Shown: piece by piece, positions 1 to 64,000 of the stretch
Layout of the letters: each line of letters starts with the position of its first letter
Position numbering within the stretch: the first letter of the stretch is position 1
From: Muribaculaceae bacterium
GTDB taxonomy: Bacteria; Bacteroidota; Bacteroidia; Bacteroidales; Muribaculaceae
Assembly: GCA_023663365.1 (NCBI GenBank)
Contig: JAMPHP010000003.1
Location: 16,569-80,568 of the forward strand
Reading direction: 5' to 3'
DNA: 64,000 bases
Made by a program: the position numbers and the translations under genes
The notes under the pieces: generated by a model
Told to the model about the DNA's origin: nothing
Seen by the model: the letters and a program-made list of their open reading frames with translations, nothing else
Databases searched by the model: none

Positions 1-711
1 TATGCTCTTTTCCACGGCATCTGCATCGATGTCGCCGACCACTATCACTGCTTGATTGGCAGGAATATACCACTTGGAATAAAAGTCGCGAAGTGTGGCC
101 GGATCGAAATTCTCAACCACGCTCATAAGCCCGATAGGAAGGCGGTTCCCGTAGGCCGAGCCTCCGTAAAGGCGAGGAAAAGCCCGCTCGAGCATACGGT
201 TGGAGGCCGAGTTGCGTTGCCGCCATTCGTTCACTATCACTCCGCGCTCGGCATCGATGTCGGCGTCGGCGAGCGTGAGGGCACAACTCCAGTCGCGCAG
301 TATGAGCAGGCATGAGTCGACAGTTGATGCACGCCTTGTGGGTGCTTTGCATATATTGTAGACCGTCTCGTCGGTCGACGTGTAGGCATTGAGGTGCGCG
401 CCGAACTTCACGCCTATGCTCTCGAGATAGGCGATGAGGCTGTTGCCGGGAAAGTGTTCGGTGCCGTTGAAGCACATGTGCTCGAGGAAGTGTGCGAGGC
501 CACGCTGGTTCTCATCCTCGTGGACCGAGCCCACGCGCTGCGCGAAGAAATAGTCGGCCGTGCCTTCTGCGCTGTCGTTGTTCAGGATGTAGTAGGTGAG
601 CCCGCCGGGGAGGGTGCCGGTGCGCATGTCCGGCGGGATATTCGCCGCGGTTGCCGAGGCCGCTCCAAGCACGGAAGCGACCGCAAGGATAGCTAATTTT
701 CTGAATTTCAT
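1..711 (-). CDS. M16 family zinc metallopeptidase, N-terminal part (cut by window edge)
   Basis: The ATG is at 711-709 and the frame stays open for 237 codons to base 1, so the protein runs off the window. Residues 1-23 form a signal peptide, placing it in the periplasm or outer envelope. The inverted zinc motif HFLEH (His74, Glu77, His78) lies in the typical GLAHFLEHM context, and a downstream NEWRQR holds the usual third ligand Glu. This is the catalytic half of an M16 (insulinase/PqqL-like) peptidase, whose members cut peptides or partly unfolded small proteins inside a closed chamber. Only 18 bases separate it from the gene upstream, so it is probably the last or a late gene of the TonB receptor operon reaching back to 7934. 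A full protein should have a second, inactive M16 half beyond the window. Confidence 0.92.
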   Translation of the reverse strand, partial: MKFRKLAILAVASVLGAASATAANIPPDMRTGTLPGGLTYYILNNDSAEGTADYFFAQRVGSVHEDENQRGLAHFLEHMCFNGTEHFPGNSLIAYLESIGVKFGAHLNAYTSTDETVYNICKAPTRRASTVDSCLLILRDWSCALTLADADIDAERGVIVNEWRQRNSASNRMLERAFPRLYGGSAYGNRLPIGLMSVVENFDPATLRDFYSKWYIPANQAVIVVGDIDADAVEKSI

Positions 712-729
712 ATTGATTTTATGTTGTTT

Positions 730-2151
730 TCAAAATTTGAATACTATGGCAGTTTTGATTCGGTAGCCGCAACTGCCGCCGGAAGCGTTGAGCGCCTGTG
801 CTTCGGCTGCGATGCCGAGCGCACGCTTGCCAAAGATATAGTCGGCTCCCGCACCGCCTCCGGCCGCCAGAAGCCCGACGGCGTCCTTCGATACCCCTGC
901 GTGTGCAGAGATGAGCCAGCGGCGTGACAGTAGGCGCACATATTCGCACTTTACGGCCGCCGTGATGCGTGAGGCCGTGCTGCGGAGTCGTGGCGACACT
1001 CCCGCATAGACTTCCGATGAATGAAAATATCCTGCCGATAAGCAGGCCTCAAAGCGCTGTTTGCCGGGAAGGACGTGTCGGTAGCAGGCTGAGGCACCGA
1101 CGGAAAGTGTGCTGTAGCTGTATGCGGCCAAAGTGAACAGCTCCGGGTAGACATTGCCCGACGCATCGCCGAAGATACTCTCGCCTCCAAGGCGCTTACG
1201 GTAGCAGAAGTCTAAGCCCGTGCTCAGCACTGCGGAGCGCCAACCTATTTCCGCCTCTGCTTTGTGCTCTCTGATATGTTTCAAAGGAAGATTGTTGAGA
1301 TCCTTGAGCGATTTGGTGAGAGTGAAGAAGGTATATTGCGCAGTAGCGAAGTATCCGTCCTTTCCGGTCGGGAAGAGCGAGAGGCTATAGCTCTGGCGGT
1401 TGCCGGTGTAGAGCGATGCTTTTCCCTGCCCGGCAAAGCGGGCGTAGTGACTGCCCATGCCGGTGAGGTGGTACACGGGTACTTCACCTGTTTCGCTCAC
1501 GAATATCACATCGGAGCTCTGCCTGTACTTGGCCACGTCTGCTCCCAGAGCCAGAATATAGCCGCCGAGCCTGCGCCCGAGGCCCGCTTTGAGGGAGAGG
1601 TCGCCGACGGTGTTCTTGGGGCGGGGATCCGCCTTGCGGTATTCCTGAAGCGCGCGGTAGGCCAAGCCTGCACCGTAGAGCCATGTGCCGCTCTTGAAGT
1701 CGGAAGAATAAGTGCCCTCAAAGATATAGCTTTCGCTGCTGTAGTTGCCCCCGAGCTCATCGGCGGTGAAGTAGGGAAAGACAACTGCGGGGTCCGACAC
1801 ATCGCAGTACTGCACACCGAAGCGCTTGCCATTGCTGTATGAAGCCTTTCCGGTGATGGTTGAGCGCCCGTACTTCATATATGAGGCGGCCTCGAAAAAT
1901 CCTGCTCCCGCACCTGTGCCGATGCCGAACACGAGCTCGCTGCCTGTGTTCCGGCGGTCGAAGCCTGCCATGGCATGCGACAGCGACACATCGTGCTGCA
2001 TGGGTATCAAGGCCGCATTGGCAAGGGCGAGGCGCGACGGTGCGTTGAAGAGCGTGTCATAGGCCATGATGCGATGCTCTATATCGGCAGCGAGACTATA
2101 TGCCGCCGAGCTTATGCCAAGGCTGAATATCAGAAATCGGAGTGCGTTCAC
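730..2151 (-). CDS. DUF6850-like outer membrane beta-barrel protein
   Basis: This 473-residue protein starts at a GTG whose bases overlap the stop of the gene before it (GTGA, 2148-2151). The start gives a good signal peptide (MNALRFLIFSLG..., cleavage near residue 21), which supports GTG over the next internal Met. The body is rich in alternating Gly, Tyr, Ala and Ser with many predicted amphipathic strands and ends in ...AIVFKF with a terminal Phe, the usual outer membrane barrel signature. I recognise it as like the DUF6850 family by overall pattern and by its place after a DUF4876-type lipoprotein and TonB receptor; the family name is from memory and not checked. It probably works with that receptor. 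Substrate unknown. Confidence 0.75.
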   Translation of the reverse strand: MNALRFLIFSLGISSAAYSLAADIEHRIMAYDTLFNAPSRLALANAALIPMQHDVSLSHAMAGFDRRNTGSELVFGIGTGAGAGFFEAASYMKYGRSTITGKASYSNGKRFGVQYCDVSDPAVVFPYFTADELGGNYSSESYIFEGTYSSDFKSGTWLYGAGLAYRALQEYRKADPRPKNTVGDLSLKAGLGRRLGGYILALGADVAKYRQSSDVIFVSETGEVPVYHLTGMGSHYARFAGQGKASLYTGNRQSYSLSLFPTGKDGYFATAQYTFFTLTKSLKDLNNLPLKHIREHKAEAEIGWRSAVLSTGLDFCYRKRLGGESIFGDASGNVYPELFTLAAYSYSTLSVGASACYRHVLPGKQRFEACLSAGYFHSSEVYAGVSPRLRSTASRITAAVKCEYVRLLSRRWLISAHAGVSKDAVGLLAAGGGAGADYIFGKRALGIAAEAQALNASGGSCGYRIKTAIVFKF

Positions 2152-3371
2152 AGTGCTTTCTCTATTTCAGATGGTGTGGCATCGGCGATGAAGTCGCGCC
2201 CCGAGTCGTTGGTCTTGCACAGTATCACGCGGCCGTCGGGAGTGGTGGCGGCCACGCGGCGCCGCACGGCATGGAAGTAGCGGTTCTTGTCGCCGTCGAT
2301 AGTTCCGCAGGAGGTCCAGCCCATGTCGAGCGACGGGGCCGTCACATTCCATTGATATGACGAGGCCACGGAGCAGGTCACCACATCGCAGATCCATTCG
2401 TTGGGTATTTTATAGCAGGTGCCCGACATCGGGAAGCTGCCGGCAGCTGTCACCTGATTGAACTCGTAGGAGTAGCGGTAATTCTCGAGATAGGTCTGCT
2501 TGTCAACGGGTATGCGTGCGAGAGCGTAGGCCTTGAATCCACGGTTATGCAGCAGCCACACGGTGTTGGTGTAGCAGTACCATTTGTCGAGATTTGGCAC
2601 GGCCGGATTGTCGATGTCGCTGTACTTGGGGTTTGTGCTTTCATCGTACCACTCGAAGTCGGCGTGTGAGAGGTCGAAAGAGTTGGGGTTGAGCTCGCGG
2701 TGGTCGATGGCAATGTCGGCGATGAGTAGCGAGCCTCCGGGCTCAACCGGGTGCTCACGCCCGCTGCCGGGGATGAGGTAGACGGCATCGATGCTCATGG
2801 CTTGTGCCATGATGTCGGGCGTGTAGTCGAACTTCTGTGTGGTGAGAAACTTCGACTCCACGATGGCGAGCCCGTCGGCGTAGATGGTGTGGTCGGTGTT
2901 GTTGTAGAGCTTGAAGTATTGGTCGCCGTTGTATTGATTGCCGGAGGTCTGCAGAGTGCCGGTGTAGAACATTTCGGCGATTATGAGGTCGTCGGTAGGC
3001 ACTATGGCAAAAGCCTCAAGGTTCACCGCAGGGCTCGTTGGGCCTAACTCACGGCAGGCTGCTATGGCCCGGACTTCGGCCACGACTCCGTCGGCAAGAC
3101 TTGCCGTGGCCGTGTACGAAATATCGTAGAGCCCCGGCAGCACACTCACCCCGGCTTCCGGCTCTGAGCCGGTGTTGATGGCTACAGTCACTCCCGTGCT
3201 GATATTGTAGAGCGAAAAGCTGCCTTGGCCGAGTGTCGGCAGATTTACATCAGCAGGAATATTCACGCTGAGCCTCACCTGCACATCGGTGGGTGAGGTG
3301 AAGCCGTCGGTGCAGGCTGTGGCGAGCACGACAGCGGCACCCAGTATTGTTTGTAAAATTTTGTTCATCAT
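2148..3371 (-). CDS. DUF4876-like surface or periplasmic lipoprotein
   Basis: The protein has 407 residues if it starts at the ATG at 3371, which overlaps the TGA of the receptor gene in an ATGA (3368-3371) and is followed at once by a second Met codon. An open frame continues upstream to 3914 but lies entirely inside the receptor gene, so I do not use it. The N-terminus MMNKILQTILG...ATAC is a lipoprotein signal with the lipid Cys near residue 21. An N-terminal Ig/CarboxypepD-like segment (about residues 28-100) precedes a lamin-tail-like region with the pattern IIAEMFYTG, FKLYNNTD and YADGLAIVES, which matches DUF4876 as I know it. Translational coupling to the receptor suggests a partner lipoprotein, in the position SusD would have, though it is not SusD-like. 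Confidence 0.78.
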   Translation of the reverse strand: MMNKILQTILGAAVVLATACTDGFTSPTDVQVRLSVNIPADVNLPTLGQGSFSLYNISTGVTVAINTGSEPEAGVSVLPGLYDISYTATASLADGVVAEVRAIAACRELGPTSPAVNLEAFAIVPTDDLIIAEMFYTGTLQTSGNQYNGDQYFKLYNNTDHTIYADGLAIVESKFLTTQKFDYTPDIMAQAMSIDAVYLIPGSGREHPVEPGGSLLIADIAIDHRELNPNSFDLSHADFEWYDESTNPKYSDIDNPAVPNLDKWYCYTNTVWLLHNRGFKAYALARIPVDKQTYLENYRYSYEFNQVTAAGSFPMSGTCYKIPNEWICDVVTCSVASSYQWNVTAPSLDMGWTSCGTIDGDKNRYFHAVRRRVAATTPDGRVILCKTNDSGRDFIADATPSEIEKAL

Positions 3372-6145
3372 AGTGTGAAGTTCAGTTCCATCCCGAAGTA
3401 GGCATCCGAGGAGCGGCGCACGGTCAGCCCCTTGTTGCTGTATGCCGGCAGATAGTCGAGGATGCGGTTCACGAAAAGAGCCACGCGCAGCCACTTGCCT
3501 ATGGTTTTTGTGGCTTTGAGGTTGACGTAGAGTGCCGGAGGCACGGTGTAGGTGTCGTAGAGCTGTGGGTTGTAGTGGCGGATAAGATAGCGGAGCACCT
3601 CGTCGGTCTCGGCCTGTGAGGCATCGAAATGGTGGAGGAGACCGTCGGCAGCACTGATATATGAGTCGGGGGTGCCGTTCTGTGGCAGGCGGCGTGTCTT
3701 CACAAACCACATGCACTGCACGGTGGTGGAGAAAACGAGGCCAAGTTTCGGCAGCTGCGTGTCGAACATGAAGTTGGTGTTGAACTGATCGCTCACGCGC
3801 CCGTCGTCGCTCTTGTATAGACCCACGAAAAGGTCGCTTACAGCGGTGCCGCCCACAACGTCGGATACGGGGTCGAAGAGCATCTGCGAGTTGCTGTAGC
3901 GGGAGCGAAACCACGCGCCGGTCACGATGAGCGATGTGGCCAGTGGCTTCCAGCGTGCCGTGTTGAGCTGAAACTCAATGCCTCGCTTGTCGATGCGCGA
4001 ACCGTTCTCGGCACGTCGATAGCCGCGGAGCACACGCTCGTCGGTGGAGGGTAGGGTGCTGATGTCGGGCGGTGCCGTGAGTTCGCCGGGCTTGATGCCC
4101 GAAGCATCGTAGCGGGTATAGCCGTAGGCATCGTAGACGTTGGAGTATCGGAAACCTGAGTTGAGGTGCTCTTCAAAGTATGTCATCGACAGTCTGTTGG
4201 CACCGAGGCTCACACCGGCACGCACTTCCCATTTGTGGTTGCGCGCAGGCTTGAGGCTGTAGTTCGTGGCATCGTTGATATATGTGCGTATGTTTACCCG
4301 GCTCAGTTCGGCGGGGCGCTCGGTGCTGTAGTAGCCGAGCTGAAGTATGTCGAGATAGGCCGGTTGAGGATAGAGGTAGTCGGCGGTCGGCATTCGGGTG
4401 CTCACGCCGTAGCCGCCCGCGAGCATCAGCTCAAGCCGTCTGCCCGCCACGGTCAGCGCCGGAAGGGTGAGTGTGGCATTGACGCGCGGGTCGAAGTACA
4501 TCTTTCCGGCCATGGCATAGCGTCGGTCTAGCCCTGCGAGTGCTATGCCGTGCACGCCTGCCTGAATGTCGAAGCGACCTATGGGCGATGGTGTGCTGAA
4601 GGCATCTTCGGCATAGACCGATACGACGTTTACTGCCGGTATACTGGAGTACGCGCGCGGGCGTGATGTCCACGACGCTGACAGCGGACGCATGGGGTCG
4701 TACACTTGGCCGCGCCCGTAGTTCTTGCTCAATGTCCACTCTGAGCCGAGTTTGTAGCCATGGCTTGCGCCCGCCCACGCCGGCAGGTCGCCCTTAAGAC
4801 CGAGTTTGGTAAAAATGCTCAGCGGCTTGCCTTCGCTGAGATAGTCGGCGATATACTCTTCGAGGTTATACACGCCGTCGTGTACTCCGGCCGAATTGCT
4901 CACCGGGGCCACTACCGGGCGCGATGGTGCCACTTGCTTGCGGCGGGTGAGGCGGTCGAGGCTATATGAGGCCGAGAGCTTGAGGTCGATGCGGCGTAGC
5001 AAGGGCGTTGAACGAAGTGATAATGAAAGGTCGCTTGCAATAGCCCCGCGGTGGTTGTCGGCCTTGTATTCGTCGATTTTCACGAGCGATAGATCGGGGT
5101 CACTCTTGGCGCGGTCGACGGTGCCGGTGTAGTCGGCGGCAAAGGCCCACTCTGTGAGCATCGACGAATTTTCATGGGTGAGAGAGGCGCGCAGCGATGC
5201 CGTGATACGGCGAAAATTCTCCAGCGAGTTGCGCGGATCGGTCTTGCTGTCGAGCCACCCGAGGTCGGCGTTGAGAGTGTTGCGGCTGTCGCGGCCGAGT
5301 GTGAGTCCTTTGCCTATGTAGAGCAGTTTGCTGTAGCCGTCGGCTTTGAAGCGTGCGGTCAGTGGTGTGGCTTTGCGGCTGCGGCGTATATTCACCACGC
5401 CCGAGGTGAGGTTGCCGTACTCGGCCGATGGTATACCGCGCACCACTTCCACGCTCTCGATATTGTCGGTGGCGAGTGTGCGCATATCCACACCGCGGTT
5501 CATGCTGTTGCGCCCGGTGGCCTCCTCGATGCCCACACTCTGGTGGTTGGCATCGTTCACTATCGGTGCGCCGTCGACGTTGAAGGCTGTGCCGAGTGCA
5601 CTCATTGCATAGTCGGCATTGTCGCTCACCGTGCCGGTGGCTCCCACTGTGCCGGTCTCGCGCAGTCTGATCGAGTTTACCTTACCCATGTCGGGATTTT
5701 GCGAGATATTGCCCGGCAGGAGCTCAAGCAGATCTGTGAAACTCGATGGCTGAAGGTGTGCCATTGCCGCACGGTCAATTCGCGAGGATGAGGTAAGGCC
5801 GCCCGACTCCTTTGCAGTGATGGTGACTTCGCGCAACTGCTCGCCTGCGGGCTTCATGCTGATTACAATAGAGGTGTCGCGGCGCCCTATGCTGATGATG
5901 CGGGAATATGGCTCGAAGCCGAGGTAGGAGGCTTTGACTGTGTAGGTGCCGGAGGGCAGATTGACGCTGAAGCGACCGTCGATGTCAGTCTGCACTGCTA
6001 TGTGCCAGGGCTCGAAGGCCACTGCACACGACACCAGAGGGCTTCCGTCGGTGCTGTCGGTGGCAAAGCCCTCAACCACGGCCGCTTCGGCCATGGTTGA
6101 GGATACCAAAATACATGCTATGAATAGTATTGCTTCTTTTATCAC
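3368..6145 (-). CDS. TonB-dependent outer membrane receptor
   Basis: The 925-residue protein starts at a GTG one base after the stop of the secreted protein upstream. A signal peptide (about 1-21) is followed by a carboxypeptidase-regulatory-like beta-sandwich (about 22-100, with DGSPLVSCAV and GTYTVKASYLGFE), then a plug domain (about 125-260, with IESVEVVRGIPSAEYGNLTSGVVNI) and a long C-terminal barrel ending in MELNFTL. The length and order are those of a TonB-dependent transporter powered by the inner membrane TonB-ExbBD complex. No SusD gene follows; instead a DUF4876-like lipoprotein, a barrel protein and an M16 peptidase do. In Pectobacterium (FusA-FusC) and Escherichia coli (YncD-PqqL) a TonB receptor is paired with an M16 peptidase to import and cut a protein, so a proteinaceous ligand is a reasonable inference here. 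Confidence 0.93.
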   Translation of the reverse strand: MIKEAILFIACILVSSTMAEAAVVEGFATDSTDGSPLVSCAVAFEPWHIAVQTDIDGRFSVNLPSGTYTVKASYLGFEPYSRIISIGRRDTSIVISMKPAGEQLREVTITAKESGGLTSSSRIDRAAMAHLQPSSFTDLLELLPGNISQNPDMGKVNSIRLRETGTVGATGTVSDNADYAMSALGTAFNVDGAPIVNDANHQSVGIEEATGRNSMNRGVDMRTLATDNIESVEVVRGIPSAEYGNLTSGVVNIRRSRKATPLTARFKADGYSKLLYIGKGLTLGRDSRNTLNADLGWLDSKTDPRNSLENFRRITASLRASLTHENSSMLTEWAFAADYTGTVDRAKSDPDLSLVKIDEYKADNHRGAIASDLSLSLRSTPLLRRIDLKLSASYSLDRLTRRKQVAPSRPVVAPVSNSAGVHDGVYNLEEYIADYLSEGKPLSIFTKLGLKGDLPAWAGASHGYKLGSEWTLSKNYGRGQVYDPMRPLSASWTSRPRAYSSIPAVNVVSVYAEDAFSTPSPIGRFDIQAGVHGIALAGLDRRYAMAGKMYFDPRVNATLTLPALTVAGRRLELMLAGGYGVSTRMPTADYLYPQPAYLDILQLGYYSTERPAELSRVNIRTYINDATNYSLKPARNHKWEVRAGVSLGANRLSMTYFEEHLNSGFRYSNVYDAYGYTRYDASGIKPGELTAPPDISTLPSTDERVLRGYRRAENGSRIDKRGIEFQLNTARWKPLATSLIVTGAWFRSRYSNSQMLFDPVSDVVGGTAVSDLFVGLYKSDDGRVSDQFNTNFMFDTQLPKLGLVFSTTVQCMWFVKTRRLPQNGTPDSYISAADGLLHHFDASQAETDEVLRYLIRHYNPQLYDTYTVPPALYVNLKATKTIGKWLRVALFVNRILDYLPAYSNKGLTVRRSSDAYFGMELNFTL

Positions 6146-6146
6146 C

Positions 6147-7934
6147 TTATCGCACTATTACTTTGCGGCCGGAAACGATGTAGAAGCCTGCGGGCAGAGC
6201 CACCGTGGTGCTTTCACCGGCCGATAAGGCGATGCTTGCCACCACACGGCCCGAAAGGTCGACGATTGTGGCCGCGAAATCCTTGTCGCAGCTCATGGTG
6301 AGGCTGCCGATACCGGTACGTACGGTGAATGTATTGCTGTCGGGTGTCGTTGTAGCCACATTCTCTATGCCTGAGAGGAAGTTGCCGGGGAGTTGGACTC
6401 CTGCGGCGAATACGGCCCACTTCTCGGGTGTGGCCGATACTGCGCCGCCGATGCCGGTGAAAGCGGCGTTGCCGCGGGCGCTGATGTAAGCGCAGCCTTC
6501 GCTGGGGAGGTAGGAGAAGCCCGACGCCGCCGGTACTCCGCCGCCTACGAGCACGGGCCAGTCCTGCGAGGTGATGGGGGCGAGTGTCGCACTGCTGTAG
6601 CCTCGGATAAAGACGTTTTTCTGCGTCATGTTGTAGCCGTATACATAGATGGCATCGTCATCTGCCGGGCTTTTGACAGCGTGGAAATAGCCGATGAGAT
6701 CCTTCGAGGGGTCGGCGTTGGCGCTGCCGAAATCAGCCTTGCCGGCAGTTGCTCCGAGCCATCGGCCTGTGGTTGCATCGAATTTGAAGAGAAGGCCGTC
6801 GCGCAGAGTGCCTCCGCATGTGATTGTGTTCGCTACATCGCTGGGGTCGGTAAATCGCCCCGAGGCTTGTGCCGCAACCCAGAGGGTGCCGCCGTCGACA
6901 GTGAGGTGCGAATTTTGCCATCCGATTTGCCCCGACTTCTCGCTGAGGAGGCTTACGAGCCAATTGGCATTACCGGTAGTGAGGTCGAGGGCGCCGATGA
7001 AGGGCGTAATCAATTCGCCGGCCTTGATTTCGGCCTCGCCGAAGCTGCCTGTGTTACCATCCTCGGCTGTTGCCGTGCCCTCGAAGTAGAGCACGTTGCC
7101 GGAAACGGTGATGTCGAGCAGCGACGCGCTCTTAAGCGTGCCCGTGGAGCAGGCGCTGTCGAGATAGTAGCCGTCGGCATCGAGTCGGGCTATATAGAAA
7201 GAGGCTCCTGCAGCCGGTGCTATTTCGGCCATGCTGCCGTCGGCTTTGGCAAAACCGAGCTCTGTGGAGAAACTGCCTGCTACATAGATGTTGCCGGTGG
7301 CATCGGTAGCTATAGCGGAGGTGCTGAGGCCGTCGGCTATAAAGGATTCTTCCGACCCTGTTGCGGCATTGATGGTGCGGAGCCATTCGAGAGTGCCCTC
7401 GGATGAAACTTTGCCTACAATGCCCATGTAGTAGCGCTTGTCTACAGCTGTCGAGAAGTCAGTGGACGTGCCTTCTGCATCGACAAGAGTAAGGGCGCGG
7501 TCGATGTATCCGTCGGTATGGCGTACTTTGGCGAAGAAAACCACGCCGCCGTCAGCAGTGCTGGCGAGGCCGCCCTGGTTAGCCATATAGTCGCCCGAGT
7601 TGGAGTAGACGGTCCAGAGAGCATTGCCTTGGCCGTCGGTCTTGGTGAGGCAGAAGTTATTTGCCACACTTGTGCCTGTATACGGCGATCCGGTGAAAAT
7701 CTTCTCGCCGGCATAGAAAAGATCGGGAGCGGCATCGGTGGAGCCCAGGGTGTTGAGCCAGTAGATATTGTCGGCAGAAGTGGCAAGTACGGCGGTGCTG
7801 TTGTCGCCCGAAGAGGTGTTTCCGTCGAAGAGCTTGATCCACTCAACCTGAGGCTCTGTGAGAGCGGCCGATGCTGTGGCACAGAAGAGCAGGCAAGTAC
7901 CTGCGAAGATGTGCTTTGATGTAGAAATGTGCAT
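6147..7934 (-). CDS. Secreted propeller-like protein with type IX-like C-terminal sorting domain
   Basis: First gene of the receptor operon, 595 residues. Residues 1-23 are a signal peptide (MHISTSKHIFAGTCLLFCATASA). The central 450 residues carry repeated stretches of the kind DNIYWLNTLG, GNIYVAGSF, GTLEWLRTI and GTLWVAAQASG, as in beta-propeller or WD40-like secreted proteins of Bacteroidetes (SBBP-like repeats). The last 60 residues (about 535-595) read TIVDLSGRVV...ALPAGFYIVSGRKVIVR, which matches the type IX secretion C-terminal pattern (G-R-V..., G-x-Y, basic end). It is therefore likely exported and may be cell-surface bound. Only one base separates its stop from the receptor start. 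Role unknown; it could bind the ligand for the receptor. Confidence 0.8.
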   Translation of the reverse strand: MHISTSKHIFAGTCLLFCATASAALTEPQVEWIKLFDGNTSSGDNSTAVLATSADNIYWLNTLGSTDAAPDLFYAGEKIFTGSPYTGTSVANNFCLTKTDGQGNALWTVYSNSGDYMANQGGLASTADGGVVFFAKVRHTDGYIDRALTLVDAEGTSTDFSTAVDKRYYMGIVGKVSSEGTLEWLRTINAATGSEESFIADGLSTSAIATDATGNIYVAGSFSTELGFAKADGSMAEIAPAAGASFYIARLDADGYYLDSACSTGTLKSASLLDITVSGNVLYFEGTATAEDGNTGSFGEAEIKAGELITPFIGALDLTTGNANWLVSLLSEKSGQIGWQNSHLTVDGGTLWVAAQASGRFTDPSDVANTITCGGTLRDGLLFKFDATTGRWLGATAGKADFGSANADPSKDLIGYFHAVKSPADDDAIYVYGYNMTQKNVFIRGYSSATLAPITSQDWPVLVGGGVPAASGFSYLPSEGCAYISARGNAAFTGIGGAVSATPEKWAVFAAGVQLPGNFLSGIENVATTTPDSNTFTVRTGIGSLTMSCDKDFAATIVDLSGRVVASIALSAGESTTVALPAGFYIVSGRKVIVR

Positions 7935-7986
7935 GATAGTCGATAGTTTTGTAATTTCGAGTGCAAAATTACGACTACCGACTATC
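7935..7986. repeat. 12-base imperfect inverted repeat flanking the receptor-operon promoter
   Basis: GATAGTCGATAG at 7935-7946 and CTACCGACTATC at 7975-7986 are reverse complements at 11 of 12 positions. The 28 bases between them hold the -7 box of the operon promoter (7964-7971) and its predicted start site. An arm therefore lies on each side of the transcription start, as expected of an operator or of a leader hairpin. I cannot name the regulator. Confidence 0.55.
7964..7971 (-). promoter_or_regulatory. Bacteroides-type -7 box TAATTTTG for the receptor operon
   Basis: Read on the minus strand the bases are TAATTTTG, a full match to TAnnTTTG. The predicted start site is near 7957, about 23 bases before the ATG at 7934. 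The nearest TTTG upstream is at 7999-8002, a spacing of 27, longer than the usual 19-21, so the promoter may be weak or need an activator. Confidence 0.6.
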
Positions 7987-8098
7987 GTGCGAAATACTCA
8001 AAAGTGAGTAATTTCAAGCGCGCGGCCCTGATAAAAAAATTCTCATATATGCTTAAAAATACTTATGCCGTGAGCGCCGTTTATCCAATAATAATGTT

Positions 8099-8106
8099 TA
8101 ACTTTG
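8099..8106 (+). promoter_or_regulatory. -7 box TAACTTTG for dinD
   Basis: Full match to TAnnTTTG, with the predicted start near 8113 and the dinD ATG at 8135. This placement argues for ATG 8135 and against the upstream TTG at 8114. I see no clear -33 TTTG. Confidence 0.55.
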
Positions 8107-8134
8107 CTAATCATTGGAATATCGCTTAACGCTT

Positions 8135-8968
8135 ATGAAAGCCGAAGAAATACGGAGTCTATTTGACAGTTTTGAATCAATAGCCATCGAGTATGAGGGT
8201 GTTGAATGTTGGAGTGCTCGCGAGCTTGCCCCTGTTATGGGTTACGTCCAGTGGCGGAACTTTCAGTCGATTATAGAAAAAGCCAAAGAATCGGCTGAAA
8301 ACGCCGGGGAGTTGATATCAGACCATTTTGCCGGCGTCAGCAAAATGGTTGCGCTTGGTTCCGGCGCTGAACGTCAGATAGATGATGTAATGCTTACTCG
8401 CTATGCCTGCTATCTTGTAGCGCAAAATGGCGACCCTCGTAAGCCCGAGATTGCTTTTGCTCAAAACTATTTTGCGGTGCAGACTCGCCGTGCCGAACTT
8501 GTGCATCAGCGACTTCTCGACTACGAGCGAGTGCAAGCGCGAGCCAAACTTGCTGAGACGGAGCATGTTCTTTCCGGCGTGTTATATGAACGCGGGGTTG
8601 ATTCCAAAGGTTTTGCAATAATACGTACGAAAGGCGATCAGGCTCTGTTTGGACTTAACACAGCGATGATGAAGCGACGTGTGGGTGCACCCGACAAGCG
8701 TCCGCTTGCCGATTTCCTTTCAACTCTCGCAATTAAAGCCAAGGACTTTGCCGCCGAAATGACATCTGTCAATGTTCAGCAGAAAGACCTCAGGGGTCAA
8801 GTAAGGATAGAGCGTGAGCACATTGATAATAATTTCGCTGTCCGTGAGATGCTTCTCGACCGTGGAATCCGACCTGAAGTACTTCCACCGGCCGAAGACA
8901 TAAAGAAAGTGGAACGTCGCCTTAAAGCCGATGAGAAGAAAATTCTCCCTAAGAATAAAAAGATCTAA
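8135..8968 (+). CDS. dinD: DNA-damage-inducible protein D (DinD)
   Basis: 277 residues from the ATG at 8135; an in-frame TTG 21 bases upstream is possible but lies at the predicted transcription start. The N-terminal half (about 1-110) is a Bro-N-like domain with CWSARELAPVMGYVQWRNFQ and the stretch YACYLVAQNGD that is typical of DinD. The C-terminal half contains IIRTKGDQALFG, MKRRVGAPDKRPLADFL and NVREML-like helices, as in Escherichia coli DinD, which is SOS-induced and inhibits RecA filament activity. Length fits the family. No partner gene is adjacent. Base composition is lower in GC than the neighbours (24 of 60 G+C in line 8161-8220 by hand count), suggesting recent arrival. I saw no SOS box I could identify. 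Confidence 0.9.
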   Translation: MKAEEIRSLFDSFESIAIEYEGVECWSARELAPVMGYVQWRNFQSIIEKAKESAENAGELISDHFAGVSKMVALGSGAERQIDDVMLTRYACYLVAQNGDPRKPEIAFAQNYFAVQTRRAELVHQRLLDYERVQARAKLAETEHVLSGVLYERGVDSKGFAIIRTKGDQALFGLNTAMMKRRVGAPDKRPLADFLSTLAIKAKDFAAEMTSVNVQQKDLRGQVRIEREHIDNNFAVREMLLDRGIRPEVLPPAEDIKKVERRLKADEKKILPKNKKI

Positions 8969-9033
8969 AGGCGTAGAAATGTGATAATCTTCTCATTCAG
9001 CTACATCCTTTCGCAAACCAAGCTAAAATAACT

Positions 9034-9225
9034 ATGAGTTTCTGGAGTTTTCTGCGTGACATGATTTTGTTGGACTTGATATTCGGAGATCATCGCAAAG
9101 ATGATGCTTTATCCAATCAATCAAGCAATTACCCTCCATGCGACAGCTGCGCGAGTGATGATTACTATCACGATGCATACGAGGACTATACACATGACTT
9201 CGACGATTTCGATGATGATTTCTAA
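9034..9225 (+). CDS. Small acidic protein, function unknown
   Basis: A 63-residue open frame beginning at ATG 9034. The first 17 residues (MSFWSFLRDMILLDLIF) are hydrophobic and could form one membrane-associated helix; the rest is Asp-rich with Tyr and His and ends in a run of Asp and Phe (FDDFDDDF). A CDSC motif sits near residues 36-39. No promoter box is evident and the gap from dinD is 65 bases, so it may be cotranscribed with dinD. A strong hairpin terminator follows at 9259. It is short and could be chance, but the low-GC content matches dinD and the frame ends right before a terminator. Not recognised with certainty. Confidence 0.5.
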   Translation: MSFWSFLRDMILLDLIFGDHRKDDALSNQSSNYPPCDSCASDDYYHDAYEDYTHDFDDFDDDF

Positions 9226-9258
9226 GCATTGTGTCTAATCGATATAAGAAAAATCAAG

Positions 9259-9300
9259 CGGTTGCCGTGTAGCTTCAAAGCTGTCACAGCAACCGTTTTT
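9259..9300. terminator. Bidirectional rho-independent terminator
   Basis: CGGTTGC (9259-9265) pairs with GCAACCG (9289-9295); an inner AGCT/AGCT pairing lies in the loop and TTTTT follows. The complementary strand ends in ATTTTT, so it can serve both the plus-strand genes to 9225 and the minus-strand porin gene ending at 9319. Confidence 0.8.
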
Positions 9301-9318
9301 GTTGGCCCTATCGCCGGT

Positions 9319-10641
9319 TTAGAATGAGAACTGGCACATGGCGCCGGCGCGGCGTGCCCAGCGGTGCTCGCCGGAGAAGTTCTGCCGCTTGCCGAGGTCT
9401 ATTTCGGCAGCTACCTGTATGCGCGGTGTGATGTTCCAGAATACATTCAGGCAGGTGAAAATGCCGTATTTATACTCGTCGGGGCTCACGCCGTAGCGCG
9501 GAAGATAGCGGTTCTGCGATGCCGATGCGCTCACGAAGAGGTCGGGGCGGATATTGTACTGCACGCCCACACACCAGCCGAATGAAGCGGGTGCATAGAG
9601 GCTGCCGGGAGCGTCAGGGCGCCCCACAAGGTCGTAGTTGCCAATCTGCATATCGCCTGCAAGACCGGCATAGCCATGCCCGTAGCTTGCCGTGAGGTAG
9701 GTGGTGAGTTGTGGCAGCGGGTGAGCTACCGAGCTGAGCTGCAGGCCCCAGCCGGCGGTGTTGTGGTTCTTCTCGGCGAGCATGTTGCGGTAGGATAGTG
9801 TGCGCACTATGCCTGCCAGGCGCACGTGCTGACCTTGCGCCCACTGGTACTGCACGAAAGCGGCCCAGTCGGGCATCCAAGTGCTCACTTTCTCTGTGTT
9901 GGTGTTGTCGACGGCAAGTGAGGGCGATGGAGTCTCGGCGGAGACTGCAAATACCCATCGGTCTTTTACCACCGGCATCCATCGCAGCAGCACTGCCGTG
10001 GGGGTGAGCTTGTTGTTGGGTCCTTGCGCATCCACTGTGGGCGGAACGGCGGCGGGGTCGGAGAAAGTCGATGCAGCGTAGCCGATGGTGAAGTCGTTGA
10101 TGATTGCGTATGCCTTCTTCAGGTGAAAATCTCGCGACTGATAGCCGTTGAAGTTGGCCTCGATATAGAGCTGATATTCGCCCAGGGCTTTGTTGCGGCC
10201 TATCACGCGGAAGAAGAGGCATGTGCCGGCGGGGGTAGTGTCGAAGTGGCGCCTGTCGGTGGGAGAGGGGTGCATCGGTATGAGATAGGGCGCGAAGCCG
10301 CTGGCCGGGATTGCGCCGCCCCAGTCGTAGTAGCCGCGCATACGCACGGCGCCGCCTATGCCCATGGCGAGCTTGGCATCCTTGCTCATGAAGAGAAAGT
10401 AAGGCGCGCCGGGATCCTGGAAGTGGCGGAACTGGTCGTAGTAGAATGTCGATATTACACGTCGCACAGAGTCCACATAGTGCTGTGTGACCTCAGGTGC
10501 GGGTTTGCCGTCGATAAATACTACTTTGTTGGAGAGCAGGGTAGTGTCAATCTGCCGGTCGGCCAATGAGCGGTCGGCGGCGTGTGAGCACAGGGCGATT
10601 GCAGCAGCGGCAATGCAAGTAAAAAACTTCGGAACTTTCAT
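9319..10641 (-). CDS. Porin-like outer membrane protein, possibly DcaP family
   Basis: 440 residues with a signal peptide (about 1-21, ending CSHA-AD). The body is rich in strand-forming segments such as GIGGAVRMRGYYDWGG, YQLYIEANFNGY and VGVQYNIRPDLFVSASA and ends in MCQFSF with a terminal Phe, so it should be an outer membrane barrel. The pattern FDTTPAGTCLFFRVIG and SRDFHLKKAYA..TIGYAASTF resembles DcaP-like porins found in Bacteroidetes, in which a barrel admits small anionic compounds. The family call is by resemblance. A terminator lies 19 bases past its stop. Its upstream neighbour on the same strand ends at 10686, 44 bases away. No TonB plug is present. Confidence 0.65.
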   Translation of the reverse strand: MKVPKFFTCIAAAAIALCSHAADRSLADRQIDTTLLSNKVVFIDGKPAPEVTQHYVDSVRRVISTFYYDQFRHFQDPGAPYFLFMSKDAKLAMGIGGAVRMRGYYDWGGAIPASGFAPYLIPMHPSPTDRRHFDTTPAGTCLFFRVIGRNKALGEYQLYIEANFNGYQSRDFHLKKAYAIINDFTIGYAASTFSDPAAVPPTVDAQGPNNKLTPTAVLLRWMPVVKDRWVFAVSAETPSPSLAVDNTNTEKVSTWMPDWAAFVQYQWAQGQHVRLAGIVRTLSYRNMLAEKNHNTAGWGLQLSSVAHPLPQLTTYLTASYGHGYAGLAGDMQIGNYDLVGRPDAPGSLYAPASFGWCVGVQYNIRPDLFVSASASQNRYLPRYGVSPDEYKYGIFTCLNVFWNITPRIQVAAEIDLGKRQNFSGEHRWARRAGAMCQFSF

Positions 10642-10685
10642 AAGGCCGGGTGTGATGAATTTAACTCATAACACCCTCGCAGCCT

Positions 10686-11219
10686 TTATTGTTCGCCCGT
10701 CAGGAATTTCGCCTCCTCGGCAAGTGCTGCGGCAAGGGGGGCGTCGGGGTATCTCTGAGTGAGCTCGAGCGCGTGGGCAGGGTCGGTCGACACCAGGTTG
10801 AAGGCAAGTCTCATGCCCGTGTATTGATTCATGTGCTTTTCGCTGTCGGCGGCAAGCTCCTCGGCAAGCTCCCAGGCATAGGGCATCGAGCGGAGCAGAC
10901 GTTGGCACAGGATGTCGGCAACCTCAGCCGTGGGAATGGTGTCAATCCATCGGAGCGCATCGGCCTTGGTGAAAGACTCACGCTCGGCTATCATCGGTGC
11001 CATGAGCATACTCTCGCGTGTGCCGGAGTTTGCCCATAGGGCTTCGGCGAGCTCCTGCGAAGGGCCGGTGAGGCGCGCAATCTCAACAATCTGCGGCAGG
11101 TTGAGGCCGAAAATTACACGGAAGGGCGACCCGGCTTTGCGCAGTGTGTCGGCTATCACGCCGTTGCGCATGGCGAAAAAATGACGTTTTACCGTCTGCA
11201 TCGGTGAGTATGTAGGCAT
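10686..11219 (-). CDS. AlkD-like DNA alkylation repair (HEAT-repeat) protein
   Basis: 177 residues when started at the ATG at 11219; the open frame continues to 11372 but that part covers the promoter at 11270 and has no conserved look. The protein is almost all helical, with repeated short helices (VIADTLRKAG, IVEIARLTG, LAEALWANSG, ADALRWIDTIP, LAEELAADS) in the style of HEAT-like repeats of AlkD. Family members hold damaged DNA and release alkylated bases. It is shorter than typical AlkD (about 230 residues), so it may be a reduced, perhaps non-catalytic relative. It lies upstream of the porin gene on the same strand and divergent from clpP. Confidence 0.62.
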   Translation of the reverse strand: MPTYSPMQTVKRHFFAMRNGVIADTLRKAGSPFRVIFGLNLPQIVEIARLTGPSQELAEALWANSGTRESMLMAPMIAERESFTKADALRWIDTIPTAEVADILCQRLLRSMPYAWELAEELAADSEKHMNQYTGMRLAFNLVSTDPAHALELTQRYPDAPLAAALAEEAKFLTGEQ

Positions 11220-11269
11220 CGTGTGGATATTCTGATTGGATATTGTATATAATAATGTGATTGCTGCTG

Positions 11270-11277
11270 CAAAGTTA
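11270..11277 (-). promoter_or_regulatory. -7 box TAACTTTG for the AlkD-like gene
   Basis: Full match to TAnnTTTG on the minus strand, giving a leader of about 44 bases before ATG 11219. It lies inside the longer open frame to 11372, which argues that the longer start is wrong. Confidence 0.55.
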
Positions 11278-11317
11278 CTATTTCCTGAAAATTTTTTTGG
11301 CCATGCGGCATGAAATA

Positions 11318-11349
11318 TTTGTGTAGCCGCAAAAAAATGCTTAATTTTG
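11318..11349 (+). promoter_or_regulatory. Promoter of the clpP-clpX-recQ operon
   Basis: TTTG at 11318-11321 is followed after 20 bases by TAATTTTG at 11342-11349, an ideal Bacteroides sigma-ABfr promoter. The predicted start is near 11356, giving a leader of about 43 bases and supporting ATG 11399 for clpP. Confidence 0.75.
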
Positions 11350-11398
11350 AAGTAGAAAACGGAGTGTGACACATAGATACTCCCAACAAAAACTGTTT

Positions 11399-12094
11399 AT
11401 GACAAATAACGATTTCAGAAACTTCGCCGTGCATCATCTCAATATGAACGGCAATGCTCTCGACCAGTATGCGGCTTTCACCTCGAAAGCTGCGGGTGTG
11501 GTCGATTCCTACATAAGCCCTACCATCATTGAGGAGCGTCAGCTCAACGTGGCACAGATGGATGTGTTCTCGCGCCTGATGATGGACCGCATCATTTTCC
11601 TTGGCACTGAGGTCAACGACTACACCGCCAACGTGATTCAGGCACAGCTTCTTTACCTCGACTCCGCCGACCCCGGCAAGGATGTATCCATCTACATCAA
11701 CTCGCCCGGCGGCTCGGTATATGCCGGCCTTGGCATATACGACACCATGCAGTATATCTCATCTGATGTCACCACCATCTGCACAGGTATTGCAGCCTCG
11801 ATGGCTGCCGTCCTTCTGGTGGCGGGCCGGACCGGCAAGCGCTTTGCACTGCGTCACTCCCGTGTGATGATTCACCAGCCCATGGGTGGCGCTCAGGGTC
11901 AAGCTACCGACATGGAAATCACCGTGCGCGAAATCAAGAAACTCAAGCAAGAACTTTACCATATAATCTCCGAACACTCCGGCCAGCCTTTCGAAAAGGT
12001 AGAGCGCGACTCCGACCGCGACTATTGGATGACGGCAGAAGAAGCCCTCGAGTACGGCATGATAGACCGCGTGCTCGTAAAGGCAAACAAGTAA
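11399..12094 (+). CDS. clpP: ATP-dependent Clp protease proteolytic subunit
   Basis: 231 residues from ATG 11399; the GTG at 11366 would add 11 unconserved residues close to the transcription start. ClpP forms a double heptamer ring that degrades proteins fed by ClpX in the cytoplasm. The catalytic triad is visible: Ser in [10 protein letters not shown], His in MIHQPMGG and Asp in the [17 protein letters not shown] segment. The N-terminal part ([15 protein letters not shown] and [24 protein letters not shown]) matches the Bacteroidetes form, which is longer than the Escherichia coli protein. clpX follows after 16 bases and recQ after that, one operon. Confidence 0.97.
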
Positions 12095-12110
12095 CAGTTC
12101 GACAACAAGA

Positions 12111-13412
12111 ATGGCAAAGAAACAGCACCAGCACTACGCACACTGCAGCTTCTGCGGGCGGACCGAGGCCGATGGAGCCACCATCCTTCCCTCGCCCGCC
12201 GAAGATGCCGGCATATGTATGGACTGCCTCGAGACGGCAGCCACGATGCTCGGCATGATCGACGAGGATGCAGCGCACAACACCGCCTCGCGCGCACGCG
12301 CCACACATCACCAGGCAAGAGGCACCAAGGCCGGTGAGCAGAAACACGAGCAAAAGCCCGTGCCCAAGCCTCACGAAATCAAGAAATTCCTCGATCAGTA
12401 TATCATCGGTCAGGATCAGGCTAAGAAATACCTCTCGGTAGCCGTCTACAACCACTACAAGCGCCTCGACCAGCCGGTCGACGACAGCGGCGTCGAAATC
12501 GAGAAGAGCAACATCATCATGGTGGGCCCCACCGGCACGGGTAAGACCCTAATTGCCCGCACCATCGCGAAAATCCTCGATGTGCCCTTCACTATAGTCG
12601 ATGCCACGGTGCTCACCCAGGCCGGCTATGTGGGCGAGGACATCGAGAGCCTTCTCACCCGCCTGCTGCAGGTGGCCGACTACGATGTGGCCCGTGCCCA
12701 GCGCGGTATAGTATTCATCGACGAAATCGACAAGATAGCACGCAAGGGCGACAATCCTTCCATCACACGCGACGTAGGTGGTGAAGGTGTGCAGCAAGGC
12801 CTCCTCAAGCTGCTCGAGGGCTCGGTAGTCAACGTGCCACCGCAAGGCGGACGCAAGCATCCCGAGCAACCTATGATTGCCGTCGACACCAAAGACATCC
12901 TCTTCATCTGCGGCGGCGCTTTTGAAGGTATAGAGCAGGCAATCGCCCATCGCCTCAACTCGAGCTTCGTGGGCTTCTCCACCGATGCCGCCAAGCGCCG
13001 CGTAGAGAAGGACCGCTTCATGAGCCATGTAGCCCCGCAGGATTTGCGCACATTCGGCCTCATCCCCGAGATTATAGGCCGTCTGCCTATCCTCACACAC
13101 CTGCTGCCTCTCGACCGCGATGCTCTCCGCCGCATCCTCACCGAGCCCAAGAATGCCATCACAAGGCAGTACGAAAAGCTCTTCGCCATGGATGGCGTGA
13201 AGCTCACCTTCGAGCCCGAAGCCCTCGACTTTATCGTCGACAAGGCTATTGAGTTCAAGCTCGGTGCACGAGGTCTGCGCTCGATAGTCGAGACTATTAT
13301 GATGAACCCAATGTACGATATTCCATCGACCAAAGAAAAAACTTTTACTGTCACTCCTCAATATTGCGCCGAGCAACTCGAAGCAGCACACTTCGATGCC
13401 GCCGCAGTCTGA
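12111..13412 (+). CDS. clpX: ATP-dependent Clp protease ATP-binding subunit ClpX
   Basis: 433 residues. The N-terminal zinc-binding domain has Cys12-x2-Cys15 and Cys36-x2-Cys39 and recognises substrates. A linker rich in His, Ala and Lys precedes the AAA+ module with Walker A GPTGTGKT, Walker B FIDEIDKIA, and the GYVGEDIES pore loop region, followed by the RLPILTHLLPLDRDALRRILTEPKN sensor-2 region typical of ClpX. The hexamer unfolds tagged proteins and passes them to ClpP, encoded just upstream. Length is slightly above the usual 410-420, mostly in the linker. recQ starts 21 bases downstream. Confidence 0.98.
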   Translation: MAKKQHQHYAHCSFCGRTEADGATILPSPAEDAGICMDCLETAATMLGMIDEDAAHNTASRARATHHQARGTKAGEQKHEQKPVPKPHEIKKFLDQYIIGQDQAKKYLSVAVYNHYKRLDQPVDDSGVEIEKSNIIMVGPTGTGKTLIARTIAKILDVPFTIVDATVLTQAGYVGEDIESLLTRLLQVADYDVARAQRGIVFIDEIDKIARKGDNPSITRDVGGEGVQQGLLKLLEGSVVNVPPQGGRKHPEQPMIAVDTKDILFICGGAFEGIEQAIAHRLNSSFVGFSTDAAKRRVEKDRFMSHVAPQDLRTFGLIPEIIGRLPILTHLLPLDRDALRRILTEPKNAITRQYEKLFAMDGVKLTFEPEALDFIVDKAIEFKLGARGLRSIVETIMMNPMYDIPSTKEKTFTVTPQYCAEQLEAAHFDAAAV

Positions 13413-13433
13413 TTCTCCCCACATAAGCTCACA

Positions 13434-15623
13434 ATGGTTTCAGCACAACAACTTGCCGACGCTCTAAAGCTTCACTTCGGTTTCGACACCTTCAAAGGCA
13501 ACCAGGAAGCTATCATGCTCTCTCTCCTCGAAGGGCGCGACACATTCGTAATAATGCCCACCGGCGGCGGTAAGTCGCTGTGCTACCAATTGCCTGCGCT
13601 CCTGAGCGAGGGCACGGCCATCATCATATCGCCCTTGATTGCACTGATGAAAAATCAGGTGGATGCAATCCGCAATTTCAGCGCGTGCGACAGCGTGGCC
13701 CACTTCCTCAACTCCTCGCTCACACGTGCAGCCGTCGATGCCGTCAAGGCCGACGTGCTGGCAGGGCGCACCAAGATGCTCTATGTGGCGCCGGAATCGC
13801 TCACAAAAGACGAAAATATTGAATTTCTTAAGACAGTTCCCATCTCGTTCTATGCCGTCGACGAAGCCCACTGCATCTCGGAGTGGGGGCATGATTTCCG
13901 CCCCGAGTACAGGCGCATACGCCCTATCATCACTGAGATAGGCACACGCCCCGTGATAGCGCTCACGGCCACAGCTACGCCAAAGGTGCAGCACGACATC
14001 CGCAAGAACCTGGCTATGGCCGATGATGCCGCAGTGTTCAAGTCGTCGTTCAACCGCGAAAATCTCTACTACGAGATACGGCCGAAGACAAACAATGTCG
14101 ACCGCGACATCATCCGCTTCATAAAGCAGCGAAGCGGTAAGTCGGGCATCATCTACTGCCTCTCGCGCCGCAAGGTAGAGGAGCTTGCCGAGCTTCTGCG
14201 TGTCAACGCCATCCGCGCTCTCCCATACCATGCCGGCATGGATCCGGTGACACGCACCGAAAACCAGGATGCCTTCCTGCTCGAGAAAGTGGATGTGATA
14301 GTGGCAACAATAGCTTTCGGCATGGGCATCGACAAGCCCGACGTGCGCTTTGTGATTCACTACGACATCCCCAAGTCGCTCGAAGGCTACTATCAGGAGA
14401 CCGGCCGTGCCGGCCGCGACGGCGGTGAAGGCATCTGCCTCACATTCTACGCCCGCAAGGACCTCCAGAAAATGGAGAAATTCATCCAGGGCAAACCCGT
14501 GGCTGAGCAAGAAATCGGCCGTCAGCTGCTGGCCGAGACTGCTTCGTATGCCGAGTCGTCGGTGTGCAGGCGTCGCTCACTGCTTCACTATTTCGGCGAA
14601 ATCTACGGACACGAGAACTGCGGGAACTGCGACAACTGTCTCAATCCTAAAAAGAAAGTGGAAGCAAAAGACGATTTATGCGCGGCTCTCGAAACTATTG
14701 CCGCTCTGAAAGAAAAATTCAAGACTGAATATATTGTGGACGTGATGATGGGCCGCGCCTCGGCCGACGTCCGCTCTTACCGGCACGACGAATCGGAGGT
14801 TTTCGGATGCTGCGAAGGTGCAAGCCCGAAATTCCTCGGTTCTGTCATCCAACAGGCAATCATAGAGGGATATATAGAGCGCGGTATCGAAAACTACGGT
14901 ATACTGCGCATCACTCCCAAAGGAAAGAAATTCCTGAAAGACCCCAAGTCTTTCAAAATTGTGGAGGACAACGACTTCTCCGAGGATAACATCGACGAAG
15001 AACCCGCCATCAAGAGCGGCGCAATCTGTGCCGCCGACCCAGAGCTCTTCGCCATCCTCAACGCTCTGCGACGCAAAATCGCGCAGCACCACAACTTGCC
15101 TCCCTACGTAATCTTCCAGGACCCGTCGCTTGAGGCCATGGCCACAACCTACCCCGTGACCATCGAGGAACTTGCCAATATACCCGGCGTCGGCAGCGGC
15201 AAAGCCGGTCGCTATGGCCAGGATTTCGTAAAAGTAATCAAGACATACGTCGACGAAAATGAAATCGAGCGCCCCGAGGATATGCGCATCCGCACCGTGG
15301 CAAACAAAAGCAAGCTCAAGATTTCCATCATCCAGGCCATCGACCGTAAGATAGACCTCAACGAAATCGCCGACATCAACGGCATCGACTTCGAGCGCCT
15401 ACTCGACGAAATCGAGGGTATCGTAGGTGCCGGCACCCGCCTCAACCTCTCCTACTTCATCGATGAGTTCATCGATCCCGAGGATCAGGCCGAGGTTTTC
15501 GACTACTTCCGTCAAAGCAGCTCCGACAGCCTCTCTGATGCCTACAAGGAGCTGTGCCCCGACTACAATGAGGACGAAATCCGACTCGTGCGAATAAAGT
15601 TCCTCTCCGACCTGGGCAATTAA
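13434..15623 (+). CDS. recQ: ATP-dependent DNA helicase RecQ
   Basis: 729 residues. Superfamily 2 helicase core with Walker A MPTGGGKS, the DEAH box with the RecQ aromatic-rich loop (VDEAHCISEWGHDFRPEY) and motif VI QETGRAGRDG. The zinc-binding site is present as the C...NCGNCDNC cluster near residues 380-405, followed by a winged-helix region, an HRDC domain (about 525-600, DPELFAILNALR and ANIPGVGSGKAGRYG) and an extra C-terminal helical extension of about 110 residues common in Bacteroidetes RecQ. It unwinds DNA 3' to 5' during recombination repair and fork restart. Third gene of the clpP operon, 32 bases before the kinase-RapZ fusion. Confidence 0.97.
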   Translation: MVSAQQLADALKLHFGFDTFKGNQEAIMLSLLEGRDTFVIMPTGGGKSLCYQLPALLSEGTAIIISPLIALMKNQVDAIRNFSACDSVAHFLNSSLTRAAVDAVKADVLAGRTKMLYVAPESLTKDENIEFLKTVPISFYAVDEAHCISEWGHDFRPEYRRIRPIITEIGTRPVIALTATATPKVQHDIRKNLAMADDAAVFKSSFNRENLYYEIRPKTNNVDRDIIRFIKQRSGKSGIIYCLSRRKVEELAELLRVNAIRALPYHAGMDPVTRTENQDAFLLEKVDVIVATIAFGMGIDKPDVRFVIHYDIPKSLEGYYQETGRAGRDGGEGICLTFYARKDLQKMEKFIQGKPVAEQEIGRQLLAETASYAESSVCRRRSLLHYFGEIYGHENCGNCDNCLNPKKKVEAKDDLCAALETIAALKEKFKTEYIVDVMMGRASADVRSYRHDESEVFGCCEGASPKFLGSVIQQAIIEGYIERGIENYGILRITPKGKKFLKDPKSFKIVEDNDFSEDNIDEEPAIKSGAICAADPELFAILNALRRKIAQHHNLPPYVIFQDPSLEAMATTYPVTIEELANIPGVGSGKAGRYGQDFVKVIKTYVDENEIERPEDMRIRTVANKSKLKISIIQAIDRKIDLNEIADINGIDFERLLDEIEGIVGAGTRLNLSYFIDEFIDPEDQAEVFDYFRQSSSDSLSDAYKELCPDYNEDEIRLVRIKFLSDLGN

Positions 15624-15655
15624 TTACTTTTTACCCCCACTCTGCAAAACATATA

Positions 15656-17098
15656 ATGGACGTAACTACCATATCACGCCTCTACGCCGACCTCAAAGGC
15701 TTCGCCCCCGCCCGTGTGGTGGAGCTTCCTTCGTCGGGCTCCAACCGTCGCTACTTCAGGCTATCCGACCTCGACGGAAATAACTCTATGATAGGTGTGC
15801 TCGGCACCTCGGTGGAGGAGAACAATGCCTTCATCTACATGGCCCGCCACTTCGCCGGCCGCGGAATACCTGTGCCCGAGGTGCTGGCTGTGAGCGACGA
15901 TGGCATGGCTTATGTGCAGACCGACCTCGGCGACACCCTGCTATTCAACGAGATAGAAAAGGGACGTGCCACACGCTCATTCTCGGCTCACGAGAAAGAG
16001 CTCCTTGCAAAGACCATCAGCCGACTGCCCGACATCCAGTTCGGCGGAGCCGAAGGCATGGATTTCTCGGTTTGCTATCCTACGGTAGAGTTCGACAAGC
16101 GCTCCATCATGTGGGATCTCAACTACTTCAAGTACTGCTTCCTCAAGGCCACGGGCATTGAGTTCCAGGAAGATTTGCTTGAAGACGACTTCAACGCCCT
16201 TGCCGATGTGCTCATGGACACAGCCGGCCGCTACAACACCTTCATGTACCGCGACTTCCAGAGCCGCAACGTGATGGTGCGCGATGGCGAGCCCTGGTTC
16301 ATCGACTTCCAGGGCGGCCGCCGCGGTCCGTTCTACTACGATGTGGCCTCTTTCCTCTGGCAGGCAAAGGCCAACCTGCCCGACGGACTCAGGCGCGAGC
16401 TCCTCGACGTATACCTGCAGTCGCTCAATAAGTATGCCCCGGTAAGCCGCGAGGAATTCATGGCGCGTCTGCGTCACTTCGTGCTCTTCCGCACCATGCA
16501 GGTCCTCGGTGCCTACGGCTTCCGCGGCTACTTCGAGAAGAAACCTCACTTCATGCAGAGTGTGCCTTTCGCCATCGCGAATCTCAGAGAGCTGCTTCAC
16601 GAGCCATACACTGAGTATCCCTATCTCAACGAACTTCTGCATCGCCTGGTCAACCTCAAGCAGTTCACCGGCGAGCTCGAGGGCAAGCGTCTGACAGTGC
16701 GCGTGCTCAGTTTTGCCTACAAGAAAGGAATTCCCGGCGACCCCACCGGCAACGGCGGCGGTTTCGTATTCGACTGTCGTGCCATCAACAACCCCGGCAA
16801 GTACGAGCGCTACAAGCCTTTCACAGGCCTTGACGCCAGGGTGATAAAATTCCTTGAAGACGATGGTGAAGTGCTTACATTCCTCGACCATTGCTACGCG
16901 CTGACCGATGCTTCGGTGCAGCGCTACATCGAGCGTGGCTTCACCAACCTGATGATAGCCTACGGCTGCACCGGTGGTCAACACCGCTCGGTGTACTGCG
17001 CCCAGCACACCGCCGAGCATATAGCCCGCAAGTTCAATATCAAGGTCGAGCTTGTGCACCGCGAGCAGAATATTGAGCAGACATTCGAGCCTAAATGA
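15656..17098 (+). CDS. AmgK-like sugar kinase fused to a RapZ C-terminal domain
   Basis: 480 residues in two parts. Residues 1-340 are an aminoglycoside-phosphotransferase-type kinase: catalytic loop YRDFQSRN (Asp200) and metal-binding FIDFQGG (Asp218) followed by GPFYYDVAS, the pattern of AmgK, which phosphorylates MurNAc/GlcNAc at C1 during cell wall recycling. Residues about 344-470 match the C-terminal domain of RapZ: LSFAYKKGIP, VFDCRAINNPG, FTGLD and GCTGGQHRS (437-445), the site that binds glucosamine-6-phosphate in Escherichia coli RapZ. The RapZ N-terminal kinase-like domain is absent. Its stop overlaps the start of a MurU-like gene (ATGA), so kinase and nucleotidyltransferase are made together. 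The RapZ part may let the enzyme sense amino-sugar phosphate; that is inference. Confidence 0.88.
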   Translation: MDVTTISRLYADLKGFAPARVVELPSSGSNRRYFRLSDLDGNNSMIGVLGTSVEENNAFIYMARHFAGRGIPVPEVLAVSDDGMAYVQTDLGDTLLFNEIEKGRATRSFSAHEKELLAKTISRLPDIQFGGAEGMDFSVCYPTVEFDKRSIMWDLNYFKYCFLKATGIEFQEDLLEDDFNALADVLMDTAGRYNTFMYRDFQSRNVMVRDGEPWFIDFQGGRRGPFYYDVASFLWQAKANLPDGLRRELLDVYLQSLNKYAPVSREEFMARLRHFVLFRTMQVLGAYGFRGYFEKKPHFMQSVPFAIANLRELLHEPYTEYPYLNELLHRLVNLKQFTGELEGKRLTVRVLSFAYKKGIPGDPTGNGGGFVFDCRAINNPGKYERYKPFTGLDARVIKFLEDDGEVLTFLDHCYALTDASVQRYIERGFTNLMIAYGCTGGQHRSVYCAQHTAEHIARKFNIKVELVHREQNIEQTFEPK

Positions 17099-17832
17099 AT
17101 GCTGTGATTTTCGCGGCAGGCATAGGTTCACGCCTGCGCCCGTTCACCGATGAGCACCCCAAGGCGGTAGCGCCAGTGCATGGCGAGCCTGCGGTTGTAG
17201 GGGTGGCGCGCAAGCTGGCCACAGCCGGTGCTTCACGCATTATTGTGAATATCCATCATTTTCCCGAGCAGGTGGTCGATGCCATCGAGGGTGCACACAT
17301 CGGAGTACCTGTTGATTTCAGCGATGAGAGCGCGCTGCTCCTTGACACCGGCGGTGCCCTTGTCAAGATAGCACGCGAGCACCCCGAGCTATGCACCGGC
17401 TCTGAGCCGATAGTGGTGCACAATGCCGATGTCTACACGGATTTCCCTATCGCCGAGATGCTGACCCGACATGCCGCGGCCGCAGCCGACGTAACACTGC
17501 TTGTCGACAGCCACCGCAGCAGTTCGCGCAGCTTTCTCTTCGATGGCGAAGGACGCCTGCGCGCGTGGCTCAACAGCACCACCGGCGCCGTGCTTCCCGA
17601 GGCTTGCGATATCAACGGCTTGACGGCAGCCCCTTTCGGAGGAGTGCATGTGCTCTCGCCGGCCTTTCTCACCGAGCTTGGCGAGGAGAAGCCCGATGTG
17701 CCCTTTAGCATCACGCCGCGCTACATTGACCTTTGCTGCACGCACCGCATCATGGCCTACACCCCCTCGGAGCCCTACCGCTGGCACGATATAGGCACTC
17801 CCGAGAAACTAGCGGCAGCCAATGCCGATTAG
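17095..17832 (+). CDS. MurU-like sugar-1-phosphate nucleotidyltransferase
   Basis: 245 residues. The N-terminal signature AAGIGSRLRPFTDEHPKA is the NTP-binding loop of nucleotidyltransferases, and VHNADVYTDFP has the metal-binding Asp. The size and lack of a C-terminal hexapeptide domain fit MurU, which joins UTP to MurNAc-1-phosphate to give UDP-MurNAc, bypassing the fosfomycin-sensitive route. The start overlaps the kinase gene by 4 bases, which strongly supports an AmgK-MurU pairing. The stop codon TAG (17830-17832) overlaps the stop of the convergent lysozyme gene. A hexose-1-phosphate uridylyl- or guanylyltransferase for another sugar is the alternative. Confidence 0.82.
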   Translation: MNAVIFAAGIGSRLRPFTDEHPKAVAPVHGEPAVVGVARKLATAGASRIIVNIHHFPEQVVDAIEGAHIGVPVDFSDESALLLDTGGALVKIAREHPELCTGSEPIVVHNADVYTDFPIAEMLTRHAAAAADVTLLVDSHRSSSRSFLFDGEGRLRAWLNSTTGAVLPEACDINGLTAAPFGGVHVLSPAFLTELGEEKPDVPFSITPRYIDLCCTHRIMAYTPSEPYRWHDIGTPEKLAAANAD

Positions 17833-18836
17833 AGCCTGGCACTCGCCGGCTTGCGGCTGCGAGTGTAGTTGCGGTGTATGCCTTTCTGCTTCACGTATTG
17901 CTGCAGGTCGCGGTAGTCGCCTCTGAAATAGTCAATATCGACGGCTGCATCCTTGATTCCCGAAGCCTTGCCTGTCTCGGTAAATTGCCAGATTTCCCAG
18001 TGGCGAGCCGAGGGCTCGGCGCCGTAGCGTGCAATCCAGTAGTCGTAGCCGTCGAGGCCATGGCCACGAAGATAGTCGATGTAGTAGTTGTTGTAAGTGT
18101 AGATGATGGGCTTCACACCGTAGTGTCGCTCGATGAGGGTGAGCCATTTGCGGGCCATGGTCACCACCTTGGCATGTTGCTTGGCCATCACATCTTTTGA
18201 AATCTCAAGGTCGAGCACGGGCGGGAGGTCACCTGCCTCAAGTGGGGTGTTGGCGATGAAAAACTTCACCTGATCCTCCACGGGCGACGACACCGACAGA
18301 AAGTGATATGCTCCGCGTATTATGCCGCAGCGCTTGGCTTCGCTGAAGTTGCGCTCGAAAGTCGGGTCCTTGATGGTAGTACCCTGTGTGCTCTTCATCA
18401 GTGCGAATAGCACCGGTTGCTTGTAGGGAGCCTTACCTTTGGGCACCACGCGCCCCGAAGCGTTGGCGTTCAGCGCCAGAGTTTCCCAGTCGACGGTCTT
18501 TTGATAGCGCGACACGTCTATGCCGTAGCACAGGCGCCCGGGAATGAATTTCTGTCCTTTCTGATGGCGATAAGTGCCATTTTGCCATGTACCGAACTCA
18601 AAGGTGCCGTCGGTGAAAAGCATACGGCCTATGCCGTCGCGCCTGCCTTTGTTCCAAAGCCCGTAGTACACCGTGCCGTTGGAGTAGTGCGCCACACCAT
18701 AGCCTTGCGGCACGCCATCGGGGCTGAGGCCGCCCACGTAGGTGTATTCGGGAGTGACGATGCGCCCGGCATGAGCCGTGGTCGCGAGAGATGCTGCCAT
18801 AAGGATGAGCAGACTGTATATGATAAGGCGCTTCAT
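17829..18836 (-). CDS. GH25 lysozyme with N-terminal MORN repeats
   Basis: 335 residues with a signal peptide (about 1-23). Residues 28-95 hold two to three MORN-type repeats (GYGVAHYSNGTVYYG, GIGRMLFTDGTFEFG). From residue 103 a GH25 domain follows: GIDVSRYQ (Asp107), LMKSTQGTTIKDP, GAYHFLS and the catalytic VLDLE (Asp209, Glu211). GH25 enzymes cut the beta-1,4 bond between MurNAc and GlcNAc in peptidoglycan. The end is basic (RSRKPASARL). It converges on the AmgK/MurU pair with overlapping stop codons. The upstream 145-base gap to the LysE gene has a hairpin and repeated TCGTTCTTA motifs but no clear promoter box for this strand. Confidence 0.92.
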   Translation of the reverse strand: MKRLIIYSLLILMAASLATTAHAGRIVTPEYTYVGGLSPDGVPQGYGVAHYSNGTVYYGLWNKGRRDGIGRMLFTDGTFEFGTWQNGTYRHQKGQKFIPGRLCYGIDVSRYQKTVDWETLALNANASGRVVPKGKAPYKQPVLFALMKSTQGTTIKDPTFERNFSEAKRCGIIRGAYHFLSVSSPVEDQVKFFIANTPLEAGDLPPVLDLEISKDVMAKQHAKVVTMARKWLTLIERHYGVKPIIYTYNNYYIDYLRGHGLDGYDYWIARYGAEPSARHWEIWQFTETGKASGIKDAAVDIDYFRGDYRDLQQYVKQKGIHRNYTRSRKPASARL

Positions 18837-18840
18837 GGTG

Positions 18841-18896
18841 TCGTTCTTATTAAGAGAGTCGTTCTTAGAGTGTGTTTACTTTTAACACACTCTTAG
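18841..18896. repeat. Repeat and hairpin region in divergent intergenic space
   Basis: TCGTTCTTA occurs at 18841-18849 and again at 18860-18868 (19-base period). It is followed by a hairpin: CTTAGAGTGTGTT (18864-18876) pairs with AACACACTCTTAG (18884-18896) at 12 of 13 positions with a 7-base loop. It lies between divergent genes, so a regulatory site or leader structure is more likely than a terminator. Confidence 0.45.
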
Positions 18897-18935
18897 TACT
18901 AAAACGTTTTTTTCACCCGTAAAGGTTGTGTCGGC

Positions 18936-18966
18936 TTGCTCGGTTGCAATACTTTTTGTATTTTTG
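18936..18966 (+). promoter_or_regulatory. Promoter before the lysE-neuB run
   Basis: TTG at 18936-18938, 20 bases, then TATTTTTG at 18959-18966, a full -7 match. The predicted start near 18973 leaves only about 9 bases before ATG 18982, so this transcript would be nearly leaderless if that start is right. Confidence 0.55.
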
Positions 18967-18981
18967 CTTGATTTTTCAGAA

Positions 18982-19623
18982 ATGGAGCAGATACTCTACA
19001 TATTGCCTCGCGGCCTTGCCATAGGCCTGCTTATCTCAGCACCGATGGGACCCATCGGTATGCTGGTGATACAGCGCACATTGGGCAAAGGCCGCTGGCC
19101 CGGTTTTTTTACGGGTGTTGGCGCGGGATTGAGCGATCTTGTGTACTGCCTTCTCACCGGCTTCTGCCTCAGCTTCATGACGAGCTTTCTCGACACGCAT
19201 CAACTCATCATTCAGCTCGTAGGCAGTATCGTGCTTGCCATATTCGGCCTCTATCTTTTCAGAAAGAACCCCACCAGGTCGCTGCGAGCTGCCGATGTCA
19301 AGGCCTCCAACTACTGGAGTGATTTTGTCACCGGCTTCTTGCTCACGTTCTCCAACCCCCTCATACTCTTCTTTATAATAGGACTTTTCGCCCGCTTCAA
19401 CTTCATAATGCCGGAGTTCGGTATTCACCATCATATCATAGCCTACTTCACTATTTTTGCCGGAGCCTTGATATGGTGGTATGCTGTGTCGACGCTGGTA
19501 AGCCGCCTCGGCAAGCGCATCAATGTGCGCTCCCTGAGGCTGATCAACCGCATCATCGGTATGCTGCTGATTATCATGTCGGTGATAGGCTTTGTGATGG
19601 CGGTCTACGACCTCATATTCTGA
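18982..19623 (+). CDS. LysE/RhtB family amino acid exporter
   Basis: 213 residues from ATG 18982; the open frame starts at 18928 but that part overlaps the promoter. About six hydrophobic helices; the N-terminus GLAIGLLISAPMGPIGMLVIQRTL carries the LysE-family pattern P-x-G-P, and FVTGFLLTFSNPLILFFI has the second conserved N-P motif. Members export amino acids or related small metabolites across the inner membrane by proton exchange. First gene of a plus-strand run that goes on, with gaps of 25 bases or less, to 26367. Substrate cannot be told from sequence. Confidence 0.9.
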   Translation: MEQILYILPRGLAIGLLISAPMGPIGMLVIQRTLGKGRWPGFFTGVGAGLSDLVYCLLTGFCLSFMTSFLDTHQLIIQLVGSIVLAIFGLYLFRKNPTRSLRAADVKASNYWSDFVTGFLLTFSNPLILFFIIGLFARFNFIMPEFGIHHHIIAYFTIFAGALIWWYAVSTLVSRLGKRINVRSLRLINRIIGMLLIIMSVIGFVMAVYDLIF

Positions 19624-19641
19624 CACGATATACTGTAATAT

Positions 19642-20298
19642 ATGGATACAGCTAGCCTCACCATACCACGCATCCCGGAGCTCGACTCCATGGCAGGCCC
19701 CGACGAGATTATCCCTCTGCTCGACCATAAAGGCGTGCGGCGCTCCATCAGTTGCAACAATTGGGCGCCTCAATACCCCTATCACCCTTTGTGCACTTTC
19801 GCTGCCGCTCACACCGGCACACATCTCTACATTGACTTTCTCGTGCGATGCAACTATCTCCGTGCCATGAACAGCGCCGACCAAAGCCCTGTCAGCGAAG
19901 ATTCTTGTGTGGAGTTTTTCATAGAGCCGGTGGCAGGAGGTGAATACTGGAACCTTGAGTTCAACTGTATAGGCGCCGTCAACGCCTCGCACCGCAAACT
20001 CAGGCCTCAAGCCACGCGCCTGAGTTCCGACGAGATTGCCATGATCCGTCGCTATCCTTCGTGCGGCACACGTCCGTTCTGCGAAGTGGAAGGCCTTTTC
20101 ACCTGGAACCTGCTTGTGGTGATACCGTTTTCGCTGCTTGGCATCGACAGGGTAGAGCCCGGCACGGCGATGAGAGGCAATTTCTATAAGTGCGCGTCGG
20201 CAAGCGCGAGCCCGCATTTCCTCAGCTGGAGCCCTATCGACACTCCGGCTCCCGATTTTCACCGTCCCGAGTTTTTCGGCAATCTAATCTTTGAATAA
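19642..20298 (+). CDS. Carbohydrate-binding family 9-like protein
   Basis: 218 residues without a signal peptide, so probably cytoplasmic. The body resembles family 9 carbohydrate-binding modules (DOMON-like sandwich): THLYIDFLVRCNYLRA, SCVEFFIEP, YWNLEFNCIGAV and a terminal FHRPEFFGNLIFE, the pattern of small CBM9-like proteins common in Bacteroidetes. 18 bases follow lysE and its stop comes 1 base before the next start. It could be a sugar sensor or an enzyme accessory; no catalytic site is visible. Confidence 0.72.
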   Translation: MDTASLTIPRIPELDSMAGPDEIIPLLDHKGVRRSISCNNWAPQYPYHPLCTFAAAHTGTHLYIDFLVRCNYLRAMNSADQSPVSEDSCVEFFIEPVAGGEYWNLEFNCIGAVNASHRKLRPQATRLSSDEIAMIRRYPSCGTRPFCEVEGLFTWNLLVVIPFSLLGIDRVEPGTAMRGNFYKCASASASPHFLSWSPIDTPAPDFHRPEFFGNLIFE

Positions 20299-20299
20299 T

Positions 20300-21829
20300 A
20301 TGAAGGCATTGATGGCAGCTTTGGCGCTGCTCCCCGCCATCCAAACAGCCGTAGCATATGAGCCGGTCAAAATCGACTACAGGGCATCGGTCACCGCCAA
20401 TGCCTCGACCGGCGATTTCGCGCCATATATGCTCGCATCATGGGATTATGGGCGCATCACGGGCGCAAACGGCATTTGGCACGATGGCATGATTCGGAAA
20501 GAGATGACTCTTGACCGCCGCTTCAACTGGGGCGCAGGGGTAGAGTATATCGCCGGCTATGGATCTGCCGCAGAATACGACCGCTATCAGCACGATGGCA
20601 CCTACACCTTCTCGGCACGCCGTCAGGCACCCGTGCGCCTGCATCAGCTCTACGCCGAGCTTAAATTCCGCGGTGTATATCTCACCGCAGGCATGAAAGA
20701 GCGGGGGCCGGGCGCTATCGTCGACGGCATCCTTTCGTCGGGCGACCTTACCCGAAGCAACAATGCTCGGCCGCTGCCCGGTGTGGCTGTCGGATTTGTG
20801 GATTTCCAGAACATACCATTTACAAATGGATGGGTGCAGATCGACGGCGAGATTATGTACGGCCGATTCATGGACAAGAGTTTTCGCGAGAATACTTTCA
20901 ACTACTACAGCGGTCTGCTGAGTCTCGACAACTGGTATATCTACCGCCGCTGCTACTTCCGCACCAAGCCTTCGCAACCGTTCTCGGTGATTGTGGGTAT
21001 GCAGGCCGCCGGTGAGTTTGCAGGCTATGCCAAGCGCTACTCCGAGGGGCGCGTTATCGCGGAGTATCCCCGCGGATTTAAATTCAAGGACATCTTCGAG
21101 ATGTTCTTCCCACGGGAGGGCTCCGGCGAGGGCTTCTATAAGGGAAATTCGCTCGGCTCGTGGGACTTCAAGGCACGCTATCTTTTCAAAAACGGTTCGC
21201 GCCTCTCGGCCTACTTTGAGTGGCCTTGGGAAGATGGATCGGGCATAGGCAAGATGACCGGCTGGGATGGCCTTTGGGGTTTGCAGTACGACTTTAAGGA
21301 GGGCTCTCCAATCAACAGAATAGTAGTGGAATACTTCGACTTCACAAATCAGTCGGGCCCAATGCACTGGGCTCCGGCCGACCATCCCGGCACCGACCTC
21401 ACAAGTCAGGCTACGGGCGGCGACAACTACTACAACAATGACTTCTATGGCCCGTACTCAAACTACGGCATGAGCATAGGTTCTCCATTCCCCGTGGCAC
21501 CGCTCTATAACCTCGACGGCTATCCCGAGTATGCACACAACCGTGCCCGCGGTTTCCATCTCGGCGCCCTCGGCTCCATCGGCGCCGAGTGGCAGTGTGT
21601 GGCTAAGGTGAGCTATCAGCAGGCAGGCGGCACAGGCCGCATCCCGGCACCGCACCGCCTCCACGACACCTCAGCCATGCTCGGTGCGCAGTGGACTCCC
21701 GGCGCGCGCCTCAGCGGTCTTTCGGTGAAGGCTCAGATGGCTTTCGATGCCGGCAATCTGCGCGGCAACAATTTCGGAGCCATGGTAAGTGTGGCATATT
21801 CCGGCTCATTCAATATAGGAAAGAAATGA
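20300..21829 (+). CDS. Wzi-like capsule assembly outer membrane protein
   Basis: 509 residues from ATG 20300 (a TTG three codons upstream is possible but less likely). A signal peptide (about 1-19, ending VAYEP) precedes a barrel-type body with ARRQAPVRLHQLYAELKFRGVYLTAG, GVAVGFVDFQNIPFTNGWVQIDGE and a C-terminal MVSVAYSGSFNIGKK. The middle GRFMDKSFRENTF fits the Cap_assembly_Wzi family, whose Escherichia coli member is a barrel lectin that anchors capsule to the surface. Its stop overlaps the next gene (ATGA). Being near a nonulosonate set fits a role in surface glycan attachment. Confidence 0.78.
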   Translation: MKALMAALALLPAIQTAVAYEPVKIDYRASVTANASTGDFAPYMLASWDYGRITGANGIWHDGMIRKEMTLDRRFNWGAGVEYIAGYGSAAEYDRYQHDGTYTFSARRQAPVRLHQLYAELKFRGVYLTAGMKERGPGAIVDGILSSGDLTRSNNARPLPGVAVGFVDFQNIPFTNGWVQIDGEIMYGRFMDKSFRENTFNYYSGLLSLDNWYIYRRCYFRTKPSQPFSVIVGMQAAGEFAGYAKRYSEGRVIAEYPRGFKFKDIFEMFFPREGSGEGFYKGNSLGSWDFKARYLFKNGSRLSAYFEWPWEDGSGIGKMTGWDGLWGLQYDFKEGSPINRIVVEYFDFTNQSGPMHWAPADHPGTDLTSQATGGDNYYNNDFYGPYSNYGMSIGSPFPVAPLYNLDGYPEYAHNRARGFHLGALGSIGAEWQCVAKVSYQQAGGTGRIPAPHRLHDTSAMLGAQWTPGARLSGLSVKAQMAFDAGNLRGNNFGAMVSVAYSGSFNIGKK

Positions 21830-22275
21830 AAGCAAGGACTCTATCGACATTAGCCGCCTGCGCTCTTTTGCTGCTTTTGCAAGCGTGCACGCAGAACAAT
21901 GGCCACATCGGCCACCTCTTCGGCTCGTGGGTGCTCGACGGGCGTACTGCCGACGGCACCGAGATTCCCCTGCCCGAAGGCATGGAAGCGTATATGAGTT
22001 TTCAGAGCGACATAGTGCGTATGCTCACCGTGAAAGACACCTACACGGTCGAAGACGAGAGCTACGCGTCCTGGACCGAGGAGGGCGACAATCTTATCGT
22101 TGATTGCACACACACCTCCGACAACGACTCATGGCAGCACCGTGTGCCTTCGTGGCTGTATCCTGCCGAAGATTTCATCACTTTCAGAATATCGCGCCTC
22201 GACGGCTCCCGACTGATTCTCGTCAGGGATGTCGATGGGGTAGACTACGTTTATACATTCAGCAAGACATGGTAG
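21826..22275 (+). CDS. Small lipocalin-like lipoprotein
   Basis: 149 residues from ATG 21826, which overlaps the TGA of the Wzi-like gene; the longer frame from 21691 is a read-in from another gene. The N-terminus has a lipoprotein signal (LLLLLQAC, lipid Cys at residue 21). The remainder (LFGSWVLDGRTADGTEIP, DTYTVEDESYASW, FITFRISRLDGSRLILVRDVDG) follows the pattern of lipocalin-like domains of Bacteroidetes, single-domain proteins of periplasm or surface. The next gene begins 7 bases inside its end. Function unknown. Confidence 0.75.
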   Translation: MKARTLSTLAACALLLLLQACTQNNGHIGHLFGSWVLDGRTADGTEIPLPEGMEAYMSFQSDIVRMLTVKDTYTVEDESYASWTEEGDNLIVDCTHTSDNDSWQHRVPSWLYPAEDFITFRISRLDGSRLILVRDVDGVDYVYTFSKTW

Positions 22276-23261
22276 AAAACAATCGTTTGGCTCTCGTGAC
22301 CGGTGCCGACGGCTTCATAGGCTCGCACCTCACCGAGGCTCTTTTGGCCAAAGGCTACCGCGTGCGGGCTTTGGCGCAGTATAATTCGTTCAACAACTGG
22401 GGATGGCTTGAGGATGTCGCAGCCAACGGCCGCCTCGAGATTGTATGCGGCGATGTCCGTGACCCCGATTTCTGCCGCTCCATCTGCCGCGGCATCGACA
22501 CCGTATATCATCTTGCAGCCCTCATTGCAATCCCATACAGCTATGTGGCTCCCGACAGCTATGTCGACACCAATATCAAGGGTACTCTCAATATGTGCCA
22601 GGCGGCCCGCGATGCAGGTGTGCGCCGTATTGTGGTCACATCTACCAGCGAGGTCTACGGCACGGCTCAGTATGTGCCAATCGACGAGCGCCATCCACGC
22701 CAGCCGCAGTCGCCGTACTCGGCCACGAAGATTGGTGCCGATGCCATAGCCATGAGTTTCTACAATGCTTTCGACCTTCCGCTGGTAATCGCACGTCCGT
22801 TCAACACTTACGGGCCGCGACAGAGCGCCCGCGCCATCATCCCCACCATCATCACTCAGATAGCCTCGGGATGCACAAGCATACGCCTTGGCGACCTCAG
22901 CCCCACACGCGACTTCAACTTCGTGGAAGATACAGCCGCCGGCTTCATCGCTCTCGGCGAGGCTGCCGGCATAGAAGGGCGAGATATCAATATTGCCACC
23001 GGCACCGAAATATCTATGGCCGATACTTTTGCACTCATAGCACGCATCATGGGCAAGGAGGTGAGCGAAGTAACAGACCCCGAGCGCCTGCGCCCCGCAA
23101 AGAGTGAGGTCAACAGGCTCTGTGGCGACAACACTCTCATCACCTCGCTCACCGACTGGCGCCCGCGCCACACTCTCGAGGATGGTCTGCGCAAGACAAT
23201 CGAGTGGTTCTGCCGCCCTGAGAACCTGAGTAAATACAAACCCGACATTTATAATCGATAG
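22269..23261 (+). CDS. LegB-like NAD-dependent sugar 4,6-dehydratase
   Basis: 330 residues from ATG 22269; the frame to 22104 lies in the lipoprotein gene. Extended SDR enzyme: nucleotide loop TGADGFIGSH (11-20), TSTSEVYG (124-131) with Glu128, and active site Tyr150-x3-Lys154 (PYSATKIGAD). The region RALAQYNSFNNWGWLED resembles LegB, which turns UDP-GlcNAc into its 4-keto-6-deoxy form, the first step of legionaminic acid synthesis. It comes 2 bases before an ATP-grasp gene and then a neuB-like gene. The aminotransferase (LegC) and hydrolysing epimerase (LegG/NeuC) are not in the window. A related GDP- or dTDP-sugar dehydratase is the alternative. Confidence 0.82.
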   Translation: MVENNRLALVTGADGFIGSHLTEALLAKGYRVRALAQYNSFNNWGWLEDVAANGRLEIVCGDVRDPDFCRSICRGIDTVYHLAALIAIPYSYVAPDSYVDTNIKGTLNMCQAARDAGVRRIVVTSTSEVYGTAQYVPIDERHPRQPQSPYSATKIGADAIAMSFYNAFDLPLVIARPFNTYGPRQSARAIIPTIITQIASGCTSIRLGDLSPTRDFNFVEDTAAGFIALGEAAGIEGRDINIATGTEISMADTFALIARIMGKEVSEVTDPERLRPAKSEVNRLCGDNTLITSLTDWRPRHTLEDGLRKTIEWFCRPENLSKYKPDIYNR

Positions 23262-23263
23262 AC

Positions 23264-24235
23264 ATGCCCAAACGCAACGACAGCATAGGTTTTCTTTTTC
23301 TTGGCGGGGCCAAGCGCGTGAGCATGGCGCGTATGATTAAGGCAGCCTGCCGTGAGCGCGGCTTCGAAGCCAGAATAGTAGGCTACGAACTCGACGCAAA
23401 CTCCGCCATAGCCTGCGAAGGTGCTGTGGTGGAAGGTCTTGGCTGGGGTAATGCCGATGTCTATGCCGACCTCGATGGCGTATGCCGCGAGCACGACATC
23501 GACATCGTGCTTCCTTTCGTCGACGGTGCCGTAGGTGTTGCCGCCGACTTTGTACGCCGCCACTCGTCGACCGAGGTCTTCGCACCGGTGAGCGATAGAG
23601 CGTTGGCCGACCGTATGTTCGACAAATGCGCCGCCGCCGAGCTCTTCGAGAGCCGTGGTATAGCAGTGCCGGCCACATATCGTGCCGGGGCTCCTTGCGG
23701 TAAGCTCATAGCCAAGCCGCGATTCGGGTCGGCATCAAAAGGCATCATCGAGATCAACAGCCTGCAAAAGCTCTATGAACTCGGGCCGAAGGCTTCGTCC
23801 TATCTTATCCAGGAGCGCATCGACCATCGTGAGGAAATCACTGTCGACTGCTATGTGGCATGTGGCACGGGCGAAATTCTTGCTCTGAGCCCCCGTCTGC
23901 GTGGCGAAGTGAGCGGTGGAGAGGTGGTGCGCACAGAGACCATCGCCGATGCCGATGCCGACCGCCTGGTGCGCGACGTCCTCGAAGCAACCGGTCTGCG
24001 GGGCGCTGTCACCGTTCAGCTTATACGCGATCTCGACTCCGACCGCCTTATGGTGATGGAGGTAAATCCACGCCTTGGCGGTGGAGCGGTGGCATCGGTT
24101 CATGCCGGAGCCGACATCCCCGGCCTTATCATAGACGATGCCCTCGGGCGTCCATTGATTCAGACCAAGGCGCAGCCCGGAGTGGAGACTGTGCGCTATC
24201 TGGCCGATGTCGTCTTTTATCCCGATAGAAAATGA
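23264..24235 (+). CDS. ATP-grasp ligase in the nonulosonate set
   Basis: 323 residues. ATP-grasp fold of the carbamoyl-phosphate-synthase-large kind: an N-terminal Rossmann-like domain starting IGFLFLGGAKRVSMARM, an ATP-binding lobe with LIAKPRFGSASKGI, the ligase centre ITVDCYVA, and the metal-binding VMEVNPRLGGG near residue 275. ATP-grasp enzymes join a carboxylate to an amine or thiol using ATP. Its place between a LegB-like dehydratase and a NeuB-like synthase, with a 4-base overlap into neuB, suggests it adds an amino acid or similar group to the sugar or makes a donor. Substrate unknown. Confidence 0.85.
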   Translation: MPKRNDSIGFLFLGGAKRVSMARMIKAACRERGFEARIVGYELDANSAIACEGAVVEGLGWGNADVYADLDGVCREHDIDIVLPFVDGAVGVAADFVRRHSSTEVFAPVSDRALADRMFDKCAAAELFESRGIAVPATYRAGAPCGKLIAKPRFGSASKGIIEINSLQKLYELGPKASSYLIQERIDHREEITVDCYVACGTGEILALSPRLRGEVSGGEVVRTETIADADADRLVRDVLEATGLRGAVTVQLIRDLDSDRLMVMEVNPRLGGGAVASVHAGADIPGLIIDDALGRPLIQTKAQPGVETVRYLADVVFYPDRK

Positions 24236-25239
24236 AAAATCATGTGATTATCATAGCTGAGGCCGGCGTGAACCACAACGGCGACCTCGACATGGCGCGC
24301 CGCATGGTGCGTGAGGCCCGCAAGGCCGGTGCCGACTATGTGAAGTTTCAGACGGCAGTGCCCGAGCTGGTGATATCTCAGTTTGCGCCAAAGGCTGAGT
24401 ATCAGAAAGAGACCACAGGTGCCACTCAGAGTCAGCTCGACATGTGCCGGGCCATACACTTGCCTTTGGGCGACTATGCCGGCCTTAAAGCTCTGTGCGA
24501 TGCCGAGGGGATAGGATTCATGAGCACTCCTTTCGACCTTGAGTCGATTGATTGCCTCGCACCCCTCGACATGGACTACTGGAAGATTCCGTCGGGCGAG
24601 ATTACGAATCTGCCATATCTTGAAAAGATCGGAGCTCTTGGCTCGAAAGTCATCATGAGCACTGGCATGGCAACACTCGAGGAGGTGGAAGCGGCGCTGC
24701 GAGTGCTCGAGAACGCCGGCACGCCCCGCAGCTCCGTGACGTTGCTGCACTGCACCACTCAGTACCCGGCTCCCTTTGAGTCGGTAAACCTCCGCGCCAT
24801 GGATGCGCTGGCATCGCTGGGCTGTGCGGCAGTGGGGTATAGCGACCACACACGTGGCATAGAGGTGCCGGTGGCGGCTGTGGCTCGTGGCGCCATGGTG
24901 GTCGAGAAGCATTTCACCCTCGACCGCACCCTGCCCGGCCCCGACCATAAGGCCTCTCTTGAGCCCGCCGAACTGGCGTCTCTTGTCGATGCAGTCCGCA
25001 ATGTAGAGGGCGCCTTGGGCTCAGGCGAAAAACTCGTGGCTGAGGCCGAGCGTCCGAATATCGAGGTGGCGAGGAAGAGTATAGTGGCAGCGCGCGATAT
25101 TGCGCGTGGCGAGACTTTCACCCCCGACAATATCACCGTCAAACGACCCGGCAACGGAATCTCGCCTATGCGATGGCACGAAGTGCTCGGAAGCAAGGCT
25201 ACGCGTGATTTTTCTTACGACGAGCTGATCGAGCTGTAA
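24232..25239 (+). CDS. neuB: N-acetylneuraminate synthase family (NeuB/LegI-like)
   Basis: 335 residues. The N-terminal TIM barrel shows IAEAGVNHNGDLDMA, ADYVKFQTAVPE, STPFDLESID, IPSGEIT and YSDHTRGIEVPVAAVARGA...EKHFTLDRTLPGPDHK, the NeuB pattern for condensing phosphoenolpyruvate with a 6-carbon amino sugar. The C-terminal SAF (antifreeze-like) domain is present (RDIARGETFTPDNITVKRPGNGI). It makes a sialic acid-like nine-carbon acid; legionaminic-type is favoured by the LegB neighbour. Overlaps the ATP-grasp gene by 4 bases. No cytidylyltransferase (NeuA) is next to it. Confidence 0.93.
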   Translation: MKNHVIIIAEAGVNHNGDLDMARRMVREARKAGADYVKFQTAVPELVISQFAPKAEYQKETTGATQSQLDMCRAIHLPLGDYAGLKALCDAEGIGFMSTPFDLESIDCLAPLDMDYWKIPSGEITNLPYLEKIGALGSKVIMSTGMATLEEVEAALRVLENAGTPRSSVTLLHCTTQYPAPFESVNLRAMDALASLGCAAVGYSDHTRGIEVPVAAVARGAMVVEKHFTLDRTLPGPDHKASLEPAELASLVDAVRNVEGALGSGEKLVAEAERPNIEVARKSIVAARDIARGETFTPDNITVKRPGNGISPMRWHEVLGSKATRDFSYDELIEL

Positions 25240-25264
25240 CTTTCAGGCGCGAGCTGCGTCTAAT

Positions 25265-25786
25265 GTGTCAGTGAAGAAGCAGAGCACCGATAAAGAAGCA
25301 CAGTTTGTAGCTGTCACCGCCCAATATAAGGAGGTGATAGCCAAGGTCTGCTATATGTATGCGTCGGCGGCGGCACCTTTCGACGACCTTTATCAGGAAG
25401 TACTCATAAATCTTTGGCAAGGGCTCGACAGTTTCCGCGGAGAAGCCAAGATCTCCACATGGATTTATCGCACGGCAATCAACACTTGCATCACCTGGCA
25501 CCGACGCAACGACCGCCACTCCGGCAGCTCCACTCTCAGGCTCGACGAACTCCTCACTGAGCCCGCCGACACGGCATCGGGGCGCGTGATGCTCGAAGAG
25601 TACAGAGAACTGTATCGACTGATCGGCATGCTCGGACCACTCGACAAAGCCCTGATAACTCTCTGGCTCGATGAGAAGAGCTACGAGGAGATTGCACTCA
25701 TCATGGGCTTAAGCAAAGGTAATGTGGCGGTGAAAATGCACCGCGTGAAAGAAAAACTCTCCAGACTGGCCGATGCTGAGGCCTGA
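25265..25786 (+). CDS. ECF-type RNA polymerase sigma factor
   Basis: 173 residues beginning at a GTG (25265; another GTG at 25271 is possible). Region 2 is seen in FDDLYQEVLINLWQGLDSFRGEAKISTWIYRTAINTCITWHRR and region 4 in LITLWLDEKSYEEIALIMGLSKGNVAVKMHRVKEKL, separated by a short linker, the ECF arrangement without regions 1 and 3. It starts 25 bases after neuB and is followed after 11 bases by a small membrane protein, probably its partner. Target promoters are unknown. Confidence 0.92.
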   Translation: MSVKKQSTDKEAQFVAVTAQYKEVIAKVCYMYASAAAPFDDLYQEVLINLWQGLDSFRGEAKISTWIYRTAINTCITWHRRNDRHSGSSTLRLDELLTEPADTASGRVMLEEYRELYRLIGMLGPLDKALITLWLDEKSYEEIALIMGLSKGNVAVKMHRVKEKLSRLADAEA

Positions 25787-25797
25787 AAATATATACT

Positions 25798-26367
25798 ATG
25801 GATCTCGACAATTTAAAAAATAAATGGCAACAGATGAGCATCGACACCGCTCGCCTCGACCGCGACAGCGGGCGTGTGATGTCGCAGCTCAAGGCCGGAA
25901 AGATCAAGTCGGCGCAGAGCAGGCTTGCCGCCTACTTCACCCGCAACGGCATCTTCGGCATGTGCCTGCCGGCGCTTGCTCCCTTGATTTTTGTAGTGCT
26001 TGAATTCCCGCTTTGGGTGGCTTGTATATATGCAGCGTTCGGATTGGTGATAGGTTGCCTTAATTTTGAACTCGGATGTCGTGTACGTCGTGTCAACTAT
26101 ATGTCGCTTCCTGTTGTCACGGCTCTTGCAAAGGTGGTGGATATACACCGCCGCATGGTGCGCGTCCGCGTGGCCGGTATATGCACCGGGCTCGTGTTGA
26201 TCGCCACATTGATGGCATATTCCCTCGACTCCGACAATAGATACATGTTCATCGGCTTTTTGGTCGGCCTTGCCATCGGTGTGCCTGTGGCGTGGTTTAA
26301 ATACCGCATGGGTGAGAGGCTTGTGAGAGTGCTCAGCGAGGAGCTGCACTCAATGTTGGATGAATGA
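25798..26367 (+). CDS. Four-helix membrane protein, possible anti-sigma partner
   Basis: 189 residues. A charged N-terminal cytoplasmic stretch (about 1-50, MDLDNLKNKWQQMSID...) is followed by four hydrophobic helices (about 53-70, 72-90, 122-140, 147-165) and a short charged tail. I do not see the zinc-binding anti-sigma motif (HxxxCxxC), so the anti-sigma role rests only on position: it is the next gene after the ECF sigma factor and starts with a soluble head of the size that binds sigma. A family name is not recognised. Confidence 0.6.
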   Translation: MDLDNLKNKWQQMSIDTARLDRDSGRVMSQLKAGKIKSAQSRLAAYFTRNGIFGMCLPALAPLIFVVLEFPLWVACIYAAFGLVIGCLNFELGCRVRRVNYMSLPVVTALAKVVDIHRRMVRVRVAGICTGLVLIATLMAYSLDSDNRYMFIGFLVGLAIGVPVAWFKYRMGERLVRVLSEELHSMLDE

Positions 26368-26406
26368 GGCTTTTTGCGCCGCAAGCCACTGTGCGCTGTA
26401 GTTTTT

Positions 26407-26438
26407 TTTGCTGTTTCGGCTGAAAATTCGTAACTTCG
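26407..26438 (+). promoter_or_regulatory. Promoter of the udk-lptB-glnS operon
   Basis: TTTG at 26407-26410, 20 bases, then TAACTTCG at 26431-26438, one mismatch from TAnnTTTG. Predicted start near 26445, about 37 bases before ATG 26482. Confidence 0.6.
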
Positions 26439-26481
26439 TGCCTCAGAAAAGATAATGCGCATTTTATTCATCTGATATTAT

Positions 26482-27123
26482 ATGTTGATAATCGGCATAG
26501 CCGGTGGCACCGGTTCCGGCAAGACCACCGTAGTAAATAAAATCATCAACAGCCTCCCCGCAGGCGAAGTGGCTGTGATGCCCCAGGACTCATACTATAA
26601 GGATTCGAGCCACATCCCGCCCGAGGAGCGCTCGAAAATCAATTTCGATGAGCCCGCCGCAATCGAATGGTCGCTCCTTGTGGAGCATCTTCGTATGCTC
26701 AAGGAAGGCAAGACCATAGAGATGCCCACCTATTCATACCTCACGTGCACTCGCCAGGAGGAGACTGTGCCGGTGAAGCCCGCCGATGTGGTGATAGTCG
26801 AAGGTATCCTCGTGCTTACCGATCCGAGCATCCGAAATCTGCTGGATATTAAGGTATTTGTCGATGCCGACCCCGACGATCGCCTCATCCGTGTGATAGC
26901 ACGCGACTGCATAGAGCGTGGCCGCACTCCCGAGATTGTGATAAACCGCTATCAGGACATACTCAAGCCCATGCACATGCAGTATATCGAGCCCAGCAAG
27001 CGCTACGCCGACCTCATCGTGCCTCAGGGGGGCAGCAACACCGTAGCCATCAATCTTCTCACCGATTATATAGAAAGCCGCCTGCACCGTGGTGCTGTCC
27101 GCGGCATGGCAGCTCAAGTCTGA
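26482..27123 (+). CDS. udk: Uridine kinase
   Basis: 213 residues. Walker [10 protein letters not shown] near residue 8, then DSYYKD and [34 protein letters not shown] and [11 protein letters not shown], all standard for uridine/cytidine kinase, which phosphorylates the nucleosides in the pyrimidine salvage path using ATP or GTP. The length is right for the family. Its TGA shares a base with the ATG of lptB (TGATG, 27121-27125). First gene of a seven-gene run. Confidence 0.97.
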
Positions 27124-28025
27124 TGGGTCTACAATGGCAAAAGAAAGAGGGCGCGGAAAACTCTGAGATTATCCCCGATCCCTTTGCGGCCGATGCCGCA
27201 AATGTCGATGTCGTGGCTTCGGAAAGCCTCGGCGAAGATGGCTCTGTCGTCGTGGAAGAGGAACCGGCCAAAGCCGTGCTCCGTACCGACAACCTCGTGA
27301 AGGTATATGGCAAGCGAACCGTCGTCAACCACGTGTCGATTGATGTGACACAGGGCGAGATTGTAGGTCTGCTCGGCCCCAACGGTGCCGGTAAGACCAC
27401 CACCTTCTATATGACGGTGGGCCTCATCGAACCAAACGAAGGCAGCATATATCTCAACGACCTCAACATCACCAAGTACCCGGTCTACAAGCGTGCGCAG
27501 AACGGTATCGGCTACCTCGCGCAGGAGGCTTCCGTATTCCGGAAGCTGAGCGTGGAAGATAATATCCGCGCCGTGCTCCAGATGACTCCCATGAGCAAAG
27601 AGGAGCAGCGCGACAAGCTCGAGAGCCTCCTCACTGAGTTCAGGCTCCACAAGGTGCGCAAGAACCTTGGCGACCAACTCTCCGGCGGTGAGCGCCGTCG
27701 CACCGAGATTGCCCGCTGTCTGGCTATCAATCCGCGCTTTATCATGCTCGACGAGCCTTTCGCAGGTGTCGACCCCATTGCCGTGGAAGACATCCAGTCG
27801 ATCGTATATAAGTTGAAAGACAAAAATATAGGCATCCTCATCACCGACCACAACGCTCAGGAGACACTGCGCATTACCGACCGCGCCTACCTCCTCTTTG
27901 AGGGGCGCATCCTCTTCCAGGGTACTTCCGAAGAACTGGCGTCCAATCAAGTAGTGCGCGAGAAATATCTCGGCCGCGACTTTGTGTTCTACCGCAAGCG
28001 TCTGGGTGAGGAGAATAATCAGTAA
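27123..28025 (+). CDS. lptB: LPS export ABC transporter ATP-binding protein LptB, with N-terminal extension
   Basis: 300 residues. Residues 52-295 are a standard LptB: Walker [10 protein letters not shown], signature LSGGERRR, Walker [20 protein letters not shown] and H-loop [12 protein letters not shown], the PIAVEDIQ and DHN patterns marking LptB among ABC ATPases. It powers LptFG in moving lipopolysaccharide from the inner membrane to the Lpt bridge. The first 50 residues are an acidic, low-complexity extension ([14 protein letters not shown]) not found in Escherichia coli LptB. The TGATG link to udk supports this start. glnS follows after 22 bases. Confidence 0.95.
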
Positions 28026-28047
28026 ATAATAAAAAATATCATATAAA

Positions 28048-29757
28048 ATGGCAGAAGAAAAAGAAGTAATCGAAGGAGCAGAGACACGTGGTCTCAACTT
28101 CGTGGAAGAAGAGGTGCTTGCCGACCTCAAAGCCGGCAAGAATGGCGGACGACTCAGCACACGTTTCCCGCCCGAGCCAAACGGATACCTCCACATCGGA
28201 CATGCAAAGGCCATCTGCATGGACTTCGGCGTGGCCGAAAAGTTCGGCGGCACCTGCAACCTCCGCTTCGATGATACAAACCCCGTCAAGGAGGATGTGG
28301 AGTATGTTGACTCTATCCGCGAGGACATTCATTGGCTCGGCTTTGACTGGGGCGACCGTGAGTACTACGCATCCGACTACTTCCCTCAGCTCTTCGACCT
28401 CGCCATCCGCCTCATCAAGGAAGGTAAGGCTTACGTCGATGACCAGAGCAGCGAGGAAATCGCACGCCAGAAAGGCACTCCCACCACACCCGGTCAGGAA
28501 AGTCCGTTCCGCAACCGCTCGGTGGAGGAGAACCTCGACCTCTTCATGCGCATGAACGAAGGCGAGTTCGACGAAGGCAGCCGTGTGCTCCGTGCCAAAA
28601 TAGATATGGCGTCGCCAAACATGCACTTCCGCGACCCCATCATGTACCGCATCATCAAGACACCCCACCACCGCACCGGCACCAAGTGGAAAGTCTACCC
28701 CATGTACGACTTCGCACACGGCCAGAGCGACTACTTCGAGGGTGTCACACACTCTATATGCACGCTCGAGTTCGTGCCTCACCGTCCGCTCTACGAGCAC
28801 TTCGTCAAAGAGCTCGCCGATGAGAGCTACTGCCCCCGCCAGATTGAGTTCAACCGACTCAACCTCACCTACACCGTGATGAGCAAGCGCAAGCTGCTGA
28901 CACTCGTCAAGGAAGGTCTCGTGGCGGGTTGGGACGACCCCCGTATGCCGACTGTGTCGGGTATGCGCCGCCGAGGCTACACACCGCAGTCGGTCCGCAA
29001 CTTCATCGACACTATCGGCTACACCAAGTATGAGGCGCTCAACAGCGTGAGTCTCCTCGAGCACGCCGTGCGCGACGACCTCAACCGCATCGCCACTCGC
29101 GTGATGGCCGTGATAAACCCGCTTAAGGTGGTCCTCACAAACTATCCCGAAGGCAAAGTCGAGACCGTGACTATGGAGAACAATCCCGAAGACCCCGAGA
29201 GCGGAGTGCACGAGATGCCTTTCTCGCGCGAGCTCTATATCGAGCGCGACGACTTCATGGAAAATCCTCCCAAGAAATTCTTCCGTCTTGCTCCCGGCTC
29301 CGAGGTGCGCCTCAAAGGTGCCTACATCATCAAGTGCGATGAAGTGGTGAAAGACGATGCCGGAAATATCATCGAGCTCCGCTGCTCCTACGACCCCGAC
29401 ACTCTCAGCGGTATGCCCGGAGCATCGCGCAAGGTCAAAGGCACACTTCACTGGGTGTCGGCAGCTCATGCTGTGGATGCCGAGGTGCGTCTCTACGACC
29501 GCTTGTTCGATGTCGAAAATCCTGCGGCAGAGCCCGAGCGCGACTTCCGCGAGATGCTCAACCCCGACTCACTCAAGGTGGTTCAGGGTGCAAAAATCGA
29601 GCCGTTCGCTATCGCAAATGCCTCGCAGGGCGCTAAATTCCAGTTCCAGCGTGTCGGATATTTCACTCCCGACTACGATTACACAGCCGAGCACCCGGTA
29701 TTCAACCGCACAATAGCCCTTAAAGACACCTGGGAAAAGGTGCAGAAGAAAGCCTGA
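28048..29757 (+). CDS. glnS: Glutaminyl-tRNA synthetase
   Basis: 569 residues. Class I synthetase with HIGH motif PNGYLHIGHAK near residue 46 and the KMSKS-type loop VMSKRKL near residue 280. The stretch RFDDTNPVKEDVEYVDSI is typical of GlnRS/GluRS, and the C-terminal half (SGMPGASRKVKGTLHWVSAAHAV) is the beta-barrel anticodon-binding part of true GlnRS, so it attaches glutamine directly. Its TGA overlaps the next ATG (TGATG, 29755-29759). Confidence 0.97.
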   Translation: MAEEKEVIEGAETRGLNFVEEEVLADLKAGKNGGRLSTRFPPEPNGYLHIGHAKAICMDFGVAEKFGGTCNLRFDDTNPVKEDVEYVDSIREDIHWLGFDWGDREYYASDYFPQLFDLAIRLIKEGKAYVDDQSSEEIARQKGTPTTPGQESPFRNRSVEENLDLFMRMNEGEFDEGSRVLRAKIDMASPNMHFRDPIMYRIIKTPHHRTGTKWKVYPMYDFAHGQSDYFEGVTHSICTLEFVPHRPLYEHFVKELADESYCPRQIEFNRLNLTYTVMSKRKLLTLVKEGLVAGWDDPRMPTVSGMRRRGYTPQSVRNFIDTIGYTKYEALNSVSLLEHAVRDDLNRIATRVMAVINPLKVVLTNYPEGKVETVTMENNPEDPESGVHEMPFSRELYIERDDFMENPPKKFFRLAPGSEVRLKGAYIIKCDEVVKDDAGNIIELRCSYDPDTLSGMPGASRKVKGTLHWVSAAHAVDAEVRLYDRLFDVENPAAEPERDFREMLNPDSLKVVQGAKIEPFAIANASQGAKFQFQRVGYFTPDYDYTAEHPVFNRTIALKDTWEKVQKKA

Positions 29758-31253
29758 TGAGCAACGATAAGAACCCGCGCGAAGAACTATACCAACGTTT
29801 CCGCAAAGCACTCTCCATGCCCGTCGCCGACCGCTATTTCGACGAAGACGAGCTCGTGGAGATTTACGACTATGCCGGTGATCTGTCCGACGACTATGTG
29901 CAGATGGAGGTGTTGTTCTGCGGCGCCAGGCTCTATCCCGAGAGTACGGCGCTGTCGGAGCGCCGTGCCCTCCTGTATCTCGACACCTCTATCGACGACA
30001 GCGACAAGCCCTCGCCGGCAGCCGGTGAATATCTCGACGACAATGCCGACACCGTATCGCCGATTTTCGACATCGCGCGCCTCGAGATTCATCGGCCAGA
30101 CGATCCCGAAGCCGCACTCGAGTTCCTGCTTAACCAGTACGAGTCGTTCGGCGACGAGGAGATTATCCGCTTTCTCGACCTCGCCTTCGACCTTGACTGC
30201 TACAAGTGGGTGGTAGCCAATCTCGACCGCCTCCGAAGCAAAGTCCGCTACCAGCCGGTGCTGGTCTACGAGCTCATGCAGGAAGCCGACGAGATGCTCG
30301 ACAATGAGCTCATGGCACAGCTTGCCGAGGAGCTCATCGAGAGCGAGCCCTTTGCCGTGAACTATTGGGTGACTTTGTTCCGTGCCCAGGCCCGCGGCGA
30401 GAGAGAAGAGGAGGCCAAATCGACCTTCGACTATGCCCGTGCTCTCGGTGCCGACGACACTGATGCGCTGCTCGTTCTGGTCGAGGCCGTCTGCAACTTC
30501 GCTCCTTATCTCTACAACGAGGCTTATGAAATCCTCGAGGGACTCAAGGAAGAGAAGCCCGACGAGTTTCTGTATGTCGACTGGCAGTGTGTGCTGCTTG
30601 TCCGTGCCGGCTCTACCGACCGTGCCGTCAAGCTCCTTAAGGCTTATCTCGCCGCCCATCCCGAAAATCAGCAGGCCATGAGGCAGCTCCTGGTGTGCAA
30701 CATACCCGAGGCTTTGGAGTATGTAAAGCGCTTCTATGAAGCTACGGGTGGCAAAGGATTCGACTCAGAGGTTTTGGCCGAGCTGCTCAACACACTGTCG
30801 ATGAATGCCATGGCCTACAGCATAATAGCGCTGATGCAGTATGTGTCGGCCAAAGATGAGGAAATAGATCCGCGCGACCTGTGCGCTTGGGTTGAATCGC
30901 TTTTTGAGCTCGAGAAATATACCGAGGTAGTGGCTCTTGTAGAGGCATACCGCAGTCGCGAGGGTGGCGAGCAGTTGTTCCACATGCTGCTTCACATTCC
31001 GCTCAAGGGTGAGGCTCTGTCGTTTGCCTATATGGTATCGCTTATCAAGGTCGGCCGTTTCGCCGATGCCGAGATGCACTTCAGCATGATACGTCCTTAT
31101 CTTGAAGAGCTCATTGCCGAAAGCCTCATGCCCGTGCGCATGGCTGTGCGCACCCTATTCACCCTCGCCGACAAGATGAGGCAACATCCGGCTTCCGACA
31201 CTCTCTACTGGGATTACTTCGACATGCTCAACTACGGAAAACAAGACAAATGA
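29757..31253 (+). CDS. TPR-like helical repeat protein
   Basis: 498 residues with no signal peptide or membrane helix, strongly acidic, and built of helix pairs with the spacing of tetratricopeptide-like repeats (AALEFLLNQYESFG, VKLLKAYLAAHPENQQAMRQL, LCAWVESLFELEKYTEVVALVEAYRS). Such proteins act as protein-binding scaffolds; no enzyme motif is visible. It overlaps glnS by one base and cdsA by four (ATGA), so it is firmly within the operon. Function not recognised. Confidence 0.75.
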   Translation: MSNDKNPREELYQRFRKALSMPVADRYFDEDELVEIYDYAGDLSDDYVQMEVLFCGARLYPESTALSERRALLYLDTSIDDSDKPSPAAGEYLDDNADTVSPIFDIARLEIHRPDDPEAALEFLLNQYESFGDEEIIRFLDLAFDLDCYKWVVANLDRLRSKVRYQPVLVYELMQEADEMLDNELMAQLAEELIESEPFAVNYWVTLFRAQARGEREEEAKSTFDYARALGADDTDALLVLVEAVCNFAPYLYNEAYEILEGLKEEKPDEFLYVDWQCVLLVRAGSTDRAVKLLKAYLAAHPENQQAMRQLLVCNIPEALEYVKRFYEATGGKGFDSEVLAELLNTLSMNAMAYSIIALMQYVSAKDEEIDPRDLCAWVESLFELEKYTEVVALVEAYRSREGGEQLFHMLLHIPLKGEALSFAYMVSLIKVGRFADAEMHFSMIRPYLEELIAESLMPVRMAVRTLFTLADKMRQHPASDTLYWDYFDMLNYGKQDK

Positions 31254-32083
31254 ATAAAGTGATAGTGCGCACCATCAGCGGTGTGATTTACATTGCCCTG
31301 ATAGTGGGCGCGATTTTCGGCGGTGGAGTATGCTTCGCCGCTCTGATGAGTGTTTTTGCCGTGCTGGGCACTCTCGAGTTCGGGAAAGTACTCGGCGGGG
31401 GTGCGCAAATGGATGTCTTTGCGCGTGCCGCAACGGTAGTCGACTTACTCGCAGCCGCCGCGATTGTATGGGCCGGTGTACTCACCGAAATCCCTACGGC
31501 ATTGATATACACCCTCATTGGCGTGGTGCTTCTCTATCTGCCCGTGCGATTTACTCTCGCTCTCTACGATAAGAGCTCCGATGCTTTCGCCCGCGTGTCG
31601 CACTCGGTGCTGAGCCTCGTGTATATAGCGCTGCCTCTGCTCATGCTCACATTGGTGTTCACCGACAAAAGTGCCAACCTTTGGCTTGTACTCGCAGCCT
31701 TTATCATGATATGGCTCAACGATACGGGTGCATTCTGCGTAGGCTCACTCATAGGCCGCCGCCGTCTTTTCGAACGACTGTCGCCCAAGAAGTCGTGGGA
31801 AGGATTTTTCGGCGGCCTGGTATGCTGTCTGCTCGCAGGTGTGCTTTTCTACTTCGAGCTGCCTCAGCTCGGATATTCGCTGCCTGTATGGTTGGCTCTC
31901 GGAGCCATCGTGTGCCTGCTCTCAACTTGGGGCGACCTTTTTGAATCGCTCTTCAAACGCAGCTCTCACGTCAAGGATTCCGGGCACCTCATCCCCGGGC
32001 ACGGCGGCATCCTCGACCGTATCGACTCGCTCCTCTTCGTGAGCATGGGTCTCTTTGTATTCAATCTCTTTACTGCTTATTAG
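31250..32083 (+). CDS. cdsA: Phosphatidate cytidylyltransferase
   Basis: 277 residues with about seven to eight membrane helices. The CDP-alcohol synthase signature is complete at the C-terminus: SLFKRSSHVKDSGHLIPGHGG followed by ILDRIDSL. The enzyme makes CDP-diacylglycerol from phosphatidic acid and CTP in the inner membrane, feeding all phospholipid synthesis. The region MIWLNDTGAFCVGSLIGRRRLFERLSPKKSWEG is also typical. The Smr gene starts 1 base after its stop. Confidence 0.96.
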   Translation: MNKVIVRTISGVIYIALIVGAIFGGGVCFAALMSVFAVLGTLEFGKVLGGGAQMDVFARAATVVDLLAAAAIVWAGVLTEIPTALIYTLIGVVLLYLPVRFTLALYDKSSDAFARVSHSVLSLVYIALPLLMLTLVFTDKSANLWLVLAAFIMIWLNDTGAFCVGSLIGRRRLFERLSPKKSWEGFFGGLVCCLLAGVLFYFELPQLGYSLPVWLALGAIVCLLSTWGDLFESLFKRSSHVKDSGHLIPGHGGILDRIDSLLFVSMGLFVFNLFTAY

Positions 32084-32084
32084 T

Positions 32085-33176
32085 ATGGCTGTTAAAGTTG
32101 GCGACACGGTTCGCTTTCTCAATGATATTGGTGGTGGTCGTGTGGTGCGCATAGCCGATGGCATGGCTTATGTTGCCGATGACGACGGCTTCGAGACCCC
32201 CGTCCTGCTCCGCGAATGTGTGGCGGTCGGCGCGGCTATGAACGATGCACCCGCCCCTGTGCAGGCAGCTAAGGCCGTCGCAGTCAATGCTGCGCCTGCG
32301 CCCACGCAGCTGCCGGTGGTGGAGACAGCAACCGGCAACTCTCTGAATTTAGTTCTCGGCTTCGAAGCCTGCGACATCAAAGCCTTGTCGCGCTCCAACT
32401 TCGAGACTTTCTTTGTCAACGACTCGAACTACTACGTGTATATAAGCGTGAGCAGCCGCTCCAATCTCGACAGTGACTGGACTCTGCGCTTCGATGGCCT
32501 TATCGAGCCCAACATACAGGAATTTCTCTTCGAGCTGCCATCCGAGGAGCTTGCGCACTTCGACCGCCTTTCTGTGCAGTATATGGCCTTCAAGCGTGGC
32601 AAGGAATTTGAGATGAAGGCGCCGGGGCATGTCGACCTTAAAGTCGATGCCACGAAATTTGCCCGTCTGCATTGTTTCCGTCCCAACCCTTACTTCGACA
32701 ATCCTGTGATTGCTTTCGACGTCGCTGTCGCCGATCACGCTCCTGCTCCGATGGCCATGCCCGATGCCGAGGCACTTGCCGCAGGCATGAAGCAGAAAAA
32801 GCGCGATGTGGCACGTGAGAAGACGGCTCACCATCATATTCCTGCTGCGCAAGATGCCGATGTCACTGTGGTCGATCTCCATGCTTCCGAACTCCTCGAC
32901 ACCACCGCCGGTCTTTCTCCTGCCAACATCCTCAATCTGCAGATTGATAAATTCAGCAGTGTGATGGATGCCATGCGCAACCGAATAGGCCACCGCATAG
33001 TCTTTATCCACGGCAAAGGTGAGGGCGTGCTCCGCCAGGCTCTGATGAAAGAGCTCAACCATCGCTACAAGGGCCACGATGTGCAGGATGCCTCTTTCCG
33101 TGAATATGGATATGGTGCCACACAGGTCACCATCCGCTGTATTTCTACCGACCGTCAGCACGGTAAGCGCCGATGA
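32085..33176 (+). CDS. DUF2027 domain protein with C-terminal Smr domain
   Basis: 363 residues from ATG 32085; the longer frame from 32055 reads into cdsA. The N-terminus MAVKVGDTVRFLNDIGGGRVVRI is a KOW/SH3-like beta segment, followed by a low-complexity Ala-Pro linker, the DUF2027 middle part (LVLGFEACDI, SNFETFFVNDSNYYVYISV) and a Smr domain (about 270-363) with VDLHASELLD and IVFIHGKGEGVLR...EYGYGATQVTIR. Smr domains nick or bind nucleic acid; some act on stalled ribosomes' mRNA. This domain pairing is a Bacteroidetes hallmark. EFR1 overlaps by 4 bases. Confidence 0.92.
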   Translation: MAVKVGDTVRFLNDIGGGRVVRIADGMAYVADDDGFETPVLLRECVAVGAAMNDAPAPVQAAKAVAVNAAPAPTQLPVVETATGNSLNLVLGFEACDIKALSRSNFETFFVNDSNYYVYISVSSRSNLDSDWTLRFDGLIEPNIQEFLFELPSEELAHFDRLSVQYMAFKRGKEFEMKAPGHVDLKVDATKFARLHCFRPNPYFDNPVIAFDVAVADHAPAPMAMPDAEALAAGMKQKKRDVAREKTAHHHIPAAQDADVTVVDLHASELLDTTAGLSPANILNLQIDKFSSVMDAMRNRIGHRIVFIHGKGEGVLRQALMKELNHRYKGHDVQDASFREYGYGATQVTIRCISTDRQHGKRR

Positions 33177-33943
33177 TTTTATACTTCAGCGGTACGGGGA
33201 ACACACGGCATGTGGCACAGCTGCTTTCGACGCGTCTTGTCGACAGCAACTTATGCCGGATTTCCGCCGATATGCTCCGCGACCCCGCGGCGGCATTGAT
33301 CGACGCTCCGGCCGGCGACAAACGAGTCATTTGGGCCTTTCCCACCTACTCATGGGGAGTACCGCCCGTAGTGCTTGAGCTTATCCGGCTTTGTCGCTTC
33401 GGCTCAGCGGCCAAGGCTGCCACACACTTCATGCTCACTACTTGCGGCGACGATATGGGCCGGGCCGACCGGCAATGGCGTAAAGCCATCGCTGCTCGCG
33501 GTCTGACCGCCGGCGGAGCCTACGCGGTGCAGATGCCGAATACATACGTGTGCATGAAAGGTTTCGACGTGGATAGCCCCGACCTTGCCGCAGCGAAAAT
33601 CAGCCGAGCCGCGGAGGCTGTCGACACAATTGCCCGCTCTATTGAGAGCGGTGGCCCCGACATCCTCATTCCGGGCAAATTTGCCGGCATCAAGACTGCT
33701 GTCGTATATCCGTGGTTCTGCCGCTTTGAAATGTCGCCCAAGCCTTTCTCGGTTCACGAAGGCTGCATCAGTTGCGGCCGATGTGCTGCGGGATGCCCTA
33801 TGCAGAATATCACCATGCTGTCTGGCCGACCGGCATGGGGCGATAAGTGCGCTCTATGCTTGCGCTGCTACCATGTGTGCCCACGCCATGCCGTAGCCTA
33901 CGGAAAGACCACCGAGGGCAAAGGGCAGCAGTTGTTGAGCTGA
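33173..33943 (+). CDS. EFR1 family ferredoxin-flavodoxin protein
   Basis: 256 residues. The N-terminal half is a flavodoxin-like FMN domain (ILYFSGTGNTRHVAQ, AFPTYSWGVPPVV); the C-terminal half holds two 4Fe-4S clusters, CISCGRCAAGCP and CALCLRCYHVCP. EFR1 proteins pass electrons in anaerobes; partner unknown. The start overlaps the Smr gene in ATGA. The stop TGA (33941-33943) directly abuts the stop of the convergent zinc transporter gene (33944), so no terminator separates them. Confidence 0.9.
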   Translation: MILYFSGTGNTRHVAQLLSTRLVDSNLCRISADMLRDPAAALIDAPAGDKRVIWAFPTYSWGVPPVVLELIRLCRFGSAAKAATHFMLTTCGDDMGRADRQWRKAIAARGLTAGGAYAVQMPNTYVCMKGFDVDSPDLAAAKISRAAEAVDTIARSIESGGPDILIPGKFAGIKTAVVYPWFCRFEMSPKPFSVHEGCISCGRCAAGCPMQNITMLSGRPAWGDKCALCLRCYHVCPRHAVAYGKTTEGKGQQLLS

Positions 33944-34693
33944 TTATTCACATTCACTTGTATTGATATAGTGATGCGCCGCCGTGCACTCGTGAAGTGT
34001 GCGGTCCACTATTATATGCCGGTTTGCCATTGCAGCTATTGCACTCATCTCGTGGCTCACAAGGAGTATGGTGCACCGCTGCGAAATCTCACGCAGGATG
34101 CTGTAGAGCTTCTGCTCGAAGTGCTTGTCGATATAGCTCAACGGTTCGTCGAGCACCAGCACGGGGCTCTCGCTCACGATAGCCCTGCCGAAGAGCGCCC
34201 TCTGCAGCTGGCCTCCCGAAAGGCGCCCAATCGGGCGGTCGGCGAGCGTATCCATCTCCACAGTGCGTAGTGCCGCATCGACACGCTCTGCTACAACTCG
34301 CTTGTCGAGTGGCTGTGAGAGCAATCCCGATTCAACCACTTCGCGAACGGTGATGGGGAAGTGCGAATCCACCGAGTTTTTCTGAGGGAGATAGCCGAAG
34401 CGCGGCGGTTGCGTGGTGGTGCGCCCATCGTCGTCGTAGTACAGGATACGCCCGGCAGTGGGCTTCAACAAGCGCAGTATCATGCGCAGCAGCGTGGTCT
34501 TTCCGCCGCCATTGGGGCCGGTGATGGCGATGAAGTCTCCGTGGTCTACGGTCAGTTCGATGTCGGAGAGTATCACGCGGTCCTCGCGCCTGAATTGCAC
34601 ATCGCAAAGCGACAGCAGCGGCTTGCGCGCATGTGTATGCGTACATGCCGAGCAGAGGCAGGGCGTACTATGGCCGTGAGAGTTCATCTGCAA
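33944..34693 (-). CDS. znuC: Zinc/manganese ABC transporter ATP-binding protein, ZnuC-like
   Basis: 249 residues. Walker A GPNGGGKTT, Q-loop YLPQKNSVDSHFPITVREVV, signature LSGGQLQR, Walker B VLVLDEPLSYID and H-loop LLVSHEM. The FPITVREVV pattern marks the metal-uptake subgroup. An unusual His/Cys-rich N-terminus (about residues 4-22: HGHSTPCLCSACTHTHA) could bind zinc directly. The start at 34693 (or Met3 at 34687) lies 20-26 bases inside the end of the znuA gene. A permease gene (ZnuB) is not next to it, as the following gene is on the other strand, so the membrane part must be elsewhere. Confidence 0.88.
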   Translation of the reverse strand: MQMNSHGHSTPCLCSACTHTHARKPLLSLCDVQFRREDRVILSDIELTVDHGDFIAITGPNGGGKTTLLRMILRLLKPTAGRILYYDDDGRTTTQPPRFGYLPQKNSVDSHFPITVREVVESGLLSQPLDKRVVAERVDAALRTVEMDTLADRPIGRLSGGQLQRALFGRAIVSESPVLVLDEPLSYIDKHFEQKLYSILREISQRCTILLVSHEMSAIAAMANRHIIVDRTLHECTAAHHYINTSECE

Positions 34694-35510
34694 TTTTGTT
34701 TAGTTCATCCTCCCATCGGTAGGCGAGCGGATCAACGACGACAAGGCGCGAGCCTATACCCTCGTTTATGGCTTCGGCCTGGCGGGTGTCGTACTCACGC
34801 TGGATGAAAAACACGCGCACGCTGTCGGCTTTTGCTTCGTCGATGGCTTGGCGTATGCGCAGCGGCGACATCTCTTTGCCCTCCTGGCCGAGTGTAATCT
34901 GCCTTAAACCGTAGTCGCGGGCGAAGTACGACAGTGAAGGGTGCCACACGGCGAAAGTGCGCTGCCCGGTCGCTCTAAGTCGATCGCTGATAGCGCAGTC
35001 TATGCTGTCGAGGTGTGCTTCAAGGGTAGCGAGCCGCTTAGTGACTGCCGCTTCAGTCTCCGGCTTCATCGCGATGAGCGCGGCAGCCATATTGCGCGCG
35101 GTGAGCCGGAGCCCGCCGACAGATGTCCAGTAGTGCGGGTCGGGGATTTCATCGGAGTGGCTGTGCCCCGCATGAGAGTGTGTGCCGTAGATAGGCGACA
35201 GGCCTTCCGACATGTCGAAAAAACGGCTGTCGGTGCTTTCCTTTAATTTCTGCTCAAATGGGAGCACCCCAGTGCCGAAGTATGCCTCGACGCGGTCGGC
35301 TTCGGCGCGGCGGCTCATTGAGGGCTCGAACGTCTCGGGGTCGGCACCTCGCTCGAGCATGGTGACAACGGTGGTGCCGCTGTCGACCAGTGCTTCGAGT
35401 ATATGGCGCTGAGGCTCGATGCTCACCATATAGGCAGGCGTCGCACTCTCATCTTTGGTGCATGCGCTCAAGGCGAGCGCCGAAAGCATTGCCGCAGCGA
35501 GTCTACGCAT
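34668..35510 (-). CDS. znuA: Zinc ABC transporter substrate-binding lipoprotein, ZnuA-like
   Basis: 280 residues from ATG 35510; a longer frame to 35555 reads into the redox gene. Lipoprotein signal with LSAC (lipid Cys17). The cluster A-I metal-binding fold has IEPQRHILEALVDSG with His near residue 35, a His-rich loop GTHSHAGHSHSDEIPDPHYW, WHPSLSYFARDYGL and a distal Asp region (VVVDPLAYRW). The His-rich loop favours zinc over manganese. Its start overlaps the stop of the upstream redox gene by 8 bases, an unusual coupling. znuC overlaps its 3' end. Confidence 0.9.
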   Translation of the reverse strand: MRRLAAAMLSALALSACTKDESATPAYMVSIEPQRHILEALVDSGTTVVTMLERGADPETFEPSMSRRAEADRVEAYFGTGVLPFEQKLKESTDSRFFDMSEGLSPIYGTHSHAGHSHSDEIPDPHYWTSVGGLRLTARNMAAALIAMKPETEAAVTKRLATLEAHLDSIDCAISDRLRATGQRTFAVWHPSLSYFARDYGLRQITLGQEGKEMSPLRIRQAIDEAKADSVRVFFIQREYDTRQAEAINEGIGSRLVVVDPLAYRWEDELNKIADELSRP

Positions 35511-36969
35511 CGGCAAGGAGCTTTTCGGCCATCGACGCGGCTGCTTTTCGGCCATCGCCCATGGCGAGAATCACGGTGGCACCACCACGCACGATGTCGC
35601 CACCGGCAAAGATGGTGGGGATGGAGGTACACAGCCCTTCATCCACGGCAAGTGTGCCGCGGTCGGTCACATTAAGGCCGTCGATACTTGCAGGCACAAG
35701 CGGGTTGGGCGATACACCCACGCTCACTATCACCTGATCGACTTCGATAGTGTCGATGGCTCCCTCAACGGCCACCGGCCGACGGCGTCCCGACGCGTCG
35801 GGCTCGCCAAGAGCCATCCGCTGCACTCGCATGGCACACACGCGTCCGCGCTCGTCGCCGATATATTCTATAGGATTGCACAGTGTGAGGAACTCCACGC
35901 CTTCTTCCTTGGCATGGTGCACTTCCTCGATGCGGGCGGGCATTTCGCTCTCGCTGCGGCGATACACTATCATTGCGTGCTCGGCACCCATGCGGCGTGC
36001 GGTGCGCACCGAGTCCATGGCGGTGTTGCCGCCACCTACCACAGCCACTCTCAGGCCTTTGAGCACGGGAGTGTCGGAGCCTGCGCGTCCGGCTCCCATC
36101 AGATTGATGCGGGTGAGGTATTCGTTGCTCGACATCACACCGGAGAGGTCTTCGCCGGGTATGCCCATGAAGCGTGGCAGGCCTGCTCCCGATCCCACGA
36201 AGATTCCTTTGAAGCCCATGTTGAGCATGTCGTCGTAGCTGAGTGTCTTGCCAATCACTGTATCGGTGTGGAAGCGCACGCCCATGGATCGCAGGCTGTC
36301 GAGCTCGGCCTCTACCACACTGTTGGGCAGGCGGAACTCAGGGATGCCGTAGATGAGTACGCCGCCCACTTCGTGAAGAGCCTCGAACACATCCACCTCG
36401 AAGCCGCGGCGAGCCATGTCGCCGGCGAACGACAAGCCGGATGGGCCCGAACCGACGACGGCCACTTTGATGCCGTTGGAGGTGCGGTCGGCGGCAGTCT
36501 CGGTGAGGCCTTCGCTGCGTGCCGTATCGGCGGCATAGCGCTCGAGATAGCCGATGGCTACCGGCTCTTTCTTCATCTTATGGTAGATACAGCGGCTCTC
36601 GCACTGCTTTTCCTGCGGGCAGACACGACCGCAGACGGCGGGAAGAGCGCTGGTGGTGCGGAGCACACGCGAGGCCTCGGCGATGTCGCCGCGCTGGATG
36701 TTCTTTATGAAATCGGGGATTGCGATGCTCACCGGGCAGCCCTCCATGCAGGTGGGGGTAGGGCAGTCGAGGCAGCGTGTAGCCTCGAGGGTAGCCTGCT
36801 CGGCCGAGAGGCCGCTGTTCACTTCTTCATTGTTGGTGATGCGGTAGTCGGCAGGGAGCTGAGGCATCACTACACGGGGGATGGCGGTGCGCTCTTTGGC
36901 GGGCATGGCATCGCGCAGAGCCACGCGCCATGCGGCGTCGCGGCCTTTATCTGTTTTCACTTCACTCAT
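35503..36969 (-). CDS. NADPH-binding GltD/NfnB-like oxidoreductase subunit
   Basis: 488 residues from ATG 36969, which overlaps the previous TGA (ATGA); the frame to 37134 belongs to another reading. An N-terminal double 4Fe-4S region (CLDCPTPTCMEGCPVSI and CGRVCPQEKQCESRC) precedes an FAD domain (VVGSGPSGLSFAGDMARRG) and an NADPH domain (VVGGGNTAMDSVRTARRMGA). Commonly named glutamate synthase small subunit (gltA), but with no large subunit gene here and with an NfnA/SudB-like partner next to it, NfnB or sulfide dehydrogenase SudA is the better reading: it would link NADPH, NADH and ferredoxin in the cytoplasm. Function rests on neighbours. Confidence 0.9.
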   Translation of the reverse strand: MSEVKTDKGRDAAWRVALRDAMPAKERTAIPRVVMPQLPADYRITNNEEVNSGLSAEQATLEATRCLDCPTPTCMEGCPVSIAIPDFIKNIQRGDIAEASRVLRTTSALPAVCGRVCPQEKQCESRCIYHKMKKEPVAIGYLERYAADTARSEGLTETAADRTSNGIKVAVVGSGPSGLSFAGDMARRGFEVDVFEALHEVGGVLIYGIPEFRLPNSVVEAELDSLRSMGVRFHTDTVIGKTLSYDDMLNMGFKGIFVGSGAGLPRFMGIPGEDLSGVMSSNEYLTRINLMGAGRAGSDTPVLKGLRVAVVGGGNTAMDSVRTARRMGAEHAMIVYRRSESEMPARIEEVHHAKEEGVEFLTLCNPIEYIGDERGRVCAMRVQRMALGEPDASGRRRPVAVEGAIDTIEVDQVIVSVGVSPNPLVPASIDGLNVTDRGTLAVDEGLCTSIPTIFAGGDIVRGGATVILAMGDGRKAAASMAEKLLADA

Positions 36970-37757
36970 TTGGCGTCGTAAGCTTTCATTCGCATAATCA
37001 TACTGTCGAAATCCACCTGATGTGCGTCGAACTCGGGGCCGTCGACACACACAAAGCGCATCTTGCCGCCCACTGTCACGCGGCAGGCTCCGCACATGCC
37101 CGTGCCATCTACCATGATAGTGTTGAGCGAGCATACGGTGGGAATTTCATATTTCTTGGTGAGCAGTGCCACAAACTTCATCATCACCGCAGGACCTATC
37201 GCAACCACTTCGGCCACGTTGCCGCGCTGAATCACTTCCTCAACACCGGCTGTCACAAGGCCTTTGCGCCCGGCCGAGCCGTCGTCGGTCATGATCACCA
37301 CTTCGTCGCTGTAGCGGCGTACTTCGTCTTCAAGGATAATCAGGTCCTTGTTGCGGGCGGCAAGCACACTCACCACATGGTTGCCGGCTTCTTTCATGGC
37401 CTTGATGATAGGCAGCAGCGGTGCGATACCCACACCACCTCCGCAGCACACCACGGTGCCGTTGCGGAGGCCTATGTCGGTAGCGCGTCCGAGAGGACCA
37501 ACGAGGTCGGTAAGGCTGTCGCCGGGTTCAAGTGCACATATCTTGCGGGTCGATACACCCACAGCCTGAACTACGAGGGTGATTGTTCCTGCTTTCACAT
37601 CGGCGTCGGCTATCGTGAGCGGGATGCGTTCGCCTCCCTCGCCGCAGCGCACTATCACGAAGTGACCGGCACGGCGGGCCTTGGCTACCTCGGGAGCCTT
37701 AACGACCAAGCGTACAACATTTTCAGAGAAATAAGACTTCTCGACTATAAGGTTCAT
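36966..37757 (-). CDS. NfnA/SudB-like FAD/NAD-binding oxidoreductase subunit
   Basis: 263 residues, like the dihydroorotate dehydrogenase electron-transfer subunit. FAD-binding barrel (APEVAKARRAGHFVIVRCGEGGERIPLTIAD), NAD-binding part (VCCGGGVGIAPLLPIIKAM) and a C-terminal 2Fe-2S motif with CSLNTIMVDGTGMCGACRV and a later FVCVDGPEFD. With the GltD-like subunit it would form an Nfn-type transhydrogenase or sulfide dehydrogenase. First gene of a four-gene minus operon ending in znuC. Promoter: -7 box at 37782-37789. Confidence 0.9.
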   Translation of the reverse strand: MNLIVEKSYFSENVVRLVVKAPEVAKARRAGHFVIVRCGEGGERIPLTIADADVKAGTITLVVQAVGVSTRKICALEPGDSLTDLVGPLGRATDIGLRNGTVVCCGGGVGIAPLLPIIKAMKEAGNHVVSVLAARNKDLIILEDEVRRYSDEVVIMTDDGSAGRKGLVTAGVEEVIQRGNVAEVVAIGPAVMMKFVALLTKKYEIPTVCSLNTIMVDGTGMCGACRVTVGGKMRFVCVDGPEFDAHQVDFDSMIMRMKAYDAK

Positions 37758-37776
37758 ATACTATAATTCGGTTTTG

Positions 37777-37809
37777 TTGTGCAAAATTAGTGAAAAATTT
37801 ATATATTTG
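37777..37809 (+). promoter_or_regulatory. Promoter of the GH89 gene
   Basis: TATATTTG at 37802-37809 is a full -7 match; a TTG at 37777-37779 lies 22 bases upstream. Predicted start near 37816, 17 bases before ATG 37833. It overlaps the divergent redox promoter. Confidence 0.6.
37782..37789 (-). promoter_or_regulatory. -7 box TAATTTTG for the nfn-znu operon
   Basis: Full TAnnTTTG match on the minus strand; predicted start near 37775, about 18 bases before ATG 37757. No TTTG at the usual distance. The two divergent -7 boxes lie 12 bases apart, so use of one may hinder the other. Confidence 0.55.
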
Positions 37810-37832
37810 CACTCTCAATTATCTATTAATAT

Positions 37833-40004
37833 ATGAAACGTAGTTTATTACTAATGCTCGCATTAGGCTTCCTTGCCCTTGCCGGCGCGTCGAAGAGTCT
37901 CGACGACATGAGCCGACGCCTTTTCGGCGACAGGGCCGACTCTTTCCGATTCATCAACATTACCGACAGCGTGGAGCGCTACCGTGTGAGCGCCGCCGAC
38001 GGCAAAATCACGATCGAAGGCAGCACACCTTCAGCTATGGCCGTCGGGCTCAACCGCTATCTGCGCGAACTGTGCGGCACCGATGTGTCGTGGTATCTCT
38101 CTGAGCCGGTTGTGCTTCCGGCCAATCTGCCGCTTCCGACCGAGGCCCTCGAGGGTGAAGCCCGCTCCGACATGCGTTTCTTCCTCAACTATTGCACCTA
38201 CGGCTATACGATGCCTTTCTGGTCGTGGGCCGACTGGGAGCGTCTGATCGACTGGATGGCTCTTCAAGGCGTGAATATGCCGCTCGCCATTGCCGGCCAG
38301 GAAGCCGTGTGGCAACGTGTGTGGCGCTCTCTGGGTCTCGACGACGACACTATCCGCGCCTACTACACCGGCCCGGCGCATCTTCCCTGGCACCGTATGC
38401 TCAACGTCGACCGCTGGGACGGCCCGCTTCCCCAAAGCTATATCGATGCACAGGAGGCATTGCAGAAGAAGATTGTGGAGCGCGCACGCGAGCTCGGCAT
38501 GAAGCCCATTCTGCCCGCTTTCGCCGGTCATGTGCCACCGGCTCTCGGCGAGGTTTTCCCTGAAGTTAAAATTCATCCTATGAGCAAGTGGGGCGGTCTC
38601 GACCCCGAGAAATACCGCTCATATTTCATCGAGCCCACCGAAGCGCTGTTCGACACTATTCAGAGCCGCTTTATCGCCGAGCAGACAAAGACTTTCGGCA
38701 CCGACCATATTTACGGCCTCGATCCTTTCAATGAGATTGAGGTGCCCTCGTGGGAGGAGGACTATCTGCGGTCGGCTTCCGAGCGTATCTACTCCACACT
38801 CGAGACGGCCGACCCCGAGGCGCGATGGCTGCAGATGGCGTGGATGTTCCACTACATGAGCCGCCTGTGGACGCCCGAGCGCGTAAAGGCTTTCCTATCG
38901 GGCGTCGATGCCGATAAGATGATTCTTCTCGACTATTACTGCGACCTCAACCCGCTTTGGCGCTCCACCGACGCATTCCATGGCCGTCAGTTCATCTGGT
39001 GCTACCTCGGCAACTTCGGTGGCAACTCTTTCCTTGTGGGCGACATGGACGTAGTGAAGGAGCGCACCGACAGTGTATATGCCGCAAATCTTCCAAACAT
39101 GGCAGGCGTGGGCGGCACGCTCGAAGGCCTCGACCTCAACCGCCACATGCACTCTTACACCCTCGACCGCGCCTGGAAGCACAAGGGTGCTCCCGACTCT
39201 CCCGATGAATGGATTGAGATGTGGGCAGGCAGCAGAGGTGCCGATCAGGACAAAGCCATCGCCGAGGCTTGGCATGAACTTTACCGCGACATCTATCACG
39301 CCACCTCTACGAGCCAGGGCTCACTCGTAAACTCCAAGCCCTGCTTCGAGGAGTTCTACAACTGGGCTGTCAACAACCGCATCAAGTACGACAACAAGCG
39401 CCTGGTCGAGATATGGAAAAAACTCATCGACGCCAATGCCACCGGGCATGCTCACGACTACGATGTGGTAAACGTAGGCCGGCAGGCTCTCGGCAATAAT
39501 TTCAAAGTCCTTCGCGACCGCTTTAAAGCCGCTTACGATGCCCGCGATGTGGCAGCCATGCGCCGCGAGGCTGAGGCTATCGACGAGGCTATAGCCGACA
39601 TTGACCTGCTGCTGGCTTGTGTGCCTGAGTTCAGCTTCAAAAAATGGATTGACGATGCCCGCTCCTACGGTACATCTGCCGAAGAGGCCGATTACTACGA
39701 GACCAATGCCCGCCGTCTCGTCACCACCTGGACGCAGACTCCCGGCAGCCTCAACGACTATGCCAACCGCGACATGACAGGCCTCACCGGTAATTTCTAC
39801 CGTGGACGTTGGCGCCTGTTTACCGACGAATTGATTGCTCGAGTGGAGCGTGGTGAGGAATTTAAAGGCAAAGGCGATCCGTTCTACGACACTCTCTCGG
39901 AGTGGGAATGGAACTGGGCCGAGAACCGCGAGCCCGCGCCCGAGTCACCGGCAACTCCCGCTGTAAGCACAGCCCGCCGTCTCTACGACAAATACTTCAA
40001 GTAA
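37833..40004 (+). CDS. Alpha-N-acetylglucosaminidase, GH89 family
   Basis: 723 residues with a signal peptide (about 1-19). The order is that of NAGLU/GH89: a small N-terminal domain (VERYRVSAADGKITIEGSTPSAMAVGLNRYL), the TIM barrel (YCTYGYTMPFWSWADWERLIDWMALQGVNMPLA, YGLDPFNEIEVPSW with a likely acid Glu, LDYYCDLNPLWRSTDAFHGRQFIWCYLGNFGG) and an all-helical C-terminal domain. It removes terminal alpha-linked GlcNAc, as found in gastric mucin and heparan sulfate. It stands alone, with its own promoter and a strong terminator, without SusC/SusD genes. Confidence 0.95.
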   Translation: MKRSLLLMLALGFLALAGASKSLDDMSRRLFGDRADSFRFINITDSVERYRVSAADGKITIEGSTPSAMAVGLNRYLRELCGTDVSWYLSEPVVLPANLPLPTEALEGEARSDMRFFLNYCTYGYTMPFWSWADWERLIDWMALQGVNMPLAIAGQEAVWQRVWRSLGLDDDTIRAYYTGPAHLPWHRMLNVDRWDGPLPQSYIDAQEALQKKIVERARELGMKPILPAFAGHVPPALGEVFPEVKIHPMSKWGGLDPEKYRSYFIEPTEALFDTIQSRFIAEQTKTFGTDHIYGLDPFNEIEVPSWEEDYLRSASERIYSTLETADPEARWLQMAWMFHYMSRLWTPERVKAFLSGVDADKMILLDYYCDLNPLWRSTDAFHGRQFIWCYLGNFGGNSFLVGDMDVVKERTDSVYAANLPNMAGVGGTLEGLDLNRHMHSYTLDRAWKHKGAPDSPDEWIEMWAGSRGADQDKAIAEAWHELYRDIYHATSTSQGSLVNSKPCFEEFYNWAVNNRIKYDNKRLVEIWKKLIDANATGHAHDYDVVNVGRQALGNNFKVLRDRFKAAYDARDVAAMRREAEAIDEAIADIDLLLACVPEFSFKKWIDDARSYGTSAEEADYYETNARRLVTTWTQTPGSLNDYANRDMTGLTGNFYRGRWRLFTDELIARVERGEEFKGKGDPFYDTLSEWEWNWAENREPAPESPATPAVSTARRLYDKYFK

Positions 40005-40020
40005 GAGCTCAAACGCAAAA

Positions 40021-40060
40021 AATCGGTGCACAGGTCGCAAGGTCTGTGCACCGATTTTTT
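40021..40060. terminator. Strong bidirectional terminator
   Basis: A perfect 13-base stem: AATCGGTGCACAG (40021-40033) and CTGTGCACCGATT (40044-40056), with TTTT after it and an A-run before it. It ends the GH89 gene and the minus-strand gene stopping at 40076. Confidence 0.88.
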
Positions 40061-40075
40061 GCGATGTATATGAGC

Positions 40076-40513
40076 TTACTTAATAAAGCTCTTAAGGTCA
40101 AGCTCGGCCTTTTGCGGGTATATATCCAGGAATTTGAGTTTGCCATCGGAAAGGATGGCTCGCACCGTGATGAAAGTGTAATCGCTTTCCGGAGCCCATT
40201 TATATCGAACCAGATATTCATCGTCGTTCTTTAGCGGATAGACACTGAGCGACTGTATGGCGTAGCCCGAAACATCTTGTGCATGAATGACTGCGTCGGC
40301 GTCGTATTGAGCGGTATAGCCGGCAAGTTTCGCTATCAACTCGGCCGACATATGCTTTTTCATCAACTCTACGTTTGCGCTTTCATCCTTCTCTGAGTTC
40401 TGCATATATGCCACGTAGAAATCTTTTATCTGCTCCTCGCACTGTCCGTAGGAAAATAGTGCACTCATTGAGAACACGGCGACGATTAGCGCCTTTAATA
40501 TCTTATTCTCCAT
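40076..40513 (-). CDS. Small secreted protein, DUF3828-like
   Basis: 145 residues with a signal peptide (about 1-23, ending SYGQCEEQ). The mature part (CEEQIKDFYVAYMQNSEKDESANVELMKKHMSAELIAKL and VRYKWAPESDYTFITVRAILSDGKLKFLDIYP) has the look of DUF3828/NTF2-like periplasmic proteins of Bacteroidetes. It starts 10 bases after the pyrD stop, so it is probably transcribed with pyrK-pyrD, though a functional link is not evident. Family name is by resemblance. Confidence 0.65.
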   Translation of the reverse strand: MENKILKALIVAVFSMSALFSYGQCEEQIKDFYVAYMQNSEKDESANVELMKKHMSAELIAKLAGYTAQYDADAVIHAQDVSGYAIQSLSVYPLKNDDEYLVRYKWAPESDYTFITVRAILSDGKLKFLDIYPQKAELDLKSFIK

Positions 40514-40523
40514 ATTATAATTA

Positions 40524-41429
40524 TTATATTATCCCGCGCAGATCCATCAGGCGGTCTATGTGGTGGCGCGAGCAGTAGTCGGTGAGGCCGTCGATGATTT
40601 TCATTGTCACCGAGGGGTCGACGAAGTTGTATGTGCCTACCTGAATGGCTGAGGCTCCGGCCATGATGAACTCGAGGGCATCGTTGGCCGAGGTAATGCC
40701 TCCAAGGCCAACCACGGGGATATTCACGGCTTTGGCCACTTGCCACACCATGCGCACAGCCACGGGCTTCACTGCCGGGCCGGAGAGTCCGCCGGTGACG
40801 GTGGAGAGGAAGGGACGGCGGCGCTCCACATCGATAGCCATGCCAAGGAGCGTGTTGATGAGCGACACGCTGTCGGCTCCGGCAGCCTCAACAGCCTTCG
40901 CTATGTCGGCGATAGATGTCACGTTGGGCGAGAGCTTCACCATGAGGTGGCCCTTCCATGCTTTGCGCACGGCCTCTACCACAGATGCAGCGCCGGCAGC
41001 GGTAGTGCCGAAGGCCATACCGCCTTGCTTCACATTGGGGCACGATATATTGAGCTCTATGGTGCGGATAGCCGTGCCTTCGGCCAGTCGCTCCGCAGTG
41101 GCTACATAATCAGCCACGCAGGCTCCCGATACGTTGACGATGACTTCTGAGTCACAACCCGCCAACTGTGGGTATATATGCTCTACGAAATGGTCGACGC
41201 CTTTATTCTGAAGCCCTACGGCGTTGAGCATACCCGATGGCGTCTCGGCCATGCGCGGATAGTCGTTGCCCTGGCGCGGCTCAAGTGTGGTACCTTTCAC
41301 CACAAACCCTCCGAGCTTGTCGAGGTCAAGGAAGTCGGTGTATTCAAGGCCGTAGCCGAATGTTCCCGAGGCGGTGAGCACGGGATTTTTCAAGGCGATG
41401 TCGCCCAGCGAAGTCGATAAGTCTACCAT
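40524..41429 (-). CDS. pyrD: Dihydroorotate dehydrogenase B, catalytic subunit
   Basis: 301 residues from ATG 41429. FMN-dependent class 1B enzyme: [14 protein letters not shown] near the N-terminus, the active-site Cys in [13 protein letters not shown], and FMN-binding [26 protein letters not shown]. It oxidises dihydroorotate to orotate in pyrimidine synthesis, passing electrons through PyrK to NAD+. The pyrK gene lies upstream with a 7-base overlap (41423-41429). Confidence 0.96.
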
Positions 41430-42187
41430 GGCAATTCGTCGATATTGAATACAGGGCCGTCGGTGCACACGCAGCGGTTACCCGTAGTTGTTTTCTCCAC
41501 ACAGCAAAGGCATGCCCCGAGGCCGCAGGCCATCTTGTTCTCGAGCGAGAACTGCACCCGCATGTCGCCACGGCCTTGCGCAAGGCGATGCACGGCTTTC
41601 ATCATCGGCATGGGGCCACACACCTGCATGAGCGCGTAGTCGGCGGCAAAGGCCGTGTGCTCGGTGACGAGGCCGTGAAATCCTTCACTGCCGTCGTCGG
41701 TGCAGAGGTGCAACTCGGCCACTTCTGCAAGGCGCTCGCACAGGGCAGCATCTGGTGCGGTGCGCTCACCATATATAATCACGGGAGTGGCTCCGGCTTC
41801 ACGTAGTTTGCGGGCTTGATAGTAGAGTGGGGCAACACCGACACCACCACCCACGAGAAGGACGCGCTCGCCCGGTGATGCCTGCAAGAATCCTCGGCCA
41901 AGAGGAGCAAGCACATTGAGCGTGTCACCGACCTGATAGCTGAAAAGAGCTTCGCTGGCCCGGCCCAGAGATTTTATCAGAAGTTCGAGCCTGGTCTCGT
42001 CGGCATTGAAGATGGAGAATGGGCGGCGAAGCAGCACATCGGCGCGGTCTACGGCCACTTCTACAAACTGTCCCGGCTGCATGGGAGGCATGGCGCTGCC
42101 GTCGGGTTGGCGCAGCTCCACATACAGCAAGTCGCCACGCAAGCGCCTGATGGCGGTCACACGGAGTGTCAACTGATACTTTTTCAT
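41423..42187 (-). CDS. pyrK: Dihydroorotate dehydrogenase B, electron-transfer subunit
   Basis: 254 residues. FAD domain ([24 protein letters not shown]), NAD domain ([23 protein letters not shown]) and a 2Fe-2S site with Cys residues in [13 protein letters not shown] and the later CVCTDGPVF. It carries electrons from PyrD to NAD+. A terminator for the tRNA gene lies just upstream (42207-42241), so transcription must begin in the short gap or read through. Confidence 0.95.
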
Positions 42188-42206
42188 CGTAGGGGTGAAG
42201 GTGAGT

Positions 42207-42241
42207 GTAAAAAAGAAGGCCGGAGCTGTTTGCTTCGGCCT
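42207..42241 (-). terminator. Terminator of the tRNA-Met gene
   Basis: AGGCCGGAGC (42217-42226) pairs with GCTTCGGCCT (42232-42241), 10 base pairs with one G-U; on the minus strand a T-rich tract follows at 42216-42209. Confidence 0.75.
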
Positions 42242-42264
42242 ATTGCGATGATTGGTTTATTAAG

Positions 42265-42338
42265 TGGCGGGAACGAGAATTGAACTCGTGACCTCCGGGT
42301 TATGAATCCGACGCTCTAACCAACTGAGCTATCCCGCC
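42265..42338 (-). tRNA. tRNA-Met (anticodon CAT), elongator type
   Basis: The 74-base minus-strand sequence folds as a cloverleaf: acceptor GGCGGGA/TCCCGCC (7 of 7 pairs), D-arm GCTC/GAGC, anticodon loop TTCATAA, T-arm ACGAG/CTCGT with loop TTCAATT, discriminator A. G1-C72 pairs, so it is not the initiator. CCA is not encoded. The anticodon stem TCGGA/CCCGG has a T-G pair at 27-43 and an A-C mismatch at 31-39. A tRNA-Ile with modified CAT cannot be fully excluded. Confidence 0.92.
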
Positions 42339-42349
42339 GTTTGCGAGTG

Positions 42350-42381
42350 CAAAGTTAGGCAGTATTTTTGAATTGACCAAA
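42350..42381 (-). promoter_or_regulatory. Promoter of the tRNA-Met gene
   Basis: On the minus strand TTTG (42381-42378), 20 bases, then TAACTTTG (42357-42350): a perfect match to the Bacteroides consensus, with the tRNA 5' end 12 bases downstream. Confidence 0.75.
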
Positions 42382-42437
42382 TTTTTTTGAAACTTTTTTG
42401 TGAAAAATATTTTTCACGCCTCTAATCCGATTTTTAT

Positions 42438-42468
42438 TTTGCAAGGAAAGGAATTATTCTTAACTTCG
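42438..42468 (+). promoter_or_regulatory. Promoter of the small barrel protein gene
   Basis: TTTG at 42438-42441, 19 bases, then TAACTTCG at 42461-42468 (one mismatch). Predicted start near 42475, before ATG 42494. Confidence 0.6.
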
Positions 42469-42493
42469 CCACGACATAATATACGTTTCAACT

Positions 42494-43054
42494 ATGAAAA
42501 AATTCTACCTTCTCGCCCTTCTGGCGATTATTTCGCTGGCCGCCAACGCTCAGCTCTATGTGGGCGGCTCTGTCGGCGCATGGCGCGGCTCCAACGACGA
42601 CGGCAATCTCACCACCACCATCAACATCCTTCCTGAAGTGGGCTACAATCTCAACGAAAAGCTGGCTGTCGGTACTACCATCGGTTGGGAGTACTCTCAC
42701 GTCACCGGCCTAGATGTCAATGTATTCCAGCTCTTTCCCTATGCCCGCTACACCTTCGTCAAGCTCGGCATCGTAAATCTCTTCTGCGATGGCACTGCCG
42801 GTTTCGGTGCAGGCAAAGCCAACTACGACGATGAGTACTTCGACGACGACAACGATGCCGCCTGCATCTGGGCCATCGGCCTCAAGCCCGGCATCTCGGT
42901 AAACATCAACGATAAGTGCAGCATCGTGGCTCACGTGGGCTTCTTCGGATATCAGGGTGCCAACAATGCCGCCAAGGATGTAGGTTACTCCGACCAATGG
43001 GGTCTCAGGCTTAGCGGAAACGATCTCAAGCTGAGCTTCTACTACACCTTCTGA
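42494..43054 (+). CDS. Small outer membrane beta-barrel protein
   Basis: 186 residues with a signal peptide (about 1-19, ending ANAQLY). The mature part has about eight alternating strands (LYVGGSVGAWRG, TINILPEVGYNLNEKLAVGTTIGWEY, FQLFPYARYTFVKLG) and ends in LKLSFYYTF with a terminal Phe. It fits the OmpA-like N-terminal/outer membrane protein beta-barrel family of Bacteroidetes, with a short Asp-rich loop (YDDEYFDDDNDA) that could bind cations. Single-gene unit with its own promoter and terminator. Function unknown. Confidence 0.85.
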   Translation: MKKFYLLALLAIISLAANAQLYVGGSVGAWRGSNDDGNLTTTINILPEVGYNLNEKLAVGTTIGWEYSHVTGLDVNVFQLFPYARYTFVKLGIVNLFCDGTAGFGAGKANYDDEYFDDDNDAACIWAIGLKPGISVNINDKCSIVAHVGFFGYQGANNAAKDVGYSDQWGLRLSGNDLKLSFYYTF

Positions 43055-43065
43055 CAATTCACATA

Positions 43066-43121
43066 GCATCATACAAAAAAACTTCGGCCCCGCTGCGGAG
43101 CCGAAGTTTTTTGTATGATGC
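43066..43121. terminator. Long bidirectional terminator
   Basis: A stem of about 22 pairs with one bulge: 43066-43088 against 43100-43121, built around ACTTCGGC/GCCGAAGT with A-run and T-run inside the stem. It lies between convergent genes ending at 43054 and 43133. Confidence 0.85.
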
Positions 43122-43132
43122 GATAAAGGGAT

Positions 43133-44752
43133 CTATCGGAGCATCATGCGGTAAGCGCACTCGCCGATGCGGAGGATGTAGACACCGGCAGCGGGAGCCA
43201 CGAGTTCGCAGCCCTGAGCCACACACACGCCTTGGATAGAGTAGAGCGCGGCATTGCTTTCGCAGCGGATGGTGAGCCCCTCCACGCTATATGCTTCAGA
43301 TGTGGCGATAGCCTCGACGCCCGAAACATTGGTGCCGGAGTAACCTGCGGCAGTATAGATACCATTGTTGACCAATGTGAGGTCTTTCGTTTTGCCTTGG
43401 TCGGACCCGTTGTTGAAGATGCACATCAGATTGGGTGCGGAGGCATCACAGTCGAAGGCATACACATAGTAGCCCGTAGCGGAATCGAGCTGCATGGCAG
43501 TGCCGGGCCATGTTCCGCCGGTGTAGTTTTTATTTCCTTCGGCAGCATCCCAGATCCAGGTGTACACGGCACCCCAGGCAGAAGCGCTGTTGTCGAAGTA
43601 CACCTTGTAGTTGCCGTCGACGGGCAGCGGGTCAGGGCCGGGGTTGGGTTCGGGATCCGGCTCGGGATTAGGCAGCGGTGTCACCGTGCCTGTGCGCATC
43701 TTACCCACGGAAGCGAGCTCGTAGGTGATGTCGTCGATGTCGTCTTTCTCGTGGGTCGTGGAGTTGTCCTTGCCGTACTCGCCGAAAGTGTTATCGACCA
43801 TCGAGGGGTCGAAGGGGCAGCAGTCGATGGCGCTTTCGCCGCGTGTTGCCACCACACGCACACCGATGCCGTTGCTTTCGAGCCATTCTCTGTCAATGCC
43901 GAGAGCCGACAGCGGGATGCTCATCTCGTAGAATGAGTCGTATTTGTAGTCGTGCTGCTTGAGCCCTTCGGGAAGGCCGGCCTTGAGATTGTCGTAGCAC
44001 TCGGGGTCGTAGATATTATTGAGCACTTCGGGATCGGAAATCAGCTCGGTAGGGGTTGCCCACTCGGCAGTCGTGCGCTGCCGCCACAGATGCGAGGGTG
44101 CAAAACCTTCGGCCATCTTATAGCTGATGCCGAGTTTGGCGAAAGTGCGGCATCCGGCACCGTAGTTGGTATCGCCCTTGTCATTTACAGCGGTAAACAT
44201 GGCGGGCTCGCCCTGACCGGCCTTGCCGCTCATAAAGAAAAGATGGTCGACATGTGAGGTGAACGTTACGCCGTTGGCCGGGTTTTCGCCCCAGATGAAG
44301 CGTCCGTCTTCGAGGCGGCCGTTCATACCCGTACGCGAGGGATCCAGCGACAGTGCCACAATCAGGGGCACATCGCCGATACGGCCATAGTCGGTGAGAG
44401 GTCCGTCGCCTGGGCGCGCCCATGTGTCGCCGGTGTTGCACATCTGCCATGCGATGTAGAGCTTGGAGTCATCCCAAGCGGCATACACGGCGTAGAGGTC
44501 GAGCACACAGTTCTCATGCGAGCCTTTGAAGGCTGTGGCGATGTCGTTTGCCCCGCAAGTGGCCACGATCATGTCGTCGGTCCAGTCGGAGAAATCGCCG
44601 TCGATGGTGATGGAGGCCGCTTTGCCCACTGCATCGCCGGCATTAGTCGAATAGTAGGCACGTTGCTCTATAAGGCGCTCAGCTTCTGCATCCTGAGCCG
44701 TCGCGGCAAAGGGAGCGAGCATGGCAAGTGCCGCAATCAAATTGATTTTCAT
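43133..44752 (-). CDS. Secreted multi-domain carbohydrate-binding protein (CBM9-like and CBM26-like)
   Basis: 539 residues from ATG 44752; the frame to 44824 covers the promoter. Signal peptide (about 1-20). Residues about 40-345 form a CBM9/DOMON-like region (ITIDGDFSDWTDDMIVATCG, DSKLYIAWQMCNTGD, LIVALSLDPSRTGMNG). A Pro-Glu-Asp-Gly linker (360-378) leads to a starch-binding CBM26-like module (about 382-470; VYTWIWDAAEG, GGTWPGTAMQLD, YYVYAFD). The last 55 residues (YSIQGVCVAQG...PAAGVYILRIGE, end RMMLR) look like a type IX secretion signal. No catalytic domain is seen, so it probably captures starch-like glycan at the surface, much as SusE/SusF do. Confidence 0.8.
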   Translation of the reverse strand: MKINLIAALAMLAPFAATAQDAEAERLIEQRAYYSTNAGDAVGKAASITIDGDFSDWTDDMIVATCGANDIATAFKGSHENCVLDLYAVYAAWDDSKLYIAWQMCNTGDTWARPGDGPLTDYGRIGDVPLIVALSLDPSRTGMNGRLEDGRFIWGENPANGVTFTSHVDHLFFMSGKAGQGEPAMFTAVNDKGDTNYGAGCRTFAKLGISYKMAEGFAPSHLWRQRTTAEWATPTELISDPEVLNNIYDPECYDNLKAGLPEGLKQHDYKYDSFYEMSIPLSALGIDREWLESNGIGVRVVATRGESAIDCCPFDPSMVDNTFGEYGKDNSTTHEKDDIDDITYELASVGKMRTGTVTPLPNPEPDPEPNPGPDPLPVDGNYKVYFDNSASAWGAVYTWIWDAAEGNKNYTGGTWPGTAMQLDSATGYYVYAFDCDASAPNLMCIFNNGSDQGKTKDLTLVNNGIYTAAGYSGTNVSGVEAIATSEAYSVEGLTIRCESNAALYSIQGVCVAQGCELVAPAAGVYILRIGECAYRMMLR

Positions 44753-44800
44753 GGATAAAATGTGATAAATAAGTAAGTATGATGTATAATTTTTCCGTGG

Positions 44801-44832
44801 CAAAGATAAGAAAAATATCCGCACTCACCAAA
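44801..44832 (-). promoter_or_regulatory. Promoter of the secreted CBM protein gene
   Basis: On the minus strand TTTG (44832-44829), 20 bases, TATCTTTG (44808-44801): full consensus. Leader of about 42 bases before ATG 44752. Confidence 0.75.
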
Positions 44833-44840
44833 CCGTAGTT

Positions 44841-46715
44841 CTATTTGCGGTATTGCCTGTGCGGTGGCTTCGAGCCGAATAGCTTCGAGATAAGGTCGGG
44901 GCGGCCGATGCGGTGCAGCTCGGCAGTGATATTACGGAGATATGCGGGGTCATACCAGAAGAAGAACATGCGCTGGCGCAGCTTCTCATCGGTGTCGGTG
45001 GCCGTGAACACTTCCTCGCCCGTATATGGGTGGACGCCGGAATAGTATATTTCCGTAGCCACCGTCATGGGGGTGGGCGTGAAATCCTGCACCTGCTCGA
45101 GGTGGAAGTCGAGCACCTTGGTGGCTACGGCGAGCTCGGCCATATCAACCTCACGACAGCCGGGGTGCGACGATATGAAGTAGGGTATTATCTGCTGCCG
45201 CAGACCGGCGCGGCGGTTTACGTCGTCGAAAATCTTCTTGAATTCCTTGAAGAGGCCGAACGACGGTTTGCGCATCACGCCAAGCACCGTGTCCGAGGTA
45301 TGTTCCGGAGCTACCTTAAGTCGCCCCGACACATGGTGCTCGATCAACTCTTCGTTGTATCGGCGGTTCACGGTGTCGATCTTGCGGTCGCCGGTGGGGT
45401 GCATCGAGAGGTCGTAGCGCACGCCCGAGCCGATAAACGATTTCTTCACTCCCGGCAAGGCATCGACACTGCGGTAGATGTCGAGCAGCGGGCCGTGGTC
45501 GGTGTTGAGATTGCGGCAAGGCGCAGGATGCAGGCACGAGGGGCGCAGGCACTTGGCGCAGATTGCGCGGTCCTTGCCCCCCATGGCATACATATTGGCC
45601 GACGGGCCGCCGAGGTCGCTGATATAGCCCTTGAAGTCGGGCATCCGCGTCACCTGCTCGGCCTCGCGCATTATCGACGCTTTCGAGCGCGAAGCTATGA
45701 ATTTGCCCTGATGTGCCGAGATTGTGCAGAAAGCGCAGCCTCCGAAGCAGCCGCGGTGCATGTTCACCGAGTGGCGTATCATCTCGTAGGCCGGGATTAC
45801 CTTGCCACGGTAGCGCGGATGAGGAAGGCGTGTGTAGGGGAGGTCGAAGGACGCATCAATCTCTCCCTGACTCATGGCGGGCAGCATAGGGTTGGCCTTT
45901 ACGGCCACCTTGCCGGTAAGTTGCCAGATGGCGACGCCGCCGTCGAGGCGGTTGCTCTGCTGCTCGATGTGCTTGAAATTGGCCGACTGCTTGCGCTTAT
46001 CGGCAAGACACTCCTCAAAAGAGTTGAGCACTATATCGTCGCTGCCAGGCTTCGGCAGCTCGGCTGCGGGCACGAGCACCACGCTCTGACGCAAATCCTT
46101 GATGTCGGCGATACTCTCACCGCTGTCGAGCCTGCGGGCAAGCTCGAGCACTGTGCGCTCACCCATGCCGTAGAGCAGCATGTCGGCAGCCGAATCCACG
46201 AGTATCGATGGGCGCAGCCTGTCCTGCCAGTAGTCGTAGTGCGAAAGTCGGCGGAGCGAGGCCTCGATGCCTCCTATCACGATGGGGGTGTCAGGGTAGA
46301 GCTCGCGCAGGATGCGCGAGTACACTATCGACGGATAGTCGGGACGCGCTCCATGCCGGCCTCCGGGAGTATAGGCATCGTCGGAGCGCCTCCGTCGGTT
46401 AGCCGTGTAGTGGTTCACCATCGAGTCCATTGCTCCGGGGCTGATACCGAAGAATAGGCGCGGCGCGCCGAACTTGCGGAAGTCGCGGAGGTCATCCTGC
46501 CAGTTGGGCTGGGGCACGATAGCCACACGGTAGCCTGCCGCCTGAAGGGTGCGTCCGATTACGGCGGCTCCGAAAGCGGGATGATCAACATAGGCATCGC
46601 CCGAAAAAAGAACCACATCAACGCTATCCCACCCGAGCGCTTTCATCTCCTTCACCGATGTTGGCAGCCAGTCGGTGGGGCGGAGTTTGCTATAGTCGAT
46701 ACTTTTCATAACCAT
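44841..46715 (-). CDS. YgiQ family radical SAM protein
   Basis: 624 residues. N-terminal B12-binding-like domain (WDSVDVVLFSGDAYVDHPAFGAAVIGRTLQAAGYRV), UPF0313 pattern IGGIEASLRRLSHYDYWQDRLRPSIL, and the radical SAM core with the 4Fe-4S motif CFGGCAFC near residue 320. A second Cys cluster (CAKCLRPSCLHPAPC) sits about 65 residues later. YgiQ proteins are conserved radical SAM enzymes of unsettled function. The gene starts 3 bases after uvrB, so they are cotranscribed. Start may be Met1 or Met3. Confidence 0.93.
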   Translation of the reverse strand: MVMKSIDYSKLRPTDWLPTSVKEMKALGWDSVDVVLFSGDAYVDHPAFGAAVIGRTLQAAGYRVAIVPQPNWQDDLRDFRKFGAPRLFFGISPGAMDSMVNHYTANRRRRSDDAYTPGGRHGARPDYPSIVYSRILRELYPDTPIVIGGIEASLRRLSHYDYWQDRLRPSILVDSAADMLLYGMGERTVLELARRLDSGESIADIKDLRQSVVLVPAAELPKPGSDDIVLNSFEECLADKRKQSANFKHIEQQSNRLDGGVAIWQLTGKVAVKANPMLPAMSQGEIDASFDLPYTRLPHPRYRGKVIPAYEMIRHSVNMHRGCFGGCAFCTISAHQGKFIASRSKASIMREAEQVTRMPDFKGYISDLGGPSANMYAMGGKDRAICAKCLRPSCLHPAPCRNLNTDHGPLLDIYRSVDALPGVKKSFIGSGVRYDLSMHPTGDRKIDTVNRRYNEELIEHHVSGRLKVAPEHTSDTVLGVMRKPSFGLFKEFKKIFDDVNRRAGLRQQIIPYFISSHPGCREVDMAELAVATKVLDFHLEQVQDFTPTPMTVATEIYYSGVHPYTGEEVFTATDTDEKLRQRMFFFWYDPAYLRNITAELHRIGRPDLISKLFGSKPPHRQYRK

Positions 46716-46718
46716 AAA

Positions 46719-48824
46719 TCAACGCATGGCCTCGAGGCGCAGCTCGAGCTTGATAATCTCGTCGCGCAGGCGAGCCGCTGTCATAAATTCCATCTCTTTT
46801 GCCGCCTTGAGCATCTCGGCGCGGCGGCGGTTGATGGTGCGCTGAAGCTCGTCGGCGTTCATATATGCCACTACGGGGTCGGCTGCTATGTCGACATCCG
46901 TAGAGTACTCCTGCGCATAGGGCACACTCTTGCGCGGGTTCTCGCGCTGCTGCCGCTTGTCGCGGGCGTTCTGCTGCTTCTCGGGGCGGCGTTTGCTGTG
47001 CGAGCTTGCTTCCAAGTCCACCTCCTCGCGCTCGAGCCCCACGATGGTGTTGCGGGCCTTGACGATAGCCTGCGGTGTGATGCCGTGCTCCTCGTTGTAG
47101 GCGAGCTGGATGGCGCGGCGGCGCTCAGTCTCGTCGATGGTGAGCTGCATGGAGTCGGTTATCTTGTCGGCATACATTATCACCTCGCCGTTGAGATTGC
47201 GCGCAGCACGGCCCACCGTCTGCGTGAGCGAGCGATGGCTGCGCAGGAAGCCTTCCTTGTCGGCATCGAGTATAGCCACAAGCGACACTTCGGGCAGGTC
47301 GAGACCCTCACGGAGGAGGTTCACACCGATGAGGACATCGAACTCGCCGCCACGGAGCCCGTCGAGGATTTTTATACGGTCGAGGGTGTCCACGTCGCTG
47401 TGTATGTAGGCGGTCTTGATGTTGAGCTTGAGGAAGTAGTCGTTGAGTTCCTCGGCCATACGCTTGGTGAGTGTTGTCACGAGGGTGCGCTCGTCGCGCT
47501 CTATGCGAAGTTGGATTTCCTCGAGCAAGTCATCAATCTGGTTGGCCGAGGGTCGCACGCTGATATGCGGGTCTAGCAGACCCGTGGGGCGGATTACCTG
47601 CTCGACCACCACGCCCTCGCACTGTTCGAGCTCGTAGTCGGCCGGAGTGGCGCTCACATATACTGTCTGACCCGAGAGCGCCTCGAACTCCTCGAATTTG
47701 AGCGGGCGATTGTCGAGTGCTGCGGGCAGGCGGAAGCCGTAGTCCACAAGATTTTGCTTGCGCGAGCGGTCGCCACCGTACATGGCTCTGATCTGTGGCA
47801 CCGTGACATGGCTCTCGTCGATTATCGTAAGATAGTCCTTCGGAAAATAATCGAGCAGGCAGAACGGCCGCTCGTCGGGCTTGCGGCCATCGAAATATCG
47901 CGAGTAGTTCTCTATGCCGGTGCAGTAGCCCAGCTCCTTTATCATCTCCACATCGTAGGTCACACGCTCCTCGATGCGCTGTGCCTCTATCTCCTTGGCA
48001 AGACCGTGAAAGAACTCCACCTGCCGCCCGAGGTCGCACTGTATCTGTGCCACAGCCGATGCCTGGCGCGCCGGTGAGGTCACGAAGAGGTTGGCCGGGT
48101 AGATATTGAAACTGTCGTGCGTACCCAGATGGGCGTTGTCCTCGGGGTGCATGGTAATCACTGACTCCACTTCATCGCCCCAAAACACTACCCGCACCAC
48201 AATATCCTCGTAGGCGAGGCGGATGTCCACAGTGTCGCCCTTGACCCTGAAGTTACCTCGCTGAAAGTCGACCTCATTGCGGCTGTATAGTGCAGCCACG
48301 AGCTTGCGCAGAAAGGCGTTGCGGGCAATCTTCATACCCTTCTTCACCTCCACGACATTCTCATGGAAGTCCTCGGGGTTACCCATGCCGTAGAGGCACG
48401 ACACCGACGACACCACCACGATGTCGCGCCGGCCCGAAAGCATCGACGATACCGTGGCCAGACGCAGGCGCTCGATTTCGTCGTTGATCATCAGGTCTTT
48501 TTCTATATATTTGTCGACCGACGGGATATATGCCTCCGGCTGGTAGTAGTCGTAGTAAGACACGAAGTACTGCACCGCATTGTCAGGGAAGAACTGCTTC
48601 ATCTCGCTGTAGAGCTGCGCGGCAAGTGTCTTATTGTGGCTCAGAATGAGGGTAGGGCGCTGCACCTCCTTGATCACATTGGCCATGGTGAATGTCTTGC
48701 CGGAGCCGGTCACGCCGAGGAGCGTCTGCGCGCGCCGTCCCTCGCGGATACCCTCCGCGAGTTGGCTTATAGCCTGTGGCTGGTCGCCGGTAGGCTTGTA
48801 TTGGGAGTTAAGAACGAAGTCCAT
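46719..48824 (-). CDS. uvrB: Excinuclease ABC subunit B
   Basis: 701 residues from ATG 48824; six extra codons to 48842 are unlikely. Helicase-like core with Walker A GVTGSGKT, the damage-probing beta-hairpin (YVSYYDYYQPEAYIPSVDKYIEKD), the motif VSLVAILDADKEGFLRSHRSLTQTVGRAARN, and the C-terminal UVR domain that binds UvrC (ELQRTINRRRAEMLKAAKEMEFMTAARLRDEI). Part of nucleotide excision repair with UvrA and UvrC. ygiQ follows after 3 bases. Confidence 0.98.
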   Translation of the reverse strand: MDFVLNSQYKPTGDQPQAISQLAEGIREGRRAQTLLGVTGSGKTFTMANVIKEVQRPTLILSHNKTLAAQLYSEMKQFFPDNAVQYFVSYYDYYQPEAYIPSVDKYIEKDLMINDEIERLRLATVSSMLSGRRDIVVVSSVSCLYGMGNPEDFHENVVEVKKGMKIARNAFLRKLVAALYSRNEVDFQRGNFRVKGDTVDIRLAYEDIVVRVVFWGDEVESVITMHPEDNAHLGTHDSFNIYPANLFVTSPARQASAVAQIQCDLGRQVEFFHGLAKEIEAQRIEERVTYDVEMIKELGYCTGIENYSRYFDGRKPDERPFCLLDYFPKDYLTIIDESHVTVPQIRAMYGGDRSRKQNLVDYGFRLPAALDNRPLKFEEFEALSGQTVYVSATPADYELEQCEGVVVEQVIRPTGLLDPHISVRPSANQIDDLLEEIQLRIERDERTLVTTLTKRMAEELNDYFLKLNIKTAYIHSDVDTLDRIKILDGLRGGEFDVLIGVNLLREGLDLPEVSLVAILDADKEGFLRSHRSLTQTVGRAARNLNGEVIMYADKITDSMQLTIDETERRRAIQLAYNEEHGITPQAIVKARNTIVGLEREEVDLEASSHSKRRPEKQQNARDKRQQRENPRKSVPYAQEYSTDVDIAADPVVAYMNADELQRTINRRRAEMLKAAKEMEFMTAARLRDEIIKLELRLEAMR

Positions 48825-48883
48825 ACTTACAAAGTTATGCAAATTTCCGCGAATACCGAAGAATAAACACCGATAAATTTTCT

Positions 48884-48915
48884 TTTGGCAATCTCGGATT
48901 TAATTATTACTTTTG
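48884..48915 (+). promoter_or_regulatory. Promoter of the glycine cleavage operon
   Basis: TTTG at 48884-48887, 20 bases, TACTTTTG at 48908-48915: full consensus. Predicted start near 48922 leaves about 16 bases of leader, too short for a glycine riboswitch. Confidence 0.75.
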
Positions 48916-48937
48916 GGCGCACCAAACCCTGATTGCC

Positions 48938-49957
48938 ATGAAGCATCCGGCACTGCCTGATGAAAATATCCACCGAAGGCTTCCATTCTATCTCGCAATG
49001 GAGGAGTGGGTGGCGCGCCGCTTGCCGCCCGACGATTACTTCTTTGCCTGGCGCGTGAAGCCGACCGTGATCTGTGGCCGCAATCAGGACATGGCTGCCG
49101 AAGTCGACCTCGACTACTGCCGCGCGGAAGGCATCGACGTGGTTCGCAGGCGCAGCGGAGGTGGTTGTGTCTATGCCGACATGAACAACTGGATGTTCTC
49201 GTTCATCACCGCCTCCAATGAGGTCGGCTCCACTTTCAGCCGCTATACGTCTTTGATAGCCGAAATGCTCGGGACTCTCGGATTTGATGCCCGCGCCACC
49301 GGGCGAAACGATATTTTCATCGGCGACCGAAAAGTATCCGGCAACGCTTTCTATCATCTCCCCGGCCGCGCAATTGTGCACGGCACCATGCTCTGCGACA
49401 TCGACACCGAGCGCATGAGCCGTGCCATCACCCCGTCGCGCAGCAAGCTCGCCGCAAAAGGCGTGAGGTCTGTCTCCTCGCGCATCACTTCATTGAGAGC
49501 CGAAGGCCTCGACATGAGCGTTGCCGACTTCGGTCGCTACGCCGTGAGCCATATATGTACCGGTGGCGACATCGCCCTCACCCCCGGGGAAATTGAGCAG
49601 ATAGAAATGATTGAGAGCGGATATTACGACCCTGTTTTTCTCCGCAGCACCTCTCTCGACGTTGAGAGGCCAAATCGCACTGCCGCCAAGCGCAGGCGGA
49701 GGCACACTCGCATCGAAGGAGTAGGGGAGTTCGATGCCGAAGTTGAAGTCGACAGCAAGGGGCTGATAAGTGCCGTGTCGCTGGCCGGCGACTTCTTCGT
49801 CACCGGCGACGTCGAGTCGGCTCTGTGCCGGCACCTGCACGGTGTGGAGTATACTCCTGCGGCAATAGCGACTGCCGTCATCGACCCGTCGGGCGTAATC
49901 CCCGGTCTGTCGGCACAAAACCTTGCCGACATCCTGTTTGTTGAAGAAGAACCTTAA
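48938..49957 (+). CDS. lplA: Lipoate-protein ligase A-like protein
   Basis: 339 residues. The N-terminal catalytic domain has VVRRRSGGGCVYAD (lipoyl-AMP binding) and the catalytic Lys in GDRKVSGNAFYH (Lys132), followed by IVHGTML and a C-terminal accessory region (about 245-335). Adenylates lipoate and attaches it to a Lys on carrier proteins. It is the first gene of the glycine cleavage operon, 17 bases before gcvT, so its natural target is most likely the GcvH encoded two genes down. Lipoate scavenging fits a gut anaerobe. Confidence 0.92.
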   Translation: MKHPALPDENIHRRLPFYLAMEEWVARRLPPDDYFFAWRVKPTVICGRNQDMAAEVDLDYCRAEGIDVVRRRSGGGCVYADMNNWMFSFITASNEVGSTFSRYTSLIAEMLGTLGFDARATGRNDIFIGDRKVSGNAFYHLPGRAIVHGTMLCDIDTERMSRAITPSRSKLAAKGVRSVSSRITSLRAEGLDMSVADFGRYAVSHICTGGDIALTPGEIEQIEMIESGYYDPVFLRSTSLDVERPNRTAAKRRRRHTRIEGVGEFDAEVEVDSKGLISAVSLAGDFFVTGDVESALCRHLHGVEYTPAAIATAVIDPSGVIPGLSAQNLADILFVEEEP

Positions 49958-49974
49958 TCATATACAAGATAAAC

Positions 49975-51066
49975 ATGACTGAAGAAATAAAGAAAACCTG
50001 CCTCAACGACCGCCACCGTAGCCAAGGTGCCTTGATGTCGCCTTTCGCAGGCTACGACATGCCCATCGAGTACTGCGGCCTCGACGCCGAGCACGTGGCT
50101 GTCCGCACTCGTGCCGGCCTCTTCGATGTGTCGCACATGGGCGAAGTCGACATCGACGGCAAGGATGCCGTGCGCTTCGTGAACCATATCTTCACCGGCG
50201 ATGCTGCCGCCATGAAGCACGGCCAGGCTCTCTACGGCATGATGACAAACGCACAAGGCGGTGTTGTGGACGACCTGCTCGTATACCGCAAAGCTGACCA
50301 AAGCTATATGCTCGTGATCAATGCCGCGAATATCGACAAAGACCTCGAGTGGATACGGATGCAGTCGGGCGGGTTCGACGTCGAAATCACCGACCGCTGC
50401 GCCGACTTCGGGCAACTCGCTCTCCAAGGTCCCGACAGCGAGAAGATTATGAAAGATGTGCTTGGCATCGACGGCTCCGACCTCGGGTTCTACACTTTCA
50501 AGACTTTGCCCGGAGGCGCCATCGTGAGCCGGACAGGCTACACCGGCGAGGACGGCTTTGAAATCTATGCCGCACCCGGTGCAATCGTGGAGATGTGGGA
50601 TAGGCTGATGGCCGCCGGTGTGCAGCCCTGTGGCCTCGGCTGCCGCGACACCCTCCGCTTTGAAGCCGGCCTTCCGCTTTACGGCGACGAGCTCACCGAC
50701 ACCATCACTCCTCTCGAGGCCGGCCTCGGCATGTTTGTGAAGCTCGACAAGCCCGAAGGCTTTATCGGATGCGAGGCTCTTCGCCGCCAGAAAGAGGAAG
50801 GTCTCAAGCGCAAACTCGTGGGCCTCGAGATCGAAGGCGGAGCCACTGCCCGACACGGCTTTGAAGTTCTCGACCTCGAGGGGGCTGTCGTGGGCGAAAT
50901 CACGACGGGCTACAACTCCATATCCGTGGGCAAAAACATAGCCATGGCTCTTGTCGATACCCGCTACGGCGCTCTCGGCACCAAGCTTCTCGTGAAAATA
51001 CGCCGCCGCACGGTGCCTGCTACCGTGGTCAAAAAGCGTTTCTACACTCCGAACTACAAAAAATAA
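49975..51066 (+). CDS. gcvT: Glycine cleavage system T protein (aminomethyltransferase)
   Basis: 363 residues. The three-domain folate-binding fold with MSPFAGYDMPIEY, GLFDVSHMGEVDIDG, LQGPDSEKIM, SRTGYTGEDGFEIY and LRFEAGLPLYGDEL. It takes the aminomethyl group from lipoyl-GcvH and gives methylene-tetrahydrofolate and ammonia. The length is standard. gcvH follows after 27 bases. Confidence 0.97.
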   Translation: MTEEIKKTCLNDRHRSQGALMSPFAGYDMPIEYCGLDAEHVAVRTRAGLFDVSHMGEVDIDGKDAVRFVNHIFTGDAAAMKHGQALYGMMTNAQGGVVDDLLVYRKADQSYMLVINAANIDKDLEWIRMQSGGFDVEITDRCADFGQLALQGPDSEKIMKDVLGIDGSDLGFYTFKTLPGGAIVSRTGYTGEDGFEIYAAPGAIVEMWDRLMAAGVQPCGLGCRDTLRFEAGLPLYGDELTDTITPLEAGLGMFVKLDKPEGFIGCEALRRQKEEGLKRKLVGLEIEGGATARHGFEVLDLEGAVVGEITTGYNSISVGKNIAMALVDTRYGALGTKLLVKIRRRTVPATVVKKRFYTPNYKK

Positions 51067-51093
51067 AAAAGTCTTATAAACTCACCTGCTACT

Positions 51094-51468
51094 ATGAAAA
51101 TCTACTATCTTCCCACTCATGAATACGTAAAGGTCGATGGCGAAAACGGCTTCATCGGCATCTCTGAATACGCAGCCAAACAGCTCGGCGCTGTCACCTA
51201 CGTGGATATGCCCGAAGAGGGCGACGAATTGTCGCAAGGCGAGGAATTCGGTGCCGTAGAAAGCCGCAAAGCCGCATCCGACCTCTTCGCACCCGTGTCG
51301 GGTGAAGTGCTTGAAGTCAACGAGGAGCTCGTCGACAATCCCAAGCTCATCAACAACGATCCGCTTGAGGCGTGGATTGTGAAAGTAAGGATTTCTGACC
51401 CCGCTCAGCTCGAAGGCCTCATGACAGAAGAGGCATACCACGACTTCTGCGCAAAGGAAGAGCATTGA
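51094..51468 (+). CDS. gcvH: Glycine cleavage system H protein
   Basis: 124 residues, a lipoyl domain with the lipoylation Lys at 59 in AVESRKAAS, preceded by GISEYAAKQLGAVTYVDMPEEGDE. It shuttles the aminomethyl group between P, T and L proteins. Upstream lplA likely loads the lipoyl group. gcvPA follows after 28 bases. Confidence 0.97.
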   Translation: MKIYYLPTHEYVKVDGENGFIGISEYAAKQLGAVTYVDMPEEGDELSQGEEFGAVESRKAASDLFAPVSGEVLEVNEELVDNPKLINNDPLEAWIVKVRISDPAQLEGLMTEEAYHDFCAKEEH

Positions 51469-51496
51469 ACACAAGCAAATATAAGCCGTTCGCACT

Positions 51497-52831
51497 ATGA
51501 ACCCGCATCCTTATTTGCCCCACACCGAAGCCGATGTGGAGGCAATGCTCGCATCATGCGGCGCATCCTCGCTCGACGACCTCTATGCCGACGTGTCGGC
51601 CGATCTGCGCCTGAAGCAGCCCTACCGCTTGCCTCAAGCCATGAGTGAGCCGGAGCTCGACCGTTTCTTCGCAGGAATTGCTGCGGAGAATAAGCCGACT
51701 GCGATTTTTGCCGGCGGTGGTTTCTATCACCACTATACCCCGGCGGCCGTCACCGCTCTTTGCGCCCGCTCCGAGTTCGCCACAGCATACACACCCTACC
51801 AGCCCGAGATTTCGCAGGGCACGCTGCAGTATATCTTCGAGTACCAGAGCATGATGTGCTCCCTCACAGGTCTCGACGTGTGCAACGCCTCTATGTACGA
51901 TGGCGCAACAGCTACCGACGAAGCCATGCTCATGGCCGTCAGTGCCGCCAAGCGCAAGAGGCGTGTGCTCATCTCGGCAACAGTGCCCGAGACTGTGGCT
52001 CAGGTGGCAGCCACTTACGCCGAAGGGGCAGGTGTCACTCTCGAAGTTGTTCCGCACGACGGTGGTGTCACCGACCGCACTTCGCTCGAGCAGATGCTCG
52101 GTGCCGGAGATGTGGCAGGCATGATAGTAGCCTCGCCCAACAGCTTTGGCATCGTCGAGGACTTCAGCGGCTTTGCCGACCTGTGTCATTCCTGCAAGGC
52201 GCTCTTCATCGTCAACACTCATGCAAGCGCTCTCGGAGTGCTTCGCTCGCCCGCTCAGTGGGGTGCCGATATTGCCTGCGGCGAAGCTCAGTCGCTCGGA
52301 ATTCCGCTCAACTACGGAGGTCCCGGTCTGGGCTATCTGTGCTGCACAAAAGCGCTGATGCGCAAGCTGCCCGGCCGCATCGTCGGTGCCACAGTCGATG
52401 CCGGCGGAAAGCGTTCGTTCGTCCTCACCCTTCAGGCTCGCGAGCAGCATATCCGCCGCCAGAAGGCCACGTCCAATATCTGCTCAAACCAGGGCATCAT
52501 GACTCTTCATGCAGCCATTTACCTCAGCATGATGGGGGCACGTGGCTTGATGCGGGTCAATGAGCTCTCTTTCTCCGCCGCCCACTCTCTTGCCGACGGG
52601 CTCGTTGCCACGGGCAAGGTGCGCATGAAGTTCCCCGGCAGGCCGTATCTCTGCGAGTTTGCAGTCGAGACTGTCGAGCCCCTCGATGCCGACGCTTTCC
52701 TCGCCGCTCTCGAGGCGCAGGATATTCTCGGAGGCATCCGCCTCGACGACAAGAGCGTGCTCATTGCCGCAACCGAGATGTGCTCGCCCGATGATATATC
52801 GAAATACATAAATATTGTAAGAAATCTGTAG
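51497..52831 (+). CDS. gcvPA: Glycine dehydrogenase (decarboxylating) subunit 1
   Basis: 444 residues, the N-terminal half of the split P protein. Features YTPYQPEISQGTLQYIFEYQSMMCSLTGLDVCNASMYDGATATDEAMLM, the GGPGLGYLCC loop and the C-terminal NICSNQGIMTLHAAIYLSMMGARG. With subunit 2 it decarboxylates glycine with PLP and passes the aminomethyl group to GcvH. In many Proteobacteria P is one long chain; here it is split, as in Firmicutes and Thermotoga. Subunit 2 follows after 11 bases. Confidence 0.96.
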   Translation: MNPHPYLPHTEADVEAMLASCGASSLDDLYADVSADLRLKQPYRLPQAMSEPELDRFFAGIAAENKPTAIFAGGGFYHHYTPAAVTALCARSEFATAYTPYQPEISQGTLQYIFEYQSMMCSLTGLDVCNASMYDGATATDEAMLMAVSAAKRKRRVLISATVPETVAQVAATYAEGAGVTLEVVPHDGGVTDRTSLEQMLGAGDVAGMIVASPNSFGIVEDFSGFADLCHSCKALFIVNTHASALGVLRSPAQWGADIACGEAQSLGIPLNYGGPGLGYLCCTKALMRKLPGRIVGATVDAGGKRSFVLTLQAREQHIRRQKATSNICSNQGIMTLHAAIYLSMMGARGLMRVNELSFSAAHSLADGLVATGKVRMKFPGRPYLCEFAVETVEPLDADAFLAALEAQDILGGIRLDDKSVLIAATEMCSPDDISKYINIVRNL

Positions 52832-52842
52832 CAGCTTACGTC

Positions 52843-54303
52843 ATGAACAAGTCTCTATATTCTCCGCTGATATTTGAGCTGTCGTGCTCCGGCCGCTCGG
52901 CTTACAGCCTTCCCGATTATCGCTATAGCCACCCGCAGGTAATCGACCTGCCCGCGGACTTGCTGCGCTCCGACAGCCCCGCGCTGCCCGAAGTCGATGA
53001 GCCCACAGTAGTGCGCCACTACACCAACTCGAGCAACAACAACTTCGGCGTCGACACCGGTTTCTACCCTCTGGGCTCATGCACCATGAAGTACAACCCC
53101 AAGGTCAACGAAGCCATGGTGGCGCGTGCCGGTATTGCGCCTCTGCATCCGGCACAGGCGCCGTCATCTGTGCAGGGTGCCCTGCGTGTCTACCGCACTC
53201 TCGAAAAGTATCTTGCCGAAATCGGCGGCATGGAAGAGTTCACGCTCAATCCCTTTGCCGGAGCCCATGGCGAGTACACGGGGCTGATGGTAATCCGAGC
53301 CTACCACCTGTCGCGTGGCGATGAAGCGCGCCGTCGCGTGCTCGTCCCCGATTCAGCCCATGGCACAAACCCCGCAAGCGCAGCGATGGCCGGTTTCGAC
53401 ATCGTGGAAGTAAAGAGTCTGCCCGATGGCACTGTCGATGTCGACGACTTGCGCTCGAAGCTCGATGCCTCGGTGGCTGCTCTTATGATGACCAACCCGA
53501 ATACCGCAGGTATGTTCGAGAAAAACATCCCCGCGATTGCCGAGGCTGTGCATCAGGCCGGTGCCTTGATGTACTACGACGGTGCCAATCTCAACCCTAT
53601 GCTCGGCGTGGCCCGACCCGGCGACATGGGCTTCGATGTGATGCACGTCAATCTGCACAAAACCTTTTCCACTCCTCACGGAGGCGGCGGCCCAGGTGCA
53701 GGCCCGGTGGGCGTGCGCAAAGGCCTCGAGCGGTTCCTGCCCAATCCGAGAGTTATCGAGAAGCCCGACGGCTCTCTCGACATATCATTCGGCTCCGACG
53801 CTTTTGGCCGCGTGAGCGCTTGGCTTGGCAACTTCTCTGTGTATGTCAAAGCCCTGGCCTACATACTTTCGCTCGGTGCCGACGGGCTCTCGAAGGTGGG
53901 CCCGCTCGCCACGCTCAATGCCAACTATGTGCTCAATGCTCTTTCCGATCTGTATCTTCTCCCCATCCCCGGGCCATGCAAGCACGAATTCGTTTTCGAC
54001 GGGCTGCGCGATAAATCCACGGGCGTGACGACGCTCAACATCGCCAAAGCGCTCCTCGACTATGGCTTCCATGCTCCCACGATCTATTTCCCGCTGCTCT
54101 TCCATGAGTCGCTGATGATAGAGCCTACCGAGACGGAGAGCAAGCAAACACTCGATGCCTTTATCGAGGTGATGCGGCGGATAGCGATGGATGCCATCGA
54201 GAATCCCGACCGGGTGAAAGAGGCTCCGTACACCACGCCCATAGTGCATCCCGATGAAGATGAGGCTGCCCTTAACCCCAAAGTGAAGTACAGCGACCTA
54301 TGA
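52843..54303 (+). CDS. gcvPB: Glycine dehydrogenase (decarboxylating) subunit 2
   Basis: 486 residues, the catalytic C-terminal half of the split P protein. The PLP Lys is in NLHKTFSTPHGGGGPG, and GFYPLGSCTMKYNPK, DSAHGTNPASAAMAGF and MMTNPNTAGMFE are all family standard. Its TGA overlaps the ATG of lpdA (54300-54303). Confidence 0.97.
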   Translation: MNKSLYSPLIFELSCSGRSAYSLPDYRYSHPQVIDLPADLLRSDSPALPEVDEPTVVRHYTNSSNNNFGVDTGFYPLGSCTMKYNPKVNEAMVARAGIAPLHPAQAPSSVQGALRVYRTLEKYLAEIGGMEEFTLNPFAGAHGEYTGLMVIRAYHLSRGDEARRRVLVPDSAHGTNPASAAMAGFDIVEVKSLPDGTVDVDDLRSKLDASVAALMMTNPNTAGMFEKNIPAIAEAVHQAGALMYYDGANLNPMLGVARPGDMGFDVMHVNLHKTFSTPHGGGGPGAGPVGVRKGLERFLPNPRVIEKPDGSLDISFGSDAFGRVSAWLGNFSVYVKALAYILSLGADGLSKVGPLATLNANYVLNALSDLYLLPIPGPCKHEFVFDGLRDKSTGVTTLNIAKALLDYGFHAPTIYFPLLFHESLMIEPTETESKQTLDAFIEVMRRIAMDAIENPDRVKEAPYTTPIVHPDEDEAALNPKVKYSDL

Positions 54304-55610
54304 AGCAGTACGATGTGATAGTGATAGGCGGCGGCCCCGGTGGTGCCGAGGCTGCCGCCATCGCAGCAGAGCGCGGCCTCAGTGTGGCACTCGTGGAGCA
54401 AAGTCGCCTCGGGGGCACGTGCCTCAACCGTGGCTGCATACCCACTAAATGCCTCTGTGCCGCTGCCGGCAGGCTGTTGGCTTTAGCTGATGCCGCTGAG
54501 TTCGGCATCGAACTAACCGGGCTTAAAGCCGACTATACCGTGGCACACCGACGTGCAGCCGAAGTCATGGACACTCTTAGAGACGACCTTTCGTCTACCT
54601 TGTCGAAGGTCGACCTCATCGAAGGTCGGGCACGTATTGGCGAAGGGCGCACCGTGGTGGCAGGCACCGAGTTTATGAAAGCCCGCCATCTGGTGCTCGC
54701 CACAGGATCTAAGCCCGCCCCATTGAAAGTGCCGGGAGCCGAGCTCGCCATGTCGAGCGATGATTTTCTCGACCTCGAGACACTACCTCAGTCGGTGGTG
54801 ATTGTAGGGGGCGGTGTGATAGGGCTCGAGTTCGCTTCTGTGCTCGCGGCTTATGGCAGCTCCGTCACCGTCCTCGAGTACTGCAAGGAAGTCCTGCCCG
54901 CCTTCGACAGCGAAGTAGCCAAGCGCCTGCGCAGCTACCTCTCGCGGCGTGGCATCAAATTCGTGCTCGGTGCTGAGGTCAAGGAAATCGGCGGCGAGCC
55001 GGGAGCCGTCACCGTGAGCTACGAGGCAAAAGGTAAGGTGTGCCAAATTTCTGCCGAAGCGGTGCTTGCTTCCGTCGGGCGCAAAGCAGTCCTACCCGAA
55101 GGAATCAGCGAGGCCGGCGTCGACCTCGATTCGCGCGGCTTCGTGTGTGTCGATGAGAAGTTTGCCACCTCAGCGCCGGGCATTTCAGCTATCGGCGACA
55201 TCAATGGCAAGTGTATGCTCGCTCATGCCGCTTCGGCGCAGGCGCGCGTTGCCATGGGTGTATGCGTATCAACAGGCGTTGTTCCCTCGGTTGTATTCAC
55301 CGTGCCCGAGTGCGCATCCGTGGGTGCAAAAGAAGCCGACTCTGAGAGTTACCGTGCCGTCAAAGTTCCGTATAGCGCCAACGGCAAAGCCGTGGCCGAT
55401 GGTCACTCCGACGGCTTCGTAAAGATGGTGTGCGACAGCGACTCGCGCATTGTAGGCTGCCAGGCCGTCGGAGCACATGCTGCCGACCTTATCGCCGAGG
55501 CCGCAGTCCTGATTGATGCCGGTATCAAAGCCCCCGATTTCGCCGCCCAAGCCGTAAGCGCACACCCCGGCCTCTCCGAGCTACTCCAGACCGCAGCCGC
55601 AAGATTTTGA
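54300..55610 (+). CDS. lpdA: Dihydrolipoyl dehydrogenase (glycine cleavage L protein)
   Basis: 436 residues. FAD site IGGGPGGAEAA, redox disulfide GGTCLNRGCIPTK (Cys41, Cys46), NAD site VVIVGGGVIGLEFA, second FAD motif ISAIGDINGKCMLAHAASAQ, and the C-terminal active-site base in AHPGLSELL. It is about 25-35 residues shorter than typical Lpd, mainly in surface segments, with all key residues kept. It reoxidises dihydrolipoyl-GcvH with NAD+. Last gene of the operon; an AT-rich block begins 8 bases past its stop. Confidence 0.93.
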   Translation: MKQYDVIVIGGGPGGAEAAAIAAERGLSVALVEQSRLGGTCLNRGCIPTKCLCAAAGRLLALADAAEFGIELTGLKADYTVAHRRAAEVMDTLRDDLSSTLSKVDLIEGRARIGEGRTVVAGTEFMKARHLVLATGSKPAPLKVPGAELAMSSDDFLDLETLPQSVVIVGGGVIGLEFASVLAAYGSSVTVLEYCKEVLPAFDSEVAKRLRSYLSRRGIKFVLGAEVKEIGGEPGAVTVSYEAKGKVCQISAEAVLASVGRKAVLPEGISEAGVDLDSRGFVCVDEKFATSAPGISAIGDINGKCMLAHAASAQARVAMGVCVSTGVVPSVVFTVPECASVGAKEADSESYRAVKVPYSANGKAVADGHSDGFVKMVCDSDSRIVGCQAVGAHAADLIAEAAVLIDAGIKAPDFAAQAVSAHPGLSELLQTAAARF

Positions 55611-55617
55611 AAGTTTC

Positions 55618-55631
55618 GGCTTTATAGAACG
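55618..55631. repeat. Left copy of the near-direct repeat at the AT-rich block border
   Basis: GGCTTTATAGAACG. The right copy at 59108-59120 is GGCTTATAGAACG, identical apart from one extra T; the last ten bases TTATAGAACG match exactly (55622-55631 and 59111-59120). Confidence 0.5.
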
Positions 55632-55634
55632 ATA

Positions 55635-56210
55635 ATGTCTGATAACTTCAATACATATATTGAGCAGATTGACGTCGATACTTGGCGCGAGTTTTGCGTC
55701 AACAAAGGTACACTGCGCCACTTTGCCAAAGGAGAGGAATTTGTCTCCATTGGCAAAGTTGGCCGTTACATAGGGTTTATACAATCCGGCGCACTCAAAT
55801 ATGTGGCATGTTCCGCCGATGGCACTGAGCATGTGATGGGATTGGTGTTTGGCGAAGGTTTTGTTGCCGACTGGCCTTTTTGTATATACGGTCAAAAAGC
55901 TAAACTAGCGATAGTTGCAGTGTCGGATTGTGAAATTTACTGTATCCCAACTGAGGATGTCAATGAAAAGATTGATGCCGACTCCAATTTCAAAGATATT
56001 GTGATGCATGCTACCGAAGCTGTGTATACAACTGTCTATGACCGCTATGTTGACCTGTATGTCAAGACGCCACAGCAACGTTATGATGAACTTGTCAGCC
56101 GCCACCCTGACCTATTCGACCTCTTTTCGTTGAAAGACATCGCCTCTTTCCTCAATATCACGCCGACACATCTGAGCCGATTGCGCAAAAATAACGAAAA
56201 AAAGTGTTAA
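55635..56210 (+). CDS. Crp/Fnr family transcriptional regulator
   Basis: 191 residues. An N-terminal cyclic-nucleotide-binding-type barrel (about 25-115: HFAKGEEFVSIGKVGRYIGFIQSGALKYVACSADGTEHVMGLVFGEGFVADW) and a C-terminal helix-turn-helix (LFSLKDIASFLNITPTHLSRLRKNNEKK). No Cys cluster for oxygen sensing is seen at the N-terminus, so it is not FNR proper. Many Bacteroidetes carry such regulators next to outer membrane or efflux genes. A terminator follows directly, so it is expressed apart from the lipoprotein downstream. AT-richer than lpdA before it. Confidence 0.88.
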   Translation: MSDNFNTYIEQIDVDTWREFCVNKGTLRHFAKGEEFVSIGKVGRYIGFIQSGALKYVACSADGTEHVMGLVFGEGFVADWPFCIYGQKAKLAIVAVSDCEIYCIPTEDVNEKIDADSNFKDIVMHATEAVYTTVYDRYVDLYVKTPQQRYDELVSRHPDLFDLFSLKDIASFLNITPTHLSRLRKNNEKKC

Positions 56211-56254
56211 AAACCTTGACTTTCAACAAATGTTGAGAGTCAAGGTTTTTATTT
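56209..56254 (+). terminator. Terminator after the Crp/Fnr-type gene
   Basis: A 19-pair stem: AAAAACCTTGACTTTCAAC (56209-56227) against GTTGAGAGTCAAGGTTTTT (56232-56250) with one G-U pair and a 4-base loop; the T-run is part of the stem. Confidence 0.82.
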
Positions 56255-56258
56255 GCTG

Positions 56259-56266
56259 TAACTTTG
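56259..56266 (+). promoter_or_regulatory. -7 box TAACTTTG before the lipoprotein gene
   Basis: Full TAnnTTTG match; predicted start near 56273, 14 bases before ATG 56287. No TTTG at the normal -33 distance, since the terminator stem fills that space. Confidence 0.55.
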
Positions 56267-56286
56267 CGCAATAAATCTTTGACCGA

Positions 56287-56718
56287 ATGAACCGACAATC
56301 AATCATAGCATTCCTGTTGGTATTACTCCTGATACTTTGTGCTTGCTCATCGCATGGCAAGGCTGACGGGTGGTATCCTCTTGCTGATTATCCTGACACT
56401 TTTATAGTGGGAAAGCCCTTGGCTACGCTCAAGGACTTTGAGAGTGTGGCGATTGTCAGAGATACATTTATCATCGAGAGCGACACCGTCTGCCGGTTGT
56501 TGATTCAAGGACGGGTGAAACCGGATAAACGCCGGCAGTGGGCTGACGGAACTGAGCGTTTGATTGGCAAACGGCTTGGCTTCGTCTATAACGACTCCGT
56601 GATATCCGCTACTCAAATCAATGTTCGTATCGAAAGTGGTTCATTCCAAATCACAAGTTCCGATACCACACTCCTCAAAAATATCTATCGCAGATTATCA
56701 ATCATAGTAAATATATAG
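56287..56718 (+). CDS. Lipoprotein with a SecDF P1 head-like domain
   Basis: 143 residues. A lipoprotein signal (about 1-20; LILCACSS, lipid Cys20). The mature part has the pattern VCRLLIQGRVKPDKRRQWADGTERLIGKRLGFVYNDSVISATQINVRIESGSFQI, which follows the head subdomain of the SecD/SecF first periplasmic domain as found in small Bacteroidetes proteins. It is not a translocase subunit by itself. A small membrane protein and a barrel protein follow. Function unknown. Confidence 0.68.
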   Translation: MNRQSIIAFLLVLLLILCACSSHGKADGWYPLADYPDTFIVGKPLATLKDFESVAIVRDTFIIESDTVCRLLIQGRVKPDKRRQWADGTERLIGKRLGFVYNDSVISATQINVRIESGSFQITSSDTTLLKNIYRRLSIIVNI

Positions 56719-56729
56719 AACAGTAGGAT

Positions 56730-56918
56730 ATGGAACCCGTAATATTCATTGTTTGCGCTATTTTTGCATTTATATTTCAACCATTTGTGGATAGGATAAT
56801 TAAAAAGAAAGTTTCTTCCAAGTGGCTGGCTATAATTCTGTGTCTTGTTATTTACTGGGTCATTTTCATGGCTCTCTATGGAATTGCGGCCCTGTTGGGT
56901 TTCAAAAACTCGGATTAA
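56730..56918 (+). CDS. Small two-helix membrane protein
   Basis: 62 residues from ATG 56730: a first hydrophobic helix (about 4-20), a basic middle (DRIIKKKVSSK), a second helix (about 32-56), and a short polar tail. It starts 11 bases after the lipoprotein stop and is very AT-rich (line 56761-56820 has 15 G+C in 60 by hand count). No family recognised. The helix-basic loop-helix arrangement suggests both ends face outward with the loop in the cytoplasm. Confidence 0.6.
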   Translation: MEPVIFIVCAIFAFIFQPFVDRIIKKKVSSKWLAIILCLVIYWVIFMALYGIAALLGFKNSD

Positions 56919-56951
56919 GTCACGAAACAAAAAAACACATAGTGCGAACGT

Positions 56952-59045
56952 ATGGTAAGAATCATATCATCAATCATATTGTCGGCAGTCGTAGCAATTC
57001 CTGTGTATGCTCAGGAACAGGCCGACACGCTAAAGACGCAAGAACTGAATGAGCTTGTGGTGCAAGCACAGATGCAACGTGCTTCATCAGCTAAGTCAAC
57101 ATATACTCCTACGGGTAGGCAGAAGAACGCGGCTCAAAATGCAGTGGATCTTCTGCGTCAGATGGCTATTCCTCAAATCAGGATAAATCCGATTGATGAA
57201 ACCGTTACCGACAATGTAGGCGGCAACGTTGCCATTTACATCAATTTTCTTGAAGCCTCCAAAGAGGAAATGGAAGGACTGCGCACCGCAGATGTGAGGA
57301 GTGTGGAATATCTTGAATTTCCCACCGACCCTCGTTTCCGTGGAGCCGAGAGAGTGATAAACATTATCGTGCAGGAATACGCATACGGAGGCTACACAAA
57401 GGTGACTGCTGATGAAAATATCCTTGTCGGCTTGTCAAGCCGAGTCAACATCTTCTCAAAGTTCTCTTACAAGAAGATGACCTACGACCTGTATGCCGGT
57501 GCCAACAACTGGAACAACCACCACATTGGTAGCACGACAGAGGGCATTTACCGTTTGACCGGGGAGGACGGCAAAGAAATTTCGCTAACCCGTAAGGAAA
57601 CACTTGAATCGTCACATTATAAGCAGAACCAATATCCTGTAACTTTCCGCGCCACATACAACAGTGCAAAAATCCAGATACGCAATCTGCTTGCTTTTAC
57701 AAACTTAGGAATACCCACAAATGAATATTCCGGCAAACTGGAGTATTCGCCCAATTCAGCTCAGGGATATTCTTTTGAGCGGAAGAATCCGAACCGTTCC
57801 AACTCAGTCGCTTATTCTGGTACCTATTTCTTCGTTCTGCCAAAGGGATATTCAGTTGACTTCTCTCCATCGTTCAACTATACCCACGGCAACGATTATA
57901 CTGATTATGCTGCATCAGAGCAGCCAACAATATACCGTCATGCTAAAGAGAACGCCTACAACTATCGTCTGAATCTGTATATCCGAAAAAGTTTCGGACA
58001 GAAACACTCTATAATGTTAGGTGGAAACTATGGCGACAACATCAACCGTCTTGAATACACCGGAGACAACGGATATAGAGACAAATTCCATAACGCTTTT
58101 GGCGCAGGTATGGTCGGCTACAATTTCCAGACACAGAAAATATCAATTAACCTTGATGCCGGTCTTGCTTGGGAGAACAGTGATATAAACGGAAAGAAAA
58201 ACAGTGACACTTATCCGTTCACTCATATAAATGTGCGGTATGTTCCAAATCAGAAAAACAGCTTCTCCGCTTATTTCCAGTATGCGACTAACAGCCCCGG
58301 CATCTCAGAGAAGTCATCTGACCTACTCCGAGAGAATGAACTGATGTATATTACCGGTAATCCATTACTTGAAAATTGCAGACACACAACAGTCAATCTT
58401 GCATATACTTGGATGCCGTCAAATGCCTTCGGCATGAGCGCATACGGTCGCTATTTCGGTATGTATGACCGTCAGCTGCTTACATATTCGCCCTATGATA
58501 ATGGGAAGGCTCTGTTGCGTTCATATATCAACGATGGCGATTATCTCAATGGGGAGATTGGATTGGCCGCGAACTGGAAGCTGCTCAACGGAAAACTACA
58601 ACTATACGCCAACCCAAGCCAGTCGTTCTATAAATCTACCGGTATATTTAACGAAAACTGCAACTCCTTCCGGGTGACGGCTCAAGCAAGCTATTATCTT
58701 GATAGTTTCTATTTTCAAGCCTATTATGAAAGTCCGCAAAAAAGCATGTTTACTGCTTCTCCCCGAATAAACAAAGGTCGGAATTTTCACAGTGTTACCG
58801 TTGGATGGGCCAACGCTAACTGGAATTTGCGAGTCATGGCTGCCAATTTCTTCAATAAAGGATGGGACGGCGCGACAAACACCACCAGTTCTCACTATTA
58901 TAGCGAGCGACAGACTGTAATCGGCACATCATCGCACCCTCGCATAAACTTCACCGCCACTTATACATTCGGCTACGGCAAGAAAGTACAACAAGGCAAC
59001 GAAGTCGGCGAACAATCAGGCGCAACATCTGCAATCTTGAAATAA
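56952..59045 (+). CDS. TonB-receptor-like outer membrane beta-barrel protein
   Basis: 697 residues with a signal peptide (about 1-20, ending VYAQEQ). A short segment TLKTQELNELVVQAQMQ resembles the start of a receptor plug; the plug continues (NAVDLLRQMAIPQIRINPIDETVTDNVGG, ERVINIIVQEY) and the rest is a barrel ending with INFTATYTFGYGKKVQQ and a non-aromatic tail. It matches the outer membrane protein beta-barrel family seen near the N-terminus without the carboxypeptidase-like domain. It is part of the AT-rich block. Ligand unknown. Confidence 0.83.
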   Translation: MVRIISSIILSAVVAIPVYAQEQADTLKTQELNELVVQAQMQRASSAKSTYTPTGRQKNAAQNAVDLLRQMAIPQIRINPIDETVTDNVGGNVAIYINFLEASKEEMEGLRTADVRSVEYLEFPTDPRFRGAERVINIIVQEYAYGGYTKVTADENILVGLSSRVNIFSKFSYKKMTYDLYAGANNWNNHHIGSTTEGIYRLTGEDGKEISLTRKETLESSHYKQNQYPVTFRATYNSAKIQIRNLLAFTNLGIPTNEYSGKLEYSPNSAQGYSFERKNPNRSNSVAYSGTYFFVLPKGYSVDFSPSFNYTHGNDYTDYAASEQPTIYRHAKENAYNYRLNLYIRKSFGQKHSIMLGGNYGDNINRLEYTGDNGYRDKFHNAFGAGMVGYNFQTQKISINLDAGLAWENSDINGKKNSDTYPFTHINVRYVPNQKNSFSAYFQYATNSPGISEKSSDLLRENELMYITGNPLLENCRHTTVNLAYTWMPSNAFGMSAYGRYFGMYDRQLLTYSPYDNGKALLRSYINDGDYLNGEIGLAANWKLLNGKLQLYANPSQSFYKSTGIFNENCNSFRVTAQASYYLDSFYFQAYYESPQKSMFTASPRINKGRNFHSVTVGWANANWNLRVMAANFFNKGWDGATNTTSSHYYSERQTVIGTSSHPRINFTATYTFGYGKKVQQGNEVGEQSGATSAILK

Positions 59046-59107
59046 AAACAGCAGCTTAGCACGGGAGAAATCTGCGCAAGCCCCGTTAGAGTTGCCATAC
59101 CTTAGCA

Positions 59108-59120
59108 GGCTTATAGAACG
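59108..59120. repeat. Right copy of the near-direct repeat at the AT-rich block border
   Basis: GGCTTATAGAACG, matching the left copy at 55618-55631 with one base fewer. It lies in the 140-base gap between the barrel gene and nrdG; the rest of that gap shows no recognisable signal. Confidence 0.5.
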
Positions 59121-59185
59121 GTCGTCATCTATGGCGACCACGAATGTCAACGCATCCGAAAATAAACGCCGTCGAAACTTATTTA

Positions 59186-59698
59186 TCAAACCACGCTCAC
59201 GTCGGGCTCGAAGAGTACTACTGAGCCGGCGTGGAGCGAGGCGGCCACGTCGATGAGGCGTTGATTTGACGACCCTCGGAACAGCAAAGAGGTATCACGC
59301 AGTTTTTCAATAAAGGGGCCGTCGACGAGCACATCTATGTACTCGAGTAATTGGCGCATATCGCTATGCGCAATCGCCTCCTCGAAGCAGAAGCCGGTAT
59401 AGCACCAGAGGGTGAGCCCGGCATCCTTTATCTGCTGAGCAAGGGGCCGGATTGCATCGGCCTGATACATTGGATCGCCACCCGAGAATGTCACATTGAG
59501 GCCATATTCTCGGATAGCTGCCATAATCTCGGTCACGGTCCGGTCTGAACCGGCAGAGAAATCCCATGTCGAGGGGTTGTGGCAACCGGGGCAGCGATGC
59601 GAGCAACCGGCAAAGTAGATTGATGTGCGAAGTCCAGGTCCGTCGACAGATGTTCCTTCGACTACCCGGACTACACGCATTGTTTTATGGTCATTCAT
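59186..59698 (-). CDS. nrdG: Anaerobic ribonucleotide reductase activating protein
   Basis: 170 residues. Radical SAM enzyme with Cys32-x3-Cys36-x2-Cys39 (GCSHRCPGCH) for the 4Fe-4S cluster and the glycine-rich TFSGGDPMYQ. It makes the glycyl radical on NrdD. Its start lies 8 bases inside the end of nrdD. Standard length. Confidence 0.97.
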   Translation of the reverse strand: MNDHKTMRVVRVVEGTSVDGPGLRTSIYFAGCSHRCPGCHNPSTWDFSAGSDRTVTEIMAAIREYGLNVTFSGGDPMYQADAIRPLAQQIKDAGLTLWCYTGFCFEEAIAHSDMRQLLEYIDVLVDGPFIEKLRDTSLLFRGSSNQRLIDVAASLHAGSVVLFEPDVSVV

Positions 59699-61898
59699 GG
59701 ACTACACGGTCGTTGAGCTCGGCAAGTTTGCCTGTGTTCCAGCGGTCGGTAGTGCCCACAAGGTAGCCTGTTATGCGCTGCAGACGGTCGATATTCTTGC
59801 CATGGCAGCAAGGACACTCCTTCAGGTCGGCGCTGGCGTCTTCGTAGCCGCAGTCCATGCATCGGTTGCGATTGTGGTTCACCGAGCAGTAGCCGATATT
59901 GTTTTTGTCCATGAGGTCCACGATGGCAGCGATAGCGTCGGGGTTGTGCGTGGCATCGCCGTCAATCTCCACATAGAAGATATGACCACCGCCGGTGAGG
60001 GCATGGTAGGGGGCTTCAATCTCAGCCTTGTGGCGGGGAGAGCAGTGGTAGTACACCGGCACATGGTTGGAGTTCGTATAGTAAATTTTGTCGGTCACGC
60101 CGGGAATTATGCCAAATTTCTTGCGGTCTTTGGCTGTGAACTTGCCCGAGAGGCCTTCGGCAGGAGTGGCAAGCACCGAGAAATTGTGCTCGTAGCGGTC
60201 GCAGAACTCACCGATGCGCTCACGCATGTGTCCCACGATTTTCAGGCCAAGTTTTTGCGCATCGGGGCACTCGCCGTGATGCTTTCCGGTAAGGGCAATC
60301 AAGCACTCAGCCAGACCGATGAAGCCTATACCGAGCGTACCCTGGTTGATTACGGGCTCGATGGTCTGGTCGGGCGCGAGCTTCTCGCCGCCGTTCCAAA
60401 GTTTCGACATCAGGAGGGGGAACTGCTTGGCACGGGCCGTCTTCTGGAAGTCGAATCTCTCGCAGAGCTGTCGCGCGGTGATTTCAAGCACTTCGTCGAG
60501 TTTCTTGAAGAAAAGTGCAACCCGTTCGTCCTTATCCTGAATCGACATGCACTCTATGGCAAGGCGCACAAGGTTGATGGTCGAGAACGAGAGATTGCCA
60601 CGGCCAATCGATGTCTTTTCGCCATAGCGATTTTCAAACACACGGGTGCGGCAACCCATCGTCGCCACTTCGTACTTATATCGCTCGGGGTCGTCGGCAC
60701 GCCATTTTTCATGCTGATTGAAAGTGGCGTCGAGGTTTACGAAGTTGGGGAAGAAGCGGCGGGCGGTCACTTTGCAGGCGAGGCGGTAGAGGTCGTAGTT
60801 CGGATCCTCGGGCAGGTAGCTCACACCTCTTTTCTTCTTCCATATCTGGATGGGGAAGATTGCGGTGGCTCCATTTCCCACACCTTCGTAGGTGGTGTGG
60901 AGGAGCTCACGGATGATGCAGCGCCCTTCGGCAGAGGTATCGGTACCATAGTTTATAGAGCTGAACACCACCTGGTTGCCGCCACGGCTATGGATTGTGT
61001 TCATATTGTGGATGAATGCTTCCATTGCCTGGTGCACACGGCCCACCGTGCGGTTGATGGCATGCTGCAGATAGCGCTCTTTGCCACTGAGTCCTTCGAG
61101 CTCTTTCTTCTCATAGTCGGCAAAGGTGGCCGTCTTGAGCTCGGATAAATCTTCACCCGACAAATTCTCAAGCACCTCGACCTCCTCGATGAACGAGCTG
61201 CGCACGAAAGGTGCCAGGTAGAAATCGAAAGCCGGGATTGCCTGGCCGCCGTGCATTTCATTCTGAGCGGTCTCGAGCGATATGCAAGCGATGATAGAAG
61301 CCGTCTCGATGCGCTTGGCGGGGCGCGATTCGCCATGCCCGGCTACGAACCCGTACTTGAGGATGTTCTCGAGCGGATGCTGCACACATGTGAGGCTCTT
61401 GGTGGGGTAGTAGTCCTTGTCGTGGATGTGGAGGTAGTTGCTGCGCACGGCATCGCGCACTTCCGAGGAGAGGAGGTAGTCGTCGACGAAAGGCTTGGTG
61501 GTCTCGCTGGCAAACTTCATCATCATTCCGGCGGGCGAGTCGGTGTTCATATTCGCGTTCTCGCGGGTGATGTCGTTGTTCTTAGCGTCGATGATTTCGA
61601 GGAACATATCGCGTGTCTTGGCCTTGCGCGCAATGCTGCGCTTGTCGCGATAGGCGATATAGCGCTTGGCGACCTCCTTGCGGGGGCTGGTCATGAGTTC
61701 TTCCTCGACTTTATCCTGGATTTCTTCCACGGTCATGCGTTCGGCACCAAAAGCACCCACGCGGTCGGCTATCTTCTGGATTAATGCTTCATCTTCGCCA
61801 AGCTCAGTTGTGAGCATGGCTTTGCGGATTGCAGCTTTGATTTTCTCTTCATTATAGCCTACCACACGTCCGTCGCGCTTTACTACTACCTGTATCAT
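59691..61898 (-). CDS. nrdD: Anaerobic ribonucleoside-triphosphate reductase
   Basis: 735 residues. An N-terminal ATP-cone (VVVKRDGRVVGYNEEKIKAAIRKAM) for allosteric control, the catalytic barrel (active-site Cys regions such as GCRTRVFEN), a C-terminal zinc site (CMDC...CPCC) and the glycyl radical loop RITGYLVG (Gly711). Class III enzyme making deoxynucleotides without oxygen. Promoter upstream at 61953-61984. Confidence 0.98.
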   Translation of the reverse strand: MIQVVVKRDGRVVGYNEEKIKAAIRKAMLTTELGEDEALIQKIADRVGAFGAERMTVEEIQDKVEEELMTSPRKEVAKRYIAYRDKRSIARKAKTRDMFLEIIDAKNNDITRENANMNTDSPAGMMMKFASETTKPFVDDYLLSSEVRDAVRSNYLHIHDKDYYPTKSLTCVQHPLENILKYGFVAGHGESRPAKRIETASIIACISLETAQNEMHGGQAIPAFDFYLAPFVRSSFIEEVEVLENLSGEDLSELKTATFADYEKKELEGLSGKERYLQHAINRTVGRVHQAMEAFIHNMNTIHSRGGNQVVFSSINYGTDTSAEGRCIIRELLHTTYEGVGNGATAIFPIQIWKKKRGVSYLPEDPNYDLYRLACKVTARRFFPNFVNLDATFNQHEKWRADDPERYKYEVATMGCRTRVFENRYGEKTSIGRGNLSFSTINLVRLAIECMSIQDKDERVALFFKKLDEVLEITARQLCERFDFQKTARAKQFPLLMSKLWNGGEKLAPDQTIEPVINQGTLGIGFIGLAECLIALTGKHHGECPDAQKLGLKIVGHMRERIGEFCDRYEHNFSVLATPAEGLSGKFTAKDRKKFGIIPGVTDKIYYTNSNHVPVYYHCSPRHKAEIEAPYHALTGGGHIFYVEIDGDATHNPDAIAAIVDLMDKNNIGYCSVNHNRNRCMDCGYEDASADLKECPCCHGKNIDRLQRITGYLVGTTDRWNTGKLAELNDRVVHE

Positions 61899-61952
61899 TA
61901 TTGTGCGTCGATATTATCTTGTCGTGAAATTGTGTTTGTGTTTTTGATGATG

Positions 61953-61984
61953 CAAAACTACACAAACTTTCCCGAATTGACAAA
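61953..61984 (-). promoter_or_regulatory. Promoter of nrdD-nrdG
   Basis: On the minus strand TTTG (61984-61981), 20 bases, TAGTTTTG (61960-61953): full consensus, with a leader of about 48 bases. The 133 bases beyond it, to the terminator at 62118, are very AT-rich and hold no other signal I can name. Confidence 0.75.
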
Positions 61985-62117
61985 TTATAAAGCCCGAAAT
62001 TTTTAATTAAATTTTCGTTTTGGAAAACTTTTGCAAGTTGTACAAATTGTAATATCCTATTTATTAGAGTTTTAATTGCCGCAAATGGAAAACTTTTATA
62101 TCACTTGCTCATACAAG

Positions 62118-62147
62118 AAAATCCCGCAACTTTCACTGCGGGATTTT
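62118..62147. terminator. Hairpin terminator after the acyl-CoA dehydrogenase gene
   Basis: AAAATCCCGCA (62118-62128) pairs perfectly with TGCGGGATTTT (62137-62147), 11 pairs, loop of 8. It lies 20 bases past the stop of the minus-strand gene at 62168. Confidence 0.8.
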
Positions 62148-62167
62148 CACTATATTGCGAGTATTAA

Positions 62168-63868
62168 TCAGCAAGAGTAGGCTGCGAGCTGCGAAATCTC
62201 GAAGTTTTCGATATATTCGCAGTGGCGCGCAACTTCTGCCTGCACAAGTTTGGTGTAGACGAGTGCAGTGTTGCGGAACGCCTCATCGGTCTTGGCATCC
62301 TGAAGAAGGAGATATGCCATGATGATGAAGCCGGCCATCTCGACAAGGCGGCGGGCCATGAAGTCGAGGTACTGGGGATTGTTTGCCTCAGTAACCTTGG
62401 CAACAGCCTTATCGTAGGCAGCGGTGAGGTTCTTGAGTGTCTCGGCCAGAGGTGCGAGCTCGGCGGGATAACCGGCGGCAGCGTAGCTGTCGATGAGTGT
62501 GCGGTAGGTTCCGGTGGTGACGTGGCGGATTGCTGCCACAACCTGCAGCTGCGTGGTGCCTTCGTAGATCGACGTGATGCGGGCATCGCGGTAGAGGCGT
62601 TCGCAAGCATAGTCTTTCATGAAGCCCGAGCCGCCGTGAATCTGGATGCAGTCGTAAGCGTTCTGGTTGCAGTATTCGCTGCCAAGACCCTTCGCAAGAG
62701 GAGTGAGAGCATCGGCCAGGCGGCTGTAGTGCTTCATCTCAGCGCGCTCGTCGGGGGTGAGGCTGCGCTCACGGGCGATATCCTCGTAAATTTTGTACAT
62801 ATCCACGAAGCGCGAGCACTCGTAGAGAAGCGAGCGTGAAGCGTCGAGCTTGGCTTTCATCACAGAAAGCATCTCGCTCACAGCCGGGAACTCGATGATG
62901 GCTTTGCCGAACTGGCGGCGCTCCTTGGCGTAGCCGAGGGCTTCGCGATAGGCCAGCTCGCTGACACCCACACTCTGTGCGGCAATGCCGAGGCGGGCAC
63001 CGTTCATAAGAGCCATCACATACTTGATGAGGCCCATACGGCGGGAGCCACAGAGTTCAGCGGGAGCGTTCTTGTAGACGAGCTCGCAGGTGGGCGAGCC
63101 CTTGATACCCATCTTATTCTCGATGCGGCGAACATTCACGCCACCGTTGCGCTTGTCGTAGATGAACATCGACAGGCCACGGCCGTCTTTTGTGCCATCC
63201 TCCGAGCGGGCGAGCACGAGGTGGATATCGCTGTCGCCGTTGGTGATGAAGCGCTTCACGCCGTTGAGCACCCAAGTGCCGTCTTCTTTCTGTGTGGCCT
63301 TGAGCATCACCGACTGGAGGTCGGAGCCTGCGTCGGGCTCGGTGAGGTCCATCGACATGGTCTCGCCTTCGCATACGCGGGGGATATACTTGGCACGCTG
63401 CTCCTCGCTACCGAATTCGTAGAGAGTCTCGGCGCAGTCCTGAAGACCCCAGAGGTTTTCAAAACCGGTATCGGCACGGCTCACGATTTCTGCGGCCATG
63501 ATATAGGGAGTGATGGGGAAGTTGAGACCACCGAAGCGGCGGGGCATTGCCATGCCCATCAGACCGGCCTTGCGGCAGAGGTCAAGGTTCTCCACAGTGC
63601 CGTCGGCATAGTGTGCGCGGCCATCGGAGCAAGAAGCGCCCTGGTGGTCGACACCTTCGGCATTGTCTGCTATTGTAGTACCGCAGAGCTCACCGACGAT
63701 TTCGAGGACTTTGTCGTAGTTGTCCATCGCATCGGCGAAGTTGACGGGAGCGTAGTCGAATTTTTCTGCGTCGGTGTAGTTGCGTTCGCGCAGTTCGACA
63801 ATCTTCTGCATCAAGGGGTGATTGAGATGATGCTTGAGATCGGGGTTGTCAGTATAGAAATTAGCCAT
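62168..63868 (-). CDS. Acyl-CoA dehydrogenase with C-terminal extension
   Basis: 566 residues. N-terminal helical domain, FAD-binding middle (LTEPDAGSDLQSVMLKATQKEDG, VKRFITNGDSDIHLVLAR) and C-terminal helical domain with YAKERRQFGKAI and the IHGGSGFMKDY and ITSIYEGTTQLQ motifs, where the YEGT Glu is the usual catalytic base. About 180 residues longer than a standard dehydrogenase, with a C-terminal helical tail. It is 8 bases downstream of an electron-transfer flavoprotein gene, so it probably feeds electrons to EtfAB. Substrate not known. Confidence 0.94.
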   Translation of the reverse strand: MANFYTDNPDLKHHLNHPLMQKIVELRERNYTDAEKFDYAPVNFADAMDNYDKVLEIVGELCGTTIADNAEGVDHQGASCSDGRAHYADGTVENLDLCRKAGLMGMAMPRRFGGLNFPITPYIMAAEIVSRADTGFENLWGLQDCAETLYEFGSEEQRAKYIPRVCEGETMSMDLTEPDAGSDLQSVMLKATQKEDGTWVLNGVKRFITNGDSDIHLVLARSEDGTKDGRGLSMFIYDKRNGGVNVRRIENKMGIKGSPTCELVYKNAPAELCGSRRMGLIKYVMALMNGARLGIAAQSVGVSELAYREALGYAKERRQFGKAIIEFPAVSEMLSVMKAKLDASRSLLYECSRFVDMYKIYEDIARERSLTPDERAEMKHYSRLADALTPLAKGLGSEYCNQNAYDCIQIHGGSGFMKDYACERLYRDARITSIYEGTTQLQVVAAIRHVTTGTYRTLIDSYAAAGYPAELAPLAETLKNLTAAYDKAVAKVTEANNPQYLDFMARRLVEMAGFIIMAYLLLQDAKTDEAFRNTALVYTKLVQAEVARHCEYIENFEISQLAAYSC

Positions 63869-63876
63869 TGCGTAGC

Positions 63877-64000
63877 TTACTTGGAGTTTTTCTTATAATA
63901 TTTGATGAGCTTGGGTACGATTTCTTCCATGTCACCGGTGATCACATAGTCGGCGATGGTGTTGATCGGAGCGTTGGGGTCGTTGTTGATGGAGATGATG
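63877..64000 (-). CDS. etfA: Electron transfer flavoprotein subunit alpha, C-terminal end (partial)
   Basis: The last 40 or so codons are in the window. The read is IISINNDPNAPINTIADYVITGDMEEIVPKLI with a basic end YYKKNSK. The NNDPNAPI and ADYVITGDMEEIVP segments are typical of the EtfA C-terminus that binds FAD. TAA at 63879-63877 precedes the dehydrogenase ATG by 8 bases, one operon. Confidence 0.88.
   Translation of the reverse strand, partial: IISINNDPNAPINTIADYVITGDMEEIVPKLIKYYKKNSK

Follow-up and report, generated by a model that had tools for sequence, protein, structure and literature searches.

Organization of the operon and its products

Within the window, i.e. the whole 64,000-nucleotide stretch that was analysed (G000:C28:16569-80568), five minus-strand genes designated P, R, L, B and M16 run head to tail from position 7934 past its first base. 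Open reading frames were predicted with a greedy script instead of a gene finder. A convergent gene lies past the end of M16 and a divergent DinD-like gene lies on the other side; since the next gene converges, M16 is the last gene of the operon. The P stop codon (6149-6147) is followed by one base and then by the GTG start codon of R at 6145. The TGA of R overlaps the ATG of L (ctATGATG, ATGA-type), the TGA of L overlaps the GTG of B (GTGA), and a gap of 18 bp separates B from M16. The stop/start overlaps at R/L and L/B bear out the translational coupling of receptor, DUF4876-like lipoprotein and DUF6850-like barrel that a first-pass annotation of this DNA had described. We confirm that the five-gene operon is real and complete.

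P (6147..7934, minus strand) encodes a 595-aa secreted propeller-like protein with a C-terminal tail resembling the type A sorting signal of the type IX secretion system (T9SS). The secreted gene expected at the head of the operon is present, and its propeller assignment is weak, with both domain matches below cut-off (SBBP, 0.042 in Pfam; Lepto_SBBP_lipo, 4.4e-5 in NCBIfam). The tail motif G-x-Y-I...K is kept across a 21-row alignment, and the profile tail matched the C-terminal chain of Arg-gingipain (7pq4) with an E-value of 0.009; the score against Por_Secre_tail (TIGR04183) was 17.4 bits, below the cut-off of 23. Two matches to the T9SS sortase model were above cut-off in the same genome. 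The T9SS-like tail, like the operator at 7964-8010, was absent from the earlier annotation.

R (3368..6145, minus strand; 925 aa) is a TonB-dependent receptor with CarbopepD_reg_2 and Plug domains (Pfam). An AlphaFold2 model of R (pLDDT 81.8) predicts a TonB-transporter fold, and the structural matches of this model include PirA, ChuA and FoxA. Sequence comparison detected no kinship of R with FusA. The N-terminal and plug parts of R found their best PDB sequence matches in SusC/RagA, as would be expected if the operon served peptide or glycan nutrient uptake in the manner of SusCD or RagAB. We consider this very unlikely: a SusD gene is absent from the operon, R scored 49.8 bits against the SusC model TIGR04056 (cut-off 368.25), and the operator described below is of a type common to FeoAB. 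The absence of SusD and the low SusC score agree with the earlier description of a receptor without a SusD partner, and they argue against membership of SusCD/RagAB. BtuB-BtuG and SusCD of Bacteroidota likewise pair a lipoprotein with a TonB receptor, whereas DUF4876 is distinct from SusD and the operator here is of an iron type.

L (2148..3371, minus strand) starts at 3371 and encodes a 407-aa DUF4876 lipoprotein (PF16215, 4.8e-69) with the lipobox LATAC; its profile matched 4q1z, a putative lipoprotein, at 6.5e-35. B (730..2151, minus strand) encodes a 473-aa DUF6850 barrel-like protein (PF21012, 1e-67), for which the best match in a PDB sequence search had an E-value of just 0.3. Both Pfam assignments agree with those made earlier.

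The N-terminal part of the M16 zinc peptidase occupies 1..711 on the minus strand (PF00675, 1.3e-24). Extension of the contig, as had been proposed, showed that the gene is completed outside the window (L008:14475-17279:-) and encodes 934 aa. The full-length gene bears the HFLEH motif and a signal-peptide-like start, as expected from the description of a signal-peptide-bearing M16 peptidase at the operon end. It also has two M16_C matches, so that the second half, on which the earlier proposal had been made to depend, is present. Residues H74, E77, H78 and E155 were invariant in 14 linked homologues. As judged from sequence, M16 combines the HxxEH motif, the distal Glu and the two halves that are expected of an active M16 peptidase. 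Its closest PDB relative was 9ldy, an M16 peptidase of unstated function, followed by PqqL and FusC. The M16 profile gave full-length matches to PqqL (6.5e-130) and FusC (3.9e-67) and a far weaker match of partial coverage to pitrilysin (1q2l, 1.5e-10); the PqqL likeness is not specific to the linked gene because an unlinked paralogue scores alike (234 vs 237 bits).

A conserved core with exchangeable modules

Relatives of the operon were collected by searching with a DUF4876 alignment; the best 80 of 343 matches were kept, each as a locus of up to 20 kb. As the alignment was of the window's own DUF4876 type, these 80 loci over-represent the window's kin. R and L were adjacent on one strand in 74 loci and the order L-B or B-L was found in 76, while the complete order P-R-L-B-M was repeated in the same-genus loci L045 and L047 (the same contigs as those of genomes G225 and G218, respectively). 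The search for conserved gene order in Bacteroidales that had been suggested for this locus thus found the R-L-B core kept, and we regard these three genes as a conserved core. When 198 genomes were drawn evenly from the order, 34 had DUF4876 and 39 had DUF6850 (32 above cut-off); comparison by eye placed the two near each other on the same contig in 32 of these 34.

The linkage of M16 to this core, on which the first-pass annotation had staked its proposal, held in part. M16 was in the R-L-B run in 34 of the best 80 loci and missing from 40 that were not truncated; the remaining 6 were cut off. Our own genome and 36 genomes of the same genus yielded a DUF4876 match in 16, one of them a fragment. 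M16 was linked in 10 of these 16, lying downstream of DUF4876 in eight and ahead of R in the same operon in two, for one of which (G210) the placement rests on coordinates. Among the matches listed for the even draw, with at most four candidates scored per genome, M16 adjoined DUF4876 in two of the 34 genomes (our own and G008).

M16 was one of three modules that accompany the core. The M16 type is found, for example, in the cultured gut commensal Segatella copri (L082). The best 80 of 343 loci contained M16 (36 loci), a PepSY/ABC/DUF4857 set (19), a di-haem peroxidase (10) or none of these (15), a class that includes cut contigs since the search was confined to the fetched stretch. No locus among these 80 contained two of the three modules; 8.6 loci with both M16 and PepSY would be expected under independence, a figure weakened by the relatedness of the loci. 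The two peroxidases tested were both called as di-haem cytochrome c peroxidases (CCP_MauG, E 2.1e-54 and 6.6e-53), and Flavobacterium and Chryseobacterium accounted for all 10 peroxidase loci. At least six switches between the three modules were needed on a receptor tree of 76 rows, a quick one with several weak forks. The swap of modules suggests that relatives release iron from the captured cargo by different routes, and it would provide three natural experiments, on one uptake core, on iron release after outer-membrane import. According to the part of a published survey available to us, FusA clusters of Proteobacteria contain FusC or, in several cases without FusC, a cytochrome c peroxidase, which its authors read as cutting and reducing the imported protein, respectively (PMC6793856). 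The peptidase-or-peroxidase pattern of FusA clusters recurs here in another phylum; the same text reports Proteobacteria and uses 'Bacteroid' once, for SusC.

M16 matches were present in 197 of the 198 genomes of the even draw and many R-L-B loci lack an adjacent M16, as might be the case if a housekeeping M16 gene followed the operon by chance. An M16 tree of 53 rows was constructed from 33 linked genes, with those of ≤850 aa (L053, L054 and L065) omitted, and 20 unlinked ones (19 chosen genes and the paralogue of our own genome). In this tree, which was also quick and had several weak forks, the linked genes formed two pure, strongly supported clades plus the gene of G008 alone, with three linked/unlinked label changes vs 16.2 in shuffles. 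M16 was therefore seemingly recruited more than once. The separation of linked from unlinked genes, the linkage of M16 to the operon in 10 of the 16 genus members with DUF4876, and its failure to overlap with the PepSY module make a chance neighbourhood extremely unlikely.

The composite promoter site and its candidate regulator

An operator-promoter lies upstream of P (7964..8010, minus strand). It consists of the palindrome TACTCACTTTTGAGTA (7995-8010), a spacer of 23 bp and a -7 box, TAATTTTG (7964-7971). A long inverted repeat (7935..7986, minus strand) spans the -7 box between the operator and the start codon; the predicted fold of 7934-8010, in which the operator palindrome is included, had a free energy of -30.6 kcal/mol and a z-score of -8.0. 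The sequence TACTCA-N4-TGAGTA occurs at exactly two places in the genome, i.e. in the operon promoter and in the intergenic region that separates feoAB from a divergently oriented gene, where the -7 box is absent at 23 bp. The bare palindrome with one mismatch was not enriched over the control (4 vs 7). The composite site, TACY-N8-RGTA-N23-TANNTTTG, had three exact matches in the genome, one at the operon, one at a 192-aa lipoprotein gene and one at a place without a gene.

When one palindrome mismatch was allowed at a spacing of 23 bp to TANNTTTG, the composite site was found in 24 of 121 regions upstream of P or R, corresponding to 22 of the 80 loci, and in 5 of 825 other upstream regions, one of which heads a PepSY module (L066). 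No site was found in 40 shuffles. L045 has the site at a spacing of 24 bp instead of 23, and in this locus feoAB (TIGR00437, 6.6e-183) lies next to the operon in divergent orientation. A site with up to two mismatches preceded the first gene in 8 of 11 same-genus loci. In a genome of the same genus (G208), P and R-L-B-M are on separate contigs and each bears a composite site. Exact composite sites occurred at 54 places in our own and the 36 same-genus genomes vs 2 for the reversed control; with 19 places vs 12 for the control, they were hardly enriched in 24 other genomes of the order.

The genes following these sites were classified for 67 distinct sites, which represent 69 of the 70 sites outside our own genome (a site in G020 was left out). 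A classed gene followed 32 of the 67 sites and none followed 35; these counts include self-matches, as the queries were drawn partly from the same sites. FeoAB followed seven sites (two in the genus and five in other genomes of the order), porins eight, a hemerythrin-LuxR (hemerythrin plus GerE) regulator six, R-type receptors four, other receptors three and P two. A small lipoprotein gene and an ABC gene of the PepSY module followed one site each.

NarL-type proteins bind 7-2-7 inverted-heptamer sites. The 16-bp palindrome of the operon has the same 7-2-7 geometry and TACY/RGTA ends as the NarL sites in the sections available of two publications, one of which prints the site TACCCCTAAAGGGGTA (PMC4549865) and the other the heptamer TACYYMT (PMC4886647). 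The putative regulator of the palindrome is most likely a CdhR-like hemerythrin-GerE protein of the NarL/LuxR type. Its gene is itself preceded by a composite site in several genomes; the hemerythrin-LuxR gene of our own genome, at C11:1350220-1351152, has no exact composite site. Matches to the regulator were found in 58 of 61 genomes, and therefore co-occurrence with the site does not discriminate; G221 (71% complete) has two composite sites and no hemerythrin-LuxR match. CdhR controls hmuYR. The operon resembles HmuYR/CdhR in belonging to a predicted iron/haem regulon and in the occurrence of the composite site ahead of CdhR-type hemerythrin-LuxR genes, and it differs in that a HmuY-like gene is absent from its five genes. 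The hemerythrin-GerE protein also fits what PMC10434189 describes as a fused regulator of the CdhR type from P. intermedia; according to the same paper, little is known of how Bacteroidetes regulate genes in response to iron level. The fixed spacing between palindrome and promoter would suit an activator bound just upstream of the promoter; a repressor covering the -33 box would also fit. With TACY-N8-RGTA at 23 bp from the -7 box, such iron-level regulation in Bacteroidetes becomes directly testable, and the operator points to a class of regulator.

Iron limitation and a model for uptake

Low-iron induction has been published for loci that combine a receptor with DUF4876, namely PG1019-22 of P. 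gingivalis (20.8-214.5-fold), BT3625-33 of B. thetaiotaomicron (36.7-128-fold) and, more weakly, BT1933-39 of the same organism (3.5-7.4-fold) (PMC10434189, part of the text). These loci differ from the operon in that no M16 is named for them ('M16' and 'insulinase' do not occur in the text available of that paper), and BT3625-33 carries PepSY, ABC and DUF4857 genes. PMC10470040 lists a DUF4876 gene of P. gingivalis as responding to hemin (LFC -5.42), next to HmuY. By analogy, the published induction and hemin response support the view that the core is switched on when iron or haem is limiting. Together with the operator shared with feoAB, they strongly suggest that iron limitation is the trigger of the operon. 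Because of the composite-site regulon and the published low-iron induction, a role in iron-starvation uptake is well supported, and our preferred reading, to which we assign a probability of roughly 0.7, is that iron starvation induces the operon, which would serve uptake across the outer membrane and carry a release module that differs between lineages.

According to this model, a NarL/LuxR-type activator would bind the 16-bp palindrome upstream of the promoter when iron is low. P would reach the cell surface through the type IX system, as its sorting tail suggests, and L would be anchored on the outer membrane by virtue of its lipobox; both may assist in capturing a ligand that carries iron or haem. 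R, possibly together with barrel B, would then move the ligand across the outer membrane with TonB energy, in keeping with its predicted fold. In the periplasm, a lineage-specific module may free the iron; the mutual exclusion of modules in the 80 loci is consistent with an equal role for all three. M16 would do so here by cutting a protein or peptide carrier, and in relatives the di-haem peroxidase or the PepSY/ABC/DUF4857 set would act without cutting. The freed ferrous iron could enter through FeoAB, as feoAB bears the composite site in seven genomes.

For the M16 form of this system, the most attractive single reading is strict protein piracy of the Fus kind, in which R imports an intact iron or haem protein that M16 degrades in the periplasm. 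The position of M16 in the operon with an intact zinc motif, its full-length matches to PqqL and FusC, the pure clades of linked M16s and the M16-or-peroxidase swap as in FusA clusters all argue for it. Against these stand the lack of detectable sequence kinship between R and FusA and the many cores without M16, including 32 of 34 in the even draw among the matches listed. On balance we put strict piracy somewhat below even odds.

R may instead take up a small iron chelate, i.e. haem or a (xeno)siderophore, with M16 cutting a peptidic carrier or turning over uptake proteins. The modelled likeness of R to PirA, ChuA and FoxA would favour a small ligand, as would the hemin response of a DUF4876 gene listed next to HmuY and the cores with a PepSY or peroxidase module, which function without a peptidase at the locus. 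This leaves unexplained why at least two clades combine the core with a two-half peptidase resembling PqqL and FusC, and we regard small-chelate uptake as a tentative alternative.

A wider reading, which we consider rather unlikely in its entirety, is a form of iron piracy peculiar to Bacteroidota. Here the R-DUF4876-DUF6850 core and a surface capture protein would import intact iron or haem proteins, and one of three exclusive modules would release the iron, by M16 proteolysis, by redox chemistry of the di-haem peroxidase, or by reduction or export through PepSY/ABC/DUF4857. The system would be switched on by a hemerythrin-NarL-type iron sensor, with FeoAB and a small RNA not yet described as further members of its regulon; if so, sensor and small RNA would play in Bacteroidota the part of Fur and RyhB.

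The Fus cluster includes the ABC protein FusD. Genes of the FusD type and of the TonB-like FusB type are absent from the five-gene operon. The first-pass annotation had named YncD-PqqL as a known receptor-peptidase pair; the related pair published for E. coli is YddB-PqqL, which corrects the name. The operon resembles FusA-FusC of Pectobacterium and YddB-PqqL in that a two-half M16 like PqqL and FusC is encoded in the same cluster as a TonB receptor, in the use of a peptidase or a di-haem peroxidase in different clusters and, as the operator suggests, in low-iron expression, which is published for PqqL. No sequence kinship of R with FusA was detected, and the operon differs in the addition of a DUF4876 lipoprotein, a DUF6850 second barrel and a T9SS-tailed protein and in that its relatives carry a third module type, PepSY/ABC/DUF4857.

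A candidate small RNA under operator control

In the genome that contains the window, the composite operator (TACY-N8-RGTA, 23 bp before the -7 box) at L150:6990-7036 is followed by a candidate small RNA (contig C7, 7037-7110; L150), and candidates were also located in loci of relatives (L164, L168, L173, L174, L178, L181, L186, L190, L193, L204, L207, L212 and L216). A core, ACG[AG]A+TTGTT, lies 12-47 nt past the -7 box in 14 of 68 distinct operator sites, with L207 carrying a variant. A GC-rich hairpin followed by a T-rich tail was found in 12 of 13 tested loci bearing the core. An Rfam search of 12 of the candidate loci returned nothing above the gathering score at the candidate. The element is a candidate operator-controlled small RNA of iron starvation.

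Protein-coding genes behind the operator

The operator also precedes a small lipoprotein gene in the same genome (contig C11, 482753-483331; L151:6754-7332), which belongs to a family with further members at L240:469-1152 and L120:12186-12770. The motif C-x-H-x-C-x-H-G was unchanged across eight aligned members. A family member is linked to M16-R-L-B-L at L240, and others to the PepSY/ABC module at other loci. The protein looks like a metal- or haem-binding component of the same system as the operon.

As the operator lies ahead of hemerythrin-LuxR regulator genes at six sites (L155, L166, L167, L202, L206 and L208), autoregulation of this gene is suggested; the genome's own copy (C11:1350220) has no exact site of this kind. 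Two groups of porin-like proteins with a VGGYGE motif are encoded downstream in 8 of 67 distinct sites (L163, L165, L188, L192, L200, L214, L215 and L217). Two that were tested had no Pfam match at E 0.01, and we regard the VGGYGE proteins as candidate porins.

A second M16 peptidase and the operon's neighbours

The genome encodes a second, full-length, PqqL-like M16 peptidase (contig C32, 35628-38471; L010:7629-10472). Inspection by eye of the listed frames in its neighbourhood revealed no TonB receptor. The operon's divergent neighbour in the window is a DNA damage-inducible protein D homologue (8114-8968, plus strand; NF008573, 344.8 bits). A secreted-looking protein of 440 aa (9319-10641, minus strand) had no NCBIfam match at E 0.1. 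A long inverted repeat (7935-7986) lies between the operon's operator and start codon and includes the -7 box; the fold of 7934-8010 gave a z of -8.0.
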